NCBI GenBank assembly: GCA_003116855.1
Contig: BEWT01000016.1
Location: 52,183-116,182 of the forward strand
DNA length: 64,000 bases
DNA from: Desulfurococcaceae archaeon AG1
Lineage (GTDB): Archaea; Thermoproteota; Thermoprotei_A; Sulfolobales; AG1
Direction: 5' to 3'
Shown here: positions 1-64,000 of the stretch, in pieces
Layout of the letters: every line of letters begins with the position of its first letter
Numbering within the stretch: the stretch's first letter is position 1
The notes under the pieces: model-generated
What the model saw: the letters and a program-made list of their open reading frames with translations, nothing else
Told to the model about the DNA's origin: nothing
The model's database searches: none
Position numbers and translations under genes: made by a program

Positions 1-423
1 AATAAAGTGATCAGAATAAACACCCAGGGACAAACGGGTATCATAGTACAGATCTCTATATTGTCTCCTCAACATATTCTTATTAAAAACACATAGTGGT
101 GATACGGTATGTTTCGATCCATGAATGTTTATAATGATCCGTTCTAGTTTCTTGACAGATCCTCTTCACGAGGCTAAGTAGACGGAATAAACAAAATATA
201 GGGACTGTTTTCTTTCTATCTCCATAAGGAATATTTATAAACTTTTTAAAATGGTTTGACGATGTGCTGGTTCTCATGCGACTCTAGGTGGTGATAAGAG
301 CCCTAGGGGCTTTACAGGACAAGCGATCACTATAAGATCTTAGAAGCTTGATTACGCTCTGAGTAACGATTACCGTTGCTCAAATAGTGATAGTTTTAAA
401 ATACTCCTAGGAAAAATCTATGG
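1..423. other. Intergenic stretch at the window edge
   Basis: I see no convincing gene here. An open frame on the minus strand (83-277) has no recognisable motif, ribosome site or homology that I can name. Near the right end, an AT-rich TATA-like segment (GTTTTAAAATAC, about 391-402) sits 25-30 bases before the ATG at 424, which fits a leaderless or short-leader transcript for the following gene. Confidence 0.5.
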
Positions 424-1461
424 ATGCCTCTGTTGGGCATAACAGAGGATCTAGCTAGCATAACATGTCGGGGTGCTGTTATAGTTGGTAGGAGCCTCTC
501 TATAGATGGTCATGAAAATAATAGGTTGAGGGTTGTCACACACGCACACTCAGATCACATGGTAGATATAGTTGAATCTATAAGGAGCAGCCCTAAGATA
601 ATAGCACACCCAGCCACTTTCGAGATCATGGAGATTTTGGGTGTAACAATTCCAAAGGATAAAATCTACAAAGTCGAGTATGGAGAAAAAATAGGTTTGA
701 GAGATGGTACAGTTAGAATCCTTAAGAGTAAACATATACTGGGCTCTATCCAGATCCTCTATACGCTGGAGAGCGGTGTTTCTATAACATATACAGGCGA
801 TTTTAAAGATCCTGGAGGCGGAACCGAGATACCGGAGAGCGATATAATTATAACTGAAGCCACCTATGGCTCGCCTGATTATGTGAGACCATTTAAGGAT
901 ATTGTGGAAGAACTCTTGGCAGATCTGGTGACTCAATTGCTCTCAAAGGGGCCTCTCATAATCAAGGCATACTATGGGAAACAACAGGAGGTGATGAATA
1001 TACTGAGAAACTATGGCATAGAGGCCCCATTTGTGGCTGATAATAAGGTTTATAGGATCTCAAAAATAGCCGAAAAATACGGCTTAAGAATCGGCGACAT
1101 ATTATTAAAAGGTACAACAGAAGCCGAGGAAATAGCTAGACAGGGATGGTATATATATTTCACGCACACAACATCAAGGGATCTATTAAACAATGCCTAT
1201 GGATATAAATACACAATACTGCGTCTCACAGGTTGGGAAAAAACTCTCTATAGAGCTATCGATCAAAATACCTATGTCTTTGCATTTAGTGGACACTCAG
1301 ACTTCGAAGAGCTATTGACATATGTAGAGAATGCAAAACCGAAACTCGTAATAGTAGATGCTTACAGAGGAAATAAAAATGCAGTCAGATTCTCTACATA
1401 TTTAGAGAAAAAACTCGGAATAAGATCAAAACCCCTCCCACAACAAATCCTATGCTATTAG
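424..1461 (+). CDS. MBL-fold nuclease-like protein (beta-CASP/YSH1-like)
   Basis: This 345-residue protein belongs to the metallo-beta-lactamase fold and resembles archaeal exonucleases of the RNA-processing branch (YSH1/CPSF-like). Visible metal-binding motifs come in the family order: THAHSDH (about residue 39-45), a histidine in KHILGS, an aspartate in TGDF, and a late FSGHSD histidine. That order supports a zinc-dependent hydrolase acting on nucleic acid, but it lacks the KH domains of aCPSF1, so the exact substrate is unknown. The start ATG follows a TATA-like box by about 25 bases; an out-of-frame ATG four bases earlier opens only a very short frame. The gene stands alone, convergent with rpoK. 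Confidence 0.75.
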   Translation: MPLLGITEDLASITCRGAVIVGRSLSIDGHENNRLRVVTHAHSDHMVDIVESIRSSPKIIAHPATFEIMEILGVTIPKDKIYKVEYGEKIGLRDGTVRILKSKHILGSIQILYTLESGVSITYTGDFKDPGGGTEIPESDIIITEATYGSPDYVRPFKDIVEELLADLVTQLLSKGPLIIKAYYGKQQEVMNILRNYGIEAPFVADNKVYRISKIAEKYGLRIGDILLKGTTEAEEIARQGWYIYFTHTTSRDLLNNAYGYKYTILRLTGWEKTLYRAIDQNTYVFAFSGHSDFEELLTYVENAKPKLVIVDAYRGNKNAVRFSTYLEKKLGIRSKPLPQQILCY

Positions 1462-1482
1462 GGGATCTGTTTTTATCTAGAT

Positions 1483-1498
1483 CTTTATCTAGATAAAG
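1483..1498. repeat. Perfect 16-bp palindrome after the MBL gene
   Basis: CTTTATCTAGATAAAG is a perfect palindrome 22 bases after the stop codon, followed by a T-rich run. Most likely it belongs to the terminator or 3' end of the MBL transcript. A related TTTTTATCTAGATCT string recurs at about 16437, upstream of another gene. Confidence 0.4.
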
Positions 1499-1611
1499 TC
1501 TGAATTTTTGCTAGTAAGCCGAACCCCCAGCTAGACCCGAAATATTGAATGCTTGATTCGAAACAGATTAAGCTAAACCGGCTTAACTCCTTAATGCTCT
1601 ACCATAGCTGT

Positions 1612-1869
1612 TTAGTTCTGCTCAATAATAGCCTCAGAAAGCGGTATTAACTCTTCTTCACCGCTAGCATATCTCCTCCTAATTATTATCGGCACAACAC
1701 CTCTTCTTACCTCTTCACGCGCTATCTCCACAGGATCTCTGAGACCGAGCTCTTCAATGTCTATGAGAGGAGGTGCTCCCAAGGCTAACTGTAACGCCCT
1801 TGCAGCTACAGCCCTAGCATATTCATATCTAGTAAGTTTCTTACTCCTAAGCTTGTATATAGGAGCCAT
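1612..1869 (-). CDS. rpoK: DNA-directed RNA polymerase subunit K
   Basis: RpoK is the archaeal counterpart of eukaryotic RPB6 and bacterial omega and helps assemble RNA polymerase around the large subunits. The family signature is clear: LTRYEYARAVAARALQLALG, then GAPPLID and a tail with DPVEIAREE and VVPIIIRRR. The open frame runs back to 2100, but the extra ~77 residues are low-complexity and come from a GC-rich structured stretch. I therefore place the start at the ATG at 1869 (MAPIYKL), giving 85 residues, a usual RpoK length. The start codon lies in a potential hairpin with the GGAG ribosome site, described under the leader. Confidence 0.85.
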   Translation of the reverse strand: MAPIYKLRSKKLTRYEYARAVAARALQLALGAPPLIDIEELGLRDPVEIAREEVRRGVVPIIIRRRYASGEEELIPLSEAIIEQN

Positions 1870-2090
1870 TGTAACAGGCTCCGTTCGTCCCTGGATATTC
1901 ATCGATTGTTTCTGATGCTCCTTCATATCCAGGGACTTTGTTCTCGCCCGCGCAGAGGCTGAGATCCTTGTTGGTTCATGGGCTGCTGTCGAGCCCAGCG
2001 GAAGGGGGCTCCCATCTAGGTTGGGCTCCGGGCGGTTTGGAGCAATGCTCCCATCACCACCCAGAGCCGGCATGAAAATCAACGTATCAC
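1870..2090 (-). ncRNA. GC-rich structured leader or small RNA upstream of rpoK
   Basis: About 200 bases, far richer in GC than neighbouring genes, separate a strong promoter from rpoK. On the minus strand they can form a perfect 12-bp stem (1925-1936 with 1887-1898, about 26-base loop), smaller hairpins (GGAGC/GCTCC; GAGCCCA/TGGGCTC) and a last hairpin in which GGAGCC (1882-1877) pairs with GGCTCC (1867-1862). That last hairpin encloses the rpoK start codon and hides the GGAG. The stretch is open in the rpoK frame, but the promoter places transcription start near 2089, downstream of the ATG at 2100, so a translated extension is unlikely unless it begins at 2073. It lacks recognisable SRP or RNase P motifs. 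Its peptide, rich in P, G, S and R, also resembles tails of TnpB-type transposases, so a transposon-end relic is an alternative. Confidence 0.45.
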
Positions 2091-2111
2091 CAAAAACCAT
2101 ATTAATCGATG

Positions 2112-2119
2112 CTTATAAA
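2112..2119 (-). promoter_or_regulatory. TATA box for the rpoK leader
   Basis: TTTATAAG on the minus strand, preceded by a purine-rich BRE-like GGAAT. With the usual spacing of about 26 bases, transcription would start near 2089, just before the GC-rich leader. Confidence 0.5.
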
Positions 2120-2428
2120 TATTCCCCTGGACACTAGCGGGGAGCTGGTTCTCAACATCTAAGACCACGGTAACACAACAACTACAAGACGCATGAATCT
2201 TCCTCAAGTGCTAAAAAGAAAGCAACCGATACTACTGATGGCTTCTTATTTATACCGAGCTGTTATCTTTTGCTCCCAATAAATATTTAATATAAGGATT
2301 CATATCTAAACTCACCTGACATTTGTTGGTTCTAAATATCTCTTCAAGAGTATTTGGGATAAAAATGCTTTAAGGCTAGAAATATATGGGATAGATACCC
2401 GTTATATTATTCTCGATCTATTACTCTT

Positions 2429-4117
2429 CTAGTCGAGCTCAGGGGTCTTAAAGCTCTCCTCTTCCTTTCCCTCTTTTCCTTTCTTCTCCTCTTTCTCTTT
2501 CTTAGGAGCAGCTCCTATTACGTCATCTATCTTTAGCAATGATGTTGCAGCCTCGACAGCCGCTTTAATAACCTGTTTCTTTACCAGAACAGGGTCTATC
2601 ACATTTATCTTTGTCATATCATCCAGTATTTTTGCGTTTAGAACATCTATACCAGCATTGATCTTACCCTCTGCGTGGTGTTTCCTGAGATTCATTATTG
2701 TGTCAAGAACATCCATACCAGCAGTGTTGGCAAGTATCGCTGCTATCTCTTCCACAGCGTCTGCGAATGCCTGGAAGGCTAGCTGCTCCTTACCGCCAAC
2801 ACTCTCAGCAATCTTTCTCAATCTTAGGGCAAGCTCGATCTCTACGGCTCCTCCTCCAGCCACGATCTTCGGCTCTCTAATTATGTTTCTAACAGCATGC
2901 AGACCGTCGTTAAGGCTTCTCTCTGTCTCGTCAAGGATCATGTCGTTAGCGCCTCTTAGGAGAATTGTCACAGCCTTGGGGTTCTTAGCGCCTTCTACAA
3001 ACACCATTTTATCGTTACCGACCTTTCTCTCCTCAACTAGCTCTGCATAGCCTAGGTCTTTCTCTGTTAGATCCCTTATGCTCGTAACAATTCTTCCTCC
3101 TGTTGCTCTCTCGAGCTTCTCCATATCGCTCCTCTTAACCCTCCTAACAGCAAGTATACCCTTCTTAGCTAGGAAGTGCTGGGCAACATCATCAATACCC
3201 TTCTGACAGATAACAACATTAGCACCAACAGCAGCGATCTTATCAACCATATCCTTAAGCATCTTAGCCTCCTCATCGAGGAAAGCCTTTATCTGTTCAG
3301 GCGAGGTTATGCTTATCTTAGCAGTTATCTCGGGCTTCTCGATCTCGAGTGGGGCGTCTAGAAGTGCTATCTTGGCATTTACAACTCTTCTAGGCATCCC
3401 TGGATGAACAACCTCTTTATCGAGAACCACACCCCGTATCAACCTAGAGTCGAGCAGCGAGCCGCCTTTCTTCTTCTCGATCTTAACGTTATCTAGTATA
3501 ACCTCATACCTCTCTCCCCTCTTCTCAGTGGCTATTAATGCTGCCTCAACAGTCATGTCTATTAGCTTGTCGATTACATCAGGTGTAGCTATGTACTTGC
3601 TAGCCAGTATCGAGTTTAGAACCTTCTTTAGCTCCTCTTTGGATTTTGAAAAGCCCTCAGGAGTCTCGATATCCGCTATAGGTACTTTCATCGACACCTC
3701 ATCGAGAATATTTAGCGCGTGCTCCATAGCCTTCTTATAGCCTTCTATTATTATCGTCGGATGTATATTCTGATCCAGAAGTCTCTCCGCTTTCTCAAGA
3801 AGAGAACTTGCAAGAACCACCACAGAGGTTGTACCGTCACCAACCTCAGCATCGACAGCCTTGGCCGTCTCGACCAGCAGCTTAGCTGCAGGGTGTTGGA
3901 TCTCCATTTCTTTAACTATAGTTGCACCATCATTGGTAACAGTGACATCCCCAAAGCTGTCTACCAGCATCTTATCAAGTCCTCTTGGACCGAGGCTTGT
4001 TTTCAGAACCTCTCCTAGAGCCCTTGCAGCAAGTATATTGCTTCTAAGAGCCTGCCTGCCAACAGTCCTCTGTGTCCCCTCTTTCAGTATAAGAACAGGT
4101 ATCCCGTATGCCGCCAA
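2429..4117 (-). CDS. ths: Thermosome (group II chaperonin) subunit
   Basis: A CCT/TCP-1-type chaperonin subunit that forms double-ring ATP-driven folding chambers in the cytosol. Diagnostic segments are present: [12 protein letters not shown] at the N-terminus, [22 protein letters not shown], the nucleotide-site EVGDGTTS, and [10 protein letters not shown] and NAGIDV further on. The C-terminus is the usual charged tail, here lysine/glutamate-rich rather than glycine/methionine-rich. I prefer the TTG at 4117, preceded by GGTGA, which gives the typical beginning [14 protein letters not shown]; a GTG three codons upstream (4126) is the alternative. Only one subunit gene is in the window; such organisms usually carry paralogues elsewhere, so I do not assign alpha or beta. 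Confidence 0.95.
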
Positions 4118-4334
4118 CCAGTTCACCGAATCCTAATAGCATGGCTTCTATATAAGCTTTTCCATGATCGATTAAAGTATCGTTCTAGAAAAAGCTGTTC
4201 CAAAGTCCAAGCAAAACATATTATACCCAACATAGCCTACACCGAGACTATAAGTAATAAACATGTATTTGTATAAAGAAAATCAGTATCAAAATTCTTA
4301 AGACATACCTGATAATAAGCCAAGTAATCATTAT

Positions 4335-5084
4335 TCAGAGATCATGGGTTTTAGAGGCTTTTTCATACCTCAACTTCTTATCCTCATACTCGTCTCTTCT
4401 CATCACCACCCTTGCCGGTATACCCATAACAACCATATCGTCTGGTACATCTCTAGTCACTATAGAGCCTGCTGCGACTACCGCCCTCTTTCCTATCCTA
4501 ACACCGGCTATGATCGTTGAGTTTGCTCCTATAACTGCGCCCTCCTCTACTATGGTTTCAACAAGCCTCCTACTAGGGGGATACTTATCGTTAGTGAACA
4601 CAACCCTCGGACCTATGAACACATTATCCTTTATCACAACCATCGAGGGTATATATACTCCTGACTGTATACTTACACCACTACCTATAACTACATGCCC
4701 ATCCACTATGGTACCGCTTCCTATCAACGTATTATCCCCAACACGACTATCCTCTCTTATCAACACATGATGCCCCGTCCTAACCCTATCCCCGATATAT
4801 ACTCTCTCATAGATCACCACATGCGATCTTATAACGCACCAACTGCCAATCACAGCCCCATTACCTATATCAACATCTCCGATTTGGAGATAATGTGGCG
4901 CTCGGGTCTCTTCATAAGCTGGGTTTTTATTGTATAGATACATCTTCTCCAAGGTCTCTTTCGATGGGTAGCCAATAATAGAGTATCCTCCTATATAGCT
5001 TTTATCACCTATCCTCGACTCGCCATAAATGATCGCTGTTCCCTCCACGATAGCATTACCCACCGAAGCTTTCTTCGAGATCAT
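4335..5084 (-). CDS. Left-handed beta-helix (hexapeptide) acyltransferase
   Basis: The 249-residue protein is almost entirely hexapeptide-repeat turns ([LIV]-G-x4), as in VIGSWCVI, YIGDRVRTG, RVGDNTLIG, FIGPRV and VIGANSTIIAG, ending with the GSIVTRDVPDDMVVMGIPAR segment typical of sugar O/N-acetyltransferases of the WbbJ/WlbB/PglD group. Such enzymes act as trimers and transfer acetyl groups to nucleotide-linked sugars. A role in surface glycan or N-glycan sugar synthesis is likely; the exact acceptor cannot be read from sequence. It is divergent from the Ced-like pair, with 49 bases between the start codons. Confidence 0.8.
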   Translation of the reverse strand: MISKKASVGNAIVEGTAIIYGESRIGDKSYIGGYSIIGYPSKETLEKMYLYNKNPAYEETRAPHYLQIGDVDIGNGAVIGSWCVIRSHVVIYERVYIGDRVRTGHHVLIREDSRVGDNTLIGSGTIVDGHVVIGSGVSIQSGVYIPSMVVIKDNVFIGPRVVFTNDKYPPSRRLVETIVEEGAVIGANSTIIAGVRIGKRAVVAAGSIVTRDVPDDMVVMGIPARVVMRRDEYEDKKLRYEKASKTHDL

Positions 5085-5133
5085 AGCCCTAGTAACGTTT
5101 TATAAGGAGGGCTAATATGTAGGGGGTGACATA

Positions 5134-5412
5134 ATGGATCTGGTATCCTTTGTTAGGCAACTCACAGTCCAGGTTATGGTTGTAGCGTGGGGGATCTTCA
5201 TACTCACCTGGATCGTTGGCTGGGCTCTCAGAGGATCGCCAATACCTCTCACAAGGATCAAGAAGACAGGGCACTCGCTAATAGAAGACGCTGTTTGGGC
5301 CGCCTTTTGGCTGGCAATGGGTGGGACAGTGTTTTCCCTAATAACATATATAGTATCACAGATAGGGATCCCAGCGCCTCCACCACCTGTAAACACAACC
5401 ATAGGGGGCTAG
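5134..5412 (+). CDS. cedA1: CedA1-like small two-helix membrane protein
   Basis: Ninety-two residues with two hydrophobic helices (about 8-30 and 48-72) joined by a short basic loop, RGSPIPLTRIKKTGHSLIED, and a proline-rich end. This is the architecture described for CedA1 of the crenarchaeal exchange of DNA (Ced) system, a VirB2-like pilin subunit. The following gene begins with a homologous helix-loop-helix (LGSPLPFPSVKRIGVILMKD), which supports the assignment because CedA1 and CedA occur as neighbours. ATG at 5134 follows a strong GGGGGTGA. The VirB4/HerA-type partner CedB is not in this window. The match is by remembered architecture and context, not by search. Confidence 0.65.
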   Translation: MDLVSFVRQLTVQVMVVAWGIFILTWIVGWALRGSPIPLTRIKKTGHSLIEDAVWAAFWLAMGGTVFSLITYIVSQIGIPAPPPPVNTTIGG

Positions 5413-5426
5413 CATAGGGCTGCCCA

Positions 5427-6791
5427 ATGATCCAAGTAAGCCAAGCACTAGAGCTCTCATTCTATCTAGGCTTGTTGAACTACGTGGTAGGAGCTCTGCT
5501 TCTAGGTAGCCCCCTTCCATTTCCAAGCGTGAAAAGAATAGGTGTTATTCTTATGAAGGATGCGATGGTGATCTGGATCCTTGCATCATCATTCACATTA
5601 ATACTCAACCTGCTAAGCTATATAAGAGACGCTCTTGGCCTAAACTGGACTGATCTCAGTATATGGCTAACAGGCCTAATGATCAATATAACCAGCCTGA
5701 TGGGGATTCTAAGAACACTCTCATCAATGCTGGGCCCGATCTCACCTTATGTAGCACCAATAATCTCCAACCTAGTCTCGCTTCTCTCAACCTCTCTTCT
5801 AAGCGTGCTAGCACTCCAGATCTTGAGCCTGATAGTTCGTACAAAAGCTCCAGACTTGATAGCTATAGGTATTCTGATATACTCAATACCGATGGGTTTT
5901 TTCAAAAGAGCAGGATCGATCCTTATCTCCTTCGCAATAATATTCTCAATAGCCCTCCCAGCAATGCCGATGTTCACAGCAATGTTTCTACCAGGGTTAG
6001 GGCAGATCTCCAGCAATAGCTATCCACATCCAACGATCCTTGTAAAAGATCTAACTGGAGGTGTTTTGGGCGATTCCTTACTACATATATACCAAACACC
6101 CGAGAAAACGCCAGGAAGCGAGATTGCCATAGTACCTGTTGATGAATATGGGCTAGCCCAGCTAAACATAACCCCAGGGCTTCCGGCTAATAGAGACTAT
6201 TATTTCTCCCTAGAGATGTTCGGATGGATGTTCTACTCAAGCTCAACAATAAAACCCGGGATCGAGTGCATAGTGTCTCCCTGTAGATATGAGATAACAA
6301 TAGACGGTATACTTGCTTCTGACTCCCCCTATATATTGATCCACACACCACAGTCTCTAACAACATATGTAGTTGTGAAGGACGCCGAAAACGGGTATTT
6401 TAATATAACGATAAGCCTAGCAAGTAAATCAACCCTCATAATAACAATACCGGTCTACACAGTGTTAGAGGAGGTTCTAATCGATGGGAAACCCGTTTCC
6501 TGGGATGAAAGAAGGTCTTGGAACTGGGCTGGATTGCGGGGATATGACTACCACGCATTACTTGAAGCAGGAGTCCATACAGTAGAGCTGAGATATGTGA
6601 AGGGATCACCATCAAAGCCATTATTACAGCAATATATCTACTATAATATCCAGCAAGAAGATCTATCATCCATATTCTCAAACATAATCCTGATACTCTT
6701 CGCGTCAACAGTCTTCCCCACAGTATATCTAACACTGCTCGTAATGGCCACCTATTCCCTAGCAAGATTCATAGAGAAAGGGTTTAGGTAA
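5427..6791 (+). CDS. cedA: CedA-like polytopic DNA-import membrane protein with extra ectodomain
   Basis: This 454-residue protein starts 14 bases after the CedA1-like gene. The first ~195 residues hold about six hydrophobic segments and begin with a copy of the CedA1 helix-loop-helix motif. CedA is the polytopic core of the crenarchaeal DNA-import apparatus and is usually nearer 260 residues with six or seven membrane helices. Here, residues of roughly 200-400 form a soluble beta-rich region with VKDLTGG and several aromatic strands, with a Cys pair in ECIVSPC, before a final membrane helix (about 418-445). That region probably faces outward, and an Ig- or carboxypeptidase-regulatory-like fold is possible. 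The enlarged middle is unusual for the family as I know it. Confidence 0.6.
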   Translation: MIQVSQALELSFYLGLLNYVVGALLLGSPLPFPSVKRIGVILMKDAMVIWILASSFTLILNLLSYIRDALGLNWTDLSIWLTGLMINITSLMGILRTLSSMLGPISPYVAPIISNLVSLLSTSLLSVLALQILSLIVRTKAPDLIAIGILIYSIPMGFFKRAGSILISFAIIFSIALPAMPMFTAMFLPGLGQISSNSYPHPTILVKDLTGGVLGDSLLHIYQTPEKTPGSEIAIVPVDEYGLAQLNITPGLPANRDYYFSLEMFGWMFYSSSTIKPGIECIVSPCRYEITIDGILASDSPYILIHTPQSLTTYVVVKDAENGYFNITISLASKSTLIITIPVYTVLEEVLIDGKPVSWDERRSWNWAGLRGYDYHALLEAGVHTVELRYVKGSPSKPLLQQYIYYNIQQEDLSSIFSNIILILFASTVFPTVYLTLLVMATYSLARFIEKGFR

Positions 6792-6814
6792 CCTTATCCT
6801 CTCTCCCGAATATT

Positions 6815-7861
6815 CTACATAACAGATCCTCGTTTCTTCCACATAGCCGGATACACGTTGGGAGGCATGATAACCCTGCTTACCTTCACCGCAATACCTT
6901 TATCCCTCAGAACCATCTCTTCACCACTCATCTCAGCAATACCTATAGCCACTAACTCGCCTTTTACTGTAAAGAGGGCTACAAGATCTCCTTTTGTTAT
7001 AGCCCTATTAACCATACTCACCCCAGGGACAGCCAACATAGCCCCGTGCGCTATAGAGTCTACAGCACTATTCCTGATAATAATCTTAGGTAAGTGTGAT
7101 ACGGAGTATTCTACTGGAAGTACGTATCTTCTCATGAGGCTCTCATCTCCCTTTCTATATAGATGCATAGCTTCGGATAATCTGTGGAGAGATACTAGTG
7201 TCTCATCCTCTCTAAAGGGTCCAGTGGCTATTCTCCTTAGCTCAGCCATGTGGGCACCTACCCCGAGGATCAAGCCTATGTCGTGGCAGAGTTTTCTGAT
7301 ATATGTTCCGGGATCGGTTTTAACCCTCATGAGAACCGATCTTCCGTCGATTTCGAGGATCTCTATCTCATGGATCCTCCTCTTTCTCAACGATCTCTTG
7401 ACAGAGGATCTAAGGGGTGGTCTCTGATAGATCTCTCCCACAAAAAGCGATATGGTTCTCTCCAGCTGTTTCTGTTCGACATCCTTGTGAATCCTCATCA
7501 AAACCACATATTCTTTAGAGGTGTGTGTTACAACACCAATAACCTTTGTTGCCTTTTCAAGAGCTATGGGGAGGACACCAGAGACGCCTGGGTCCAGTGT
7601 TCCCGCATGCCCTGCCTTCGAAACATCAACGATCTTTTTAACCCATGCCGAGACCTCATGGCTTGTTGGGCCTGGGGGTTTATCCAGGTTAATAACCCCT
7701 AACTCTAGATGCATTCTAGCCGGTCTCTCCCATGGATAGGTGCCATATTCTGCCTCCTCTTCCTCATGCCTCACAAGATACTCACTAGCAACGCCTCCTC
7801 TCATGTCAAGCCTCTTTATAAACTCCAAACCTTTACCCATCCGGCTTTCGCCACACGGCAA
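6815..7861 (-). CDS. cbf5: tRNA/rRNA pseudouridine synthase Cbf5
   Basis: Archaeal Cbf5 (TruB family, dyskerin homologue) is the catalytic subunit of H/ACA guide RNPs and can also make pseudouridine 55 in tRNA. The catalytic aspartate lies in GHAGTLDP (D90 in the longest frame), preceded by INLDKPPGPTSHEV; motif III GTYIRKLCHDIG follows. The C-terminal ~85 residues, including AHGAMLAVPGV and KGDLVALFTVKGELVAIG, are a PUA domain that binds the ACA end of the guide. The long frame begins MPCGESRM; starting at the eighth residue (MGKGLEF) is equally plausible. It is followed in the same direction by the C/D-box RNP proteins. Confidence 0.93.
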   Translation of the reverse strand: MPCGESRMGKGLEFIKRLDMRGGVASEYLVRHEEEEAEYGTYPWERPARMHLELGVINLDKPPGPTSHEVSAWVKKIVDVSKAGHAGTLDPGVSGVLPIALEKATKVIGVVTHTSKEYVVLMRIHKDVEQKQLERTISLFVGEIYQRPPLRSSVKRSLRKRRIHEIEILEIDGRSVLMRVKTDPGTYIRKLCHDIGLILGVGAHMAELRRIATGPFREDETLVSLHRLSEAMHLYRKGDESLMRRYVLPVEYSVSHLPKIIIRNSAVDSIAHGAMLAVPGVSMVNRAITKGDLVALFTVKGELVAIGIAEMSGEEMVLRDKGIAVKVSRVIMPPNVYPAMWKKRGSVM

Positions 7862-7902
7862 ATGATTCTAGTAGGTTGTTTAGATAGGCTATCATAGACC
7901 CT

Positions 7903-8613
7903 CTATGCTTTTCTTCTCCAGACCGCATATACCATTGCGTGATCTTTGTCGAAAGGTTCTAAATGAACCACATCGAGAATCTCAAACCCGTTGTCTTTGA
8001 GAATATCTATCTCCCTCTTATAAACCTCACTGGGCTCCATAGTGACATCTATGCTTCTCGCCTTAACAGCCATGAGCAGGTATCCGTTATCCTTAAGGAA
8101 GAACCGCGCGTTCTCAGAAACTATTGCCGCCTGATCCGGCTGGGCTATGTCGGCATATAATAGATCCACGGTCTCAACTATATTCTTATATTTATATGGC
8201 ATCCTAGCATCGCCCAGTATAGGGATCAGGTTACCCCTATCTTCAGCAACTACCAGCAGCTCTCTCATAACCCTTGGAGCGAACTCAACAGCATATACTA
8301 TACCCTCCATCCCAACTATATCCGATACATGGCTAGGCGTAGTTCCAGATCCAGCCCCTAGGTAGAGAACCCTTGAACCCCTAGTCACCGGGTTTTCTTT
8401 CAAACCCTTCAACAATGCTCCTGCAAGCTTGCTCCTATAAGCATTCCACTCCCTATACTCTACATTACCCTGTCTAAAGAGCCTTTCACCATATACCCTT
8501 TTCCCCGGAACTAGGTTTTTAGTGGCAAGTCTTGCGGATCCGTCTTCAAACTCAACAACATATACCTCTTTGTAGTTCGGATGCTCATAGATCCTGACAG
8601 GCTCTGACATCAC
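7903..8613 (-). CDS. flpA: Fibrillarin (C/D-box RNP 2'-O-methyltransferase)
   Basis: A 236-residue fibrillarin-like protein, the SAM-dependent methyltransferase of archaeal C/D-box sRNPs that methylates ribose 2'-OH of rRNA and tRNA. The Rossmann motif I reads VLYLGAGSGTTPSHVSD; the AVEFAPRVMREL, DARMPYKY and LLYADIAQPDQA segments are family hallmarks, as is the KARSIDVT stretch. ATG at 8613 follows GGGGTGA and a TATA-like sequence. Its partner Nop5 is the next gene upstream on the same strand, separated by about 350 bases. Confidence 0.95.
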   Translation of the reverse strand: MMSEPVRIYEHPNYKEVYVVEFEDGSARLATKNLVPGKRVYGERLFRQGNVEYREWNAYRSKLAGALLKGLKENPVTRGSRVLYLGAGSGTTPSHVSDIVGMEGIVYAVEFAPRVMRELLVVAEDRGNLIPILGDARMPYKYKNIVETVDLLYADIAQPDQAAIVSENARFFLKDNGYLLMAVKARSIDVTMEPSEVYKREIDILKDNGFEILDVVHLEPFDKDHAMVYAVWRRKA

Positions 8614-8960
8614 ATCTCACCCCTATATAATTGATAAGCTAAGGAATATTTTCTACTGCTCTGACCTAACACAACAGGACTGTATTATTCCTTCCCTCTT
8701 TCTCAATAGAGACGCTTTGAGATAAATGGGCGAATATGTTGTTACGTTCTCTATCTCCTTCGCACCAGTGTTGAGGGGTAGAACTACTCCTAATACCTAC
8801 TGGCTTAACCTCCCTCAATATAACGATATGAGATGGAATCTTTTTGGATCCACCGGGATCTATATAGATCATGATTAACCATCTTTCTATGTGCAGAGCT
8901 TTCCAACCGCTGGCGTTATACGATAGCCGCTAGACTATATTCCTGACCATAAACCTAGTG
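8614..8960. other. Spacer between nop5 and flpA
   Basis: This 347-base gap holds the flpA promoter and ribosome site at its left end. A 68-residue open frame on the minus strand (8666-8872) lacks a ribosome site and recognisable motifs, and I do not call it a gene. No tRNA or clear C/D-box RNA is visible. Confidence 0.4.
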
Positions 8961-10196
8961 CTAAGTGGAAGTGGTTTCTGAACCCCTCTTGGGTTTTTTC
9001 CTCCTACCCCTCGGAGCCCTCTCCTCCTTAGGCGGTGGCTTGGCATAGAGCTCTTTTATCTCGTTTATCCTTTCGAAGAGCATTTTCTTCAGCTTATCTC
9101 CAATAAATCTCCCTGTGAAGAAATCAACCCTAGCTGCTATAGCTAGTTTCGTTGCGAGAGCTCTTGCTATCTTACCCCTCTGCCACCTAGGGGATCTATG
9201 TATTTCTGCAAACTGGAATATAACTCCGTGTTTTGGAGGTTTAGCCCCTGTTCTGAGAGCTCTGAAAAGAGCCTTCTCAGCACCCAGCACCTGGATCGTG
9301 CTTGCAGGCATCTTGGCAAGCTCCTCGAGACTGCCTGCAAGGCTTAATAGCCTCGCACCTAGAAGTGGTCCCACAAGCTCTGTCACGTTAGGCGCTATTT
9401 CTTTCATAACATGTGAGTTGTATTCTGTGAGATAGCTTCTAAGCTCGTTCAACTCGATCATAATTCTGGCTAATGTCTGTATGGGTTTAAGATCGAACTC
9501 CGATAGATCTGCCCCGATGCTCTTCTTAGAAGCACTAGCTATCCTCCTAGCCAGGGTCTCGCTAACACCTATGGCTCTTAGGCTCTCCTCACTCGCCTGG
9601 GATCTATCGCCTATGCTGTTAACGATCTTTGCGTATAATATATGATCTCCTACTATTTGATCCAACTCGGGGAAGTGGACGCTATACCACTCTCTAAGCC
9701 TAGCGGCAAAGAGATTTATAGTTTTATCTATATCATCTATAGCCCTTATGCTTTGCACAGCCAGAAGATCTCTTTTAGCGGCGAACTTTCTGAGACCTCT
9801 TCTAGCAAGCTCCATCGATACTGTGTGAATATACCTTCTAGCCTCATCTATCTCCTTAAAAACACCCAGCTTCATATATATTTCGAAAACACGGTTTCTA
9901 AACCCTGAGAAAACCTTATTATAAGCATCGACGGTAACCTCTAACCCTTCCTCTGCTAATGCTTTAGCCGTTTCTGGATCCTCGACAGCGATGGAAACAC
10001 CTTTTAGATCCTCTAAGGATCTTATTCTATCCACCAACTTTCTAAACGTCTCATCAAGTCTTCCCTCATTCCTTATCCATAGAGCCTCTACTAGAGTTGA
10101 TATATCCTTAGGTCTAAGCTCACTTAATAAGACCTCTCCGTTCTCATCAAGAAGGAAAACGCCTAAGAAATGCTCAGCTACAAACAATCTCCTCAT
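8961..10196 (-). CDS. nop5: Nop5 (Nop56/58) scaffold of C/D-box RNPs
   Basis: Nop5 bridges L7Ae-bound guide RNA and fibrillarin. The 411 residues show the expected order: N-terminal fibrillarin-binding domain, a long coiled coil (about 130-250), and the Nop domain with APNVTELVGPLLGARLLSLAGS and VLGAEKALFRALRTG, then PKHGVIFQ and SPRWQRGKIARALATKLAIAARVD. The lysine/arginine-rich end (RAPRGRRKKPKRG) is typical of archaeal and eukaryotic homologues. ATG at 10196 follows GGTGA. Together with flpA and cbf5 it forms a cluster for RNA-guided modification. Confidence 0.95.
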   Translation of the reverse strand: MRRLFVAEHFLGVFLLDENGEVLLSELRPKDISTLVEALWIRNEGRLDETFRKLVDRIRSLEDLKGVSIAVEDPETAKALAEEGLEVTVDAYNKVFSGFRNRVFEIYMKLGVFKEIDEARRYIHTVSMELARRGLRKFAAKRDLLAVQSIRAIDDIDKTINLFAARLREWYSVHFPELDQIVGDHILYAKIVNSIGDRSQASEESLRAIGVSETLARRIASASKKSIGADLSEFDLKPIQTLARIMIELNELRSYLTEYNSHVMKEIAPNVTELVGPLLGARLLSLAGSLEELAKMPASTIQVLGAEKALFRALRTGAKPPKHGVIFQFAEIHRSPRWQRGKIARALATKLAIAARVDFFTGRFIGDKLKKMLFERINEIKELYAKPPPKEERAPRGRRKKPKRGSETTST

Positions 10197-10420
10197 CGCT
10201 TCACCAAATGAGAGTATGCTAGAGAAAAAATATATCCACGCATACCTTCGCGATCACCTATGCCTAAAACTTCGGTGGCTTTCACGCGATGCGATAGATA
10301 CGGCGATTCTAAATCGTGTCTTTCTACCAAATATATGAGTTAGATAGAAATCCCTAGCACAAAGACAAGAGCATCCAGGAATATGTAGAGCTACAGCTTA
10401 TCTTGAGGGGTATATAATGC

Positions 10421-11239
10421 TCAGGATCTTTCTTTATTGTCTTTATAGTATATATAGTCTGTAAGTGAGAAGTGCCTAGTTTGCTTAAATGTCTTTGGAT
10501 CTATATGTATAAATCCCTGTTTAATCAATAGCTCTTTAGCCCTCTCACTAATCCCAGGCGATACTAGAACGCCTATTACGCTCTTCTCTCGTTCTTCTCT
10601 AGTTCTTTTCATAACTGATTCTATATATTCCACATATCTGATCAGCTGGTTTACAGCACTCAATCCAGCCTTTTCGTTCTTGATCTCGATAACATAGATC
10701 CTCCCATCTCTATCCCTTAGAAGGAGATCTATTTTCCCACTAGGTGTATCAACCTCGTGACCTATAACCGTGGCTCCAGGAACAACAAGGTCGGGATTGC
10801 TATGTATAGCTTCCGATATGTCTCTCTCCGTACCCCTTTTCTCTAGACCTGTGGTAGAAAGCTTAGACCAGATTGAGGCCAAGATCTTCTTGAACCTTAT
10901 CACAACCACCTCATAGCCGTACTTCCTGCTATTACACGTTATCACCAGCTGCCCTTCTACTGTTGAAGGAATACATAGAGATCCTGGCGGTTGCCAGTTC
11001 AAAGGATCCCTGTCTCTTCCCTCATGAATGATCAGGGTTCCGTCTGCCTTGTAGATAACAATCCTAACCCCCCATGGGGCTTTTGATGATGCTCTCCCCT
11101 TATAGGTTATATCGCACTCGCCTACTATGATCGATGTATGTGTTTTTGAGTTCTTTAAGAAGAGATCTGCTATTCTCTCTATAGGCTCTCCAGGTCCTAG
11201 GATTATTATTTCTCTCTCCCAGCCTTCTGGAGAGCCCAT
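10421..11239 (-). CDS. nucS: Endonuclease NucS (EndoMS, mismatch-specific)
   Basis: NucS/EndoMS cuts both DNA strands at mismatched bases and replaces MutS/MutL repair in many archaea and actinobacteria. The N-terminal half is a beta-rich DNA-binding domain with NWQPPGS; the C-terminal half is a RecB-like nuclease with D171 (KIDLLL), E185 and K187 (VIEIK) forming the D-ExK metal site, then a glutamine in VNQLIRY. The 272-residue length is a little above the usual 230-250. It overlaps the upstream DHH phosphoesterase gene by 34 bases, so the two are probably co-translated. Confidence 0.9.
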   Translation of the reverse strand: MGSPEGWEREIIILGPGEPIERIADLFLKNSKTHTSIIVGECDITYKGRASSKAPWGVRIVIYKADGTLIIHEGRDRDPLNWQPPGSLCIPSTVEGQLVITCNSRKYGYEVVVIRFKKILASIWSKLSTTGLEKRGTERDISEAIHSNPDLVVPGATVIGHEVDTPSGKIDLLLRDRDGRIYVIEIKNEKAGLSAVNQLIRYVEYIESVMKRTREEREKSVIGVLVSPGISERAKELLIKQGFIHIDPKTFKQTRHFSLTDYIYYKDNKERS

Positions 11240-12204
11240 AGTGTATCCCTAACCTTCCTCAATACCTCGTCAAGGTTTCTCTGAGTTAATGTCACTGAGG
11301 CTGCTTCTCTATGCCCGCCATATTTACCGCTTCCCAGAGCTTCAACTATTGCTCGGCAATACTGGAGCGCCCTCCCCTCTATAGATCTTATTGTGATCAC
11401 TACTTTTTTCTCCTCATCCCTCACCATAACCACGTCTTTCTTCAGCTTCTTACAAAGCTCGGTGGTCGCTATGCCGAAGAGACCTGCAAATAACCTTGAC
11501 TCGGAGGGCTGAACGTGTGAGAGGATCACATTGCCTATAGTTTCTCCCTTATCCATGGCTTTTTCGATGAGCTTGTTAAGAAGGATCTTTCCAATATATG
11601 CTTTTTTCTCGAGCACACCTATGCTTGCTAGATCCTTGTTAAGGACTATCGCGTTAAGCAATTCCCTCATGAAATCAAGATCGCTGGGGTCTCTTGAGAT
11701 AGCAAGCTTTATATTATCAGCCATGGTTTTTATCTCCTCATCCTCACTATCTGTTCCCTCACACGAGTCAGCGATCCTCAGTAACATCTCCTCATAGCTA
11801 TTTAGCGAGAGCTTCATCCTAGAAGCCATCAGATGTGGTGTTGACGGAGATCTATCCCAAATAACCTTTAGCCCCAGCTCTCTCATTTTATCAACCCAGG
11901 GCTCTGTGGTTGCGTGATGATCTATGATCTGTACAGAGATACCCCTCATAACAGTATCAACTATCATTGAGAAAACCTCTCTATCTATAGCTATATCTAT
12001 CAAGACCAGCTCTCCGCATATGTTTTCTCTACATAGCTTCTTTATCTCCTTCGAAGCCCTCCACGGCTGAGTAAAGCCCAGAACTATCTCTGAAGGATAT
12101 TGATCTCTTAAAAAATGCTTAATATAGAGAGCACCAGCTATAATACCATCACAATCCCCATGCATTAAAACAGCGTGCTTCAATACACCCACCCCGATAC
12201 CCAC
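11206..12204 (-). CDS. DHH-family phosphoesterase
   Basis: About 330 residues with the DHH signature: motif I MHGDCDGI (the D-x-D metal site), LVLIDIA, motif III VQIIDHHATTE, and a C-terminal DHHA1 domain ending SGKYGGHREAASVTL, whose GGH motif binds substrate. Archaeal relatives include RecJ-like exonucleases such as GAN and nanoRNase- or cyclic-dinucleotide-type enzymes; the short length and strong GGHREA fit an exonuclease or small-oligonucleotide phosphodiesterase. A TTG at 12183 (KHAVLMHG), preceded by GGGGTGGGTG, is a likely true start. The overlap with nucS suggests joint work in DNA repair; that is inference. Confidence 0.8.
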   Translation of the reverse strand: MGIGVGVLKHAVLMHGDCDGIIAGALYIKHFLRDQYPSEIVLGFTQPWRASKEIKKLCRENICGELVLIDIAIDREVFSMIVDTVMRGISVQIIDHHATTEPWVDKMRELGLKVIWDRSPSTPHLMASRMKLSLNSYEEMLLRIADSCEGTDSEDEEIKTMADNIKLAISRDPSDLDFMRELLNAIVLNKDLASIGVLEKKAYIGKILLNKLIEKAMDKGETIGNVILSHVQPSESRLFAGLFGIATTELCKKLKKDVVMVRDEEKKVVITIRSIEGRALQYCRAIVEALGSGKYGGHREAASVTLTQRNLDEVLRKVRDTLWALQKAGREK

Positions 12205-12656
12205 TCAATATACCGTTTATCCCTGAATATTTATCACTATCCCTCTATATCAAAGGGGACCTAGTCTCATCCTGTAAGAACAGAGATTCTGTAGGCTTGT
12301 GCTTACCGCAAACCCAGTGGTATAGAACTCCTCAAACTACCGAGAGATCATATTACAGACAATCCAGACCAAACTCTATGATCTCGAGAACAGAATCACT
12401 AAAACGACCAACAAAACCATATAGATCAAATAGTTCTCTCCCACATATATCAAAAAGAAAACATCTCCTAATCTGTATCAATAGCTGTCACAAAAGATCT
12501 ATATCGTATCATGAAAACATATATCGAATAACAAGAAACAGAAACTAAGCTTACTACTATGATGTTGTTTTACTAGAATGTTTCACAAATAATTTATTAT
12601 CTGTTTGACACAGTACATATTTATCAACCCACCTATAGATATTATGGGGAAAACAA
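12205..12656. other. Intergenic region before the Fe-S oxidoreductase
   Basis: These 450 bases lie between divergent genes and are AT-rich. I see no gene, RNA or repeat that I can support, apart from expected promoter sequence at both ends. Confidence 0.4.
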
Positions 12657-13601
12657 ATGCCCCTCAAGCTGGACGACATAGTGTCGATAATTAGAGAAAA
12701 CATAGCCAGGAAGGGAAACCCTATCGGCATAGATCCTGAGGTTTGTTCCTCATGGGCGAGAGACCTTGGTATCCCGAGAGAGAGCGATACGATCATATAT
12801 ACATCGTGCATGTACCAATCCGTACCATATCTGATCGAGCTTGTAAACATGTTAGAAAGACTTGAGAAGGGGCCGAGAATATTCACATCGCTAGGGGTGA
12901 TGCTAGCAAAAACCATAGACGTGGCTAGCATAGCTGGAAAGCGTGGAGCTGATATGGAGAGATTCAACAACATGATCAGGAATATAGTTTTAGCGCTGAG
13001 AAAGCAGGGGCTCAATATAGGCTACCTCTATGAAGAGGAGCCATATAGCGGCTCGCTTCTCTACGAGTTGGGTCTCGAGGATGATTTCACCGTACACGCT
13101 AAGAAGGTCTTCTCGCTGTTTAAGGAGAGAGGTGTGAAGAAAATCATAGCCATAGATCCCCATACCTACTATATTCTCAGCAAAGTCTATCCAAAATATA
13201 TAGATGGGTATGACATTCAGGTGATCCATTATATAGAAGCTCTGGATCCTTCAAAGCTTGGAAAGATCTCTGGAGAAGCTCCTAATATCGTAATACATGA
13301 TCCGTGCTTGTTAGCCAGGTTTTCGAGAATCGTAGAACCCCAGAGGAATCTGCTCAAATCTATAGGAGTTAATGTGAAAGAGCCCCATAGATCTGGGTTA
13401 AGAACAAGGTGTTGCGGAGGACCTATAGAGGCTCTAAGCCCTACATTATCCAGGAGGATTGGGGAACAGAGGGTAGAGGAGCTATCGCGATTAGAGAGAA
13501 ATATAGTTGTTATGTGTCCAATATGTTTCTCCAACATCTCTAGGCTGGCCGAGAAATACGGCGCAAAGGTTATGGATCTATCAGAGTTTATTCACCAATA
13601 A
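12657..13601 (+). CDS. CCG-domain Fe-S oxidoreductase (HdrB/GlpC-like)
   Basis: A 314-residue protein with cysteine clusters of the CCG family, found in HdrB, GlpC and LldE: IYTSCMYQ near the N-terminus, then HDPCLLAR, RTRCCGGP and MCPICFSN in the C-terminal half. Such domains hold non-cubane [4Fe-4S] clusters in electron transfer to disulfides or quinones. Only the C-terminal CCG repeat is complete; the N-terminal one is reduced to one visible cysteine. No ferredoxin domain is attached and no dehydrogenase partner lies beside it, so the electron donor and acceptor remain unknown. Confidence 0.75.
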   Translation: MPLKLDDIVSIIRENIARKGNPIGIDPEVCSSWARDLGIPRESDTIIYTSCMYQSVPYLIELVNMLERLEKGPRIFTSLGVMLAKTIDVASIAGKRGADMERFNNMIRNIVLALRKQGLNIGYLYEEEPYSGSLLYELGLEDDFTVHAKKVFSLFKERGVKKIIAIDPHTYYILSKVYPKYIDGYDIQVIHYIEALDPSKLGKISGEAPNIVIHDPCLLARFSRIVEPQRNLLKSIGVNVKEPHRSGLRTRCCGGPIEALSPTLSRRIGEQRVEELSRLERNIVVMCPICFSNISRLAEKYGAKVMDLSEFIHQ

Positions 13602-13692
13602 TTCCTTCGATCTTTAAGCAGAAAAAGAACCAGCCCTCGTGTCTCTTCTTATCTCTATACAATAGCTAATAAGCTAATAGTATGTGAGGATG

Positions 13693-14124
13693 CTATTTCC
13701 TAAAAAGGGATATTATACCTATATACGGGATCTTTAGAACAGAACCACCAACCGATACAACCTTACCTACAATATTCTCAAAAGGAATTCCTGGAAGCCC
13801 TGGTACAGAAGGATCTGGAACTAGGTTGTTATCACCCTTAGTTATGAAATATGTATTGCCACCCACATTTATAATATTTATGACCCTATGGATTATATAC
13901 CTACCGCTCGCGCTCTTATAGACAACAACATCTCCTACGCTTATCTCTGAAGGATCTTTAACAGGGACTATAAAGACCAGGTCTCCAGTGCTTAATATAG
14001 GTTCCATGCTAACACCACTAACAACAGCAATATAGCTCTGCCCAGATATGGCTGAAACTATGTTAATGAGCAACAGACCTATTACAACGATCCATAGGAG
14101 TATGGTTGAAACACTAATCCTCAT
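13693..14124 (-). CDS. sec11: Type I signal peptidase (Sec11-like)
   Basis: A 143-residue membrane peptidase that removes signal peptides from exported proteins. It begins with one membrane helix (about 7-28), followed by catalytic Ser39 in SGVSMEP, His79 in YIIHRV, which replaces the bacterial lysine as in ER-type enzymes, and Asp98 in TKGDNN. A second hydrophobic stretch lies near the C-terminus. The start codon overlaps the stop of the zinc-ribbon gene by four bases (ATGA-type coupling), so the two are translated together. Confidence 0.92.
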   Translation of the reverse strand: MRISVSTILLWIVVIGLLLINIVSAISGQSYIAVVSGVSMEPILSTGDLVFIVPVKDPSEISVGDVVVYKSASGRYIIHRVINIINVGGNTYFITKGDNNLVPDPSVPGLPGIPFENIVGKVVSVGGSVLKIPYIGIISLFRK

Positions 14125-14438
14125 TCTTCTTCCCGTTCTAGCTCGCTGAGATCTATCTCTATAACCTTGCCCTTCCTCTCTTCACCAAGCTCAACCTTCT
14201 TACCCTCTCCACGACCTTCTATCTCTACATCAGAACCTCCTGTCCTGATCTTACTAACAACAGCACGCCACGAGTAACCACAGTTAGGACAACTATACGA
14301 ACCCATAACAGTTATCGTAATCCTACCCCTAGCATCTGGTAGTGGTGACACAACCTGCCACGTCTTGCTAGGCTTTAAATCCCGTGCACCACAGTTGGGA
14401 CATACGCCGGGATCCTGGGTCCTACCCTTCCGAGGCAG
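14121..14438 (-). CDS. Double zinc-ribbon protein, probable CTG start
   Basis: The frame encodes two CPNCG knuckles separated by about 35 residues (VCPNCGARDLKPSKTWQ and SYSCPNCGYSWR), followed by a charged glutamate-rich tail. A conventional start (GTG, 14351) would cut off the first knuckle. The frame continues upstream through LPRKGRTQDPGVCPNCG with no ATG, GTG or TTG before an in-frame stop. A CTG at 14438 is preceded by AGAGGG at suitable distance and would give 105 residues beginning (M)PRKGRTQDPG. The family resembles small crenarchaeal zinc proteins of unknown role, possibly nucleic-acid binding. It is coupled to the signal peptidase gene. Confidence 0.6.
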   Translation of the reverse strand: MPRKGRTQDPGVCPNCGARDLKPSKTWQVVSPLPDARGRITITVMGSYSCPNCGYSWRAVVSKIRTGGSDVEIEGRGEGKKVELGEERKGKVIEIDLSELEREEE

Positions 14439-14607
14439 TTTCCATCCCTCTACACAGTTATAATTGGGAGGATAATAACAACACGTCGCCTCTACTCAGC
14501 ACACTACATATATTCTAGAAGTCTTGGCATACGGATTTGTAAGGAAACCGCTTGAGGGTTAAGAGACTATCAAGGAGTGGTAAAGATAAACAAGAAAACC
14601 ACGCGGT

Positions 14608-15675
14608 TTAGGAATTTGTTAATAGCAATAGATATATCCTTGTAAGACCTCCATGGATGTGTTGTGATGATATCGACACAATTTTATATTTTTCCCAGCC
14701 TTGTAAGAGATCCCTTACACGTCTCAGTTGCTCCAAGGATATAGAGATCAGAAGCGCTGATCTTTCCGGAAGGATTCTCGCAATATTCTGTAAAAATCTA
14801 ACCGGTATCTCTAGGTAATCTTCACCAACAGACCTGCTTCTCCTACCATATGGAAGATCCGATACTATTAGATCTATACAACCAGGTCTAAGAGGAGGGT
14901 TCAACGCGTCAGCCACGATTACGTCGGAGAGGCAGGGTTTGTTGAGAGCTCCTAGCTTTTGCTTCATATGTATGGCTTTCTTAAGATCTATATCTCCTCC
15001 TATAATCATTAATGATCCGTCATAGTCACAGATCTTCTCGAGAATCTTGCCATAACCACCGAAGGGATCGTATATAATCCTTCTATCAGTTCCAAGGTTA
15101 ACAGCAACGTTGGCTAGGAACAATATATCTGTGTCTTTCATATACCCGGTTCTATCACCCCGCCCCTTGCCCGCCCTTCTAGCTATGGGTATCGCTATGA
15201 CGAGTATACTGCCCAATATGATCGTTATGGTGCACGATAAACCAACTAGATCATCGATACTCTCGTTGCTATGGGAGAGGCATGTCTCTTCTCTTATACG
15301 TTTGATAATCAGCCCATAATCGATCTCAGCCCTCTTCCTTCCAAGATTATAGATCCTCAGTTCTATTTTTCTGCAGCATTTGTTGAGGAACTCGTTAGCG
15401 GCTATTAATATCTCCCTATATATCTGAGTAGATCCCATCCTAAGATTCGCTTTACGCAGCACAAGCCCTAATTCCTTTATAAAGGAGAACTTCAATACAA
15501 GCTCTTCAACATCCTGTCTTGCCCTGAAGATCACTAAGCCTGGCTCGCTATAGGATATAGTTATATCGCTATCAACACTTCTCAGCACCATCATGGCTTC
15601 TGTAAATGAGAGTTCTGGATGTTCCTGCGATAGGAGTAGATAGTACTCCCTATACATCCTATCACGCAGAAGCAT
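14608..15675 (-). CDS. THUMP/Trm11-like tRNA methyltransferase
   Basis: The 355-residue protein has a C-terminal SAM-dependent methyltransferase domain: IIYDPFGGYGKILEKI (motif I), GGDIDLKKA (motif II) and VSDLPYGRRS (motif IV, a D/N-P-P-Y variant as in Trm11, TrmG10 and RlmL). The N-terminal half is diverged and may correspond to the THUMP/NFLD region of tRNA guanine-10 N2-methyltransferases. It therefore probably methylates a guanine exocyclic amine in tRNA. Motif IV reads DLPYG rather than DPPYG; leucine at that position is tolerated in some relatives, so I keep the call but not the exact position specificity. Confidence 0.65.
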   Translation of the reverse strand: MLLRDRMYREYYLLLSQEHPELSFTEAMMVLRSVDSDITISYSEPGLVIFRARQDVEELVLKFSFIKELGLVLRKANLRMGSTQIYREILIAANEFLNKCCRKIELRIYNLGRKRAEIDYGLIIKRIREETCLSHSNESIDDLVGLSCTITIILGSILVIAIPIARRAGKGRGDRTGYMKDTDILFLANVAVNLGTDRRIIYDPFGGYGKILEKICDYDGSLMIIGGDIDLKKAIHMKQKLGALNKPCLSDVIVADALNPPLRPGCIDLIVSDLPYGRRSRSVGEDYLEIPVRFLQNIARILPERSALLISISLEQLRRVRDLLQGWEKYKIVSISSQHIHGGLTRIYLLLLTNS

Positions 15676-15830
15676 AGAGATAAGCCATACCTATTCAATG
15701 CTTATCACACGACCTATTTATCATTATCTCTAACCCACTACATAACCAATAGGCTTCTCTACAATACAAACCAACGCCAGGATTACCAGTACTCTTACGC
15801 AGAGAAAATCACAAGGGCTTCCTCGAAAGC

Positions 15831-15878
15831 GGTGTTCCAAGCAATCAAGAGAGCGATCCCTCAAACATAGATAAAATC
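15831..15878 (+). repeat. 48-bp diverged repeat, copy 1
   Basis: This segment matches 26772-26819 at roughly 80% by eye, including the shared core TCCAAGCAATCA and ATAGATAAAA. In one frame both copies read G-x-P-S-N-Q-E-x-D-x-x-N-I-D-K, so they may be remnants of the end of a repeated coding sequence. Neither copy lies in an intact gene. Confidence 0.4.
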
Positions 15879-16012
15879 TCTCAACTGAACCTAACGCTAC
15901 ACAAAACCAATAGGAGCATTGAGTTACAAATAGTCACACCTAATTTATTGGTTCTGTGGTATAGGTTTAGATAAAATGGTTCAGAACCTGAGATCAAAGG
16001 CAAGCCATTAAT

Positions 16013-16036
16013 ATTATGATATCAATTATGATATCA
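16013..16036. repeat. Tandem ATTATGATATCA repeat
   Basis: A 12-bp unit occurs twice in tandem, and each contains the palindrome TGATATCA, making an AT-rich symmetric block next to the GC-rich element. A similar TATCATGATATC palindrome occurs before the archaellum operon (36937). It could be an operator or part of a mobile-element target region. Confidence 0.35.
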
Positions 16037-16052
16037 TTAATGCTAATTGTCT

Positions 16053-16237
16053 GGGGTTCGGGCTTCATAGCTGTTGATATTGCTTGATACCAACTGCCCA
16101 GCCCTTGGCTTCACTGACCTCAGGGCCCCTTTCATCGGAGCTCACATCTTCAGCCTCCACACATTCGGGGTAATCCAGCCCATAGCTCCCTCCTCATAGC
16201 ATTGCTCCGGCTCGCTGCTGTGGGGAAACCCCACATC
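16053..16237 (-). repeat. 185-bp GC-rich element, copy A (inverted relative to copy B)
   Basis: This 185-base unit is about 96% identical (8 differences by my count) to 28481-28665, in opposite orientation. It begins with a GTGGGG-TTT-CCCCAC hairpin and ends with CAACAGCTATGAAGCCCGA followed by CCCC; similarity stops sharply at both ends. In this copy an internal TGA breaks the frame that stays open in copy B. The composition, terminal hairpin and C-terminal-tail-like peptide suggest the 3' end of an IS200/IS605-type tnpB element, which doubles as omega-RNA, but a duplicated stable RNA cannot be excluded. Confidence 0.6.
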
Positions 16238-16473
16238 CTGGGCTCTTTTTATTTAACCCGCCCACTTGGGTCTTTATCCCATACTCATTGTTGGGATGAT
16301 ATCCCCAGAATAATAAAGCTTATACTATGTTCCCACAGAACTATGATCTAATATCAACCCATATAAATCATCATGAAACCCGAAACAGCTAGCTACAGCA
16401 TTTCTAAAGCGAATCGTTTTACACACGAGCTCGGCTTTTTATCTAGATCTACATAAAGTTTGGAGTGGTGTTG

Positions 16474-16755
16474 ATGATTATGGGCGATGGTGGTGCGGTA
16501 ACAATGATCATGGTGAGAGAGTATGGGGATAAAACCTATGAGGTTAGGCTTGCCCTATATAGATCTGGAGGCGCTCTTATCAAAGAGGAGTCCTATTCAG
16601 GGGCTAGATCTATTAGCATAGATGCTAACGTTGATATAGTGAAAATCGGCTATAAAGAGCTTTACTTAATCTCTAAGGAAGAGATAGAAATATCTATGGA
16701 TCCTAGTAAAAAGACGATCAGCGTAGTTAGAAGAGCCGTTCCAACCCAGCGTTAG
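16474..16755 (+). CDS. Small hypothetical protein
   Basis: A protein of about 93 residues that I do not recognise. It alternates strand-like segments (MIMVREYGDKTYEVRLALYR; ISIDANVDIVKIGYKELYLI) and looks like a compact beta-rich domain with no cysteines or membrane helix. GGAGTGG lies 7-12 bases upstream of ATG 16474, and a TATA-like CTTTTTATC lies further upstream (about 16435), so expression is plausible. GTG codons at 16465 and 16468 and a TTG at 16471 are alternative starts. No partner gene is coupled to it. Confidence 0.5.
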   Translation: MIMGDGGAVTMIMVREYGDKTYEVRLALYRSGGALIKEESYSGARSISIDANVDIVKIGYKELYLISKEEIEISMDPSKKTISVVRRAVPTQR

Positions 16756-16972
16756 TTTTCGTAACGCTGAGCTCTATCCTTTTCATCGAGACTCCGTATG
16801 AACAGTTAAAAGAGTTAGGATAACATGCATCGCCAACATTCCATATTCTATTAGAGCTTAACCTTTCTATACGGGCTCTGAGCTTATGCATCGGGTAGGC
16901 TATAAAACCAAACAATAAAAATAATTATAGGCGAAAACCTTATCAGCACCTTTATATCGCTAGAGCAGGGCG

Positions 16973-17533
16973 ATGAGGATGCATGCCAGATATCTATTCA
17001 TAGTGACTAATGATAAGGGTTATAAACCGCAGGATAGGGAGCATATACTAAAAACCCTGAGGAGGTTTTTTAAAGCCCCAAACATTAGGATCGGTTCTAA
17101 ACATATAGAGATAGAGGTATGGGAACCGGATCTATCGAGTATTAGGGGGATTATAGAGGAGAATATTGGGAGGGTTGTTGAGTGGAAGCCTATAGACTCT
17201 ATCGAGAGTAATTATATGAAAGACGTAGATCTCGTAGAGGCATACGTAGATCTCTTTAACCAGGAGAGGTTCTGGGAAGCTCATGGAGCGCTTGAGACCC
17301 TCTGGAGAAGATCTGGTGATAGAAATGCACAGGGCTTAATACTGGTCGCCGCCGCCTTCATAAAGATCCAGGAGAATAAAGAGAACGAGTTCGTCATTAT
17401 TGCTAAAAGAGCTCTCGAGATGCTTAAAGGCGCCAACTATTTCTGCATAGATCTTGACGAGGTTAGAAAGAAGCTCTCCTCATCTTTAGAGAGTAAGAAG
17501 CCTTTCAAAATAGAATGCGCTCCTCAAAGATAG
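16973..17533 (+). CDS. DUF309 domain protein
   Basis: This 186-residue protein carries the DUF309 helical domain in its second half, recognisable by FNQERFWEAHGALETLWRRS followed by AQGLILVAAAFIKIQEN. In this family the F-W-E-x-H and L-I-x-x-A-A-A motifs are conserved, but the biochemical role is not established. The N-terminal ~85 residues are an extra region (HILKTLRRFFKAPNIRIGSK, then a strand-rich part) not normally part of DUF309. It is convergent with thrS, with six bases between the stops. Confidence 0.75.
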   Translation: MRMHARYLFIVTNDKGYKPQDREHILKTLRRFFKAPNIRIGSKHIEIEVWEPDLSSIRGIIEENIGRVVEWKPIDSIESNYMKDVDLVEAYVDLFNQERFWEAHGALETLWRRSGDRNAQGLILVAAAFIKIQENKENEFVIIAKRALEMLKGANYFCIDLDEVRKKLSSSLESKKPFKIECAPQR

Positions 17534-17539
17534 TCCTTA

Positions 17540-19381
17540 TTACAACTCTCTTAGGTACGGGAGCGAGGGTCTTTTGCTAACAAGATGAGGCATCGTGAGC
17601 TCCACCTTCGGGTAGCCTTTTGACAGCTTTTCGAGAAGCTCTATAAACTCTTCCAAGCTATACACCCTCTGATCTCCTGTGGCTCTTTCTCTAACACTCA
17701 GGGTTTTTGTCTTAACCTCTCTATCCCCTATGATCACCACGAAATATGCCCACTCTATACCAGCATCCCTAAGCTTCCTCGCCAGGCTTTCATCCCTATC
17801 ATCTATATCTACTCTAAATCCCCTCTCGCTCACAGCCTTGAAGATCTCTTCGGCAAAGCCTATGTGCTCTTGTTTCACAGGAACTATTCTAACCTGTATT
17901 GGTGATACCCAGAAGGGGAGATATGGTGTTCTACCCTCCTCCTCCATCTTTGCCGCTGTGTCGAATAACATGTATATATACCGCTCTACACTCCCTATGA
18001 TTGCTGTGTGGATTATAACTGGTTTTTTCTGAACACCTTTTTGATCGGCATAGCTGATCCCAAACCTCTCCGCATTACCTATATCTATCTGGAAGGTAGC
18101 GATCTCTCTTGGTCTGCCTGTAACGTCAACAATATTGTATTCAATGTTTATTACCCAATAGTATATGTTATCCGGGTACACAACGATCAGCGCGGGTTTA
18201 CCATCCCTCCTTATAAGCTCCAGCAAATAATCCCTAGAGCTCTCTAGAAAGCCCTTAGTAACATTTATGATAGCCACATAATCCCTACCTATTTTCCCAG
18301 CCTCCTCGAAGATCTTATCCCTTATCCTTAGCGTGAGCTCCATAGCTTCTTCTAGATCCTTGCAGAGTATATGCATATCGGGCATGTGGAATCTCCTGAG
18401 CCTGAAGCCTAGGAGAAGCTCTCCTCTTTGTTCATATCTATAGCTATCAGCCACTTCGAACATGCCTAGCGGAAGATCTTTATAACTGAGGATCCAGTCC
18501 TTAAGCATTGCAAACTGCTGGTGGCATGCAGCATACCTCATAACAAGCCTTGACTCCTCACTATCAACCTCATATAGCCTATCCCCGAATAGATCCGCGT
18601 GTTCTTTCACAGCCTTGACAGAGAGGTCAAACATGTTGGTTCCCTTTACCCTGAATACAGGTATACCGAGGCTCTTGACAACAGTCCATGAGTAGTTAGT
18701 AACACTCTCTAGAATAGCTGTCGCATGAGGGCTATACCTCATATGACCAGGATCTGAGTACCCCTCCCACTCAAACCCAAACTTTCTGAGGTAATCCGAA
18801 ACGCGGGATCTAACGCCCTCGCCCTCCTTCTTAAAGATCTCTTTCTCAACGAGAGCCCTTAGATCTGGATATTTATCATACTCCTTATAATCCTCTGGGC
18901 TGTAGAGCTTTCCATCGAGATCCATTATATAGTAGATCTTCTCAAACGTCTTCTTAACCCTCACACCAGGTGTTATTCTTCTCGAGAGCTCGCTTAGTGG
19001 GTGTCCATAGCATTTTAGTTCGAACTCCTTATACCAGCCGAATGGTGCTCTCCACACCTTAACGCCATTCTCTCTTAAAACCCTCTCAATCTCTCTCAAC
19101 ACTGTTATAGCTATCTCTGGGGGAGCTAGGTCTTGTGATAGATGTGCGTATGGATATATTATAACCCCGTCTGCCTTAACTTTGCTAAGTATATCCATTA
19201 TCTCTCCAGAAGCTTTAACAGCTATATCCTGATCCTGATTATCGTTCCTCTCAACAGTTGTGAACGCCACAAGAACATTACTCCACACACCATCCCTGGA
19301 GGTTATATCCTCAGGCTTTTCGATAGCAGGTTCCCTCACTCTATAGCTGAATCTCTCAGCGTGAATCGCTAAGATTCTCAA
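17540..19381 (-). CDS. thrS: Threonyl-tRNA synthetase (archaeal type)
   Basis: This enzyme charges tRNA-Thr. The N-terminal ~140 residues (MRILAIHAERFSYRV; VIIYPYAHLSQDLAPPEIA; RAPFGWYKEFELKCYGHPLSE) are the archaeal D-aminoacyl-deacylase-like editing domain that removes mischarged serine. The class II core has the zinc-site cysteine in MRYAACHQQF, motif 2 YRYEQRGELLLGFRLRRFHMPDMH, and motif 3 and the anticodon-binding domain towards the C-terminus (PFWVSPIQVRIVPV). The enzyme is therefore full length, not the split pair seen in some crenarchaea. The open frame extends to 19429, but a TTG at 19381, directly after AGGTGGT, gives the conserved MRILAIHAE start (613 residues). Confidence 0.93.
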   Translation of the reverse strand: MRILAIHAERFSYRVREPAIEKPEDITSRDGVWSNVLVAFTTVERNDNQDQDIAVKASGEIMDILSKVKADGVIIYPYAHLSQDLAPPEIAITVLREIERVLRENGVKVWRAPFGWYKEFELKCYGHPLSELSRRITPGVRVKKTFEKIYYIMDLDGKLYSPEDYKEYDKYPDLRALVEKEIFKKEGEGVRSRVSDYLRKFGFEWEGYSDPGHMRYSPHATAILESVTNYSWTVVKSLGIPVFRVKGTNMFDLSVKAVKEHADLFGDRLYEVDSEESRLVMRYAACHQQFAMLKDWILSYKDLPLGMFEVADSYRYEQRGELLLGFRLRRFHMPDMHILCKDLEEAMELTLRIRDKIFEEAGKIGRDYVAIINVTKGFLESSRDYLLELIRRDGKPALIVVYPDNIYYWVINIEYNIVDVTGRPREIATFQIDIGNAERFGISYADQKGVQKKPVIIHTAIIGSVERYIYMLFDTAAKMEEEGRTPYLPFWVSPIQVRIVPVKQEHIGFAEEIFKAVSERGFRVDIDDRDESLARKLRDAGIEWAYFVVIIGDREVKTKTLSVRERATGDQRVYSLEEFIELLEKLSKGYPKVELTMPHLVSKRPSLPYLREL

Positions 19382-19576
19382 CAAACCACCTAATAGAAGA
19401 GAAGCTATACAGTGATATATACTTAACAAATATTATGACAAGGGCTTCAGCATCGCATTATATAGGTTGCTAGAATCATCACATCTAGACATTTAGGCAT
19501 CTTAACAAGATCAGCCCAACATTACAAGACGTTCGTTGAAGTTTGCTAGCTTACCATAGAGACCGCTTTGCTAGTT

Positions 19577-19640
19577 ATAAGATGATATAGTGCATAATGA
19601 TCCGTGTTTGAGCAAACACCCTATCATTATATTATCTTAT
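19577..19640. promoter_or_regulatory. Long imperfect hairpin between divergent thrS and the RNase P operon
   Basis: Three nested arms can pair: GTGTTTG/CAAACAC (19604-19610 with 19613-19619, two-base loop), ATAATGAT/ATCATTAT (19594-19601 with 19623-19630) and an outer 10-bp arm ATAAGATGAT/ATTATCTTAT (19577-19586 with 19631-19640) containing one G-T pair. The short 2-base loop favours a DNA palindrome bound by a dimeric protein over an RNA hairpin, but a small-element relic is also possible. Confidence 0.45.
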
Positions 19641-19854
19641 ATCTAATCACAGACACCCGAGGCTCTTGTAATTCTCGCCGGTTTATAACTTGATGGATTT
19701 GCTACTAATTAGTTCCCTGGTATAATGGTAGTAGGAGGGTACGGGGGTACGGAACTGCTTTGTTCTACAACTGTGAAAATTCTTCTCAGAAGAGGGATGA
19801 GGGATTCTGTGGGTTTATTCAAAAGGTTTTCTCGTGATAGGAGGGTTTGGGACA

Positions 19855-20322
19855 ATGGAGACTCGTACTAAGCAGGGATGGGTGAGTATAGTTGAAATAT
19901 CAACTATATCTCATGCTACAGAGGATCTGGGGAGAGTGGTAGAGGCTGTAAAGAATATAATACCCAAGGATCTCTGGGGAGAGTTTGAAAGGGTATATAG
20001 CATGGATTCCCTTGAAGGGCATTATGGAAACCCAATAACAAGGATCGTAGCTAGGTTTAAGGGTAAAAGTGCTGAGCGTATAGCTGGCTATATCTTATCC
20101 AGGCTTGAAAAGGGCGATTTCGAGACAATGATCTATACGCTTGATAGGAGATTCGACGGCAAGGGCAGGGTTTTTATCAGGATCTCTAAACAGGATGCAT
20201 ATCTAGGGAGGATAAGAATCATGGACGGAGATGATATAATAAGAGTCGTGCTAACCCTGCCAGGGGCTAGGAGCATTGATTTTGTAGAGCGTGTTTTTAG
20301 ATCCTTGCGAGGTGAGGTCTGA
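19855..20322 (+). CDS. RNA-binding protein, COG1325 (exosome-linked)
   Basis: A protein of about 155 residues of the COG1325/DUF54 group, small archaeal RNA-binding proteins often encoded near exosome or RNase P genes. Typical features are the N-terminal VEISTISHATEDLGRVVEAVKNI, the HYGNPITRIVARFKGKSAE stretch and the later GRVFIRISKQDAYLG. ATG 19855 follows AGGAGGG; an in-frame GTG at 19834 is less likely. The stop overlaps the start of the Rpp30 gene, so the two and the following Pop5 gene form one operon for RNA maturation. Its precise target is not known. Confidence 0.8.
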   Translation: METRTKQGWVSIVEISTISHATEDLGRVVEAVKNIIPKDLWGEFERVYSMDSLEGHYGNPITRIVARFKGKSAERIAGYILSRLEKGDFETMIYTLDRRFDGKGRVFIRISKQDAYLGRIRIMDGDDIIRVVLTLPGARSIDFVERVFRSLRGEV

Positions 20323-20914
20323 GCTGCCCTACGCGGATCTATTGACCATGATAGAAGGAGATCCCAGCACTACAGCCTCCCTCTACGCTGAGATAGGTTA
20401 TAAGGTTATCGGGCGTGTTGATGTCGATAAGATACATAATATAGGAGAGCTTTTAATAATCCCCAGAAAAGTGGTTAGAGAGATAAGCCTGTTTAGACCG
20501 AGCAGCGGATTCCTAGTAGCCTTTAGACCAAGCGCTAAGAGCGATGCCAGAAGGGCTGGGAAGGTTAGGAGAACATCCACATTGCTTTTCGACCATAACA
20601 ATATAGATCTATGCGATGAAGAACAGATCGAAGTTATGAGGAGAGGCTCATCAGCGATTGAGATAGTGATCAGCGCACTTCTAGATAACAAGATAATGCC
20701 CAGGTTTCTCTCAAAAATTATTAGATGTGTAAGGCTGGCAGCTAAGGAGGGTATAGATGTGGTGTTCTCATCAGGCGCGAGAGATCCTGCCGAGATATGG
20801 GCTCCAGGATCTATAAGAATTCTCTACGCACTAATCGATAGACAATTTATTAACATGGCTTTCGGGTGGGTTGAGGTAGTTAGGAGATGGAGACCTGGCT
20901 TGAATCTATATTGA
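20312..20914 (+). CDS. rnp3: RNase P protein component 3 (Rpp30)
   Basis: Rpp30 is a TIM-barrel-like protein subunit of RNase P that pairs with Pop5 and helps the catalytic RNA fold around the pre-tRNA. The protein shows alternating strand/helix segments with YADLLTMIEGD, GYKVIGRVDVDKI, NIDLCDEEQIEVMRRGSSAI and a final VVFSSGARDPAEIWAP, matching archaeal Rnp3. GTG 20312 (MRSELPYADLL) is my preferred start; the frame reaches back to a GTG at 20291. Its stop overlaps the Pop5 start by 28 bases, indicating translational coupling. Confidence 0.8.
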   Translation: MRSELPYADLLTMIEGDPSTTASLYAEIGYKVIGRVDVDKIHNIGELLIIPRKVVREISLFRPSSGFLVAFRPSAKSDARRAGKVRRTSTLLFDHNNIDLCDEEQIEVMRRGSSAIEIVISALLDNKIMPRFLSKIIRCVRLAAKEGIDVVFSSGARDPAEIWAPGSIRILYALIDRQFINMAFGWVEVVRRWRPGLNLY

Positions 20915-21381
20915 TTCTTTTGGCACTTGTATTATCCATAACATCCGCCTCGATCTCTATATGGCTCTACATATCTATGAAAAGACAGCCTCCAGCATCA
21001 ATGGGAAGCAGCGCTAGATATAAGAGGTCTAGGCATTCAAAAAGATATATGGTGTTCAGGATCTATAGGATTAAAGGTGAAATAAACTTTGAGGATCTCG
21101 ATAAATGCTTCAAATATTATTTCACAGAACAACTTGGTATAATCGAAAATGCTGAGAAGAGTCTAAAACTAATAAGGTATAATGCTCAAAGTGGTGTGGG
21201 GATCGTGAGGATCGTTTCTACAGATATATACAAAACTGTATTCGCTATATCGAGGCTGAGGAAGTGCGGCGACTCTGTGATAATAGTAATGCCTATAAAG
21301 ATCACGGGAACCCTAAGGAGGGCAATTAAAAGGGCACATGAATACGATGACAGATATGGAGTAGCACAAAGATCTGCCTAG
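20887..21381 (+). CDS. rnp2: RNase P protein component 2 (Pop5) with N-terminal membrane helix
   Basis: The C-terminal ~115 residues match archaeal Pop5: KRYMVFRIYRIKGEINFEDL, LIRYNAQSGVGIVRIVSTD and VMPIKITGTLRRAI, the RRM-like subunit of RNase P. The first ~30 residues, ESILILLALVLSITSASISI and following WLYIS, form a strong hydrophobic helix followed by a basic linker (KRQPPASMGSSARYKRSRHSKR). Typical Pop5 proteins of about 110-130 residues lack it. If the METW start is right, RNase P here could be tethered to the membrane. No internal ATG with a good ribosome site removes the helix except the weak MKRQPP. Confidence 0.78.
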   Translation: METWLESILILLALVLSITSASISIWLYISMKRQPPASMGSSARYKRSRHSKRYMVFRIYRIKGEINFEDLDKCFKYYFTEQLGIIENAEKSLKLIRYNAQSGVGIVRIVSTDIYKTVFAISRLRKCGDSVIIVMPIKITGTLRRAIKRAHEYDDRYGVAQRSA

Positions 21382-21385
21382 CATG

Positions 21386-21781
21386 TCACCCAACATACCT
21401 AGAGATCCTTGATACATATAGCACAGATAGAGCGAAGACGGCAATAGATATATAGGGGGCATTTAGTAGAACCGATAGAGGATAGCTTGGTAGAGATGCT
21501 ATTATAGAAGTGTATAGCAACACCGTAATCCTGCTAACCCTTCCCCCACCGCAATAAAGCAATGCTCTGAAAAAACTTTCTAAAGTGTTCTTAAGCCCGC
21601 TGAGGGTTAGGATCGAAATAGCTATTGACGAGACTATGGAGTAAGCATAGGCTGTAAAACCCTTGGGGATCTCTATAACTAATATCGTGTTGATCACTGT
21701 GGCTGCTGCTAAGAAGAGAGCGGCTGATCTTCTGAACCATAGAGAGTTAGTTCTTGCCAAGATCCCTAGAGATTCTGTCAA
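21386..21781 (-). CDS. Small four-helix membrane protein
   Basis: I do not recognise this 131-residue protein. It has about four hydrophobic segments (near residues 17-37, 44-62, 84-104 and 107-125) and short loops with no metal or nucleotide motif. Its start overlaps the end of the preceding 564-residue membrane gene by 35 bases, which in turn overlaps the OPT transporter gene, so the three are almost certainly one translational unit. Confidence 0.55.
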   Translation of the reverse strand: MTESLGILARTNSLWFRRSAALFLAAATVINTILVIEIPKGFTAYAYSIVSSIAISILTLSGLKNTLESFFRALLYCGGGRVSRITVLLYTSIIASLPSYPLSVLLNAPYISIAVFALSVLYVSRISRYVG

Positions 21782-23441
21782 TAATTATCACCCCCGAGAT
21801 CCTGCTTAGGATCATTCTAGCTACACTGTCAATGATACCTCCCCTGCTGGCATCAACACTCCAAGGTTCGACCTCAACATCTATGAATGATCCGTTATTA
21901 TGCTTTGATATGTATATGCTAACATCAGCCCCCACACCTATTGCATATCTATAGAGAAGCCTTAACCTCATGCTAATCACATCCTCTTTCTCCATAACCT
22001 CTCTCTCCATAATGGAGAAGAACTCGCTGGTTTCTAACGCTTTGGCAATAGATCTTGAGACATCCTTGTAAGATAGATCTTCAACCACATAGCTATACTC
22101 ACGCACCGGGATAGCCTTCTCAATATATGCTGAAGAAACCGTAGTGTATGAGGTCTTCACCCTCATCATATGGGCTACGGATATGGCAAGAGATATTACT
22201 GAGACCAACAGAAAACCTGGGGGGCTTATAAAAGGCTCTCCACCCACTCCCAGTGGGACAAGCATCGAATATGACAGTGTGAACACTAACATCGAGAGCA
22301 GCTCTGCAACGGCTATTGATACGAGTGGTAAAAGTCTTGAAATCCAATATGTACCGCCTGATATCAGTATAGCCTCACTGCCAGGCATGATCCTAGGAAT
22401 AACAGATCTATTAAATATTATTAAAAGCATACCACCAGCTAGGCCAGCAATGATGATGTCAATCAGCTGTTGAATAACAGGTCTATGTCTATAGACAGTA
22501 TACATGATAGCTTCTCCTGACCTTTGTGCCCCGCTACATATGATCTCGGCTCCTGTGTTTCTAAGCCTCTCAATACCTATTGTTGGAGTTATATTGGATA
22601 TAACAGCTATGCCAGGGTTATTGAGACCAAAGATCTCTGTAAACCTTCCAGGCGTTACCAAACCTCCACTATATCTCATAGAGTTAACGAATCCAGAGAT
22701 ACTATCGCCCACACACGGTATGCTTTTAAGAGCCCTAAGAAGATTCTCACCATAACCTTCTATCCTGATCTCTAACTCTTTATCTTTATAGTAGAGGATA
22801 GCCTTATCATAGCTCGTAATATCTAAGGGTCTGTTGGTTACCAGATATATGGATCTATCTTCTCTAAGCTGGCATAAAGTGAGAAGCAATTCCCTAAACC
22901 CTGACTCTAGGGTATGACCAGCTTCAAGGCTACAGTTTACAGCAATAATGCTAAAGGCTCTGAAGATCCTCTGCCCAGCCTCTATAACTGTTGGCTCGTC
23001 AAGAGCTCCTAGGTAGATTTCCACTACCACCACTCCCTCTGGTAGGCTTGTTAAGTTTAACCCGCTAGATGAGTAGAGTATGGAAAAGTTCTCTGCAAGA
23101 TTGGTGCTTATAGGTATCATGGTCATAGATATGGTTTCCCTCTCTTCTACGTGGTGGGAGAGCACCAACGCCATAGCTATAAATGTTATGATCAGTAACA
23201 AATACTCCCAAGACGCTATAAGCTTCTTCACATACCTAGCTAGAATTATAAACTGGGATGATATCTGTTGGTTTTTTAAACCATACACGATAGATCTACG
23301 CTCGTCACCAAGATACTCTGTCCTGAGTATTCTCACAAAGATCACTAGGAGCAATGCAAGAACTAACAGAGAAATAGCTATATGGGCTATGGCTAGGACA
23401 TCCATATACCACCACCTAGAAGAGCCCTGAGATGCTCCCAA
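21747..23441 (-). CDS. Multidomain membrane protein of unknown function (OPT operon)
   Basis: The 564 residues divide into two N-terminal membrane helices (about 12-37 and 77-94), an external region of about 230 residues, three or more further helices (about 325-430) and a ~130-residue C-terminal soluble tail rich in strands and charged helices (SVARMILSRISGVIIIDRIS). The topology loosely recalls FtsX/MacB-type permeases, but no signature or ATPase partner supports that. It begins inside the 3' end of the OPT transporter gene, which argues for a function tied to that carrier. Confidence 0.6.
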   Translation of the reverse strand: MGASQGSSRWWYMDVLAIAHIAISLLVLALLLVIFVRILRTEYLGDERRSIVYGLKNQQISSQFIILARYVKKLIASWEYLLLIITFIAMALVLSHHVEERETISMTMIPISTNLAENFSILYSSSGLNLTSLPEGVVVVEIYLGALDEPTVIEAGQRIFRAFSIIAVNCSLEAGHTLESGFRELLLTLCQLREDRSIYLVTNRPLDITSYDKAILYYKDKELEIRIEGYGENLLRALKSIPCVGDSISGFVNSMRYSGGLVTPGRFTEIFGLNNPGIAVISNITPTIGIERLRNTGAEIICSGAQRSGEAIMYTVYRHRPVIQQLIDIIIAGLAGGMLLIIFNRSVIPRIMPGSEAILISGGTYWISRLLPLVSIAVAELLSMLVFTLSYSMLVPLGVGGEPFISPPGFLLVSVISLAISVAHMMRVKTSYTTVSSAYIEKAIPVREYSYVVEDLSYKDVSRSIAKALETSEFFSIMEREVMEKEDVISMRLRLLYRYAIGVGADVSIYISKHNNGSFIDVEVEPWSVDASRGGIIDSVARMILSRISGVIIIDRISRDLGKN

Positions 23442-25197
23442 ACGTGTAGATCACAATCGCTATCCCCGCTCCTGCTAATGCAGAGCTCACTAACATAACA
23501 AACTGTTTCTCAGCAACCGCCCCGAATCTAGATACAAGCCACCTGATGAAAGAGCCTAGTATGAAGAGCACACCTAGATCCGATGGTAATGTAAGCCCAA
23601 TTACAAAGGGTATTGGCGATAAAGCCTGCCCCAAGAACCTGTTTGCCAAGAGCAGCATGGTTGCTGTTATAACCCCCACTGCTGCTCCTGGGAGGGTTTG
23701 CCAGGGATCTAGTTCTCCCCTATATATGGTTAAGCTCCAAATTGTATATGGTATCCATCTATCGAGAGGCATTTTTGAAGGATCATTGCCATAGATGCTT
23801 ATGAGGAGTGCGCCGTAGTATATTGTTATTAGAGATCCTAGTAGGTATGATAGAGAAAATATCGTGAGAGCTGTTAAAGGCGATACACCCAGGATCCTTG
23901 ATCCCCTGAGGATCTGTAGAGAAGCAGCACTTAGTGCAGAGGGCATAGGTACACCTAAATAGTGATCCAGATAAACATATGGAGCAAAACCCCTGAATCC
24001 CGTGACATACATATAGACCGTTGATGATGGGTAGAAAGCCTGCGAAACGGTCCCTGCCTCGCCAGCACCCCACGAGGTTATTATGATGAGCAAAGGTATT
24101 ATGATCAGAACAAGGATCAGTCCGAAGAGTATGAACCACAGACCAGGAGAGTCCGACCTAAAGTATGCCAGGACGAGAAGCCCTAGCAAACCCATGAATA
24201 GGAGGATCATCAGAGATAAGGATCTCGCACTTTCGTTTATAGTCCTAACCAGATATACTAGAGGCGTCCTTATACTTTTCAATATAGCTAGAAGCAATGG
24301 GATTACCGATCCGAAGACAAGGGAGGCTAAATACCACGAGGAAGCGTTCAAAAGCTCGTCTGAGGAGGCGCCAGGGCGTACTGGGTATAGGGCTAGAGAA
24401 GCGCCTAAGGGGAGAAGGAATAGAGATGTTATAATGCTACCACTACCTATACTCCCGGATATACGTGGGGGTATTATCAAGGCTATCAACAGCATCGTCA
24501 CATCCAAGGATAGTTTAACCAGTACTCCTAATCCTTTCTCTGCGAAAAGAGGAGTTAGATCTACGGACCCTGTTGGTAGAACGAGGAAGCCTAGCTGGAG
24601 AAGGATTCCAGCTAGTATCGAGAGAAGAATAATCCTGCTGGTCCTGACTGTTGTCACGATCTGACTCATTAGTGCCGATGCAATACCTATCGGATAGGGT
24701 AGGTTTAGTTTATCAAGGAATATGTGTCTAAACATATATGCAAAACCAACTCCAGTAAGGCTGAGTGCTGCTAGCGCTATGTATGTATAGGGCCACTGAC
24801 ATACAAATATATTTGGAAGACATATAGCTACATCGCTGTAAAGCCATTGTGGGAAATCATTAGCTCTATAGAAGATCTGATAGATATTCGAGGTTAGAAA
24901 GAAAGTAATCACCATACCAGAAGTTATCACAGTCGAGAACGAGACGCCGAACGCTGCCACAGACGCTAAAAAGATCTCCTGGGGTTCTGCCTTGCTACCC
25001 AAGAGAAGCCTGGCTATTATTGGAACCACAACAAGGCTTATTTCAGCCACAATATACCCTGTCACCGCGTAACCATAACTATTGACAAAGCCCATTAGAG
25101 CGCCTATCAATACCCCCACAACTAGGGATCTCAAGACGGTTTCCTGAGTTTTCACACCTAGGGCGATGCTCGCCTCGTCGGCAAGATCTTTTGTCAT
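23416..25197 (-). CDS. OPT-family oligopeptide/metal-chelate transporter
   Basis: This 593-residue protein has at least 14 hydrophobic segments and the marks of the OPT superfamily: LNLPYPIGIASALMSQIV in the first half and SWGAGEAGTVSQAFYPSS in the second, with glycine- and proline-rich helices such as GVLIGALMGFVNSYGYAVTG. OPT members carry peptides, iron-siderophore or metal-nicotianamine complexes by proton symport. Two cysteines in a predicted external loop (VAICLPNIFVCQWP) may form a disulfide. Start at ATG 25197; the downstream overlapping membrane genes are probable accessory proteins. The substrate cannot be inferred. Confidence 0.72.
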   Translation of the reverse strand: MTKDLADEASIALGVKTQETVLRSLVVGVLIGALMGFVNSYGYAVTGYIVAEISLVVVPIIARLLLGSKAEPQEIFLASVAAFGVSFSTVITSGMVITFFLTSNIYQIFYRANDFPQWLYSDVAICLPNIFVCQWPYTYIALAALSLTGVGFAYMFRHIFLDKLNLPYPIGIASALMSQIVTTVRTSRIILLSILAGILLQLGFLVLPTGSVDLTPLFAEKGLGVLVKLSLDVTMLLIALIIPPRISGSIGSGSIITSLFLLPLGASLALYPVRPGASSDELLNASSWYLASLVFGSVIPLLLAILKSIRTPLVYLVRTINESARSLSLMILLFMGLLGLLVLAYFRSDSPGLWFILFGLILVLIIIPLLIIITSWGAGEAGTVSQAFYPSSTVYMYVTGFRGFAPYVYLDHYLGVPMPSALSAASLQILRGSRILGVSPLTALTIFSLSYLLGSLITIYYGALLISIYGNDPSKMPLDRWIPYTIWSLTIYRGELDPWQTLPGAAVGVITATMLLLANRFLGQALSPIPFVIGLTLPSDLGVLFILGSFIRWLVSRFGAVAEKQFVMLVSSALAGAGIAIVIYTFGSISGLF

Positions 25198-25588
25198 TAC
25201 ATCCCTAGCCCCGAATCACGGTTTTTACATAGTTTAAATCTGTATCAATATAGATCTTCATATCTTGTCGAGAGAATCAGCGATCTAAAGACTTAGCCGA
25301 GTATATAGATAGAATTGCTCCTAGGATAAAAGCTCCAAGCTTTATAAAATATTAATTATATTAAGAAGATATATACCCATGCCTCAACAAGGGCGTGGCA
25401 GTTGGAGAAGAGGTTATGAAGCCGTGAAGCTCTATCGCAATTTATACTCGATATAGCCTTAGATAACATCACAGCTAGTGAGTAGGTATTAGAAAGAAGC
25501 CCGTATCTAAAGCAAGCTATATCATTAAAAGATAAACCCTTCCAGCTTGGTTTATAGGGGGCTGGTGAAATAATACCTCGGCCAGACT
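25198..25588. other. Intergenic region, no confident gene
   Basis: Between divergent genes. A TATA-like CTTTATAAAATA (about 25341) precedes a short frame at 25379 that codes for only about 25 residues (start MPQQGRGSWRRGYEAVKLYR) before a stop; it may be a truncated gene. I see no RNA gene. Confidence 0.35.
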
Positions 25589-26554
25589 ATGTTGAGGGTA
25601 GGCATAGCAGCTAGTGGAGGAGGACATACCGGGTATGCTGTGTCGCTTGCACAAAGACTTGCTGGTAAGGCTGAGCTGGTTTTCTTCATCCCTAAGGGGG
25701 ATAGGTGGACCGCTTCTAAAGTGGGGAAATACGGAGAGACCATAGAGATTATTAAACCCCGCGGTCCCAACGAGGGTTTATCAAAACTGGTCACAGGACT
25801 CCCGAAAGCTATGTTAGAGAGTCTCAAGAAGGTTAGAGATCTTGATGTCTTTGTAAGCACAGGCTCTAACCATAGTGTCGCTCCCGCCCTGATTGCATGG
25901 ATCAGGGGTATCCCTGTTATAAATATTGAGAGCAGTGTCAGGTTTACTAGACCTAGCTCCAGCGCTAAGCATCTAGCAAGGATAGCAGATCTCACGGTAC
26001 TCCAGTGGGAGGAGCAGAGGAAAATACTCCCGAGCGGGAGGGTTTTCGGACCACTCTATGAGCTACCCGAATATAGCGTAGATGATAAGGGCTATATACT
26101 CATCACTGCAGGCACATATGGTTATAAGAGATTATTCGATGCAATTCTAGATCTAGATCTTGATAACGTGGTTCTACAAACAGGAAGGGTGGATCCAAAC
26201 ATATATAGGAAAGCTAGGCCCAGCTGGGTTGTTTTCGACTATGATCCTGATTTTTCGAAATGGATAGCAGGGGCATCGCTGGTAATAACACATCTAGGAA
26301 AAACAGTCATAGATTCTGCTCTTACATATGGTAAGCCGACAATAATAATTCCAAACCCTGAGTGGAGGCTCACAGCAGGCGCTGAGGACGCAAAAATCCT
26401 TGCTGAGAAGCTTGGGATCTGTTATCAAGAAGATCTCTCTTCACACGCTATTAGAAATGCTATAGATGAGTGTAGGAGAAAGGTTCCCAAGAAATATAAA
26501 GATGGCTCACAAGAGCTAGCAGAATATATACTCAGTAACTATGGTAAGCGATGA
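25589..26554 (+). CDS. GT28-type glycosyltransferase (Alg14-Alg13-like fusion)
   Basis: The 321 residues look like Alg14 joined to Alg13. The N-terminal half has SGGGHTGYAVSLAQRL, VFVSTGSNHSVAPALIAWI and PVINIESSVRFTRPS, the acceptor-binding signature of Alg14/MurG-like proteins; the C-terminal half has ILITAGTYGYKRLFDAI, IAGASLVITHLGKTVIDSAL and KPTIIIPNP, which bind the nucleotide sugar. Alg13/14 adds the second GlcNAc to dolichol-linked GlcNAc, and crenarchaeal N-glycans contain such a chitobiose core, so a role in N-glycan precursor assembly at the cytosolic membrane face is likely. The sugar specificity is inferred. Confidence 0.75.
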   Translation: MLRVGIAASGGGHTGYAVSLAQRLAGKAELVFFIPKGDRWTASKVGKYGETIEIIKPRGPNEGLSKLVTGLPKAMLESLKKVRDLDVFVSTGSNHSVAPALIAWIRGIPVINIESSVRFTRPSSSAKHLARIADLTVLQWEEQRKILPSGRVFGPLYELPEYSVDDKGYILITAGTYGYKRLFDAILDLDLDNVVLQTGRVDPNIYRKARPSWVVFDYDPDFSKWIAGASLVITHLGKTVIDSALTYGKPTIIIPNPEWRLTAGAEDAKILAEKLGICYQEDLSSHAIRNAIDECRRKVPKKYKDGSQELAEYILSNYGKR

Positions 26555-26771
26555 TCAGGAGGATCGAGTTTCTCACTAGCAACAGGAGAGATCGAACAAT
26601 CTATGATCTGTTTCTTTTCTAATCTAATTAGGAATTGTTATAATCTTTGGAGCCATCGCGCTCATCATAGTCGTAGAGATGCTGATTCCACGCTATTAAG
26701 AAAAAGATCTATAAGCTGATACGTTAACGATAAGCAGGCTCTATTATTAGTCCATGAATAACGTTGAGAAT

Positions 26772-26819
26772 GGTGCTCCAAGCAATCAGGAAAATGATCT
26801 CACAAATATAGATAAAAAT
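26772..26819 (+). repeat. 48-bp diverged repeat, copy 2
   Basis: Partner of 15831-15878 in the same orientation, with ~80% identity by eye. It lies in a gene-free stretch (26555-26947) between the glycosyltransferase and the RNase P RNA. Here the frame reads E-N-G-A-P-S-N-Q-E-N-D-L-T-N-I-D-K before reaching a stop at the following GGGGATCC TAG. No intact gene is attached, and I see nothing else in this gap. Confidence 0.4.
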
Positions 26820-26947
26820 CCTATTCAATTTCAATCAAACCAAATACACCCACAAACCCACGGGGATCCATAGATTCCTGGAACTAGGTAGTAAACCTAT
26901 AAAAGAACACTAACGCACACCCAAGAGCAAAGAGAAATAGAGGTAAA

Positions 26948-27236
26948 GGGCCGCCCCCACATAACCCGCCTTCTGTTATGGGGCATTTGGCTTAGCGGCC
27001 TACCCGCACCTCACGCGGCCTTCATCGGCGCGTTTGGCCTTGCTCCCCGGAGGTCGGCCGTTTCACCGTGCTCCACGGTTTCTCCGGGTTTGAACCCATC
27101 ATTGTCATCGCCCGTGGAGCCGTGTCGTTTCTGTGCCGTTGCCGCGGGTGCTACCCGCGCCCCTTGCGGGGCTCCGGTGCCGCGGGGAGGGCGGTGTTTC
27201 CTCGGGAGTACCCCGTGGGCCCCGTGGAGGCGGCCC
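26948..27236 (-). ncRNA. rnpB: RNase P RNA
   Basis: A 289-base GC-rich gene in an AT-rich neighbourhood. The ends pair to form helix P1 (GGGCCGCC at the 5' end with GGCGGCCC at the 3' end). Reading the minus strand, the conserved cores appear in order: GAGGAAACACCGCCC (CR-I area), GCACAGAAACGACACGG, GGAGCAAGGCCAAACG (CR-IV area) and ACAGAAGGCGGGTTATG (CR-V, which closes P4). These define the catalytic RNA that trims the 5' leader of pre-tRNAs. Protein partners Rpp30 and Pop5 are encoded 6-7 kb away. A reading frame shown by the same bases has no meaning. Confidence 0.93.
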
Positions 27237-27259
27237 AATTTATTATGGTCCTAGATATC

Positions 27260-27267
27260 TTTTATAC
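27260..27267 (-). promoter_or_regulatory. TATA box of the RNase P RNA gene
   Basis: TATAAAAG on the minus strand, centred about 27 bases before the first base of the RNase P RNA, the normal archaeal spacing for a stable-RNA promoter. Confidence 0.6.
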
Positions 27268-27297
27268 AAGTGAACACGAACAGTGAGATCCCTATCG

Positions 27298-28110
27298 CTA
27301 GTGGGTTGTTGGTTTAAATATGTTGTGGGGGTAATAGAGATTAACCTTTTCACCAACCCTTATCCATATCTCAACGCTATTCTCTAAAGAGCTTGTCAAG
27401 ATTTTCGGCATGAGGATCTGTTCTATTTGGAAAAGCCCTGCATAGTCATTCATATTAACAGTTATCCTAACAGGTCTCTCGCTACCCTCGGAAATTTCTA
27501 CGGAGTTTATCGACAGTGCTGACATAGCATGCATATCAACCTTTCCTAATTTATAGGGCGCTCTAGCCCTTCCCTGGGACATGTCGGTGCCATCAGCTAT
27601 CTTAACGATCCCAGCCTCTACTGTGAGACATCTAGTGTTATACTCAGTCGCGTATATAATATGCATGATCTCTTGTCTCAGCGCAATAATCCTCCTACCC
27701 CTCTCTCCAAGTATTTCGGGAAGTATTCTTGTGAGAATATCCTTTGCCAATAATGCTCCTAAGAGCTCGTGCTGGGATCTATGGATCGAGTTCCCTATAT
27801 CGTGGAGATATGCTCCAAGCAGTATAACTAGTTTCGCCTCATCTATACTCTGGATAGTCTTATCCCTGATCCCTGTCGGTATTATACCGGATCTAAATAA
27901 TGTATCTGCAATCTCGAGAGCCGCTCCTGAGACTATTATTGCGTGGATCCTCCCATGATCGTTGTATCTAAGCCTAGACACAGCCATAACATTACTCATC
28001 CTCAGGAGCTCTTGGATCTCGTCATCGTTTTCTAAGATCTTAACAGCCTTTGAAAGGATCTGAGATCCAGCTATATTCTTCTCAAGAAGCTCTGGACCAA
28101 CCACAACCAT
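27298..28110 (-). CDS. HD-domain phosphohydrolase
   Basis: A 270-residue metal-dependent hydrolase of the HD superfamily, archaeal COG1418-like group. A first histidine lies in DHGRIHAIIVSGAALEIA and the H-D pair in LLGAYLHDIGNSIHRSQHE; a later aspartate is in IVKIADGTDMSQGRAR. These residues bind two metal ions in enzymes that act on nucleotides or cyclic phosphates. The C-terminal ~90 residues form an unassigned beta-rich domain. The gene lies just upstream of, and on the same strand as, the RNase P RNA, but each likely has its own promoter. Confidence 0.8.
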   Translation of the reverse strand: MVVVGPELLEKNIAGSQILSKAVKILENDDEIQELLRMSNVMAVSRLRYNDHGRIHAIIVSGAALEIADTLFRSGIIPTGIRDKTIQSIDEAKLVILLGAYLHDIGNSIHRSQHELLGALLAKDILTRILPEILGERGRRIIALRQEIMHIIYATEYNTRCLTVEAGIVKIADGTDMSQGRARAPYKLGKVDMHAMSALSINSVEISEGSERPVRITVNMNDYAGLFQIEQILMPKILTSSLENSVEIWIRVGEKVNLYYPHNIFKPTTH

Positions 28111-28802
28111 AACGATCCCCCAAGATCATCTTATCTAAACGTAAAACCGTACCAGATTCCACATAAATATAGGGTAATAGTTTGCACGACAATACACAGT
28201 GCTTACGACAAACATCACCACTACCCATCAGCATGAACCATGCTTTTGCTTTTACCATAACATACCTCACGCAAATACTATTTAATCTATACCCGGCTAA
28301 TAAGCGTATATGAAGACATATATAGCCCTCAATATGGGGTCAGCTACTTCTGGTTTCATGGGATTTATAATAACAGATACTAAAATCTATAATTAATAGT
28401 TATACGAGAACATATGCTCATAAGCTGAAATACGATCTAGTAACTATAAAGGGCCAAACGAGATGAGTAAATATAGAGAAGATGTGGGGTTTCCCCACAG
28501 CAATGAACAAGAGCAAAGCTATGAGGAGGGAGCTATGGGCTGGATTACCCCGAATGTGTGGAGGCTGAAGATGGGAGCTCCGATGAAAGGGGCCCTGAGG
28601 TCAGTGAAGCCAAGGGCTGGGCAGTTGGTATCAAGCAATATCAACAGCTATGAAGCCCGAGCCCCGTATGATACAGCATTAAGCGTGTTCAGATCCTTTC
28701 TTTTAATATTCAAACTATCGTATAAGTAAATTTATTATAGTTAATAACGATTCCGTGTCTATGAGAGACTGGCCCCTTAAAACTACCAGCTTGGTATGCG
28801 AT
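28111..28802. other. Gene-poor stretch containing the second 185-bp element
   Basis: Nearly 700 bases with no supported gene. The only notable content is the 185-bp GC-rich element at 28481-28665. An 88-residue frame (28463-28729) running through that element is an effect of its composition or a transposase-tail relic, not a functional gene. Confidence 0.45.
28481..28665 (+). repeat. 185-bp GC-rich element, copy B
   Basis: Same length as copy A at 16053-16237, opposite orientation, about 96% identical. It starts GATGTGGGGTTTCCCCACAG (hairpin) and ends at GAAGCCCGAGCCCC. In this copy one frame is open throughout and includes RLKMGAPMKGALRSVKPRAG, reminiscent of C-terminal tails after the zinc finger of TnpB-type proteins, where the coding end overlaps the omega-RNA. 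The flanks of the two copies are unrelated, so the unit itself moved or was duplicated. Confidence 0.6.
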
Positions 28803-29960
28803 CTAGATTATCGGTGTATGTATTTCTTCACAAGTACCTAATCCTTTACTGGATCTGGGGCTCAAGATCTTTAGCAGTGGATCTATCTTGCTCCCGTTAA
28901 CCATCTTTGCTATTTCTACACCTAGATAGGGTGATCTCATGGTTCCATAGGAGCTTAGTCCATAAGCTATGTAGAGGTTCTCATAGACGCTATCCCTACC
29001 TATGACGGGGAGAAAGTCTGGCGTTGTGCCACATACGTGGGATGTTATTCCTATAATATGTGATCTCTCAGAGCCAGCTAGCCTTTCCGGTAGCTTATCG
29101 AGGGTCTCGATAAGGATTTCTCTATCTGGGGCTATATCGTTCTGATCCCTGGCTATCTTGCACGGACCATCACCAACTATAGCCCTTCTCTTAGTCTCTG
29201 GCGCTATGTAGAGATGGTTTTTACCATCATATATAATAGGGATCCCATACTCACCGCCAAGATCGACTGAGGCGCTCTGACATTTAAAGAGGAGCTGCTC
29301 AGGCTCTGGTGTTCTTCCAAAGCTCCTAGTAAATATAGAGGCTGTATCCACACCAACATCTAGAATGAATAGATCCCCGTATAACGAGCACTCATCGTTA
29401 TCGGAAATAACTCTTACCACATATTTCCCATCCGCGATCAGGCTTGTTTCGCCACATCTCTCAAGGATAGATCCACCGCTTCTTTCTATCTCTTTTTTAA
29501 TCCTGTATGATAGAGAGCCTGTGTTAAGCATGCCATCGCCCTCAGTATAGATCCCGATCTCGTTATCACCCACAATCACCGTCTCCCACAACTCCTTTAT
29601 CTCGTGGGGCTCGAGGAGCTTATACTCGACCCCAACGGATCTGTATATTAGTTCAAGTCTTTTCGTCACACGCGATATAGGGCTCAGTGTTAGGAAACCT
29701 GTTCTTCTTAAGAAGTGCTCCCCATACTCTTTCTCCATCTTTGTAATAATATCGATGGATCTTTGCGCGAAGATTATGTCAGCCCTAAGCACCAGCTGTC
29801 TAGTCATTATCCCAGTACTCTTGGAACAAGACCCTGAACAGAGTATGTCTCTCTCCACTATAGCAACCCTATAGCCACGGCTTAGAAGCTCTAGAGCCGC
29901 GAATTGTCCTAGAAGACCCCCGCCTACGATCACTACATCGTATTTCAACCGTATCCTCAT
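28803..29960 (-). CDS. FAD-dependent oxidoreductase (DAO family)
   Basis: A glycine/D-amino-acid oxidase or glycerol-3-phosphate dehydrogenase type flavoprotein. The Rossmann FAD motif is YDVVIVGGGLLGQFAALELL followed by the ribose-binding acidic end VAIVERD; the segment CSGSCSKSTGIMTRQL after it suits the GxxxS/T flavin contact, and the C-terminal VCGTTPDFLPVIGRD with IAYGLSSYGTMRSPYLG closes the FAD site. The longest frame begins at 29981, but ATG 29960 (MRIRLKYDVV) fits the family better. The acceptor amine or polyol cannot be deduced; the gene stands alone, divergent from the phosphoribosyltransferase. Confidence 0.8.
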   Translation of the reverse strand: MRIRLKYDVVIVGGGLLGQFAALELLSRGYRVAIVERDILCSGSCSKSTGIMTRQLVLRADIIFAQRSIDIITKMEKEYGEHFLRRTGFLTLSPISRVTKRLELIYRSVGVEYKLLEPHEIKELWETVIVGDNEIGIYTEGDGMLNTGSLSYRIKKEIERSGGSILERCGETSLIADGKYVVRVISDNDECSLYGDLFILDVGVDTASIFTRSFGRTPEPEQLLFKCQSASVDLGGEYGIPIIYDGKNHLYIAPETKRRAIVGDGPCKIARDQNDIAPDREILIETLDKLPERLAGSERSHIIGITSHVCGTTPDFLPVIGRDSVYENLYIAYGLSSYGTMRSPYLGVEIAKMVNGSKIDPLLKILSPRSSKGLGTCEEIHTPII

Positions 29961-30067
29961 CCTCGATAATGGTTTATACAAGACAGAGTATTAGCTAAAT
30001 TTCCCAGACTCTTAGGAGACTGTATGGGCTTATCTTTTCATATTCAATAGTTATGGTGGGGGTGTGG

Positions 30068-30685
30068 ATGGGCTATCTGGTCCTTAACTGGCCTGATATA
30101 ATGGTCGGATCTATAGAGCTTACTAAGAAAATAGCTAATAGCCATTATATTCCAGACATGGTTGTGGGGATCTTTAGGAACGGCTGGATCTTGGCTAAGC
30201 TGGTTTCAGATCTCTTGGGTGTTGACGAGGTGGGAGGGATAGGGATCAAATTCTACAAAGGGATTGGGGAGACGAGAGAGAGACCCCTTGTAACATCGGG
30301 GCCAACACTTTCGCCGAGAGAGAAGAGAGTGCTAGTTGTTGATGACGTTTCAGATACTGGGAGAACACTTCAAACAGCTATAGAGCTTATAAAGCTATAT
30401 GGTGCAAAGGAGGTTAGGACAGCAACCCTATATGTTAAGCCAAAAACAATACTATACCCGGATTATCACTATGGAGAGACAAGCGATTGGATAGTTTTTC
30501 CCTGGGAGTATGGTGAGGTTATAAGAGAGGTGTCAAGAACACTCTATGGGGACACGGATCCAAGTTCTATCGAAAAAGCTGCCGAGAGAATAGGGATAAA
30601 GGATAGGGATTTTATAAAAGCTCTCGCAGTTATTGAGGAAAACAGAGCAGGTGCTAAGGGTAGTTCTTCTAGCCGTAACCGGTGA
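30068..30685 (+). CDS. Phosphoribosyltransferase (purine salvage type)
   Basis: About 205 residues with the PRPP-binding loop VLVVDDVSDTGRTLQTAIEL, the key acidic pair and TGRT clearly present, and an early MVVGIFRNGWILAKLVSDLL that provides the PPi loop. This is the Gpt-like (COG2236) branch of hypoxanthine/xanthine-guanine phosphoribosyltransferases. ATG 30068 follows GGTGGGGGTG; a GTG-type start at 30053 is possible. The C-terminal ~60 residues are helical and charged. The DUF99 gene starts four bases after the stop, so they are likely co-transcribed. Confidence 0.82.
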   Translation: MGYLVLNWPDIMVGSIELTKKIANSHYIPDMVVGIFRNGWILAKLVSDLLGVDEVGGIGIKFYKGIGETRERPLVTSGPTLSPREKRVLVVDDVSDTGRTLQTAIELIKLYGAKEVRTATLYVKPKTILYPDYHYGETSDWIVFPWEYGEVIREVSRTLYGDTDPSSIEKAAERIGIKDRDFIKALAVIEENRAGAKGSSSSRNR

Positions 30686-30689
30686 AAGG

Positions 30690-31307
30690 ATGCAGGATAA
30701 ACTGGTTCTCGCTATAGATGATGGTTATTTTTTGCCTGAATATAAATCGCTAAAAGGATACACGCCTATAGTTGGTGTTGTTGGATATAGATCGTTTGTG
30801 CTCAATATATATCTAAGACTCCTTCTAGTAGACTCCATGGGCATAGGCAAGATTTTTCTCGAAATCTACAATGAGCATGCAAAAGCAAATGGACCCCGTA
30901 TAGATGCTATTATGGGGGATAATGTTATCTATGGAGGATTCTCTGTATATGACCCCTGGGATATTTATTCAAACATCGGTGTGCCATTGATAGTTATCTT
31001 CTCACACGAGCTAGATCTTGGGAGAATTAGAAAGGCTCTGGAGAAGCATTTCATAGATCATCACGATAGATATAGAATAATAGATAAGGCTTATAGACTT
31101 TCAAGACTATTACAAACACCCAGAGGCATCCTAAGAATCCTTTGTGTTGGCATTGACTGGGATCGGTGTATCGATATCGTTATTGATAACCAGACTTTCC
31201 ACCCGCTTCCCCAGCCCCTGAGGCACGCCGATATCATAGCATCAGCTGTTGGAAGGCTTATCTCCTCCAACCTTTCTCCTATTGATAGAGATTCTGAGCA
31301 TAGTTAG
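30690..31307 (+). CDS. DUF99 (endonuclease dU-like) protein
   Basis: A protein of the COG1628/UPF0215 family, structurally related to endonuclease V and annotated as possible endonuclease dU. The family start LVLAIDDGYF is followed by YTPIVGVVGYRS, and the central YGGFSVYDPWDIYSNIGVPLIVIF matches the conserved G-F-N-x-x-D segment, here with S-V replacing the usual N-I. ATG 30690 has GGTGAAAGG just upstream, five bases after the PRTase stop; the longer frame from 30633 overlaps that gene and is unlikely. A minus-strand small gene overlaps its 3' end. Confidence 0.78.
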   Translation: MQDKLVLAIDDGYFLPEYKSLKGYTPIVGVVGYRSFVLNIYLRLLLVDSMGIGKIFLEIYNEHAKANGPRIDAIMGDNVIYGGFSVYDPWDIYSNIGVPLIVIFSHELDLGRIRKALEKHFIDHHDRYRIIDKAYRLSRLLQTPRGILRILCVGIDWDRCIDIVIDNQTFHPLPQPLRHADIIASAVGRLISSNLSPIDRDSEHS

Positions 31308-31385
31308 TATTATGAGATAGGCAAGAGCTGCTGCTCCTAAAACCATCCCCATTACCACAGCCTGAGCCTCATCCAGGCTGAACAT
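31242..31385 (-). CDS. Small single-helix membrane protein (47 residues)
   Basis: A short frame begins at ATG 31385, preceded by GGTGGT at the right distance and only 12 bases after the stop of the IMPase gene on the same strand. It encodes an acidic start (MFSLDEAQ), one long hydrophobic helix (about residues 9-30) and a basic cytosolic end (RISINRRKVGG). Its last 66 bases run antisense to the end of the DUF99 gene. The positive-inside pattern, ribosome site and spacing argue for a real gene, but I know no family for it. Confidence 0.5.
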   Translation of the reverse strand: MFSLDEAQAVVMGMVLGAAALAYLIILTMLRISINRRKVGGDKPSNS

Positions 31386-31397
31386 AAGACCACCAGG

Positions 31398-32234
31398 CTA
31401 GCTATCTCTAACTATATCGATAATGCTTTTCTCTCTTGACACTATTATTGAGCCGATCCTGCTTAATCTATCGGCAGGGATATTTATCTCATCACCCCTA
31501 TCGTCAATTACAAAAGCTCCCAGCTCCTTAGCAAACCCTATCGCGGCAGCAACATCTATATTTCTCAACCTACCCCTGAGATCTATGAATGCTCTGAACC
31601 TCCCCATAGATACATTTATTATATCAAGAGACGCTGATCCAAGGGATCTTATCTTAGGCTTTCCTAGCCTGAACCAGAGCTTATGGATCCTTCCAACAAG
31701 ATCGGGCTCCTCGAAGTACGCCAATATCACACTCGGACCCTCACTAACGAGCCCATATGCCGGCTCGTTATTGACATACGCCCCTAATCCTTTTAAGAAG
31801 CTATAGCTACGATCCCTGAAGATCTCTGCAACCACTCCTACCACAACATCGTTAAGAGACGCCCCAGCTTTATATGGGAGCGCGGCTAGGCTCACGCTAC
31901 AGTAAGGTATATCTGCCACATAGTTTATAGATCCGTCGAGCGGATCTAGGAGGAATATATATTCAGGCTCTCTACCCCCTATCACTAGGGATCCCGTCTC
32001 TTCCGTTATAACCAACGCTCCAACCCCCCTGCTCTTGATCTCCTCTAATATGTGATCCTCCACAGCCTTATCGATCCTCCTGGTATCATCACCAGTAGGG
32101 TTTTTCGAGAGTACCGCGAACATGTTCTGGTCACCGCTCCTCTCTCTAGCATACTTAGCCCCTTCTACCGCTATGCTTACCACCAACCTATATAGATCTG
32201 CTAGGCTTCCGCGATCCTGTGCCGGCTCTCCCAC
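31398..32234 (-). CDS. Inositol monophosphatase / fructose-1,6-bisphosphatase family enzyme
   Basis: The 278-residue protein has the metal-site signatures of this family: ITEETG (Glu) and FLLDPLDGSINYVADIPYCSVSLA, then a C-terminal LRNIDVAAAIGFAKELGAFV holding the last metal aspartate. In archaea such enzymes hydrolyse inositol-1-phosphate and often fructose-1,6-bisphosphate too. The former role feeds inositol into lipid head groups or the osmolyte di-myo-inositol phosphate; the latter serves gluconeogenesis. Substrate preference cannot be fixed from sequence. It may share a transcript with the small membrane protein downstream. Confidence 0.88.
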   Translation of the reverse strand: MGEPAQDRGSLADLYRLVVSIAVEGAKYARERSGDQNMFAVLSKNPTGDDTRRIDKAVEDHILEEIKSRGVGALVITEETGSLVIGGREPEYIFLLDPLDGSINYVADIPYCSVSLAALPYKAGASLNDVVVGVVAEIFRDRSYSFLKGLGAYVNNEPAYGLVSEGPSVILAYFEEPDLVGRIHKLWFRLGKPKIRSLGSASLDIINVSMGRFRAFIDLRGRLRNIDVAAAIGFAKELGAFVIDDRGDEINIPADRLSRIGSIIVSREKSIIDIVRDS

Positions 32235-32308
32235 GACGCTTCACAATTAACTATCACTAACTAGCTCTAATAACTATAGAGCTAAAGATCCTGAAAGTCC
32301 GAGGCCTT

Positions 32309-33700
32309 TTACTCTAGACTTTCGAAAATCTCGATCTTTCTCTTTTTCTCAATATTGTTTACATATATGACTCTTGAGTAGACAGTTCTCTCAATACCGC
32401 TCTTTCGGAGTGTTTCTTTTATATGCTTGGTAACTGCTTCTCTCGCCTCTATACCATTATCGCTGTGAATATATACAGGCTCCACCCCCCAGAGGATGTG
32501 TGATTGTCTATAGATATCATCCTCATCCGTTAACAGATAGATCTTGTGTGACGGTTTGTATACAGAGATCGCTAGAGCCATATCGATCTCTCTGTCCAGT
32601 ATTACCAGAGGAGCTTCTAGACTTTCAGAGAGCCTATAGATACCATATGAATATCTATCCCGCTCACTATCTACCCCCCTCTCCATCACGCTAAACAGGC
32701 TATCGCGAGTCACCCCGGGCTCTCTCTCAGCCCTTTCTATAACTTTTCTAGCCCACCTAACAGCCTCAACAGGGTATAGTCCAACCGCTGTCTCTCCTGT
32801 CAGCATTATGGCATCAGCTCCTTGGGTAACTGCTACATATAGATCGTTAACCTCAGCCCTGGTAGGGACTGGCGAGCTTGTCATGGACTCGAGGATCTGT
32901 GTGGCTACTATGGCTGGTTTGCCTAGTCTATGGCATATCTCCAAGATCTTTCTCTGCACTATGGGAACTTCTTCCAAGCCCAGGTTCATCCCAAGATCGC
33001 CTCTAGCTATCACAACACCATCCGAGCTTCTTACTATCTGCTCTATATTCTTCACAGCACTCGCATTCTCTATCTTGGCAAGGAGCCTTTGTCTCCCTCC
33101 AAGCTTGTTTATGGTCTCCCTAACTATCCTTAGATCCTCTGCATTTCTCACATGGCTTATACCAAGGTAGGTGAATTTATTCTCCACAGAGAACCTGATT
33201 GCCTCGAAATCCCTATCTCTGATTATCTGTGAGGCGGGTTCTTTACCCTTTATAGTAAGCCCTTTCCCCGGCTTGAGAACACCATCAGTTATCGCTATCG
33301 CCTCAACTCTATCCCAGTTGGAGGCTATCACCTCAAGCATAACCCTTCCATCATCTAGCATTATTATATCACCCTCCTCAGCGATCTCGAAGAACTCCTT
33401 ATCCCTGAGGGGAACCCCATCACCTGAGTTGGAGAAAACCACCTTACTCCCTTTCTTAAAGCTAAACTCCTTAAACTCGCCCAGCCTTATAGACGGTCCT
33501 GGGAGATCGCCTATTAGGCATAGGCGATCTCCCATCACCTTCTCCAGATCCCTTATAGCCTTAACTATATCGCTCCAGAAAGCTTGATCGCCATGCGCCA
33601 TATTTATTCTAAAGCACCTAACCCCGATCCTATAAAACTCTCTAAGAACCTCCGGGCTCTTAGAAGAGGGTCCTATCGACGCTATTATCTTTACCCTCAC
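32309..33700 (-). CDS. pyk: Pyruvate kinase
   Basis: Pyruvate kinase makes ATP and pyruvate from phosphoenolpyruvate at the end of glycolysis. The barrel motifs are present: IIASIGPSSKSPEVL, VRCFRINMAHGD with the catalytic arginine, GDLPGPSIRLG, LLAKIENASAVKNIEQI with the active-site lysine, GVVIARGDLGMNLGLEEVP, and ADAIMLTGETAVGLYPVEAV. The B domain lies at about residues 70-160 and the C-terminal regulatory domain is somewhat divergent. At 463 residues it is a normal archaeal length. Its neighbour may be a fructose bisphosphatase, so opposing steps of sugar metabolism sit side by side. Confidence 0.95.
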   Translation of the reverse strand: MRVKIIASIGPSSKSPEVLREFYRIGVRCFRINMAHGDQAFWSDIVKAIRDLEKVMGDRLCLIGDLPGPSIRLGEFKEFSFKKGSKVVFSNSGDGVPLRDKEFFEIAEEGDIIMLDDGRVMLEVIASNWDRVEAIAITDGVLKPGKGLTIKGKEPASQIIRDRDFEAIRFSVENKFTYLGISHVRNAEDLRIVRETINKLGGRQRLLAKIENASAVKNIEQIVRSSDGVVIARGDLGMNLGLEEVPIVQRKILEICHRLGKPAIVATQILESMTSSPVPTRAEVNDLYVAVTQGADAIMLTGETAVGLYPVEAVRWARKVIERAEREPGVTRDSLFSVMERGVDSERDRYSYGIYRLSESLEAPLVILDREIDMALAISVYKPSHKIYLLTDEDDIYRQSHILWGVEPVYIHSDNGIEAREAVTKHIKETLRKSGIERTVYSRVIYVNNIEKKRKIEIFESLE

Positions 33701-34165
33701 GAGTCTTCACAATTATTACTTATGCAAAGGGGTATTAGTAGTTTTGCCCACCAAGCGTTAGGGTTTGCTTCAATCACTCATACCAGATCAGATAATTACC
33801 AATACCGCTTTGGTCGGCAAATCGATGATAAGACCCTAAGCTGAATGTCCTCTCACACGCTCATATGCTCTAGAACTTTTTCTCCAAAGGTTCAGGAAAA
33901 ATATTCAGGTTGATTAATTCTTATCTTTGCTTTGCATTGATAGATCTTCGCAAGATCCTGGATTATAATTGGGGGCTTTTTCAAATCACCTACACAGAAA
34001 TGATTACCTAAATAAATCAAGGGTTTCATCTATTAGCCCAGTGGTGGTTCGCTACCTCACATTGGCAAGGAGATCCTGCAAGTGGTGTGGAAGCTCCCAG
34101 GTATAACAGACATCAAGGGATCTAACAAGCTTCCGGAGACATATTGTAATGAGTGATCATGCGGC
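33701..34165. other. Intergenic region before an MFS gene
   Basis: About 465 bases. Near the right end, a stretch (about 34045-34155) is open in one frame and reads like protein (HIGKEILQVVWKLPG) up to a TGA at 34152, but it has no start codon, so it may be the end of a lost gene. No RNA or repeat is evident. Confidence 0.35.
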
Positions 34166-35431
34166 TTGTCTCAATTTATTTGGCATATGCTATATCTCTT
34201 GGTTGAGCTATTGATAAGAAAGGATGTGGATCTTTACCCTGCATATCTATCAGTAGCTTTTATAAGATCGGCTAACGCTGTTTTCATTGTATCTTTAACA
34301 GTAACGTTTCCTAGTTTGAGTGCAGGGGTTCAGGGATTCTTGTTAGCTGTATATTCTGTTGCTGAAGCTCTATCCGGGCTTGCCTCGGGCGCTCTCTACG
34401 AGATCCTTGGTTTAAAGTTCTCCCTAGCTATTGCCTCATCCATGCTTGTTGTAATATATCTCCTCATGGGTATATCATCATCAATTCTGGAGCTTGCCGT
34501 GCTAAACGCGATAGCGGGGTTCGCAGCATCACTGATCCTCGTATCTTCTCTCTCAGCTGTTGCTGAGGGAACTAGGGGTGCATCTAGAAAAAGGATCTTT
34601 GGCGTTGGAGGTTTCGAAGCATCTAACCTGGGTGGTTACGCATTAGGCTTCTCGCTAGCAGGTCTTCTAGAGATCCTGGGTGTCCTCAGCGGCTTTACAG
34701 TCTCAGCGATTCTAGCTATGCTATCGCTTATAAGCAGCCTTCTAGTTCGAGAGGTGGTGGCTAGGAGGGGTTTTATCAATTATAGGGAGTTCTACTCAGT
34801 GAGCAAGAGATCCCTTACTCTAATCCCCATGTGGTTTGGTTTTGCCGTAATCCTCGGGGTTGGTTTCCTCTCACCTAAGATTATAAAGGAGCTCAACCTA
34901 GGAATCCCATTACCCTTTACTAGTAATATTGGTAAAGGAGAGGAAGGAGTTGTTGGAAGCTATGTAGCTAATCCAAGCATTGGTTTGTTCCTAATACTTG
35001 CATTGGTTGGAGTAGCTGGTGGTATAATGCTTGGGAGCTTGATAGCTGCGAAAATAGGGAAGGAGAGGTCTCTTTTACTGGGTACATTCTCGCTACCAAT
35101 CGCTCTCATAGTGCTTGGGCTAACATACAAGGAGCTATTTGTATTCCTCCCACTAATAATACTCCTAGCAACACCAGCTCTAACAATCCCTCCAACACTC
35201 CTAGCCCTCCTAGCTGACTATACTGATAATATGAGGAGAGGGCCCTCGGCAGGGGTGTATGTTACTACACTTGGTATTGGTATAGGAATAGGGGAGATCC
35301 TAGGAGGTAGGATCTTTGATACCGCAGGGTTCGGACCTCTATCTTACTTCCTGGCATTAATGTTCCTAGCACTCTCACTACCAACTAGCATATATGTTAC
35401 AAGAACCAGTTCCAGGTATAGCGACGGGTAA
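34166..35431 (+). CDS. Major facilitator superfamily transporter
   Basis: A 421-residue carrier with about 12 hydrophobic helices in two bundles split by a long loop (about residues 225-270). The loop between helices 2 and 3 lacks a perfect G-x-x-x-D-R-x-G-R-K motif. The second half contains GVYVTTLGIGIGIGEILGGRIFDTAG, typical of drug- or metabolite-type MFS proteins. The frame opens with a TTG at 34166; an ATG eight codons in (MLYLLVELLIRKDVD) or a downstream TTG are other possible starts. No neighbouring enzyme gives away the substrate. Confidence 0.75.
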   Translation: MSQFIWHMLYLLVELLIRKDVDLYPAYLSVAFIRSANAVFIVSLTVTFPSLSAGVQGFLLAVYSVAEALSGLASGALYEILGLKFSLAIASSMLVVIYLLMGISSSILELAVLNAIAGFAASLILVSSLSAVAEGTRGASRKRIFGVGGFEASNLGGYALGFSLAGLLEILGVLSGFTVSAILAMLSLISSLLVREVVARRGFINYREFYSVSKRSLTLIPMWFGFAVILGVGFLSPKIIKELNLGIPLPFTSNIGKGEEGVVGSYVANPSIGLFLILALVGVAGGIMLGSLIAAKIGKERSLLLGTFSLPIALIVLGLTYKELFVFLPLIILLATPALTIPPTLLALLADYTDNMRRGPSAGVYVTTLGIGIGIGEILGGRIFDTAGFGPLSYFLALMFLALSLPTSIYVTRTSSRYSDG

Positions 35432-35808
35432 TAGCATAAATGATTAAGCTGGGAATTAGGATTCCTCTGCTAAGCTGCTATATTATATATAGCAAACCCT
35501 CTATGTATATATGAAAGTGAGAATAGCGAAGGTTTATCTAGAGCCACAGCATATGTAGCGGTATCACGGTAGCAATAGCTAGAAACACGGGTTCGTAAGA
35601 CAAATACTTCTACCTCATCCACACTAGGGGTTTCTCTATCCCTATGGGCGAGGTTGAAACTCTAGTTGTAAAATAATATCAAAGAATATCGGGGACGAAC
35701 AACAAACTACTGTATGAGCGATAGTCAATGCTAGTATAACTTATTAACTTATTATATGAGGCTTTGCAATAATTATTAGGCTATAGTCTTATTTATCCTC
35801 TTATATTA
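35432..35808. other. AT-rich intergenic region
   Basis: Between the convergent MFS and ArnR-like genes. A short frame (about 35512) opens with ATG but stops after 15 codons. I see nothing else I can support. Confidence 0.35.
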
Positions 35809-36795
35809 CTATATGATCTTTGATCTATTAAAGATCTTCGAGATCTTCCTTGAGAACATATATAGGAATATGAAGAACATGATCGATGCGAACCCTACCA
35901 CCATGGCTTCCTTACCATATGGTGTTCGCTGAAGCAGTAGCATTGATATAAGGATCCCGGCTATATATATCATGATCCTTTCCACAGCATCATCTAGATC
36001 TTCTGTAAACGTTAGAGAACCTATAATTCTATAGGGGATTCTGTATCTTCTTACACCAGGCAGGGTTCTTGCTATATCAAGCCCTATCCTAGAGAGTGAT
36101 AGACACTTAGTAGTCTTCCTGCTAAACTTACCCTTACAATCCACAAGTCTTATGATATCCTCGCCTCCCGTGCTTCTCGTAAACGGACTGAGCAGCTCAA
36201 GAAGCTCTGGAACGCTTACACCGAATCTCTTTGCGATCTTATCTAGTCTCAAAGGTCTACCCCAGATCCCTAGTAGCTTGATGATATCCATAGATACGCC
36301 TATCCCGCGGAACCTTCTGATAATCCTTATTATAGATTCACTATCACTGCCGCTATCATTACCATTATCGTGATTAGCGATGTTCTTTACAAGTAAGTCG
36401 TAAAACCTCTTACCTGTGTTTGTAAGCATATAGAAGTTATTGTTAGCAGTAACGATCCCTTTGATCTTTAGCTTCCTCAGTGCGTCTAGAACCTGTTTTC
36501 TATCAACCCCTAGGGCCGATACTATTGCATCCACACTTACCGGCTTTCCAACATTTCCGATGAAAATAACTATATCCAACTGGTAGCTAGATTTGGAGAA
36601 GTCTATCATGGAGTCTAGCTCTCTGAACAGGCTTATCTTTCTTTTTATCTCATGATCTGTGAATGGGTCTATATACCCCCCGTGTAATCTTGTAGATGGT
36701 GGTGTTAATATTATCATAGTAAATATTGTCGACCGGGTGTCGAGGAGGTGTAGTATTACCATACATCTATAGCGTGTTAAATATGCTCTAGCCAA
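35809..36795 (-). CDS. Membrane-anchored winged-helix regulator (ArnR-like)
   Basis: The 328-residue protein carries two winged-helix-like DNA-binding regions (about 70-135: SVDAIVSALGVDRKQVLDAL; and about 175-230: RLDKIAKRFGVSVPELLELL) and ends with two membrane helices (about 272-292 and 296-314). That is the layout of ArnR/ArnR1, one-component membrane regulators that activate archaellum genes in Sulfolobus, where they also lie beside the arl cluster. Here the gene is divergent from arlX. I infer control of the archaellum from architecture and position. The true start may be internal, for instance MIILTPPSTRL or MIDFSKSSYQL. Confidence 0.65.
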   Translation of the reverse strand: MARAYLTRYRCMVILHLLDTRSTIFTMIILTPPSTRLHGGYIDPFTDHEIKRKISLFRELDSMIDFSKSSYQLDIVIFIGNVGKPVSVDAIVSALGVDRKQVLDALRKLKIKGIVTANNNFYMLTNTGKRFYDLLVKNIANHDNGNDSGSDSESIIRIIRRFRGIGVSMDIIKLLGIWGRPLRLDKIAKRFGVSVPELLELLSPFTRSTGGEDIIRLVDCKGKFSRKTTKCLSLSRIGLDIARTLPGVRRYRIPYRIIGSLTFTEDLDDAVERIMIYIAGILISMLLLQRTPYGKEAMVVGFASIMFFIFLYMFSRKISKIFNRSKII

Positions 36796-36936
36796 GTTCT
36801 CTGAAGAGCAACAAGACGACTCGAACTACTAATGATCGATTAGTATCAAACTTTATTATCTGCGTAGCCAGCAGAAGATCCTCACAGTTCGACAGATAGT
36901 CGATACGTAGACCTAACGTCGCAAGGGATGAATTGA

Positions 36937-36950
36937 GATATCATGATATC
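36937..36950. promoter_or_regulatory. Perfect 14-bp palindrome in the arnR-like/arlX intergenic region
   Basis: GATATCATGATATC is a perfect dyad located about 140 bases before the ArnR-like start and 270 bases before arlX. The gap (36796-37217) otherwise holds no supported gene; an 86-residue frame at 36977 overlapping arlX has no motif or ribosome site. The palindrome is a candidate operator for the divergent regulator or another dimeric factor. Confidence 0.4.
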
Positions 36951-37217
36951 GTGGAATAAGTGAGAGGGATTCTGGATTGATAAGAGTGAAACAAAACCTC
37001 CTACTATGTGTTGAAAACACACGGAGAGCTCTTATACCCGCTAGCCGTTTTATCGATATTTATCATAGCCTCTCTTCACAGTTTATATCCCCTCGAGTTC
37101 TCTGGATCTCAGCATATTTGTGCATAGGAGTACTAGGATCTCTCGCTTATCAAGATCATCTGCTTCAACAATATCCCTATCCCCTGAGTTGGGAGTTATA
37201 TAGAAAAACTATCCAGG

Positions 37218-38384
37218 GTGATTTTGCTGGGTTTTAGAGCTAGGTTTAGCCTTGACATATACACAGCAACCGGGGTTGTTGTTTTGCTCATTTCATCCAT
37301 AGCCTTAGCCTTTGTTGTGATCAGTAACTGGGGTTTAATAGCTATAGATAGCGACAGGAGCAATTATTTATTAATTATATTAATAGCATCAGCAACACCG
37401 CTGGCAATGCTCCTGCTATATCTGTTCAACATTAGGGGCAATAGAATAAGGCTTGGATCTGAGAAAACAGAGAAAATAGATATAGACAGCATTAAAGATA
37501 ATATTAATATTATAAATATCGAAGAGCAGGCTACAACCAAACAGCCCACAGAAAAAATCGACAAAGAAATAAAAGAAATAAAGGTTGAAACTGTTTCCAT
37601 CGGCGAGCAGAAAAAAGAACCCATAGAACAGACACAAGTTCTAGAGGAATTGAAAACATATACAGCTGGTAACGCGAAGATCGATATAGAAGGAGTGATC
37701 AGAGAAGAGGTAACTAAGGCTACTACAGACCTTATATCAAAGATCGATGGTTTTTCACAGGAGATCACAAGCGTTAAGAAAGAGCTGGAAGAGATGAAAA
37801 GCGCTGTTGAGAACGCTATGATCGATATAAGAAGTCTTCTCTCAGAAATCTCCAACCCCCTTAACTATATGAGGAGATTTGTAACAGATGAGGAGATAGA
37901 AGAACTGGGATTAAACCCAGGCCAGGGAGCAGGGGTTAATGGAGGAGAAAGAAAGAAACTGCTTACCGAGACCAAGAAGAACCATATCAAAGAACCCGGT
38001 AAAATTGTCGAACATAACAGTAATAGCCAGAACACGGAAGAGGTGAGTATTGAAAGCATTGATATCGATAATTTTAGCAAGGAACTTGCTGAGATATTTT
38101 CTAAAAAGATGAGTGTTTCAAAGCTTATGAGAATGATCATATTTATCGGAGACAATCTATCAATACTAGGCAGAGACGGTCTCTTAGGTTTAGTGGAACT
38201 AGGTGTCTCGTCAGGCGTGATTCCCAAAGAGTCTATGGATATAGTTGCGAAGGTCGTATCGCTTATAGAGAGAACAAAGATCCCTCCCAAGAGGCTTGCA
38301 TTAACACTCCACAAGCTTGCTAAATCTATCGGAGTTTCTGACAGAGAGGCTGAGTTCTTGGCGATGGCTCTCTCTGAGGGGTGA
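37218..38384 (+). CDS. arlX: Archaellum protein ArlX (FlaX), extended form
   Basis: First gene of the archaellum operon. It has two N-terminal membrane helices (about 15-38 and 49-68), a long charged coiled-coil region (about 75-235), and a helical C-terminal domain (about 290-388, SKLMRMIIFIGDNLSILGRD; LHKLAKSIGVSDREAEFLAM) resembling the FlaD/E-type domain. Crenarchaeal ArlX forms a ring around the ArlI/J motor. Sulfolobus ArlX is smaller with one helix; this longer form combines an X-like anchor with an E-like end. GTG 37218 is the frame start; TTG 37224, after GGGTGA, is an alternative. Confidence 0.7.
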   Translation: MILLGFRARFSLDIYTATGVVVLLISSIALAFVVISNWGLIAIDSDRSNYLLIILIASATPLAMLLLYLFNIRGNRIRLGSEKTEKIDIDSIKDNINIINIEEQATTKQPTEKIDKEIKEIKVETVSIGEQKKEPIEQTQVLEELKTYTAGNAKIDIEGVIREEVTKATTDLISKIDGFSQEITSVKKELEEMKSAVENAMIDIRSLLSEISNPLNYMRRFVTDEEIEELGLNPGQGAGVNGGERKKLLTETKKNHIKEPGKIVEHNSNSQNTEEVSIESIDIDNFSKELAEIFSKKMSVSKLMRMIIFIGDNLSILGRDGLLGLVELGVSSGVIPKESMDIVAKVVSLIERTKIPPKRLALTLHKLAKSIGVSDREAEFLAMALSEG

Positions 38385-38387
38385 GGC

Positions 38388-38846
38388 ATGGTAAGCACAC
38401 CGATCACTGAGGGAATACTTCTAGTAGCATCAGTAACAATAGCAGCTGTTCTATCAGCTGCTGTTCTATCCAAGGTATATTTGATGGACTCTCTATTCTC
38501 CCAGATCTCTTCTATTGAGAAGAATAACGCCCAGATAAGGCTTAAACTCGTATACCTAGCATGCAACAGCTCGACAAACTATGTAGTATACGTTAAGAAC
38601 ATTGGTATAGTACCAGTAAACCTAAGCAGTGTTGATATACTTATAGGAGTTCCTGGCTCTGAAGCGCCCCTCTGGCTATTAGGCGGTTCATCCTCGATCC
38701 TGATCCAAGGAGGAGGCCAGGTTCTACCCCAAGGCAGTATAGGTGTTATAAACATAACTCTACCAAATCCTCTCCAAACAAACATCGTATCAGTAAGGAT
38801 CATCTATCCCAACGGTGTTTCCGAATACTCTGTATGCTCTTTCTAG
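38388..38846 (+). CDS. arlG: Archaellum stator protein ArlG
   Basis: A 152-residue protein with an N-terminal hydrophobic helix (ITEGILLVASVTIAAVLSAA) and an external beta-sandwich (NYVVYVKNIGIVPVNLSSVD; GSIGVINITLPNPL), the build of ArlG, which with ArlF forms the pseudoperiplasmic stator that binds the S-layer. Its place between arlX and arlF matches the crenarchaeal order. ATG 38388 follows GAGGGGTGAGG, three bases after the arlX stop, so translation is coupled. Confidence 0.78.
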   Translation: MVSTPITEGILLVASVTIAAVLSAAVLSKVYLMDSLFSQISSIEKNNAQIRLKLVYLACNSSTNYVVYVKNIGIVPVNLSSVDILIGVPGSEAPLWLLGGSSSILIQGGGQVLPQGSIGVINITLPNPLQTNIVSVRIIYPNGVSEYSVCSF

Positions 38847-38857
38847 GAGGTGATATG

Positions 38858-39343
38858 ATGGGTCTCTCAAACGTTATTGCCTCAGGTCTCATGTTATTAG
38901 CAATGATCCAGGTGTTTATTGTGATCATGCATACCACAATGGATCTAATTGCATGGGTTTCTAGAGATCCTCTAAGACTCTCTAGCCTCTACAACAATGA
39001 TTTATGCTCTATAACTGGGGTACGGCTTTCAGTCTCTGGTAGTAGCATTACAATAAATGCTAACATAAGTAACACAGGATCCACGGGGTGGTGGGATTAT
39101 AATAAGAGCTACGTGGTCTTAGAAATCCTACTGATAGATGGATCAAAAATATTGAGTCTAAGCAGGATCTCAGATCTTCAGAAAGTAATATATAGCGATA
39201 AGATCAATCCAGGGATCGTGGATCCTGGAGAAGTGCTATCAATAAACTACACATTGGATAACATAGATCCCAACAAGGTCTCCTCATTCAAAGTGATCTT
39301 TTCAACACAGAATGGGGGTATGTGTGCTTCCATAGGGGGTTAG
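38858..39343 (+). CDS. arlF: Archaellum stator protein ArlF
   Basis: About 162 residues: N-terminal membrane helix (MGLSNVIASGLMLLAMIQVF and on), then a beta-rich external domain with ITINANISNTGSTGWWDYNK and GEVLSINYTLDNID. ArlF binds S-layer protein and, with ArlG, anchors the rotating motor. The frame opens at 38834, within arlG, but GGAGGTG lies just upstream of ATG 38858, which I prefer. Four bases separate its stop from arlH. Confidence 0.78.
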   Translation: MGLSNVIASGLMLLAMIQVFIVIMHTTMDLIAWVSRDPLRLSSLYNNDLCSITGVRLSVSGSSITINANISNTGSTGWWDYNKSYVVLEILLIDGSKILSLSRISDLQKVIYSDKINPGIVDPGEVLSINYTLDNIDPNKVSSFKVIFSTQNGGMCASIGG

Positions 39344-39347
39344 GAGT

Positions 39348-40082
39348 ATGAATGTAAAACCCAGTATCCAAACTAAACAAAAACTTCTTCCAACAGGGAT
39401 CGAGGAGCTAGATGTTAAGCTTGGAGGAGGAATCCCAGTGCCGTCATTGATACTTATGGAGGGCTCCCATGGAACAGGCAAAACGGTGCTCAGCTTCTTA
39501 GTTACATCAACGCTTCTCACCCACGGACTCAGGGTTCTATATATAACAACTGAAACAACGGTGAAAGAATTGATTGAAAAGGCATACTTAGCAGGGTTCA
39601 GGAATATCAGAAGCTCGTTTATAAAAGGCCTGCTCATGATATACTCTGTCCACATAGCTGGTGCTGAATGGGATGAGAAGCTGGGAAGAAGATCCCTAAG
39701 GATCATTTCTAAGTTCTTCTCAGGTTTTGCAGATAGATATGACGCCATGGTTATAGACTCACTATCAATACTAGTTACATACTCGTCTAAAGACACTCTG
39801 CTCGACTTCCTCACATTCCTTAGGAACGAGACAAGCCTTGGAAAAACAATGGTTGTAACAATACATCCGGGATCTCTAGATGAATCTATGAGCCTCAGGC
39901 TAAGAGCAGTCTCTGATATATATCTATACCTAGATCTAATCAACTTCGGCGGTAGAATTTATAAAACTATAGGTGTGAAAAAGATCTATGGAATAACATC
40001 CCCAGCAGAATCCTCTATAGTATTTGATATAGATCCCTCGATAGGCTTTAGAGTCGTACCAATATCCCTCTCAACGATGTGA
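39348..40082 (+). CDS. arlH: Archaellum motor regulator ArlH (KaiC/RecA-like ATP-binding)
   Basis: The 244-residue protein has a RecA-fold core: GIEELDVKLGGGIPVPSLIL, Walker A GSHGTGKTVL, and a Walker B region YDAMVIDSLSILVTY. ArlH binds ATP and docks on ArlI/ArlX as part of the motor complex, probably as a regulatory element in assembly. ATG 39348 follows AGGAG. It is followed by a 114-base gap before arlI, the only real gap in the operon, which may hold a secondary promoter. Confidence 0.9.
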   Translation: MNVKPSIQTKQKLLPTGIEELDVKLGGGIPVPSLILMEGSHGTGKTVLSFLVTSTLLTHGLRVLYITTETTVKELIEKAYLAGFRNIRSSFIKGLLMIYSVHIAGAEWDEKLGRRSLRIISKFFSGFADRYDAMVIDSLSILVTYSSKDTLLDFLTFLRNETSLGKTMVVTIHPGSLDESMSLRLRAVSDIYLYLDLINFGGRIYKTIGVKKIYGITSPAESSIVFDIDPSIGFRVVPISLSTM

Positions 40083-40196
40083 TCACCATGGTGCACGTAT
40101 TAATAATATATATTAGTACGATTATAACAAGAACCCGCATTAAGATCTCCTTCCCTGTTTTGTCTAAAATAGATCCATGTCTAAGGGTGGTGATCT

Positions 40197-42926
40197 ATGA
40201 GTATGCGTGGTAAGGGAGAAATTGAGTTAGAGAAACTGTTGTTCGCTAAAGGGTATAAAAAAGAGATTCTCCAGCGAAACCCGCATCTTGTTGACTATTT
40301 AGCAAAAATAGCGATGGAGAAGAAAGATGTACCAACATTTACCGAGGTTCTTGGTGACGAGCTTAAGTATGCTGACAGATTCAACGTAATCTACCCAGTA
40401 GGTGATCCTATATTCATCCATGCATTCTCTCTTGATAGTAAGAGCTCGCCATCCGCACACCAGAGAAAATACCATGCAATCGAGCCAGAGGTGCCGTCAA
40501 AACAACTCATCGAGGCTGTTGAAGAGGCTTTTGCTATCGAGAGCGGAAACTACGAACCCCCAGAGGATCTTGAGGAGAAGAAAGCCTTGATAAATAAGAT
40601 ACTAGATAAGATTCTAATCCCTGTTAACAGAGAGAGGGGTTTCTATAGGGTCAGGAAGGGAAAGGTTGAGGTTTCGGTGAAAGATCTTGAGCATATAAGG
40701 TATTACATGCTCAGAGAGAAGATCGGTGTAAGCCTATTAGAACCCCTCCTACGTGATCCGTATATCGAAGATATCTCATGCCCAGGGGCTGGGTGTATAT
40801 ATATAGTTCACAAGATCTTCGGTCCCTCAGAGACCAATATTTGTTTTAAGGATAGTGAGGAGCTAAACAGATTCATAATAAAGCTTTCTGAAAGAATAGG
40901 AAAGCCTGTGTCTAGAGCAAGGCCTATCGTTGACGCTGTCCTCCCCGACGGCTCGAGGATCAATATAGTATATGGAGAAGATGTATCTCTCAGGGGAAGT
41001 AACTTCACTATAAGGAAGTTTGCTAAGGAACCTGCAAGCGTGACACAACTGATCAGATGGGGTACCATGAGCCCAGAGATCGCCGCGTATCTATGGATGG
41101 CGTTAAGGGAGCAAATGAACGTATTCATATGTGGTGAGACAGCATCTGGCAAAACGACCACGCTTAACGCTATAGCTGCATTCATACCTCCAGAGTATAA
41201 AATAATATCTATAGAGGATACTGCTGAGGTTAACCTACCCCACGAGAACTGGGTTAGAGAGCTAACGAGGGATACGGGTTCTCAGGAGTCGAGCGTGTCT
41301 ATGTTCGATCTTCTGAGAGCAGCACTCAGGCAGAGGCCGAACTACATCATAGTTGGGGAGATAAGGGGTAGAGAGGGCAATATAGCCTTCCAAGCCATGC
41401 AGAGCGTTTCCTGGCATACACCTGTTATGGTTAGACACAATGGAGGTATCGAGATCAGGGCTATAGGGGATCTTGTTGATAGCTTCTTCAAAGATGGTGA
41501 GGAGGGCGTCAAGAGGGTTACAGGGTTAGAGGTGCTTACGATAACGAGAAGCCTTAGGGTTGGATTTGCGGAAGTGGGTAGTGTTATCAGGCATAGGTAT
41601 AAAGGGAAGCTCTATAGGATCAGGCTATCTGATGGAAGCTATGTTGATGTGACAGGCTCTCACTCCCTTATGGCCTATAACCCCTTAGTAGGTGTCTATG
41701 AGGCTAAACCAACAGAATTATATAAAGGTGACTGGCTACTTACAGCATCGCTCTCCACAGGAATTGACGATGAGTCTTTAGGAAACGCTGAAGCCCCCGG
41801 ATATATATGTGGTCTAGCCCTCATGCTATGCGATGCAGAGGATAGGGAAGAGAGGTATAAGTCGAGGTTCAGGGATAGACTTAACAAAGGTTGGAAAGGT
41901 TTTCCAGAGATTTTGAAAAGACTATCACGGATCTTTGACGGAAAAACGATTCCCGACCTACAACCAACTATGACAGAGAAACCCGTATCTAAGGATTTAA
42001 AGATGGCTAGTATCATCAAATGCGCCGAGGGCTTGCTCCCTCTCGACATCTTATATTCTAGATCCTATGCATTTGGTCTTGTCAACGCGATAGAAGATCT
42101 ATGTGGAAGAAGATGTAATTGGATAACGGTTAGAGGCGTATCCCTTGAAGATATCGTCGGCTGGCTCAAGAGGATCCACGGGTTAGAGGATCCAGAGAGC
42201 ATGGTGGACGGTGATCCCAGCGAGAGCATAGTAAGGCTGGGAAGAGGTGTAAGTGCTGTTAGTATAGCATCGATAGAAGAGATAGACTATGACGGTTACG
42301 TATACGATCTCTCAGTGCCGGGGGAAGAAACATTCCTAGGAGGCTCTAGACCCATATTGCTCCACAACACCGGGCATGGTGTTATGAGCACCTTTCATGC
42401 AGCAAATCTTCAGAGGCTTGTCCAGAGGCTTACTGGAAGTCCTATAGAGGTTCCCCCAAGCTATCTTGATAACCTGAATATAGCAGTGTTCCAGAGCGCT
42501 GTATACGATAAGAGAGGAAGGCTAATGAGAAGAGTTATAGAGGTTGACGAGATAATAGGATACGATCCTAGCAGAGGAGGGATCGCTTACCTTCCAGCAT
42601 TCATATGGGATCCTGGTAGAGATGTACACATATATGCTGGAAGAGGCTCCTCATTCATACTCGAGTACAAAATAGCTTTGAGGAGGGGTATTCCTAGGAG
42701 CCAGATAAAAAGGATCTATGACGAGCTAGCGTTAAGAGCACGTTTTCTAGACCTTCTAGCAAAGAACAAGGTGACCAGCTACTGGAGTGTGTGGAAGGCT
42801 ATCAGGGCCACCTATACCCAGCCTCTGGAGGATCTTGTTAGAAGTCTCGAAGAAGGTGATCTCAGCTTTATAGAAGGGGTGAAGGTCAATGTTAGCCAGG
42901 CTAAAGCCCAGGCTCGATATACTTAG
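40197..42926 (+). CDS. arlI: Archaellum motor ATPase ArlI, interrupted by an intein
   Basis: ArlI is the hexameric type II/IV secretion-family ATPase that drives archaellum assembly and rotation. Extein motifs: GSNFTIRKFAKEP, Walker A GETASGKTTT (about 313-321), Walker B IIVGEIRGREG (E388), then after the intein TGHGVMSTFHAANLQRLVQR with the His box, and an arginine-rich C-terminus. The precursor is 909 residues; removal of residues 403-724 restores a 587-residue ATPase with the conserved AMQ-TGHG junction. GTGGTGAT lies just before ATG 40197. The 3' end overlaps arlJ by 38 bases. Without splicing, Walker B would be parted from the TGH/His segment by 322 residues, so the motor should be inactive. 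Confidence 0.93.
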   Translation: MSMRGKGEIELEKLLFAKGYKKEILQRNPHLVDYLAKIAMEKKDVPTFTEVLGDELKYADRFNVIYPVGDPIFIHAFSLDSKSSPSAHQRKYHAIEPEVPSKQLIEAVEEAFAIESGNYEPPEDLEEKKALINKILDKILIPVNRERGFYRVRKGKVEVSVKDLEHIRYYMLREKIGVSLLEPLLRDPYIEDISCPGAGCIYIVHKIFGPSETNICFKDSEELNRFIIKLSERIGKPVSRARPIVDAVLPDGSRINIVYGEDVSLRGSNFTIRKFAKEPASVTQLIRWGTMSPEIAAYLWMALREQMNVFICGETASGKTTTLNAIAAFIPPEYKIISIEDTAEVNLPHENWVRELTRDTGSQESSVSMFDLLRAALRQRPNYIIVGEIRGREGNIAFQAMQSVSWHTPVMVRHNGGIEIRAIGDLVDSFFKDGEEGVKRVTGLEVLTITRSLRVGFAEVGSVIRHRYKGKLYRIRLSDGSYVDVTGSHSLMAYNPLVGVYEAKPTELYKGDWLLTASLSTGIDDESLGNAEAPGYICGLALMLCDAEDREERYKSRFRDRLNKGWKGFPEILKRLSRIFDGKTIPDLQPTMTEKPVSKDLKMASIIKCAEGLLPLDILYSRSYAFGLVNAIEDLCGRRCNWITVRGVSLEDIVGWLKRIHGLEDPESMVDGDPSESIVRLGRGVSAVSIASIEEIDYDGYVYDLSVPGEETFLGGSRPILLHNTGHGVMSTFHAANLQRLVQRLTGSPIEVPPSYLDNLNIAVFQSAVYDKRGRLMRRVIEVDEIIGYDPSRGGIAYLPAFIWDPGRDVHIYAGRGSSFILEYKIALRRGIPRSQIKRIYDELALRARFLDLLAKNKVTSYWSVWKAIRATYTQPLEDLVRSLEEGDLSFIEGVKVNVSQAKAQARYT
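41403..42368 (+). mobile_element. Intein in ArlI (322 residues, degenerate LAGLIDADG-like insert)
   Basis: Residues 403-724 of the precursor. Block A: S403-V-S-W-H-T-P-V with serine as the first nucleophile and His in place of the usual Asp/Glu. Block B: VDVTGSHSL (T486, H489). Block F: YDGYVYDLSVPGEETFLGG; block G: LLHN (H723-N724), with Thr725 of the host as the second nucleophile. Between B and F, about 190 residues include GYICGLALMLCDAE and SYAFGLVNAIEDLCG, which look like worn LAGLIDADG helices. All splicing residues are present, so splicing is probably active while homing may be lost. Confidence 0.88.
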
Positions 42927-44364
42927 AGTCTTTAGAGCTGGCATGGATACCGAGGATCTCTTTCTACTGGTGCATCTATATGCTCTTATAAGCTCAGGTA
43001 TTGAGAGGAAAGAGGCTATAGATCTTATCTCTAGGGAAGAGAAGATCTATAGAAAAACCTCAAAGATCCTTAGGTTTGTGAGCATACTTACTAAAAAGTG
43101 GGGCTATGATACAATATTCACACTCGTTACAGCTTCAAAGAGGGTTAGAAAGGCGTTTATTAAAGATTTCCTCGAAAGACTATCACAAATCGTGGGCTCA
43201 GGCGCTGACCTCGTACTCTTCCTTAGAAACGAGATAGAGAGCTCCTTAATAACATATGTCAACCAGTTCGACAAGATCTTCGAGGCTGCGAGAGTTCTTT
43301 TTAGCCTCTTCTCAACATTTATGAGCGCATCTGTCTTTATGCTATCTAACATGGTGATCATAGCAATGCTGCTAGGCGGTGGCGACTATCTAGCCATAGT
43401 ATCAACTATAGGTCTTCTATTATCTTTAGTGGCACTGGGCATAGTGGTTATAACCATGATGCCGAGGGACCCTATAGCTGTAAACGGTTCTAAAAACGAC
43501 AAGACCATCAACAGATATGCATTGTTATCAATATTACTAGGGCTTTCGTTATTCACTATAGCCTATACTATTTACCCATATATGATGATCCTTCCAATAC
43601 TTATGCTATCGCTTCCAATGATCTTTATGGGTAGATTAATACTGAGGATCGAGGCAAAACTCATGAGATACGACGAAATGTTCCCAGTCTTCACCAGGAG
43701 CCTTGGTCATATACTAAGCGTTATCCCAGATATGGGGCAAGGGATAAAGGTTATTATGAGAGGCTCGCTAGGGATTCTTGAGCCTAACATAGTGCTCCTT
43801 AAGAGAAGATTATCATTGAGGATCCAGCTTGAAAGGGCTTGGAACATGATGCTAGACGAGATAGGGTCAAGGATCTGCCTGTTCTCTGGAAAAGTCATGC
43901 TCCAAACATTCCTATACCAAGGCGATGTTAAGGGTATTGGTAAGATGCTGGGAGATATAATGAGCTCTATAAATGATCTGAGAAAAAAGAGGATCCAAAT
44001 CGCCAAGGCCTTCGAATCAACCCTGTTAATGCTCCACCTCCTAGTATCAGCAATACTTGGTCTTATAAGCTCGCTCGTCTCCCTATTCTCATACATACTG
44101 GGTCTCACAGAACAAAGAATAATATCCATAACGCCGATAAGCAATGAAACCGTCTTCATCATAAACATGATAACAATAATAACAGTAGCAATAATAAACG
44201 GGTTAGTTGCTAGGGCTTCTTATCCTGGAAGCATAAAAGGAGCGGTATATCATATAGGGATAATGTTGGCTCTAGGATGGATAGTATATACCGTGTCAAA
44301 CAACACGCTGATAGCGATAATAGAGAACATGCTTGGAGAACTCAAGATCCCAGTAACCCCATAG
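42889..44364 (+). CDS. arlJ: Archaellum platform protein ArlJ
   Basis: The polytopic membrane platform (TadC/GspF-like) on which the ArlI hexamer works. The 491 residues show membrane helices at about 140-165, 170-195, 210-240 and, after a cytoplasmic region with MRYDEMFPVFTRSLGHILS and basic KRRLSLRIQLERAW, further helices near the C-terminus (about 375-400, 420-450, 455-480). This fits the ArlJ pattern of N-terminal cytosolic segment, core helices and basic loops that contact ArlI. It is coupled to arlI by overlap and closes the operon. No preflagellin peptidase gene follows. Confidence 0.88.
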   Translation: MLARLKPRLDILRVFRAGMDTEDLFLLVHLYALISSGIERKEAIDLISREEKIYRKTSKILRFVSILTKKWGYDTIFTLVTASKRVRKAFIKDFLERLSQIVGSGADLVLFLRNEIESSLITYVNQFDKIFEAARVLFSLFSTFMSASVFMLSNMVIIAMLLGGGDYLAIVSTIGLLLSLVALGIVVITMMPRDPIAVNGSKNDKTINRYALLSILLGLSLFTIAYTIYPYMMILPILMLSLPMIFMGRLILRIEAKLMRYDEMFPVFTRSLGHILSVIPDMGQGIKVIMRGSLGILEPNIVLLKRRLSLRIQLERAWNMMLDEIGSRICLFSGKVMLQTFLYQGDVKGIGKMLGDIMSSINDLRKKRIQIAKAFESTLLMLHLLVSAILGLISSLVSLFSYILGLTEQRIISITPISNETVFIINMITIITVAIINGLVARASYPGSIKGAVYHIGIMLALGWIVYTVSNNTLIAIIENMLGELKIPVTP

Positions 44365-44414
44365 GCTTTACATCTAGACATACCCACAAATATTTTCCCA
44401 CAGAATCTAAGGCT

Positions 44415-44753
44415 ATGGATGTGGTATCGATGATCGATATACCGAGATGCAGATCTATTATTATGGGTGAAGGGGCATCAAAAGCAGCCCTATCCCGTGA
44501 GGATCTCTGTGTGGCTGGCTATATAGAGTATAAGGGTAGGATCTTCTCTATAGCTATATATGAATATAGCGATATAGGGGTTTTTGCGGCTAAGATATCG
44601 CTTGATCTGTATAGCGATATGTGTTCAGATATACTCTATGATCCGCATGGCCTGATAGCCTATGCCAAAGAACCTGATTCCCTATGTAAAGCTATAGTTA
44701 GAAAGATCAAGAGATATCTCGAGATATATAGTGCGGGTAAGGGTTCAGATTAG
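44415..44753 (+). CDS. Hypothetical protein after the archaellum operon
   Basis: About 112 residues, not recognised. The frame is open from 44277, but those first codons lie within arlJ; ATG 44415 with AAGG upstream gives a sensible start. The sequence alternates strands and helices (DLCVAGYIEYKGRIFSIAIY; GVFAAKISLDLYSDM) and has three cysteines but no paired motif. It is convergent with the next gene, overlapping by four bases. Proximity to arlJ alone does not make it an archaellum gene. Confidence 0.5.
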   Translation: MDVVSMIDIPRCRSIIMGEGASKAALSREDLCVAGYIEYKGRIFSIAIYEYSDIGVFAAKISLDLYSDMCSDILYDPHGLIAYAKEPDSLCKAIVRKIKRYLEIYSAGKGSD

Positions 44754-45085
44754 GTACCCTGGATCTCTATACCTCTCTCCATCAGCTTATTAATTATCTC
44801 TTTCTTTGATGCCTCCTGATCAAGTTCTAGTGTATTGGGATTAAATGGTGGCTTAGTTAGCACCGGTAGTATTACCCCGCCTTCTAGTTCGACGAATAGC
44901 TGGGGCAGCCATGCGAAGCCGAAATCATCCTTATCCCCATACTGGTTTGCAAATACATAGTCTTCCTCTATGATCTTGAGTTCTACATTGAGGAGTTTGG
45001 AGAGCCAGTTAGCTATGTCTAGGAAGAATCTATGCTGTGGCTGGTAAGACGCTGTATCCAGTATTACCCTCACGATCCTGGTCAT
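44750..45085 (-). CDS. Conserved hypothetical protein linked to L38e
   Basis: A 111-residue protein I do not recognise as a named family. It opens with strand-helix MTRIVRVILDTASYQPQHRF, then LNVELKIIEEDYVFANQYGD and a central FAWLPQLFVELEGGVILPV, which loosely recalls a thioredoxin fold without a C-x-x-C. The start overlaps the L38e stop by four bases, so the pair is translationally coupled, which hints at a ribosome- or translation-related role. Confidence 0.6.
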   Translation of the reverse strand: MTRIVRVILDTASYQPQHRFFLDIANWLSKLLNVELKIIEEDYVFANQYGDKDDFGFAWLPQLFVELEGGVILPVLTKPPFNPNTLELDQEASKKEIINKLMERGIEIQGT

Positions 45086-45312
45086 TCTTTCTCACCCTCA
45101 GCCCCCTTTGATATCTCAACCATGTTGCTGCACTTAATACTCTTAATAATATCATCCAGCTTGTCTAGCGGGACTACAAGTGTGTAGAGGTATCTCTTCG
45201 TCCTAGCCTTGATCTTCCCAACATTTTTCTTCCTATCCCTCACAACCCTGCACTCGACAGCTTTTTCCGCGTATTTTTTAAATTCCTCGAGATCCTTCAC
45301 AAATACTGGCAA
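45082..45312 (-). CDS. rpl38e: Ribosomal protein L38e
   Basis: Seventy-six residues matching archaeal/eukaryotic L38e: MPVFVKDLEEFKKYAEKAVE, VVRDRKKNVGKIKARTKRYL and a final LYTLVVPLDKLDDIIKSIK. L38e is part of the large subunit and in archaea occurs mainly in crenarchaea and relatives, which supports the taxonomic placement. The start ATG has GGTGATGCC near it. It is followed by a coupled hypothetical gene. Confidence 0.88.
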   Translation of the reverse strand: MPVFVKDLEEFKKYAEKAVECRVVRDRKKNVGKIKARTKRYLYTLVVPLDKLDDIIKSIKCSNMVEISKGAEGEKE

Positions 45313-45383
45313 GGCATCACCTATATTCTAAGTAGGAGGGAGCTTATAAGGAGCTGCGCATTGATTCTCTGGAGAAGCTATTA

Positions 45384-45773
45384 ATGCGCGTAGCTGTTAT
45401 CGATACTAGTGCTTTCCTATTGCTTGTTGATAAGAACTTCGACGTTCTGGATCATCTTAACGAGGATCTAAGCGAGGTTCTGAGCTGTGCAACCACAGAC
45501 TCAGTGATTAGGGAGATATTTTCTCTCAAAGCCCTGTGGAGAGGTCTAACTATATTTGATGATTATATCAACAAGATCTTTGAGAGATGCCATATATACT
45601 CGATCTCTGAGGATCATGAGAAAGAAAGCGCTGACCACGATATATTGAGACTTGCAGCAGCGCTGGGAGCATATATAGTTACTATTGATAAAGAGTTGAG
45701 AAAAATCGCCAGAGACACAGGGATCAGGGTGATACACTATAGGGAAAGTAAAAATAAACTTGAGGAGGAATAG
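45384..45773 (+). CDS. PIN-domain RNase (Fcf1-like, COG1412)
   Basis: A 129-residue PIN domain with the four acidic residues of this nuclease fold: VIDTSAFLLL (Asp), TTDSVIREIF (Glu), SADHDILRLAAALGAYIVTIDKELRK (two Asp). The arrangement, the TTDSVIREI signature and the closing GIRVIHYRE are those of the archaeal COG1412 group related to Fcf1/Utp24, which processes pre-rRNA in eukaryotes. It is not paired with an antitoxin gene, so a housekeeping RNase is more likely than a VapC toxin. The MptE-like gene begins at its very end. Confidence 0.8.
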   Translation: MRVAVIDTSAFLLLVDKNFDVLDHLNEDLSEVLSCATTDSVIREIFSLKALWRGLTIFDDYINKIFERCHIYSISEDHEKESADHDILRLAAALGAYIVTIDKELRKIARDTGIRVIHYRESKNKLEEE

Positions 45774-45777
45774 CTCC

Positions 45778-46572
45778 TTGGCAAAAACAGAATCTTTTAC
45801 CAACAACTCTACAAGATCGATTTCAGATATAAACATAACCTCAACCTATGGATGGGACGTGTTGAGAGCTATTGATCTATATAGAATGGTTCTAACAGAT
45901 ATGGGGATAGACTATAACGTTGAGTGGGATGCCTCTCGCACAGCATGTTTAATAGCAAAATCAGCAGAGCTAAGAGAACCTTTAGAGGTGCTAGAAGAGC
46001 TAGCAAGCATAGTTAAAGGTAAGGAGGTTTATGTAATAGGCGCTGGTCCCAGCCTGCTGAATAAAGAGCTCAGGTTTAGAGAGGACGATATAGTGTTCTG
46101 CGCAGACGGGGCTTGCTCGCCTATAGAGGGAGAAGCCATGGTTATTTCAGTAACAGATCTCGATGGCGGTATAGAGCCAGCAGATAAGGTATATAATATG
46201 GGTGGCTATGTAGTTTTGCACATCCACGGCGATAATTATCGTAATATAGCTATAAACATAGATCTTGTTAAAAAGTGGAGAAAGAGGATCCTTATAACCG
46301 TGCAGACACTACCACCGTGCTCCTCCGTCACAGTAATACCTGGCTTCACGGATGGTGATAGGGCTTATCTCTTAGCTCTCTCTTTAGAAGCACGTGGAAT
46401 AATTACAATAGGCATGGATCTACTGTCAGAAATCTCTACAGCGTTTTCGAAAAAAATATATGGCGAGTATGGCTATTCGACGGTCAATAAGCTTAGAAAA
46501 CTCAGATGGGGGTATAGGATTATCGATTCTCTCAGATATGGTATTCTGGGCTCACAAACGATCCACAGATAA
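45778..46572 (+). CDS. mptE: 6-hydroxymethylpterin pyrophosphokinase MptE-like
   Basis: The protein matches the DUF115/COG1634 family that includes archaeal MptE, which transfers pyrophosphate from ATP to 6-hydroxymethyl-7,8-dihydropterin on the way to folate- or methanopterin-type cofactors. Motifs: VYVIGAGPSLLNKE, FCADGACSP, VISVTDLDGGIEPADK, LHIHGDN, VIPGFTDGDRAYLLAL and IITIGMDLL. A frame from 45760 exists, but TTG 45778, after GAGGAGG, is the better start. The N-terminal ~75 residues (YGWDVLRAIDLYRMVLTDMG) are the helical part common in archaeal members. Confidence 0.82.
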   Translation: MAKTESFTNNSTRSISDINITSTYGWDVLRAIDLYRMVLTDMGIDYNVEWDASRTACLIAKSAELREPLEVLEELASIVKGKEVYVIGAGPSLLNKELRFREDDIVFCADGACSPIEGEAMVISVTDLDGGIEPADKVYNMGGYVVLHIHGDNYRNIAINIDLVKKWRKRILITVQTLPPCSSVTVIPGFTDGDRAYLLALSLEARGIITIGMDLLSEISTAFSKKIYGEYGYSTVNKLRKLRWGYRIIDSLRYGILGSQTIHR

Positions 46573-46727
46573 TTAGATCTACACGTTCATCCTTGCTATT
46601 AGTGGATTGCAGCAAATATCTATAGAATCTTATAGATCACATCTAATATGGTAGGGCCAAGGCTATATGGACTTACAGTGAGAGTGGAGGAAAGCTCGAT
46701 GATCAATACCTATTTGATATAGATCAA

Positions 46728-47141
46728 CTATTTCTTTTTGCTACCCTCAACGATACTCGTATATCCTTTAAAGAGATCTTTCACCTTCTCAAATTGATCC
46801 TCTGGGATAAGTATATCGTTACCATCATATATTATCTCCACACCTTCTAAGGGGTTCTTCGGAGGATCTGGAAGCGATTCTAGAGGTTTCTCTTTCCCCA
46901 CATATACATAGATCCCCCTCTCTTTGGTTGATATATAGAGATACCAATACCTTCCATAGTAATAGTTATACTTAACTTTAGAGGGATCCTTACGACTCTT
47001 TTTGACAGTCTTTCTCACAGGCATGAGGTAGAAGCCTGTATGTTTAATCTGGTTGTTATATTCCTTTATCTCCTTTACATAACTATCATAGATCTCTTTG
47101 ATCCTATGGGCCCCGCCAACGATCCTTATCAGGGCCTTCAA
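46728..47141 (-). CDS. Hypothetical protein beside L37Ae
   Basis: A 137-residue lysine- and tyrosine-rich protein that I do not recognise. It begins with a basic helix (ALIRIVGGAHRIKEIYDSYV), has a central strand region with NYYYGRYWYLYISTKERGIY, and ends in an acidic/basic helix with a lysine tail. The high positive charge and position just after rpl37ae suggest RNA contact, but this is inference. It contains no cysteine and no membrane helix. A similarly placed Pcc1 or Brix gene in other archaea does not match it. Confidence 0.55.
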   Translation of the reverse strand: MKALIRIVGGAHRIKEIYDSYVKEIKEYNNQIKHTGFYLMPVRKTVKKSRKDPSKVKYNYYYGRYWYLYISTKERGIYVYVGKEKPLESLPDPPKNPLEGVEIIYDGNDILIPEDQFEKVKDLFKGYTSIVEGSKKK

Positions 47142-47207
47142 CTCGAGCCCATATATATTATGAAGTTAGGGTATATATTACCTAATAGTATTTTTTATAG
47201 TATTTCT

Positions 47208-47468
47208 CTACGTTCTCTTACTACCAGCAGGCGATACTCTGCCTATCTCTGTAAACGGGACATATGCTCCTCCAGCCCATGTGTATCCACATTTAGGGCA
47301 TCTCCATATACCGACAGCCGGTCTCTCCAGGATCGACTTCTTCTTGCATTTGGGGCACTCGTATTCCTGATATCTCTTCTCCATTACCTCCTTCCATCTC
47401 TTCCTAAGGCTTGAACCATACCTCGCACCAAATCTACCGGCTATACCTACAACCTTCTTTTTCGCCAT
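47208..47468 (-). CDS. rpl37ae: Ribosomal protein L37Ae
   Basis: A large-subunit zinc-ribbon protein. The sequence MAKKKVVGIAGRFGARYGSS is followed by the zinc site C-P-K-C (YECPKCKKKS) and C-P-K-C (WRCPKCGYTWAGGAY), all four cysteines intact. I start at ATG 47468; the frame extends five codons further without support. Length (86 residues) is normal. Confidence 0.93.
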   Translation of the reverse strand: MAKKKVVGIAGRFGARYGSSLRKRWKEVMEKRYQEYECPKCKKKSILERPAVGIWRCPKCGYTWAGGAYVPFTEIGRVSPAGSKRT

Positions 47469-47657
47469 TCTATGCTCCCGCACTATCTCTCTTTCAAAGC
47501 TTAAGAGCTCTCCACACTAAGTCTTCTTTTGTTTTATCATCAATACTAGAGATCGATTCTAATACTAATATGTGCTCAACAATATACGTTGCCATCGGCT
47601 CACAACAGGATCGAGGTAGCTTTTAGGGAGGATAGAGGGATCATTATAGGGGGTAAT

Positions 47658-48143
47658 GTGCCTGCAGACCCTAGGTTTATTGTTGACACAATGCTGGGCA
47701 ACCTTGCCAGGTGGCTAAGGATCCTTGGCTATGATACTCTTTACAACCCTACAATGGAGGATTGGGCTATAATGAGAATAGCTGAGAAAGAGAAAAGAGT
47801 TATAGTTACCAGAGACGTCGGGCTATATAGAAGAGCTGTTAAAAAGGGCCTTGAAGCTGTTCTTGTAAACGATACAGAGATAAGTGATATGATAAAAACA
47901 CTCGCAATAAAGTGCAAGATAAGGACACACTTCGACGAAAACGACACGAGATGCCCTGTATGTAATGGTATTCTGAGGAAAACAGACTCTTTAGTAGAGG
48001 TTAGTGGGAAAGTTGATCCCCATATCATATCATCATACAAAATATACTGGATATGCAACTCCTGCGGAAAAGTATATTGGAAGGGTAAGCATTGGAAGAA
48101 CATAGAGAAGGTGCTCTCTCCACTTACAGACGCCTCTAGCTAG
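47658..48143 (+). CDS. Mut7-C RNase domain protein (PIN-like, zinc-ribbon)
   Basis: A COG1656/DUF82 protein: the PIN-like Mut7-C domain starts RFIVDTMLGNLARWLRILGY with the first acidic residue, continues IMRIAEKEKRVIVTRDVGLYRRAVKKG with the second, and ends in a zinc ribbon of CPVCNG and CNSCGKVYWKGKHW. It is the archaeal counterpart of the C-terminal domain of the Mut-7 exonuclease. GTG 47658 follows GGGGGTAAT and begins close to the domain; the frame opens at a TTG at 47589, which would add 23 residues. Confidence 0.82.
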   Translation: MPADPRFIVDTMLGNLARWLRILGYDTLYNPTMEDWAIMRIAEKEKRVIVTRDVGLYRRAVKKGLEAVLVNDTEISDMIKTLAIKCKIRTHFDENDTRCPVCNGILRKTDSLVEVSGKVDPHIISSYKIYWICNSCGKVYWKGKHWKNIEKVLSPLTDASS

Positions 48144-48838
48144 CAGTCACTCCTTAATAATATTACCTATAACCTATAGCTAGAACAAACTATGCATCTA
48201 AGATCTATATCCTAGCTTCTCAGTACTACAGAAGACCACACAAAACATTCTCTCGCTTCTACCTCTAACCCTAGAATAGAAAGACTCAGCAGCACTACAA
48301 TTGGCATGTGATTCAACCAGGATTAGTATCTCAAAAACTGCAAGCCTTAACTAAAGAGACCTTTCCCAAAGCCAGAGGATCTTTGAAAAAGACATGAAGA
48401 TTTCGAAAGAACAATCCGTATACTGACGAGAGAGAACAGTCAGAGAATCCAGTTTAAAATTGCATAGCTAGTAGAGACTACGATAGCTATTTAAGCATAG
48501 CCTAGAACGGTTGTTCTGCTAATGCAATCGAATTAAACGCATATGATGCTGGAAAGCTATATGATTTTGAGTGTATTTCTTGCCACCACGCTTTTATAAG
48601 CTGGATTTATGGGAGTCTATTATTACCAGTCCTTAATAGATCCTTACGGTTAAACAAATCTCCTTAACTGCTACTGCTAATGATATCGGCGTAAGAATTC
48701 GCTTCACAGAACATAGAGCGGTATTACCCTTAGAGCGAATCCTAGCCTTCTCCACTCTATACAAAGCTCTAAAAACCAGGATCTTACAAACGTAACGCTT
48801 ATTAACCCAGAATCAAGATCAGATCTTAGGTGATTCAC
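48144..48838. other. Long AT-rich intergenic region upstream of the wHTH/xerA pair
   Basis: Nearly 700 bases without a gene I can support. Frames seen on either strand are short and lack ribosome sites. I see no tRNA, CRISPR or clear repeat. It may be a replication-, recombination- or phage-related region, given XerA next to it, but I could not identify a dif site or origin box. Confidence 0.35.
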
Positions 48839-49012
48839 TTGAGCAGCACAGAAAAGGTAATGAATGTCTTGAAGAGCAAGGGTAAGGCATCGCCAAAAGA
48901 GATTAGCCAATCAACAGGGCTGAACTATAATACAGTGAGAGGAGCTCTGAACAGACTTCTCAAGAAGGGCCTTGTAAAGAGACTCGAGAGAGGAGTATAT
49001 ACACCTGCTTAA
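48839..49012 (+). CDS. Small winged-helix DNA-binding protein
   Basis: A 57-residue helix-turn-helix: KVMNVLKSKGKASPKEISQS then TGLNYNTVRGALNRLLKKGL and VKRLERGVYTP, the wing of a MarR/DprA-like mini-domain. TTG 48839 follows AGGTGA with good spacing; a GTG nine bases earlier (48830) is also possible. It lies 85 bases before xerA on the same strand and probably regulates transcription of itself or neighbours. Such tiny wHTH proteins are common in crenarchaeal chromosomes and mobile elements. Confidence 0.65.
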   Translation: MSSTEKVMNVLKSKGKASPKEISQSTGLNYNTVRGALNRLLKKGLVKRLERGVYTPA

Positions 49013-49097
49013 AGAAACCAGCACATTTTTAATACAACGATTTAACCGATAACTTTTTTACCTCAGATCTCCTTTAGCTCGATATAAGGATATACAT

Positions 49098-50018
49098 ATG
49101 ACTAAGTTTGAGATACCGAGAGCATCTGAAGAAATGCTCAATCTAACCCTCGAAGAAGTGTTAGAAGAGTTTCTAGTCCAGCTAAGGGCTGCTGGGGCTA
49201 GTGAGAAGACTATAAGGAGCTATAGGGCCGCTGTAAAGGATCTTGTGAAAGTAGTGGGTAATAAGAAGGCCTCTGAGCTGACTGAGAGAGATATCCAGGT
49301 GTGGCGGCTTACAAGGCTTAAGAACGGGTTTGAGAGAAAAAAGGGAGATATAAAGGCTTCTCAAAACACACTTTATTACTACTCACTCTTCATAAGATCT
49401 TTTGTAAAATGGCTTGGGAGAAACATAAGCGTCGGTAGCTTTAAAAGAGGCTCGAGAAAGCTTATAGATACTCTCAAGCCCCAGGAGATCTATAGGCTTA
49501 TTGATGCCTGCAGAGATCTATTAGACCTAGTCATAGTCTCTCTACTAATTGAAACAGGACTAAGAGCCTCCGAGCTACTCTCAATTAGATGGGGCGATGT
49601 GGATCTCGAGGCTAGGGAGATATATGTGAAGAATGCTAAGTATGGAGAAGAACGGGTTGTGTTTATAGGGGATCTATCCAGAAAAGCCCTAGAAACCTGG
49701 AAGAGCTATATAGGTAACAATGATGACAGAGTTATCCCCATAACATACACAGCCCTATATAAAAGACTAAAGAAACTAGCACAAAGAGCAGGAATAGACC
49801 CCAGGAAGGTTAGACCCCACATACTAAGACACACCTTTGCCACAGAGGCTCTCAAGAAAGGCCTACCTCTTCCAGCACTTCAAAGAATCATGGGGCATAG
49901 AGATATAAAGACAACACAAGTATATCTCCATATCGTGAAGGACGATATCAAGAACATGTATATGAGAATATATTCGCTAGGTAGCGAGAACAATAGATCT
50001 ATTATCACAAGCGCCTGA
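49098..50018 (+). CDS. xerA: Tyrosine recombinase XerA
   Basis: A 306-residue tyrosine recombinase of the archaeal XerA type, which resolves chromosome dimers at dif. The N-terminal core-binding SAM-like domain (about 15-110) precedes the catalytic domain with R156 (ETGLRASELLSIRW), K181 (KNAKYGEE), H241-x-x-R244 (HILRHTFA), H267 (IMGHRDI) and the nucleophile Y276 (TTQVYLHI). All catalytic residues are present. No att-like duplication or other integrase-element genes flank it, which favours the housekeeping XerA over a provirus integrase. ATG 49098. Confidence 0.88.
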   Translation: MTKFEIPRASEEMLNLTLEEVLEEFLVQLRAAGASEKTIRSYRAAVKDLVKVVGNKKASELTERDIQVWRLTRLKNGFERKKGDIKASQNTLYYYSLFIRSFVKWLGRNISVGSFKRGSRKLIDTLKPQEIYRLIDACRDLLDLVIVSLLIETGLRASELLSIRWGDVDLEAREIYVKNAKYGEERVVFIGDLSRKALETWKSYIGNNDDRVIPITYTALYKRLKKLAQRAGIDPRKVRPHILRHTFATEALKKGLPLPALQRIMGHRDIKTTQVYLHIVKDDIKNMYMRIYSLGSENNRSIITSA

Positions 50019-50073
50019 AACCATTTTAAGCCTATATAGTTTAACGATACCCCGTATCAGGTTTTTAGCATAG

Positions 50074-50103
50074 ACACCAAACAACATCAATTGCTATGAA
50101 ACC
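50074..50103 (+). repeat. Diverged end motif similar to the 185-bp elements
   Basis: Thirty bases ending ATCAATTGCTATGAAACCC, matching about 24 of 30 positions of the 3' end of the 185-bp element (ATCAACAGCTATGAAGCCC). Only this end is recognisable here, about 55 bases after xerA. It could be the scar of a third, older copy. Confidence 0.3.
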
Positions 50104-50120
50104 CTAACTAAGTCTACGCC

Positions 50121-51185
50121 TTAGTCTATCACTTTAGTCGCTATGGCTAAGTTCTCTGCAGCCTCTATAGAGAGACCATCTCTCCCGAGTATTGTATACC
50201 TTTCGGGTCTTATCTTGTGAGCTATTGTGAGAGCCTCTATGATCTTTTCTCTAGATACGCCCAGCTCCTTAGCCGATGTAGGAGCTCCCAGAGCCTTAAG
50301 TATATACCTTATCCTCCTCCACTTCTTCCCGTGGAGATATGCCATCATTATCGTACCAACCCCCACCTGTTCTCCATGGAGTGCTGGGTATCCTGCAACC
50401 ATGTCTAGTGCGTGGCTAAACAGATGCTCGGAACCGCTTGCAGGTCTTGTCGACCCTGCTATGCACATAGCGACACCGCTGCTTATAAGTCCTTCGACAA
50501 CTATTCTGTAGGAATCGATCGTTCCGTTCTTAATCCTCTGCCAGGAGTTTATAACATGCTTGGCACTATGGATAGCGAGGGAGGCAGCATATTCGGCGTA
50601 GTACTCATTATGGAGGAGATGGGCTAGCCTCCAATCAAGCACGGCTGTAAACTTTGCTATAAGATCCCCAACCCCGGCTATCAAGAGCCTTCTAGGAGAC
50701 TTGACCATGTAATCCAAATCGACAAAAATAGCTATCGGTGTTACCGCACCTACAGACTTTACCTCGCCTATTCCTTTTATCGATGCAAAGGGCGATGCTA
50801 TTCCATCGTGGGAGGGGGCTGTTGGGAAGCTTATAAAAGGCTTTCCAAGCTGTTTTGCCGAGTACTTAGCAACATCTATAGCCTTTCCTCCTCCGAGCCC
50901 TATAACACCATCGATCCCGCGTTCTCTTAGGGCTTCAATCACCTTCTCAACATTCTCGATCGTTGAGGCAGAGATCTCTATCCTCGATACCTCGAAACCC
51001 TTATCAGTCAGAATCTCTGAAACCTCCTTGGCATACGCCCTGGTATTGCCGGAGCCGCTTACTAGGAGAAAGCTTCTCCCGATCCCTAGACTAAGGATCC
51101 TCTGAGGCACCTCATACCTAATACCACTGCCTATCAAGATGCTTCTAGGAAGATCTATTAAGTGTCTTGCCAAATGCTTGCCCAA
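50121..51185 (-). CDS. egsA: sn-Glycerol-1-phosphate dehydrogenase
   Basis: This enzyme reduces dihydroxyacetone phosphate to sn-glycerol-1-phosphate, which sets the stereochemistry of archaeal ether lipids. The 354-residue protein has the NAD(P)-binding VIGLGGGKAIDVAKYSAKQL, FPTAPSHDGIASPFASI, the zinc-ligand region AGVGDLIAKFTAVLDW and later SEHLFSHALD and HGEQVGVGTIMMAYLHGKKW, whose Asp/His residues bind the metal. It is complete and of normal length. It is an essential archaeal gene, divergent from the molybdopterin oxidoreductase. Confidence 0.94.
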   Translation of the reverse strand: MGKHLARHLIDLPRSILIGSGIRYEVPQRILSLGIGRSFLLVSGSGNTRAYAKEVSEILTDKGFEVSRIEISASTIENVEKVIEALRERGIDGVIGLGGGKAIDVAKYSAKQLGKPFISFPTAPSHDGIASPFASIKGIGEVKSVGAVTPIAIFVDLDYMVKSPRRLLIAGVGDLIAKFTAVLDWRLAHLLHNEYYAEYAASLAIHSAKHVINSWQRIKNGTIDSYRIVVEGLISSGVAMCIAGSTRPASGSEHLFSHALDMVAGYPALHGEQVGVGTIMMAYLHGKKWRRIRYILKALGAPTSAKELGVSREKIIEALTIAHKIRPERYTILGRDGLSIEAAENLAIATKVID

Positions 51186-51303
51186 AGCATTATACCAAAG
51201 GAATATTAGCAGGAGTAGTTATAAGGATAAGCAGAGCATTAGATCCTCAACGACAGAATCAGCTAAGCTTATTACTCTATTAGAGATAATCTATTAAGAC
51301 TAG

Positions 51304-51942
51304 GTGGAGCTCTTGGTTCAAGTTGAGGCGAAAAACACGCCTCCAGGACAGCGATGGATCCCGAGATTCATTATATATGCTGAGTTCGGGATCCCTAAGG
51401 TTGATATAAACAAATATAGGTTGATTGTTAGCGGTCTTGTTGAGAAGAACTTAGAACTAAGCTATGACGAGCTCAAATCACTTGCAGATGCTGAATACAC
51501 CTCCGATTTCCACTGTGTGACTGGATGGAGTGTTGCTAATGTGAGGTGGAGAGGCGTAACCCTCTCGAAGATCATGGGTATGGCTGGTGTTAAACAAGAG
51601 GCTAGATGGTTATATACTATAAGCATGGATGGCTATACAACAATAGTACCCATAGAGGATGCGAGAGACCCCAGAGCTATCATTGCTCTGGAGATAAATG
51701 GAAAGCCTCTTAGCGTAGAACAGGGATATCCAGCAAGGATCTTCATACCACATCTATACGGCTGGAAAGGAGCAAAATGGGTTGAAAAACTGGTCTTCCT
51801 AGACCACTATGTAGACGGCTACTGGGAGGAGAGAGGCTATCATGAAAGAGGAAACGTGTGGGATGAAGAGAGGTTCAAGGGAGCTGGCAGACATCTCAGG
51901 AGAAGGATTGTTGGTTTCTCCAACACTGCAGAGAAAGGGTAG
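51304..51942 (+). CDS. Sulfite-oxidase-family molybdopterin protein
   Basis: A 212-residue protein consisting mainly of the Moco-binding SUOX/YedY fold. The molybdenum-ligand cysteine is in [16 protein letters not shown]; the family's [20 protein letters not shown] and [18 protein letters not shown] follow. No twin-arginine signal is visible, so it may be cytosolic, or the real start may differ from GTG 51304. Substrate is unknown; relatives reduce S- or N-oxides or protein methionine sulfoxide. No heme partner is next to it. Confidence 0.8.
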
Positions 51943-51962
51943 TAGCCATTTAACAAGGTTAG

Positions 51963-52973
51963 CTAGCTCTTCTGAACCTTTCTGTTGATCTTTATAGCGA
52001 ATCTTCTAAGAAGCCTGAGCTTCCTCACAGCTATCTTCTCGGGGAGGAACTCGAGACTAGCGTTGTGCGTGAGGTATAGATCGCTTTCATATCTACCGAG
52101 CACTTTAAACAGTTTTGGAGCGATATCCCTATACCTCTCCATCTTCGTAGTCCTCGAGTTAATAATAGCTATCCCAATACCGCCTGATCCCAGAAGCTCT
52201 CCCAGCTCGTTCCAAGCGCTCTCTGGCGCTTCAACCATATCAACCACATACCCTATGTTACCAAGCCTCGTAGAGGCTTCTCTAAACATTCTAACCCCTT
52301 CTCTGTTATATCCAAAATACATGATAGCCCAGATCCTTGCTTTGGGGAAGTTTCTCGCTATCTCCTCATATATTTCTCTAACAGTGTTTAGCTTAGCATT
52401 CCCCATAACAGCTATAGATGGTTCATGGAGATCTATATTTACCACACCTTCCTTCAGCGAGCCCTCTATCTCGCTATATATCACCTTCTCTGCATAGTCT
52501 CTCATAAAGCTTTCTAAATTATAATCACTGGTTTCTATGAGAGCGTTTGTAGCCATTGTATATGGTCCTGCAAGGGAGAGCGAGACCCTGTTGGGCTCTA
52601 TGCCCAGGTTTCTCGCTATCGATAGGCTTTTCACAAGCATCCTCGAGATCTTCGGCTCATCATAAGAGATCCTCCCTCTCACTATGGGTTGCCTGAAAAA
52701 GTAGTTGTTATCATAAAACCTCCTGAGACCGTCCACAACAACCCCGCCTATTCCCGAAATAAGGGGGTTGAATATATCATCCCACCTAAACATGCCATCG
52801 CTGAACCTATCATAGCCTAGACCCTTTAAGAGTTTGAAAAACCTCTCAGTATATCTCTCATAGACCCTCTCAAGATCCTCCTGAGACATCTTCCCAGAAG
52901 AGAACCTAGATATGGCTCTCGCAAGACCTCTGGGTCTAGGGTATATACCGTGTTGCATGATCATGACAGGCAT
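51963..52973 (-). CDS. Core-MetE paralogue lacking zinc ligands
   Basis: A 336-residue TIM-barrel protein homologous to the C-terminal half of cobalamin-independent methionine synthase. It keeps the outline of the neighbouring gene (for example NIDLHEPSIAVM and a LEFLPEKIAVRKLRLLRR end) but lacks the ligands that bind zinc and homocysteine: the H-x-C of its partner is replaced by AIMYFGYN, and the late N-P-D-C-G by THNASLE. It is therefore probably not catalytic by itself. It lies two bases after the intact paralogue, suggesting a two-subunit enzyme. Confidence 0.72.
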   Translation of the reverse strand: MPVMIMQHGIYPRPRGLARAISRFSSGKMSQEDLERVYERYTERFFKLLKGLGYDRFSDGMFRWDDIFNPLISGIGGVVVDGLRRFYDNNYFFRQPIVRGRISYDEPKISRMLVKSLSIARNLGIEPNRVSLSLAGPYTMATNALIETSDYNLESFMRDYAEKVIYSEIEGSLKEGVVNIDLHEPSIAVMGNAKLNTVREIYEEIARNFPKARIWAIMYFGYNREGVRMFREASTRLGNIGYVVDMVEAPESAWNELGELLGSGGIGIAIINSRTTKMERYRDIAPKLFKVLGRYESDLYLTHNASLEFLPEKIAVRKLRLLRRFAIKINRKVQKS

Positions 52974-52975
52974 TG

Positions 52976-54022
52976 CTATCCCCTCAATATTGTCCTCTCA
53001 ATACCCTTAGACAAAAGCTCCTTTCTAACAATCTTCGTACCAGAGACCATGACCTCGAGTTTCTTCCTAGCAATCTCTCTTGGAAGTAGCTTTAAGCCGC
53101 AGTCGGGGTTAACGTATATCTTTTCAGGCTCTACATACGTCATAGCCTTCTCTATAGCCTTCGAAACGTGCTGCGGATCCTCAATAGATCTGTTATGAAC
53201 ATCCACAACCCCCAACCCTATCTCCCTATCTCCGAGTTTTGAAAGCACTCCAAGATCCCTATAGCCACGGTTAGCAAACTCGAGTGCGAACTGGCTGAAG
53301 GATAGTTTATCAAAATATCTTGAGAGGAGATTATAATCGCTATAACATACATGGAGACCGAGCTTTATACCCACTCCCTTTGTAACCTGGTTTATAGCAT
53401 CAACAGCCCAGTCCATCTCCTCTGGGTGTGTTGTTAGCGCTGGCTCGTCAACCTGAACGAATAGAGCTCCAGCTTTCTCAAGCTCTATTATCTCTCTATT
53501 TATAATCTTCGCTAGCTCGAAGGTAAGCTCCTCTTTAGATCCATAGTACTCGTTAAAACTCCAATCGGCTATTGTGTAGGGCCCTGTTATTGTTACCTTA
53601 ACAACAGCCCTATTACTAACCGATCTGAGGAACATGTATTCCTTAACTACTATTGGCTCCCTATAAGAGAGCTTTGAAACAACAGCTGGTTTATTGAAGT
53701 AATTATTACCCCAAACCCTTACGGGGCCGTAAAATCTAAACCCATCGATCCTTTCTGCGAAGTACTCTACCATCTCATCCCTCCACATCTCGCCATCGCT
53801 CGGTATATCGATCCCTGCCTCCTCCTGCTCCCTCACAACAACCCTGACAGAGTCTCTAAACGCCTCATCAAGAGCCTTATCATCAACTCTACCCATGCTC
53901 CACAATCTTATCATATGCCTCAACCACCTAGGCCTCGGATAACTCCCAATAACAGTTGTAGGTAGGATCGGGAGCTCTACACCAAGCTCTCTCGTATCCC
54001 CCCACCTCCTAGTTATCCACAT
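52976..54022 (-). CDS. metE: Core methionine synthase (MetE C-terminal type)
   Basis: A zinc-dependent methyltransferase that makes methionine from homocysteine. The 348 residues contain LPTTVIGSYPRPRWLRH, VQVDEPALTTHPEEMDWAVD, the zinc ligands H-x-C in KLGLHVCYSDYN and Cys in VNPDCGLKLLPREIARKKL, and a likely Glu ligand between. Archaeal core MetEs lack the N-terminal folate-binding half, so the methyl donor is uncertain. The frame extends to 54112, but ATG 54022 lies about 25 bases after an AT-rich TATA-like stretch, indicating a leaderless start at MWITRRW. Confidence 0.85.
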   Translation of the reverse strand: MWITRRWGDTRELGVELPILPTTVIGSYPRPRWLRHMIRLWSMGRVDDKALDEAFRDSVRVVVREQEEAGIDIPSDGEMWRDEMVEYFAERIDGFRFYGPVRVWGNNYFNKPAVVSKLSYREPIVVKEYMFLRSVSNRAVVKVTITGPYTIADWSFNEYYGSKEELTFELAKIINREIIELEKAGALFVQVDEPALTTHPEEMDWAVDAINQVTKGVGIKLGLHVCYSDYNLLSRYFDKLSFSQFALEFANRGYRDLGVLSKLGDREIGLGVVDVHNRSIEDPQHVSKAIEKAMTYVEPEKIYVNPDCGLKLLPREIARKKLEVMVSGTKIVRKELLSKGIERTILRG

Positions 54023-54387
54023 TACGAAGCTTATTTTAAATATTATATAAGTGTTTATCTCCTGGATATTAATATTCAGCGACCCAAACATCGCCCAGGA
54101 TCCTGTGCCCATGGGTTCAAGGGCTGCTACTAGTCCAACATGATGGAGCTCTCATCTACGGGGATCATCATTCGGGTGGTTTGAAATACTGCTTCACCGC
54201 ATACCAGGGCCGATATTAAGATCGACACATGCCAAAAACCACATAGATCAAAGCTTTAAATCTTTCTTAATTAGCATCAACAAGAACTATTGAGAAGCGC
54301 GATATGCTCTGCTAGGCTAAATATCAAGTCTAGTGCTACAGCAGGCTGGGGTCTATATTATTCGCCCTTAAAGCGATCTGGGTTTAT
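54023..54387. other. Intergenic region upstream of metE
   Basis: A 365-base gap with the metE promoter at the left. The longer frame of metE reaches into it but without a ribosome site. No other gene is visible. Confidence 0.35.
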
Positions 54388-54696
54388 CTATATAGCCTTT
54401 ATAGCCCGTCCTGTTGGTAGCCTGGCTTTAGCTATGATCCTATAGCCGCAGCAGGGGCATCTAAGTGTCTCTACTATTGTAATCTTGCTATAAGGGAAAT
54501 ACCTACCGCACTTCCAGCAAACATAGCAAGGTTCCTCATTCCTACAACCAATCTCCGGACTCTTCTTCTCATCCTGTGCCCTACATATACATATAGCTAG
54601 ATCTTTCTCTTTACACGCATCGTCAAACGACACTCTTGTCAACCCTACTAGCTTTACTGTACCAGAGTTTATAATAAGCTTTATAGCCCCTCCCAA
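54388..54696 (-). CDS. rpoP: RNA polymerase subunit P with N-terminal cysteine-bearing extension
   Basis: The C-terminal ~48 residues are RpoP (Rpb12-like): YVCWKCGRYFPYSKITIVET, then LRCPCCGYRIIAKARLPTGR and the AIKAI end, with all four zinc cysteines. RpoP is normally about 45-50 residues. Here the frame opens with TTG 54696, after GGGAGG-type sequence, and no ATG, GTG or TTG lies close to the core, so an extension of up to 54 residues with cysteines (DACKEK, AICICR, EIGCRN, EPC) is probably translated. A GTG giving MSFDDACKEK is a second option. It lies 34 bases after tRNA-Cys on the same strand. Confidence 0.75.
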   Translation of the reverse strand: MGGAIKLIINSGTVKLVGLTRVSFDDACKEKDLAICICRAQDEKKSPEIGCRNEEPCYVCWKCGRYFPYSKITIVETLRCPCCGYRIIAKARLPTGRAIKAI

Positions 54697-54730
54697 AGCA
54701 CAGCAATTGGGAAATATAGATTTTCAGAGC

Positions 54731-54822
54731 TGGAGCCGGGGGCGGGATTCGAACCCGCGATTAAGCGGGTTTCAACGCGCACCACTGCAGCCCGCCGCCT
54801 TAGACCGCTCGGCCACCCCGGC
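54731..54822 (-). tRNA. trnC: tRNA-Cys (GCA) with a 14-base intron
   Basis: The minus strand folds as a tRNA: acceptor GCCGGGG with CCCCGGC, D-arm GCCGAGCGGTCTAAGGC, anticodon stem GCGGG/CCCGC with loop C-T-GCA-G-A, T-arm GCGGG-TTCGAAT-CCCGC, discriminator T and encoded CCA. The mature loop is interrupted after position 37 by TGGTGCGCGTTGAA, the canonical site for the archaeal splicing endonuclease. Without the intron the body is 74 bases. Anticodon GCA reads cysteine codons. Confidence 0.93.
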
Positions 54823-54847
54823 CTCATATAAAGATTCCCCTACCCGG

Positions 54848-54855
54848 ATTTAAAG
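54848..54855 (-). promoter_or_regulatory. TATA box of tRNA-Cys
   Basis: CTTTAAAT on the minus strand, centred 29 bases before the first base of the tRNA. The L40e gene reads in the other direction from the same short region, with its own TTTATA at about 54886-54891. Confidence 0.5.
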
Positions 54856-54910
54856 CTAAGCATACCACAAAGGCTTTTAGGTTTCTTTATACAAATAGCT
54901 TTGATGGGCT

Positions 54911-55084
54911 ATGCCGCTCAACGACCCCGAGCTAATGAGGATCGTGATGGATAGGAAGCTTAATAAGAAGATCTGCAGGAGATGTGGTGCTATCAATCCC
55001 TATAGAGCTATTAAGTGTAGGCGGTGTAAAAGCTATGATCTAAGACCTAGAAAGCTTAGATTCGGTGGGAAGAAGATCAAGTAA
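54911..55084 (+). CDS. rpl40e: Ribosomal protein L40e
   Basis: A 57-residue zinc-binding large-subunit protein. The sequence begins MPLNDPELMRIVMDRKLNKK and shows the zinc knuckles ICRRCGAINPYRAIKCRRC, with the basic tail RPRKLRFGGKKIK. A TATA-like TTTATA lies 20-25 bases before the start ATG, so its mRNA has almost no leader. Confidence 0.9.
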   Translation: MPLNDPELMRIVMDRKLNKKICRRCGAINPYRAIKCRRCKSYDLRPRKLRFGGKKIK

Positions 55085-55197
55085 ATATGATGATCCGTTT
55101 AACAGCCTAATGGATAGTATGATATAGCGGAACAACTACAGGCTTTATAAGAAGCCTTGGGAATTTTCAAAGCCACAGAAAGCCAAAGGTGGTTAGA

Positions 55198-56460
55198 GTG
55201 GCAAATGAGATTGCAAAGGAAAGAAGCCTTACATATTGGAAAGTAGAAGCCTCAACCTATAGCTTCTCGGTATCCCTCTCCACATCACTCTCACAACTGC
55301 TAGGGATAAGATTCCTTGGCATGGATATAGCCTTACTAGGAATCCTGGTGGCAGTACAGCTAAGTGCTGTAGGAGCCGGAGCCCTTCTGGGAACAATCCT
55401 TATTAATAGCTATAGACATTATAGGAAAAAGCTATGGCTATTATTCGGTACCACGAACAGAATCGGATGGTCGTCGCCCATTCTAACTATAACTATTCCT
55501 CAGGATCTAGGCGTACCGTTATTATACTTAATAGTAGCAGTATCACAAGCCTCAGGAGCAATAGCGGGAATAGCTGCCTCAGATGTTGGGGGAGATCTTG
55601 TTAGCAGAGATAGAGCAGCCAGGTATTTCGGAACACTTAATTCTCTAATGAACTTAGCTGCTCTAGCATCTCTCACAACATCTGTAGCTGTATTCGTGAA
55701 CTTTGGAGGCGGTAGTCTCGAGGCATATATAACATTATATGTTACAAGCTTCACATTAGCGATCGTCTCAACAATCTTTCTAATCATGATAAAAGATGAT
55801 CCAATAGCTGTTGAGCATTTCAAGCAATCCCGTGAGGCTCTCAGAGTACGTTCCCAAATAAAGCTATACTGGGAACTCTTAGCAGTTGAAAGGGCTAAGT
55901 GGTACATAGCAATTATAATTCTTTACACAGCAGCAGTAAACCTGCCGGCATCCCTCTGGAACTATTATTTGATCTATAGTATAGGTGGCGATGAAATATG
56001 GATCACAGCCAAAGCAGCAACCACATATCTAGTTAAAGCCCTGATGCTCGGCATATGGCCCTATATCATTCAAATCCTGGATGTGAGGAGATCCTTTATA
56101 GCATCGCTAATTCTCATATCACCTGTCCCCCTAATGTTCATGGCAGCAAGAAGCCTCCCATCCCAGATAGCTCTCGAAATCTACTCGGCTGTTTGGTGGT
56201 CTGCATGGGATCTCCTTACAGGTCTCTATAACCTCTACCTATTGCCAAGGGATCTCAGACCAGCGGTTCTCTCACTAATAACCCTGAGTACAAATATATC
56301 AGCAGCTATATCGTCTGTTGCTGGTTCTATAATATCCACCTATATAGTATATGGCCCTGAGGTCACGTTTATTATCTCAACATTAACGAGGATCTCCGTG
56401 GCTCTTATTGCGATTAAAAAGCTACCAACATTGGATCTTAAGGCAATGATCTCCAAATGA
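55198..56460 (+). CDS. MFS-like multi-spanning transporter
   Basis: A 420-residue protein with about 11-12 hydrophobic helices and a central hydrophilic loop (about residues 195-220), typical of the major facilitator superfamily; the charged motif SYRHYRKKLWLL after helix 2 takes the place of the usual basic loop. I cannot name the substrate. GTG 55198 is preceded by AAAGGTGG and is better than GTG 55189. A glycosyltransferase gene follows after 52 bases, so a link to surface-glycan export is possible but unproven. Confidence 0.7.
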   Translation: MANEIAKERSLTYWKVEASTYSFSVSLSTSLSQLLGIRFLGMDIALLGILVAVQLSAVGAGALLGTILINSYRHYRKKLWLLFGTTNRIGWSSPILTITIPQDLGVPLLYLIVAVSQASGAIAGIAASDVGGDLVSRDRAARYFGTLNSLMNLAALASLTTSVAVFVNFGGGSLEAYITLYVTSFTLAIVSTIFLIMIKDDPIAVEHFKQSREALRVRSQIKLYWELLAVERAKWYIAIIILYTAAVNLPASLWNYYLIYSIGGDEIWITAKAATTYLVKALMLGIWPYIIQILDVRRSFIASLILISPVPLMFMAARSLPSQIALEIYSAVWWSAWDLLTGLYNLYLLPRDLRPAVLSLITLSTNISAAISSVAGSIISTYIVYGPEVTFIISTLTRISVALIAIKKLPTLDLKAMISK

Positions 56461-56512
56461 CCGCATAGAGGAAACAGCTAATATGTTGGGTCTCCTGAAT
56501 AGATAGGGGTAC

Positions 56513-57697
56513 TTGTTGAGAATCTTACTCGCATCATCATCTGTAGGCTTAGGTCATATTGTGAGAGATAGAGTTCTTGCATACGCTCTATCCGATCTTG
56601 GATTCGATGTTGAAGTGTTATGCTCAGAACCTGCTCTTTCTTATGCTAGGCATTGGGGTTTAAAGATCCACAGGGCGTCATATAATATAGAGAGTCTCTC
56701 AAAAATATACTCAGAGTATTATCTCTCAAAGGAATATGGAGGGTTCTCCTTAAGCTTCATATCGAGGGTTAATAAAGTGGTTAACATGAACAAAGCTAGA
56801 ATCCTTGAGGAAGTGGTTATAAACGATTACGAGGCTATCATAGCTGATGAATCATGGGAGCTCATGAAGATCTTTGTTGAGAAACCCACTTTATATAGCG
56901 GGATCCATAAGATCCTGATCACGGATTTCTTATTCTTTAAACCAACATATATAGCCGAGATCCCCTCGTCTATACTGCTTAACATTTTCCTTAGGAAAAG
57001 CTATAGAGTATTTGACACCAAACTCTACGTAGGTCTAAAAACCGCTGCCTCCAAATATGGGTTTATAGACATCGGCCCCTTACCCTCAGCCCTTAAAGGC
57101 GAGATGCTTGGTAAAAATGATGCAAAGAAAATTCTTAAACTTGATGATAGGTATTCGATCTTATTCTCAATGGGGGGCACAGCCGGGGGTATAGATATGC
57201 TTGAAATAATAATAAGATCTATCGAGATCGTTGGAAGAGAGCTTAAAGATCGTAATAGCGTCTCATTAATAATAGCTCCTGGTAGCGAGTATAACAGATC
57301 ATTAGTAAAGAAGATCCTAGAGAAACTCTCTCCAAGTATAGATATAGAGATCCTAGAAGATATGTATAGCCTCCCAAAGGTTGTGAAAGCTTTCGATATA
57401 ATAATATCGCCTGCAGGACTAGGTATTATATCCCTTATGATCTCCTCAGGAGTACCTGGCATTATCTTCCCGCTAAAAAGACATTTCGAGCAGGAGGAGA
57501 ACGCTAGGATAGCACCAAAAATCTGGGAAGGGATCAGATCTCTGGAGAAACACCCAGTAGATGAGAAAAAGCTAGCCTCATTACTAAAGATCATGCTTAG
57601 AACAAAACCCGGAGCACCACCAGATATATATAAAAACGTTGAGAAAACCGTGAATCTTATAAAGGCAAGAATATCCAGCCATGCTCGGGATGTATAA
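56513..57697 (+). CDS. GT28/MurG-like glycosyltransferase
   Basis: The N-terminus LRILLASSSVGLGHIVRDRV carries the G-x-G-H acceptor-side motif of MurG-like transferases. The C-terminal half has ILFSMGGTAGGIDMLEIIIR and SPAGLGIISLMISSGVPGIIFPLKRHFEQEENA, the G-G-T/S and F-E-Q-x-x-N nucleotide-sugar site. It therefore moves a sugar from a nucleotide donor to a lipid or polymer acceptor. Start is a TTG at 56513 (TTG TTG AGA). It is distinct from the Alg14/13-like gene at 25.6 kb. The sugar cannot be identified. Confidence 0.78.
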   Translation: MLRILLASSSVGLGHIVRDRVLAYALSDLGFDVEVLCSEPALSYARHWGLKIHRASYNIESLSKIYSEYYLSKEYGGFSLSFISRVNKVVNMNKARILEEVVINDYEAIIADESWELMKIFVEKPTLYSGIHKILITDFLFFKPTYIAEIPSSILLNIFLRKSYRVFDTKLYVGLKTAASKYGFIDIGPLPSALKGEMLGKNDAKKILKLDDRYSILFSMGGTAGGIDMLEIIIRSIEIVGRELKDRNSVSLIIAPGSEYNRSLVKKILEKLSPSIDIEILEDMYSLPKVVKAFDIIISPAGLGIISLMISSGVPGIIFPLKRHFEQEENARIAPKIWEGIRSLEKHPVDEKKLASLLKIMLRTKPGAPPDIYKNVEKTVNLIKARISSHARDV

Positions 57698-57912
57698 ACA
57701 CTAAACAGCTGGAGAAAAACAGCTGGTGGTATCCCAGATAGAAAGAAACCTAATGAAAATCAAATAGAGAATCTAAAGTCTTAACAAGTATATATCCTAA
57801 GCGTGAGAGGCTATGTTGTGAGACGTAAGGAGTGTATAGCTTAGGCTTGATTTGAGCTCTGTATAGTATACTCATTATAGGGAGGGTCTGTAGAACCTGA
57901 GAGGGAGGGGCG

Positions 57913-59337
57913 ATGCATAGATACCTACTAAGACTATCGGGTGAAATATCGCTCAAGGGTGGTTTAAGGGGGTCTCTGGAGAGAAGGCTTATTAGGAATA
58001 TTAGGGATACGCTGGGCAGCGAGATCATTAGTATAGAGAGAATAGATGGGGGGAGGATCTATGTGGAAGCGTCTCGGGATCTATCAGAGGATCTCACCAG
58101 GTTCTTCGGTGTGGTTGAGGTTCTAGAAGTTGTTGTTGAGAGTTCCAAGGATCTCTATGAGCTTTCAAAGAAGATCAGGGATCATTTCTGCCACTCCCTT
58201 ACAAACAAAAAATTCGCTGTAAGGGTAAGGAGAACAGGGTCTACAGGATATACATCGCTAGATGCTGCAAGGGTTATAGGGAGTGCTCTTCTTGACTGCT
58301 CAGCCGGTGTTGATCTGGAGAACCCCGATGAAACCGTCTATGTAGAGGTGAGGGGAGAGAGGGCTTTCATATCGCTTGGCTCGATGAAGCATAGAGGGTA
58401 CGGAGGCCTCCCCCTAGGATCCTCCGAAAAAGTGCTCTCACTATTCTCAGGAGGCTTTGATTCGCCTGTAGCCACCTGGATGATCATGAGAAGAGGATCT
58501 CCAGCCGATATAGTGCACTACGTTATGGGCTCTCCGGATAACACTATCAGAGCTCTAAAGGTTGGCGAAGTGCTTGTTAAGCGCTGGTCATTAAAATACG
58601 ATCCCAGAGTATTTGTTATCGACTTCTCCGAAATAATCACAGAGATAAGGTCAAAGGTTAGGAGAAAGCTATGGCAGCCAGCACTAAGGAGGGCTATGTA
58701 CCTGGTCGGAAGATCTGTTGCTGAGAAAGTAAAAGCATCAGCGATCGTTACCGGAGAAGCTGTGTGGGAAGCCTCATCCCAAAGACTAAGTGCTCTCTAT
58801 GCCTCCCAAAAAGGAATCGATCTATTGATCTTAAGACCTTTGATAGGGTTTGATAAAGCAGAAATCATGAGACTCTCCAAGGATCTCGGTTTATATGAAT
58901 ACAGCTCAAAGGTTGTTGAAAGCTGTTTCATAGGTAGTGGTAACCCACTATATATAGATCCAGAAAGCCTTGTCGAGGAATTCGCTAAGATCGATAAAGG
59001 GGTTTTTGATCATGCTCTAGAGAGGGCTATCGAGATAAGCTATAACACAGGCTGGGAGGAAGAGGTGATAAAGCATTTCAAAAGCGATCTCGTAAGTATA
59101 GATACTATACCAGAGGGATCTATAATAGTAGATATAACACGGAAGAGAGGTTATGGCTCTATAAGAGGGCTCGACGATCTTGAAGAGCTTTTGAGAAAAG
59201 GAGAGAGAGTGGTGCTTGTATGCGAGTTTGGAGAAGCCAGCGAGGCCCTTGCAAGACACCTCAGAGAAGAAGGTTACGAGGTATATAGCCTGAGGGGAGG
59301 CTATAGAAAGCTTAAACAGATCATAGCACAACAGTAG
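57913..59337 (+). CDS. thiI: tRNA 4-thiouridine synthase ThiI with rhodanese domain
   Basis: ThiI makes 4-thiouridine at position 8 of tRNA. Order of domains: ferredoxin-like/THUMP (about 1-165; LLRLSGEISLKGG), PP-loop ATPase with VLSLFSGGFDSPVATWMI, and VVESCF, matching the conserved catalytic cysteine region, then a C-terminal rhodanese-like domain (about 385-474) with VLVCEFGEASEALARHLREE and GYEVYSLRGGY, whose Cys would carry the persulfide. Many archaeal ThiI proteins lack this last domain. ATG 57913 follows GGGAGGGG. Confidence 0.9.
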   Translation: MHRYLLRLSGEISLKGGLRGSLERRLIRNIRDTLGSEIISIERIDGGRIYVEASRDLSEDLTRFFGVVEVLEVVVESSKDLYELSKKIRDHFCHSLTNKKFAVRVRRTGSTGYTSLDAARVIGSALLDCSAGVDLENPDETVYVEVRGERAFISLGSMKHRGYGGLPLGSSEKVLSLFSGGFDSPVATWMIMRRGSPADIVHYVMGSPDNTIRALKVGEVLVKRWSLKYDPRVFVIDFSEIITEIRSKVRRKLWQPALRRAMYLVGRSVAEKVKASAIVTGEAVWEASSQRLSALYASQKGIDLLILRPLIGFDKAEIMRLSKDLGLYEYSSKVVESCFIGSGNPLYIDPESLVEEFAKIDKGVFDHALERAIEISYNTGWEEEVIKHFKSDLVSIDTIPEGSIIVDITRKRGYGSIRGLDDLEELLRKGERVVLVCEFGEASEALARHLREEGYEVYSLRGGYRKLKQIIAQQ

Positions 59338-59411
59338 GTATTTACATATTTATGGCTACAACACCGCCCATATCTCTAGAGACCTGGGAGATTCGGATCT
59401 ACCTGGATCCG

Positions 59412-59813
59412 TTATTTCCCGGCATTACTAAGGTTCTTCACAAAGTTGTTCATCTTTATACAGCTGGCAGGGTTTAGTTTTGACGAGTCACCACATTCCA
59501 GGTATAGATACTCACATGTAAAACAGGGGATCATCATGACACCATCTATATCGACATCTATCTCTCTCTCCTCCGTCTGATGAGATACCGTGAGCAGATA
59601 TGTCTTCCTACCACCATGGTTAACCTCCTTCCTGGTTATCATACCCCTTCTTAAGAGTCTTAGAACCACCTTCGACCCTTCCTTACTATCAACTCCAAGA
59701 ATTCTCCAAAGATCTGACTGAAGTATTCCCCCCCTTTCACTATAGCTTGATATTATTTCAAACGCCTTTCTATCTATTGGGCTCAGCTCTCCCTGCTCTT
59801 GTAAGGTATCCAA
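59412..59813 (-). CDS. tfeB: TFE-beta / RPC34-like transcription factor
   Basis: A 133-residue protein with an N-terminal winged helix (ILQSDLWRILGVDSKEGSKV, then VLRLLRRGMITRKEV) and a C-terminal cysteine cluster CFTCEYLYLEC with a fourth Cys in NPASCIKM, fitting the [4Fe-4S] domain of archaeal TFE-beta, homologue of RNA polymerase III subunit RPC34/39. TFE-beta pairs with TFE-alpha to help open promoters and is found in crenarchaea. The call rests on domain order and cysteine spacing. Confidence 0.8.
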   Translation of the reverse strand: MDTLQEQGELSPIDRKAFEIISSYSERGGILQSDLWRILGVDSKEGSKVVLRLLRRGMITRKEVNHGGRKTYLLTVSHQTEEREIDVDIDGVMMIPCFTCEYLYLECGDSSKLNPASCIKMNNFVKNLSNAGK

Positions 59814-60056
59814 AACCCGCTACCTCGATATATAATTATGCTGGGGGGCTTTTATTAATAGACAGCTAGTATTAACAGTAAAAATAATGAATCATTGTGA
59901 TTTATATGTAAGAGCCACGTCGCCGACCGTTGCAAATAACTGGATCGCTAGCTAGTTCTGAGAGCAGGATCTCTCGCTCAATGATAGGGGAGCGGCACGA
60001 TATAGATATATAAAAAGTCCTTAATTTGCCTGTGAGGATATTTTCTAGGATACACC

Positions 60057-61292
60057 ATGTGGAAGATCACGCAGCCAGAGGTTAATATAGGGGTAGTAGG
60101 ACATGTGGATCATGGTAAAACAACCCTTGTGCAAGCTCTCACCGGCATATGGACTGCTAGGCATTCCATGGAACTTAGAAGATCTATGACTATAAAGCTC
60201 GGCTACGCTGATGGTAACATAGCTTATTGTGATGGTTTAGAAGAGCCTGATGCCTACACCACCACAAGCAGATGTCCAGACAATACCGAGTCGAGGCTTA
60301 TCAGGAGAGTCTCTTATGTAGACTCCCCAGGACATGAGACTCTAATGGCAACCATGCTGAGCGGTGCAGCGCTTATGGATGGCGCTCTCTTGGTAATAGC
60401 TGCTAACGAGCCCTGCCCGCAACCACAAACCAGGGAGCATTTGACAGCGCTAAAGCTTGTGGGGATAAAGAATATTGTTGTTATCCAGAATAAAATAGAT
60501 GTTGTCGATAAGGAAAGAGCCCTTGAAAGCTATAACGAGATCAAAAGCTTCCTAAGCGAGATGGGCTATGAAAAAGCACCCATAATACCTGTGAGTGCCC
60601 TACACGGTGTAAACATAGACGCGGTGCTCATGGCTATACAGAGGAATATACCAACCCCTGAGAGGGATACTAGCGCAGACCCCCTAATGTTTGTTGCAAG
60701 AAGCTTTGAAGTAAACAAGGTTGGAACGCCTGTGTCAGAGCTTGTAGGCGGTATAGTAGGAGGATCACTGATCCAAGGCGTTATCAGGGTTGGGGATGAG
60801 ATAGAGATAAAACCTGGAGTGAGAATCGAGAGGGCTGATGGAAAAGCAGAGTATGTTCCTCTCACAACAAGGGTCACCTCTATAAGGTTTGGAACAACCG
60901 AGTTCAACGAGGCTAGGCCAGGCGGTCTTGTTGCTCTAGGCACAGATCTAGATCCGTTCCTCACAAAGGCAGACAAACTTGTTGGCAACATTGTTGGTAA
61001 AGCAGGCAGGGTTCCAGATCCCTTGACCACGCTTGAGATGGACTATATACTCCTTGAAAGAGTCGTTGGTGCTAAAGAGATGATAGGTATAGAGCCCATA
61101 AGGGTTAGGGAGAATATAATGCTAACCATAGGGACAAACACAACAATGGGGATAGTTAACAGGGTTAGCAAGGATCGCTTAGAGGTAACCCTCATAAGAC
61201 CTTCTGTTGTTATTAAAAACATGGGGATAGCCATATCGAGACAGATAAAGGGTAGATGGAGGCTTGTGGGATATGCAAAGCCAATAATCTAG
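60057..61292 (+). CDS. eif2g: Translation initiation factor 2, gamma subunit
   Basis: aIF2-gamma is the GTPase that carries initiator Met-tRNA to the small ribosomal subunit. The G-domain motifs are VVGHVDHGKTTLVQALTG, the zinc-knuckle region with two of the usual four Cys visible (AYCDGL, SRCPDN), YVDSPGHETLMATML, VIQNKIDVV and VPVSALHGVN. Domains II and III follow with SFEVNKVGTPVSELVGG and the VGYAKPI end. The knuckle appears to have lost two cysteines, unlike many homologues. ATG 60057 lies just after a short AT-rich promoter. Confidence 0.95.
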   Translation: MWKITQPEVNIGVVGHVDHGKTTLVQALTGIWTARHSMELRRSMTIKLGYADGNIAYCDGLEEPDAYTTTSRCPDNTESRLIRRVSYVDSPGHETLMATMLSGAALMDGALLVIAANEPCPQPQTREHLTALKLVGIKNIVVIQNKIDVVDKERALESYNEIKSFLSEMGYEKAPIIPVSALHGVNIDAVLMAIQRNIPTPERDTSADPLMFVARSFEVNKVGTPVSELVGGIVGGSLIQGVIRVGDEIEIKPGVRIERADGKAEYVPLTTRVTSIRFGTTEFNEARPGGLVALGTDLDPFLTKADKLVGNIVGKAGRVPDPLTTLEMDYILLERVVGAKEMIGIEPIRVRENIMLTIGTNTTMGIVNRVSKDRLEVTLIRPSVVIKNMGIAISRQIKGRWRLVGYAKPII

Positions 61293-61300
61293 CCTATACC

Positions 61301-62551
61301 CTATGCACCGAATTTCTCCTGCCTTCCTGCCAGGTCTGATAATATATATATAAGATCCGACCCTCTGATCCTACCTATAACCCCCACCCTAGCGCTCCTC
61401 TCCGAAAACCTGCCAAGAGCATCATAGAACACATCTTTGGAATATATAAGGAGCGGAACTGGGTCGCTTGTATGCTGACCAAGCTCGCTGGAGGTTGTAT
61501 GATCCCCCGTAATGGCTATAACTATGTTGTCAGCAAATTCGAGGATCAATCGCGAGAGAGCCTCATCACACCTTTCTATAAACTCCTTCTTCTCTCTTGG
61601 CTTTCTATCATGGCTAGCACTATCTGTCCCCTTAAAATGGAGATAAACAAGATCGTATCCCTTGTCGAGCATATCTCTCGCAGCCCTCACCTTAGAAGCC
61701 ACATTGGTGTTAAGACCCCCAGTAGCTCCTTGGGGGTGGATAACCTCGAATCCGAGGATCTTTGTAACACCTTTGATAAGTGCTGTAGCACTTATAGCCG
61801 CGGCCTTTTTTATCTCAATTCTATCTAGTTCCCAGATCTTCTTAAGATGTGGCATCTTCCCAGCCCCTCTCATGAGAATAACATTAGCCGGGGGCAGTCC
61901 TTTTTCAACTCTCTCCCTATTGATCTCGTGGTCCTTGAGTATATTGTGGATCTCTATAGACAGTTTATTAATAACCTCAGCAGTCCTCCTAGCCTCCTCA
62001 CTATCATTCAGAGGTTTTGAGATAGAGATCCTCTGCCCTTCAACATGAGGATCTGTGTCGCTCACCTTATCAGAGAGTCCGCGGCCTCTTAACACTATAG
62101 CAACCCTATGCTCAGTAGCTCTATAGAATCTAACCTCAACACCATCGATCTCTGTTATGTTTTTACTCAGGAATCTAACTAGCTCGTCTAAACCATACTC
62201 AGATCTCCCAGCCCTCCTATCAATCACAACGAGATTACTATCAACAGACGCAAAGTTACCCCTTAGCGCGATATCCCCAGGCTCTAAAACAGCACCAGCA
62301 CCTATAGCCTCAAAAGGACCCCTTCCTGGATACACCTTGAACGGATCTAGCCCAAAGAGTGCTAAGTGGGCTGTATCAGAGCCTGGGATAACTCCAGGAG
62401 CTATAGGATCCATTATACCCTGAGCCCCTCTAGAGGCGAGCCAATCAATAGTAGGTTTAGAAGCAGCTTCAAGGGGCGTCATGCCATTAAGCTCTTTAGA
62501 AGGACGATCCCCTATGCCATCGAAACCTACAACAAGGATCTGTCTCCCCAT
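61301..62551 (-). CDS. apgM: 2,3-bisphosphoglycerate-independent phosphoglycerate mutase (archaeal)
   Basis: ApgM interconverts 3- and 2-phosphoglycerate in glycolysis/gluconeogenesis. It belongs to the alkaline-phosphatase fold: [20 protein letters not shown] (first metal site), [18 protein letters not shown] with the phosphoserine [20 protein letters not shown] and [22 protein letters not shown] start at ATG 62551 (MGRQILVVG), preceded by GGGGCGGG; the open frame runs to 62596. Length of 416 residues is usual. With pyruvate kinase at 33 kb, the window holds two steps of lower glycolysis. Confidence 0.93.
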
Positions 62552-62635
62552 AGCCCGCCCCAAGCGTATTAGCATAGTCTCTAAATATATCTGCAAGGGT
62601 TTATCCTAAAGATCTCCAGTGATTCTGAAAGAAGG

Positions 62636-62744
62636 GGCCGCGGCCGGGATTTGAACCCGGGACCTCGGGATATCTACCCCCCGGCCGGCTTCTAGTATTA
62701 GGAGCCCACAGTCCCGCGCTCTCCCAGGCTGAGCTACCGCGGCC
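62636..62744 (-). tRNA. trnH: tRNA-His (GTG) with a 34-base intron
   Basis: The minus strand folds as tRNA-His: an extra G before acceptor GCCGCGG, paired with CCGCGGC and C73 (the G-1:C73 pair typical of tRNA-His), D-arm GCTCAGCCTGGGAGAGC, anticodon stem CGGGA/TCCCG with loop C-T-GTG-G-A, and T-arm CCGGG-TTCAAAT-CCCGG. A GC-rich insert of about 34 bases interrupts the loop after position 37, the usual archaeal intron site. After C73 the sequence is CC followed by T, so CCA is not fully encoded. Confidence 0.92.
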
Positions 62745-62917
62745 ACTTACCAGATGATGAATCCTTCTGGGGCTTATATCCTTAGGCCTAAACTCACAGC
62801 CTTTTACAGGTTTGTTTTCCAAGACTTCTAATATAGGAGAGTTTCCTGACTACTATAGAAAGCAAGCCTTGACAGCAGCATGGCAAATAGGTAGAGCTAG
62901 AGGATAGCTAAACATTA

Positions 62918-63724
62918 TTACCCGGCTACTGTTGATGCATATATTGCTGGTATTTTGAATAAGAGATCCTCTGGCCATGGTTTACATCCAAATACATAGG
63001 CTATGTCGTATATGTTATAGAGGAGAGCGTTGCCGTCAGAGCTTCTAACAATGATCTCGCTGTCTTTGGGAAGCTCTAGATCCTCCTGATCGCCGCACCT
63101 AACCCTCCTCCCCATAAGCAGGGCTGCTATAGGATGCCTATATCCACCAACGTGATCCACTAGATAGTCTTTGTAACCACTATCCATACCTGTGGGGATT
63201 ATCAGGTAGCTCGCATCAGGATCGTTTATAGTCAATCTATCCCCACGGGCTAGGCAGAGAATCCTGGATCTCGCATCTCTAGCTATGCTTAAGCCTAACC
63301 TTGCAAGAGGCTCTCCATATTCTCTTGAACATTGATCTAAAGGATCCAGAGAGATCTTTGGAACCAGGATCCTCACGTCAGCCCATACATCCTCACTAAG
63401 ATACCAGCATAGCCTGTTAGCATCCTCTCCCTCATTACATATAGTGCTAAACACTTCCCCCAGGTCCCTTGGATTTGTATCATGCGTTGAGGGGGATATT
63501 ATGAAAGCTCCATAGGATATAGATACTCTATAAACCCTCGAACCTCTGTAAGTTATATTTGCATTGAAAGGAGAAACCGCTATGAAGACCCTATAGAGAT
63601 CTCCTAGAGAGATCTTCACGAGGTACTCTAATAACCTGCTTACTCCTCGATCGTCTAGGAGCTTGATCATGGAGGTATCTATTACCAGAGACCCTCTATA
63701 TATTTTCACCCTACTATACCCCAC
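62918..63724 (-). CDS. Conserved-looking protein of unknown function
   Basis: A 268-residue protein that I do not recognise. The start (VKIYRGSLVIDTSMIKLLDD) has a PIN-like V-I-D-T-S, but the later acidic residues of a PIN nuclease are not clearly placed. The middle is strand-rich (GSRVYRVSISYGAFIISPST) with seven scattered cysteines, and the end has DGNALLYNIYDIAYVFGCKP. No membrane helix. It lies 68 bases from the archaemetzincin gene on the same strand, so they may share a transcript. Confidence 0.5.
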   Translation of the reverse strand: MGYSRVKIYRGSLVIDTSMIKLLDDRGVSRLLEYLVKISLGDLYRVFIAVSPFNANITYRGSRVYRVSISYGAFIISPSTHDTNPRDLGEVFSTICNEGEDANRLCWYLSEDVWADVRILVPKISLDPLDQCSREYGEPLARLGLSIARDARSRILCLARGDRLTINDPDASYLIIPTGMDSGYKDYLVDHVGGYRHPIAALLMGRRVRCGDQEDLELPKDSEIIVRSSDGNALLYNIYDIAYVFGCKPWPEDLLFKIPAIYASTVAG

Positions 63725-63792
63725 AGATCGTTTCTACAAGCGGCATAAATCGATGCCCGAGGGGACCCTTCTCCAGAAACTAACATTCTCAC

Positions 63793-64000
63793 TCATCTAA
63801 ACCCAGCAATGCCCTTGTTAAGCTTTGCCAGGCATGATGAGCAGTAGATGGGCTTCTTTCTATCAACCTCAGCTAGGTTTCTACTGAAGCTCATTACACA
63901 CTCTCTATTGTTACAGTGATCCAATCCTAATAGATGACCCAGCTCGTGTAATGTTTCCTTTACCAGTCTTAGGATATACTCGTCGCCTCCTTGACCAGAG
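63793..64000 (-). CDS. amzA: Archaemetzincin zinc protease (3' part only)
   Basis: Only the C-terminal ~68 residues lie in the window; the gene continues past the right edge. The metzincin signature is unmistakable: ETLHELGHLLGLDHC with the three zinc histidines, followed by NNRECVMSFS, whose Met forms the Met-turn, and a C-x-x-C pair in YCSSCLAKL. In archaemetzincins a second structural zinc is bound by four cysteines (the HC, CVM and CxxC cysteines seen here). The protease substrate in archaea is unknown. Confidence 0.88.
   Translation of the reverse strand, partial: SGQGGDEYILRLVKETLHELGHLLGLDHCNNRECVMSFSRNLAEVDRKKPIYCSSCLAKLNKGIAGFR

Follow-up and report, generated by a model that had tools for sequence, protein, structure and literature searches.

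An adjacent pair of genes in Desulfurococcaceae archaeon AG1 is almost certainly the cedA1-cedA pair of a Ced DNA-import system, the means by which crenarchaea acquire DNA from one another, and its cedA encodes a long form of the channel protein carrying a predicted ectodomain of about 210 residues. Judged from the homologues compared, the long CedA is very probably the ancestral form, the ectodomain having been lost at least twice, in the Sulfolobaceae and in an Ignisphaera-like genus, and the Sulfolobus CedA appears to be a shortened form of a protein that is usually long in all other sampled families. Ced genetics has been done in the Sulfolobales, whose CedA is without a domain of nearly all other sampled CedAs, and should this domain influence the base of the pilus or the choice of partner, models based on Sulfolobus would overlook it. 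The pair lies in the window, meaning the whole 64,000-nucleotide stretch analysed (G000:C16:52183-116182), and homologues of CedB and CedD are encoded on the same contig.

The first gene, cedA1 (5134..5412, + strand), codes for a 92-aa VirB2-like pilin homologue with two hydrophobic helices. The protein scores over the NF041797 equivalog cut-off (124.4 bits against 100, model positions 1-75 of 75) and is, in sequence, a clear homologue of the solved Aeropyrum pernix CedA1 pilin, 8dfu, which matches its residues 2-74 in phmmer with E 1.3e-24. The second gene, cedA (5427..6791, + strand), follows on the same strand after 14 bp, both open reading frames being confirmed at these positions, and codes for a 454-aa protein that is a VirB6-like channel or platform by published homology. 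The CedA model NF041796 matches it with E 3.3e-28 over model positions 1-191 of 259, and the score of 99 bits is far under the equivalog cut-off of 330 bits; on this comparison the protein is a long-form homologue and, by the cut-off, not a member of NF041796. Its membrane core groups with other CedAs in the core tree described below. A CedA1-like helix-loop-helix occupies CedA residues 4-54 (5436..5588, + strand), with helices modelled at 4-27 and 33-54, and the loop reads RGSPIPLTRIKK..LIEDA in CedA1 and LGSPLPFPSVKR..LMKDA in CedA. A match of the CedA1 model to residues 6-67 of CedA (E 1.6e-6) shows that the repeated hairpin reflects genuine homology; the CedA model in turn matches CedA1 (E 1.1e-8), and a profile of long CedAs matches 8dfu over positions 5-69 (E 9e-11). 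The first-pass annotation, made from the letters alone, had proposed both the CedA1/CedA pair and the shared helix-loop-helix, and both proposals held, the former on the NF041797 score, the CedA core match and the adjacency of the genes, the latter on cross-matches beyond chance. Neither of the two contrary outcomes that it had named beforehand, a lack of CedA/CedA1 profile similarity or a genome without cedB, occurred. A CedA1-like hairpin in CedA generally has already been noted (PMC9905601).

The membrane core of CedA, residues 1-187 (5427..5987, + strand), is helical in the AlphaFold2 model, and the last transmembrane helix, residues 412-451 (6660..6779, + strand), identified from the model and from conservation, is followed by a basic tail. 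This helix is also kept in short CedAs, and its Y434 is invariant in alignment A1 and present in at least 90% of alignment A4. Published descriptions give CedA six or seven transmembrane helices and CedE five (PMC9905601, PMC11868833). Between helices 157-187 and 413-451, residues ~198-408 are predicted to be all-beta, and the ectodomain lies there on the evidence of the model and of sequon density (residues 198-408; 6018..6650, + strand); in each of the 28 relatives aligned its length falls within 198-230 aa. With 29 sequences as AlphaFold2 input the whole CedA was modelled at pLDDT 88, and the ectodomain modelled alone, as the first-pass annotation had recommended for this region, gave two tandem beta-sandwich domains at pLDDT 92.4 and pTM 0.88. 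Domain 1, residues ~200-280 (6024..6266, + strand), is transthyretin/CarboxypepD_reg-like on the basis of PF13620 and thread-filament matches, and domain 2, residues ~284-395 (6276..6611, + strand), has predicted strands at 287-391 and a near-invariant W367. N-glycosylation sequons occur at ~1.5 per 100 aa in the ectodomain against 0.07-0.17 in the membrane core, the net charge of the ectodomain is negative, most ectodomains have an even number of cysteines (that of the window protein has C281 and C286), and clusters of basic residues occupy both the C-terminal tail and the loop ahead of the preceding helix (155-162); together these features predict that the ectodomain lies outside the cell.

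The likenesses of the ectodomain are to widespread surface folds. No known Pfam domain was found in the window CedA, and PF13620 (CarboxypepD_reg) was found in 2 of 28 long CedAs, at best with 7.7e-6. The Sulfolobus acidocaldarius thread filament (7pnb/8rzl) gave a profile match to domain 1 (E ~8e-4) and an archaeal surface-layer protein a weak one (E 3.3). Foldseek with the ectodomain alone returned weak yet consistent matches of the pilin type, best among them the tandem beta-sandwich pilins BcpA (1.7e-4) and RrgB (9.9e-4), and more weakly the S. acidocaldarius S-layer proteins SlaA/SlaB (E 3.4e-3, prob 0.98), with transthyretin (1.5e-2) and 3e8v (TMt 0.69) also matched, while the whole CedA model gave nothing under 1e-3 and was uninformative. 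The predicted model points to a tandem CNA-B/transthyretin-like surface module at the level of fold only, and the ectodomain matches, at E 1e-4 to 1e-3 with low whole TM, reflect a common beta-sandwich and so say little about role.

The distribution of the long form was surveyed with NF041796 in 147 genomes of the order, 123 of which contain a match to the CedA model. The matches in 18 of the 147 genomes are over the cut-off, and each of these is a frame of 253-348 aa in family f11, which is taken to be the Sulfolobaceae on the grounds that its members score over a cut-off based on Sulfolobales, as does the control genome of Sulfolobus acidocaldarius. In the other families of the order the open frames are mostly 450-545 aa and the match to the CedA model ends near position 190. 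The profile A1, built from 28 long CedAs, aligns over its whole length in f1-f10 and also in f12-f14, families outside the order that were used as outgroup, and stops at ~190 in f11; the exceptions are a few contig-end fragments or ambiguous cases (e.g. G218). The survey of related genomes that had been suggested for the segment located it in these families, and the first-pass description of an enlarged CedA was not supported: an ectodomain of ~210 residues is usual for CedAs other than those of the Sulfolobaceae, and the inference is that it is ancestral. Its roughly 200 beta-rich external residues before the last helix do exist, as a prediction, but they are not extra relative to most CedAs. 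Compared with the 454-aa AG1 protein and its ~210-aa ectodomain, Sulfolobaceae CedAs measure 252-267 aa and have a linker of 14-20 aa where the ectodomain would be. Two short CedAs of the Ignisphaera-like genus, L047 (281 aa) and L202 (~285 aa from the likely start, on the same contig as L141), have an intact core and a linker of 46-51 aa. The frames without ectodomain outside the Sulfolobaceae are L047:3135-3980 and L141:4863-5843, the start of the latter being uncertain, and the same genus also has a long-form relative (L201).

In the core tree (237 columns, FastTree LG, midpoint-rooted) the short CedAs of the Sulfolobaceae form one clade (support 1.0) nested among long forms, and a second short group lies inside f3 (f3 support 1.0) beside long-form f3 sequences. 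Every CedA from the outgroup families f12-f14 is of the long form. Nested short forms and long outgroups make an ancestral ectodomain with two losses the simplest history, and the natural CedAs without it, in the Sulfolobaceae and the Ignisphaera-like genus, show that the ectodomain is separable from the channel core. A gene fusion created by sequencing error was rejected, because dozens of unrelated genomes have the domain uninterrupted and at the same length.

Mean pairwise identity among long CedAs is 17% in the ectodomain against 32-37% in the membrane core, and the length of the ectodomain is steady at 198-230 aa despite this low identity. In close pairs with measurable dS the dN/dS of the ectodomain is ~0.05-0.30, usually 2-3x the value for the core. 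Change is quickest in the second domain, and in eight close pairs the differences are spread along the whole ectodomain. Positive selection was considered and not seen, no close pair having dN/dS near 1, nor did the eight close pairs show a focal hypervariable stretch of the kind found in F TraG. By these sequence measures the ectodomain is under purifying selection on its structural shape, and the spread of variation and the surface- or pilin-type fold agree somewhat better with a structural part than with a surface used in recognition.

The best explanation of the whole, with about an even chance of being right, is a chromosomal Ced module for DNA import in which CedA has its ancestral long form. 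CedA1 would polymerise into a VirB2-like pilus, CedA would provide a VirB6-like membrane platform and pore under it, and CedB and CedD would act as VirB4-like motors pulling DNA in. The ectodomain, lying between the last two helices, would be kept on the outer side of the membrane, where its copies would form a fixed collar round the base of the pilus in the space beneath the S-layer, replacing the separate stalk and arch proteins of bacteria (VirB5, VirB8). The analogy is with R388, in which VirB6 is a C5 platform for VirB2 pili and the VirB5 stalk and VirB8 arches stand above it (PMC9259494); CedA and CedA1 are the published counterparts of VirB6 and VirB2, and VirB3 and VirB8 are absent in archaea (PMC11868833). 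A collar around the CedA1 pilus base is the preferred, if tentative, reading of the ectodomain, its chances somewhat short of even. We infer the oligomeric ring, the pilus contact, the collar role and the direction of DNA flow in AG1. The two lineages without the ectodomain imply that it is not essential for DNA import in all hosts, and if it does form a collar, the genetically tractable model is without a machine part that most crenarchaea have.

The ectodomain might instead serve recognition or docking, binding a partner surface, a pilus or an S-layer glycan to choose or hold a mate; this is rather unlikely, and less likely than the collar. Evolution 2-3 times faster than that of the membrane core and a fold like that of surface pilins and of adhesins such as RrgA and Als would agree with it, as would the existence of extended VirB6-type proteins with such roles, the periplasmic part of VirB6-like F TraG acting in mating-pair stabilisation and entry exclusion (PMC9797247). 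The Ups pili, the recognition organ of the Sulfolobales, are missing outside the Sulfolobales (PMC11868833), and the family without the ectodomain, through loss, is precisely the Sulfolobaceae, but the second loss falls in the Ignisphaera-like genus. The lack of a focal hypervariable stretch in the eight close pairs, the lack of dN/dS near 1 and the very constant length speak against this role and are unlike the specificity region of TraG. Less probable again, and unlikely, is an ectodomain that anchors the channel to the S-layer or other proteins of the envelope without being directly involved in DNA transfer or in the pilus. The Foldseek similarity to SlaA/SlaB, the weak profile match to a surface-layer protein and a sugar acetyltransferase gene that divergently adjoins the locus in several families speak for such an anchor; the structural likeness is to a very common fold, however, and the Sulfolobaceae have an S-layer yet do without the ectodomain.

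An insertion or gene fusion acquired late and by AG1 alone, the reading implied by the first-pass annotation, would account for the absence of the ectodomain from the best-studied CedA, that of Sulfolobus, but is highly improbable given that the ectodomain occurs in nearly all sampled non-Sulfolobaceae CedAs, outgroups included, and that short forms are nested; a lineage-specific insertion was rejected on the distribution and the core tree. The collar reading can be extended to an ancestral VirB6-like pore with its own two-beta-sandwich collar in place of stalk and arch, lost in the Sulfolobaceae at about the time when Ups pili and CedA2 were gained, with a third ATPase, described below, as a further motor of that machine, hitherto unrecognised. 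It is doubtful that this combination holds in all its parts.

The remaining Ced genes of AG1 lie away from the pair. The first-pass annotation had asked for cedB and CedA2 in the genome, and of these cedB was found, together with CedD. CedB, ~115 kb from cedA, was recognised by NF041017 on its ATPase frame (1.1e-74, below the 700-bit cut-off), and CedD, ~140 kb from cedA, by NF053655 (3.4e-80, model positions 41-525 of 527, below the 600-bit cut-off). CedB is encoded in two frames, an N-terminal domain and an ATPase (L077:4205-5738; C16 ~172-174 kb), whose ends overlap at a junction with a T6 run. A sequencing error was rejected as the cause of this split, which recurs in the family relatives G015, G026 and G004 and so is a natural fission. 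The gene directly 3' of cedA is cedB in the majority of the other families, at 56 of 75 related loci, its identity having been checked in examples from four loci, and in the relatives of the window cedB lies away from the cedA locus. Downstream of cedA in the window is a convergent gene for a Cbf5 pseudouridine synthase (6815-7861, - strand), not cedB. Divergent from cedA1 is a gene for a NeuD/PglB-like hexapeptide sugar acetyltransferase (4335-5084, - strand), copies of which, 46-56% identical, adjoin cedA in f1, f13 and one f3 lineage. For CedA2, NF041798 has no match in the AG1 genome; among 78 genomes CedA2 occurs only in Sulfolobaceae and adjoins cedA where positions are comparable. It has been described as not conserved between species (PMC9905601), and its absence from other non-Sulfolobales is as published.

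Relative to the Ced system of the Sulfolobales (CedA, CedA1, CedA2, CedB, CedD, CedE), AG1 has in common the CedA1-CedA pair, the hairpin in both proteins and homologues of CedB and CedD. It differs in its long CedA, in the CedA2 that was not found, in a CedB that is split and far from cedA, and in CedA, CedB and CedD scores well under the Sulfolobales-based equivalog cut-offs. The A. pernix CedA1 pilus (8dfu; PMC9905601) has a homologous pilin, the AG1 system being known here from genes alone. The pilin and channel of the Ted system of Thermoproteales (TedC, TedA, TedB) have structural and profile homology to Ced (PMC9905601), although no recognisable sequence similarity between the two systems is reported, and a VirB4 search of same-class genomes without CedA gave no clear Ted locus. 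A platform or pore role like that of VirB6 in bacterial type IV secretion systems has also been proposed for CedA, the homology resting on published HHpred of TedA; no solved VirB6 chain appeared in hmmsearch or among the Foldseek matches listed. Some VirB6-type proteins, such as F TraG, also have large extracytoplasmic domains, but the CedA ectodomain differs from TraG* in where it lies, which is between the last two helices, and in its fold of two beta sandwiches. The main texts of PMC9905601 and PMC11868833 do not mention the ectodomain; their supplements or the 2016 original may note the length.

A third ATPase of the HerA/VirB4 type, which differs from both CedB and CedD and has several transmembrane segments in its N-terminal part, was encountered in AG1 itself (L006:784-2475, contig C6, four segments) and at L119:717-2672 (seven segments), with further copies at L060:4743-6665 and L142:1-1698. 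Its gene lies ~2-7 kb from cedA in genomes of f4, f7, f8 and f9 and 13-14 kb from cedA in f10 and other f9 genomes. The Ced export motor has been left open, with reference to 'unknown ATPases' (PMC11868833), and the third ATPase is, as a lead only, a candidate for an unrecognised Ced motor. Directly 5' of cedD on the same strand is a gene for a 225-aa TFIIB-type zinc-ribbon protein (L078:7251-7928; C16 ~197 kb), possibly a TFB3-like damage regulator, and a zinc-ribbon gene also precedes cedD in three family relatives (L154, L157, L161).

Follow-up and report, generated by a model that had tools for sequence, protein, structure and literature searches.

The window analysed here, 64,000 nucleotides of contig BEWT01000016.1 from Desulfurococcaceae archaeon AG1, holds an archaellum gene cluster whose arlI, the gene for the motor ATPase, carries an intein in frame (Table 1). 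The AG1 arlI sits in an intact archaellum operon, and two more archaellin genes lie on the same contig about 140 kb from it.

Table 1. Genes of the AG1 archaellum operon and parts of the arlI intein, in positions of the window.
Feature	Position	Strand	Basis
arlX-like gene (weak)	37218..38384	+	Pfam ArlX E=1.8e-5, NF058591 5.9e-7, both below cut-off
Archaellin-fold gene, arlG position	38388..38846	+	PF01917 E=3.2e-8
arlF-like gene (weak)	38834..39343	+	FlaF_Ig-like E=0.02, below cut-off; operon position
arlH	39348..40082	+	NF004723 FlaH 215.9 bits, cut-off 194
arlI/flaI, 909-aa precursor with intein	40197..42926	+	NCBIfam NF058587, Pfam T2SSE, FlaI 4II7
N-extein, 402 aa, Walker A (GETASGKTT) and Walker B (YIIVGEIRG)	40197..41402	+	aligned to FlaI 6-350
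Class 1 intein, 322 aa	41403..42368	+	PF14890 E=1.9e-19; 21 same-site inteins in alignment
Block A SVSWHTP, Ser1; His where relatives have Asp/Glu	41403..41423	+	alignment
Block B VDVTGSHSLM, Thr84 and His87	41643..41672	+	invariant in 21 ArlI inteins
Middle part with degenerate homing endonuclease region, residues 119-280	41757..42242	+	37% identity, dN 0.64 to congener
LAGLIDADG helix remnants APGYICGLALMLCDAED; SRSYAFGLVNAIEDLCG	~41793-41843; ~42057-42107	+	within middle part
Block F VYDLSVPGEETFL, Asp302; Glu309 in place of the usual His	42300..42338	+	alignment
Block G ILLHN, His321-Asn322	42354..42368	+	invariant His-Asn
C-extein, first residue Thr+1 of TGHG	42369..42926	+	aligned to FlaI 351-508
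arlJ	42889..44364	+	NF004705 ArlJ/FlaJ E=1.4e-99

The frame at 40197-42926 is open across all 909 codons, and its product was recognised as ArlI/FlaI by an equivalog-level match to the NCBIfam profile NF058587 (660 bits, cut-off 550), by its Walker motifs and by the arl operon around it. In an alignment to the solved Sulfolobus FlaI (PDB ID 4II7, E=5e-171), FlaI 6-350 corresponds to residues 33-402 of the precursor and FlaI 351-508 to residues 725-882, and since FlaI residues 350 and 351 adjoin across the gap, the 322 residues encoded at 41403-42368 are an exact insertion. Walker A, Walker B and the TGH segment are all intact, the insertion point lying after Walker B and ahead of the TGH/His segment, and ArlI freed of its intein is 587 residues long. 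An earlier, sequence-only reading had proposed an intein of this length at these positions, between Walker B and the TGH/His segment, whose removal restores AMQ-TGH and leaves about 587 residues; this proved exact to the residue, as the same 322 residues are absent from the solved FlaI and from 16 intein-less ArlI of relatives, which read FQAMQ(T/A)GH with no insert (AMQ-AGH in one). An RNA intron was dropped as the cause of the insert, which is in frame and has the full set of intein blocks. Intein and exteins are alike in G+C content (46.2% against 44.9 and 46.4%), and no further intein was found in the 2.0 Mb genome (94.8% complete).

The insert scores 70.5 bits with the Pfam family Intein_splicing (PF14890; cut-off 35.8, E=1.9e-19) and also passes both NCBIfam terminal profiles (intein_Nterm 39.5, cut-off 24.5; intein_Cterm 18.1, cut-off 15.6). 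Counting AG1, we found 21 complete inteins at exactly this AMQ^TGH site of ArlI, 229 to 459 residues long, and among the positions invariant in all of them are Ser1, Val2, Thr84, Gly85, Ser86, His87, Asp302, His321, Asn322 and Thr+1. A common site and common splicing residues in 21 aligned rows from different genomes are far beyond chance. With its exact in-frame insertion, Ser1, Thr+1, the TxxH of block B (Thr84/His87) and a C-terminal His-Asn, the AG1 element has the features of a class 1 intein. Class 2 (KlbA-type) inteins need Ala1, a penultimate Ser and Cys+1, where AG1 has Ser1, His321 and Thr+1, and class 3 needs a Cys at block F position 4, which in AG1 is Asp302; both classes were rejected. 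Blocks A, B, F and G, with Ser1, the block B Thr and His, the terminal His-Asn and Thr+1, had already been named from the letters alone, as had the His that replaces the block A Asp/Glu, and that replacement is real: the position is Asp in 15 and Glu in 4 of the 21 ArlI inteins, His in AG1 and Tyr in its congener, so that His/Tyr here is, as far as the alignment reaches, a peculiarity of the AG1 genus. In block F, Asp302 is present and the usual His is replaced by Glu309. The block F Asp and downstream His are usual in class 1 inteins, with less conservation and no strict requirement (PMC4031507). Either the block A His or the missing block F His could slow splicing, although block A varies in the congener as well, and the block F Glu is near-universal in the ArlI intein family and also occurs in the solved archaeal TFIIB inteins.

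We consider it very probable that the AG1 element is a class 1 intein able to splice, set in the catalytic core of ArlI, and that it descends from a homing intein which invades, in Thermoproteota, the conserved AM(Q/A)^TGH codons both of ArlI and of related secretion/pilus ATPases. On this reading the endonuclease has decayed in the AG1 genus and splicing alone is kept, because an interrupted ATPase should not work. From the conservation of its residues we infer that the AG1 intein splices, and from its location, where it parts Walker B from the His-containing segment, that unspliced ArlI is inactive. The chemistry of class 1 splicing is established (PMC4031507), and applied to AG1 it would begin with a single 909-residue chain, in which Ser1 would take the N-extein as an ester, aided by Thr84, His87 and Asp302, and pass it on to Thr+1. 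Asn322 would then cyclise with the aid of His321, with Glu309 in the place of the usual block F His, and an acyl shift would yield the 587-residue ArlI with AMQ-TGH restored. As a target for metaproteomes of the source site we suggest the peptide AFQAMQTGHGVMSTF.

It is very unlikely, in our judgement, that splicing has been lost and ArlI is either inactive or working unspliced. Such a reading could point to the two changed, less conserved positions (block A His, block F Glu), and decay does occur in the group, a different ArlI intein being found within a broken arlI in the genome G053. Yet the required residues of the AG1 intein are all intact, its splicing parts change far more slowly than its middle, the exteins are 81-86% identical to those of the congener, which implies that ArlI is under constraint, and an insertion left in place would separate Walker B from the TGH segment.

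The AG1 gene was compared part by part with that of the congener (G001). Identity is 81% and 86% in the exteins, 69% and 74% in the splicing parts and 37% in the middle, and dN follows the same order (0.14/0.12, 0.22/0.16 and 0.64); as synonymous sites are saturated between the two, selection is read from these dN contrasts and not from dN/dS. The contrast indicates that the splicing parts are retained while the endonuclease part decays. The two LAGLIDADG helices had been described as worn and the intein as possibly fixed. The wear is real: neither a recognisable domain nor the acidic catalytic residues of an active LAGLIDADG endonuclease were seen in AG1, in which Pfam finds no LAGLIDADG match, while LAGLIDADG_3 is matched by relatives of 457 residues. 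Fixation fits as far as sequence goes, given the fast-evolving middle and the presence of the intein in both AG1-genus species examined. In keeping with this the AG1 intein looks like an old, immobile copy. That it is still mobile, with an active but divergent endonuclease, we hold to be extremely unlikely: the middle is open, of near-equal length in the congener and has short conserved stretches (e.g. IVGWLKRIH), but an in-frame insert has to stay open regardless, and the missing domain match, the helices devoid of acidic positions and the 37% identity between congeners all speak against it. Moreover, the splicing parts share only 35-43% identity with every sampled intein outside the genus, with no sign of recent transfer, which fits long residence in the lineage of AG1.

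Elsewhere in the family some endonuclease-bearing inteins are more alike than their hosts, which points to horizontal spread of that lineage: G060, of the class of AG1 but another order, is 75% identical to G026 in the splicing parts and 64% in the exteins, and for G052 and G026 the values are 69% and 65%. On the extein tree intein presence takes 7 changes against 12.3 with shuffled labels, so presence is clustered, yet with repeated gain or loss. Holding the endonuclease-bearing inteins as one clade is rejected by the extein tree in an AU test (p 1.6e-9), although this is no proof of transfer since the clade is not resolved on the intein tree itself. On the intein tree, a constraint that keeps the extein clade G006/G026/G182/G185/G179/G181 together is mildly rejected (p 0.031), and one that joins the AG1 genus with G003 is borderline (p 0.051); this tree is weakly resolved and supports no finer history.

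The 21 complete ArlI inteins come from a survey of 59 relatives and of 229 genomes of the class. Of the 229, 94 have a detectable ArlI C-terminal domain, and, as judged from match starts, frame lengths and sequences, an intein end precedes it in 27 and the site is empty in 67. An intein of the AG1-type family occupies 23 of the 27, and another type the remaining four, all of one genus. The AG1-family intein also lies at contig edges or in partial frames in four further genomes (G003, G028, G147 and G177). Named hosts are mostly Desulfurococcales metagenome genomes, plus Fervidicoccus and Ignisphaera. Within the family of AG1 a second genus has a 304-residue version and a third (G004) an intein-less ArlI. 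Across a phylum sample of 398 genomes the copies in ArlI were seen only within the order of AG1, and no AG1-family ArlI intein appeared in other classes, though inteins of secretion/pilus ATPases at the homologous site do occur there. These relatives suggest movement between paralogues. Among viral contigs, 24 pattern matches included no relative of the AG1 intein.

Similar to that of AG1, the ArlI inteins of Desulfurococcales-type archaea (e.g. G001, G026, G052 and G012) share the site, Ser1/Thr+1 and the block F Glu, while the other ArlI inteins differ from it in having Asp/Glu in block A, in lengths that range over 229-459 residues and in some cases in LAGLIDADG domains. The secretion/pilus ATPase inteins occupy the same place in the ATPase fold, begin with SVSxDTP, end with LLHN and are found by the same profile, but have another host gene, are mostly 426-485 residues long and extend to other classes. 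Among solved structures, the archaeal TFIIB mini-inteins 5O9I (Mvu) and 5O9J (Mja) are the top sequence match of the family profile (E=8.8e-32). The predicted splicing part of AG1 adopts a HINT fold in the model, with pLDDT mostly 70-94, and matches solved inteins, among them 5O9I (E=7e-10, TMt 0.81); the TFIIB mini-inteins combine a strong fold match with the same block F Glu, but sit in another host gene and site and lack a middle part. The middle of the AG1 model (pLDDT about 38) is unreliable and was left uninterpreted, and the AlphaFold precursor, with pLDDT under 50 at 390-401 and 725-735, says nothing firm on the unspliced ATPase. The Methanocaldococcus jannaschii KlbA intein (2JMZ, MJ0781), whose host is a secretion-type ATPase, also has the intein fold. 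It is class 2, with Ala1, Cys+1 and a penultimate Ser (PMC4031507), in contrast to the class 1 intein of AG1.

The Pyrococcus horikoshii RadA intein (2LQM, 4E2T) matches in sequence and fold and likewise sits in the ATPase core of a hyperthermophile, though in the RadA P-loop, and with its native exteins it splices only when hot (PMC5790916). As an ATPase-core intein under thermal control it is the precedent for a further reading, in which the AG1 intein was co-opted so that ArlI maturation and motility depend on temperature or redox. The loss of the endonuclease with splicing kept would suit this, as would the altered block A and the cysteines of the remnant: four of the five in the middle part (Cys136, 207, 234 and 238) are conserved in the congener despite 37% identity, and a disulphide or redox role for them is possible, although two sequences are too few to tell. 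Against such a switch, the intein is absent from most relatives with an archaellum operon, and heat dependence would come automatically in any hyperthermophile and on its own signals nothing. Since many of these relatives have an intein-less ArlI, the intein is dispensable in the group, and any switch would be a lineage-specific secondary use only. We therefore regard co-option as unlikely, and the more particular proposal, in which an endonuclease-free intein whose block A is altered and whose remnant domain bears cysteines makes archaellum motor maturation depend on temperature or redox, as quite improbable; if true, it would be a post-translational switch for archaeal motility.

The AG1 element is a real intein and ordinary in kind. 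No ArlI/FlaI intein was found in the searchable papers, subscription papers and intein databases being outside that scope, and within this literature the kind of element is known, while ArlI as its host and AMQ^TGH as its site appear to be new. The archaellum motor ATPase thereby joins the hosts of inteins, with a catalytic-core site occupied in over a quarter of the genomes in which its C-terminal domain was detected. The ArlI inteins form a series from endonuclease-bearing, apparently transferred copies through worn ones such as that of AG1 to mini-inteins, and this would make a compact natural experiment on the decay of a homing element under continued selection for splicing, as well as a clean system for asking whether splicing limits motility.

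Several further inteins came to light. In G082, G083 and G084 (L147, L148 and L149; one genus) the other intein type lies at AMQ^TGH of ArlI, in complete frames of 958-1007 codons, with a Cys start and a Glu-Asp end (GYPIPLED) instead of His-Asn. A terminal Asp is known in inteins, if uncommon. In G053, of the same genus (L042:1815-3868), arlI is broken, with about 280 N-terminal residues missing and the frame beginning within the last part of a metal-ATPase gene; a frame change splits its intein over the frames 1815-2840 and 2831-3868. A second ArlI site is the P-loop (CGES...LAHN^TASGKT), occupied at L041 (G024), L105 (G150) and L150 (G101); G024 and G150 have inteins at both sites, G101 at the P-loop only, its TGH site being empty. 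The secretion/pilus ATPase inteins lie at FQA(I/M)A^TGH (L043, L044, L085, L099, L163-L169 and others, including other classes), and at L092, L098 and L086 there is an apparent second intein start (CLP..DQLVL) after TGHGG. In related archaea (L102, L103, L112, L114-L118; L109, L110) the AG1-family profile also picks out inteins of two other hosts, the replication factor C small subunit (site ELNA^SDERG) and a gene resembling sugar-nucleotide dehydratases (VHVS^...^TDEVYG).
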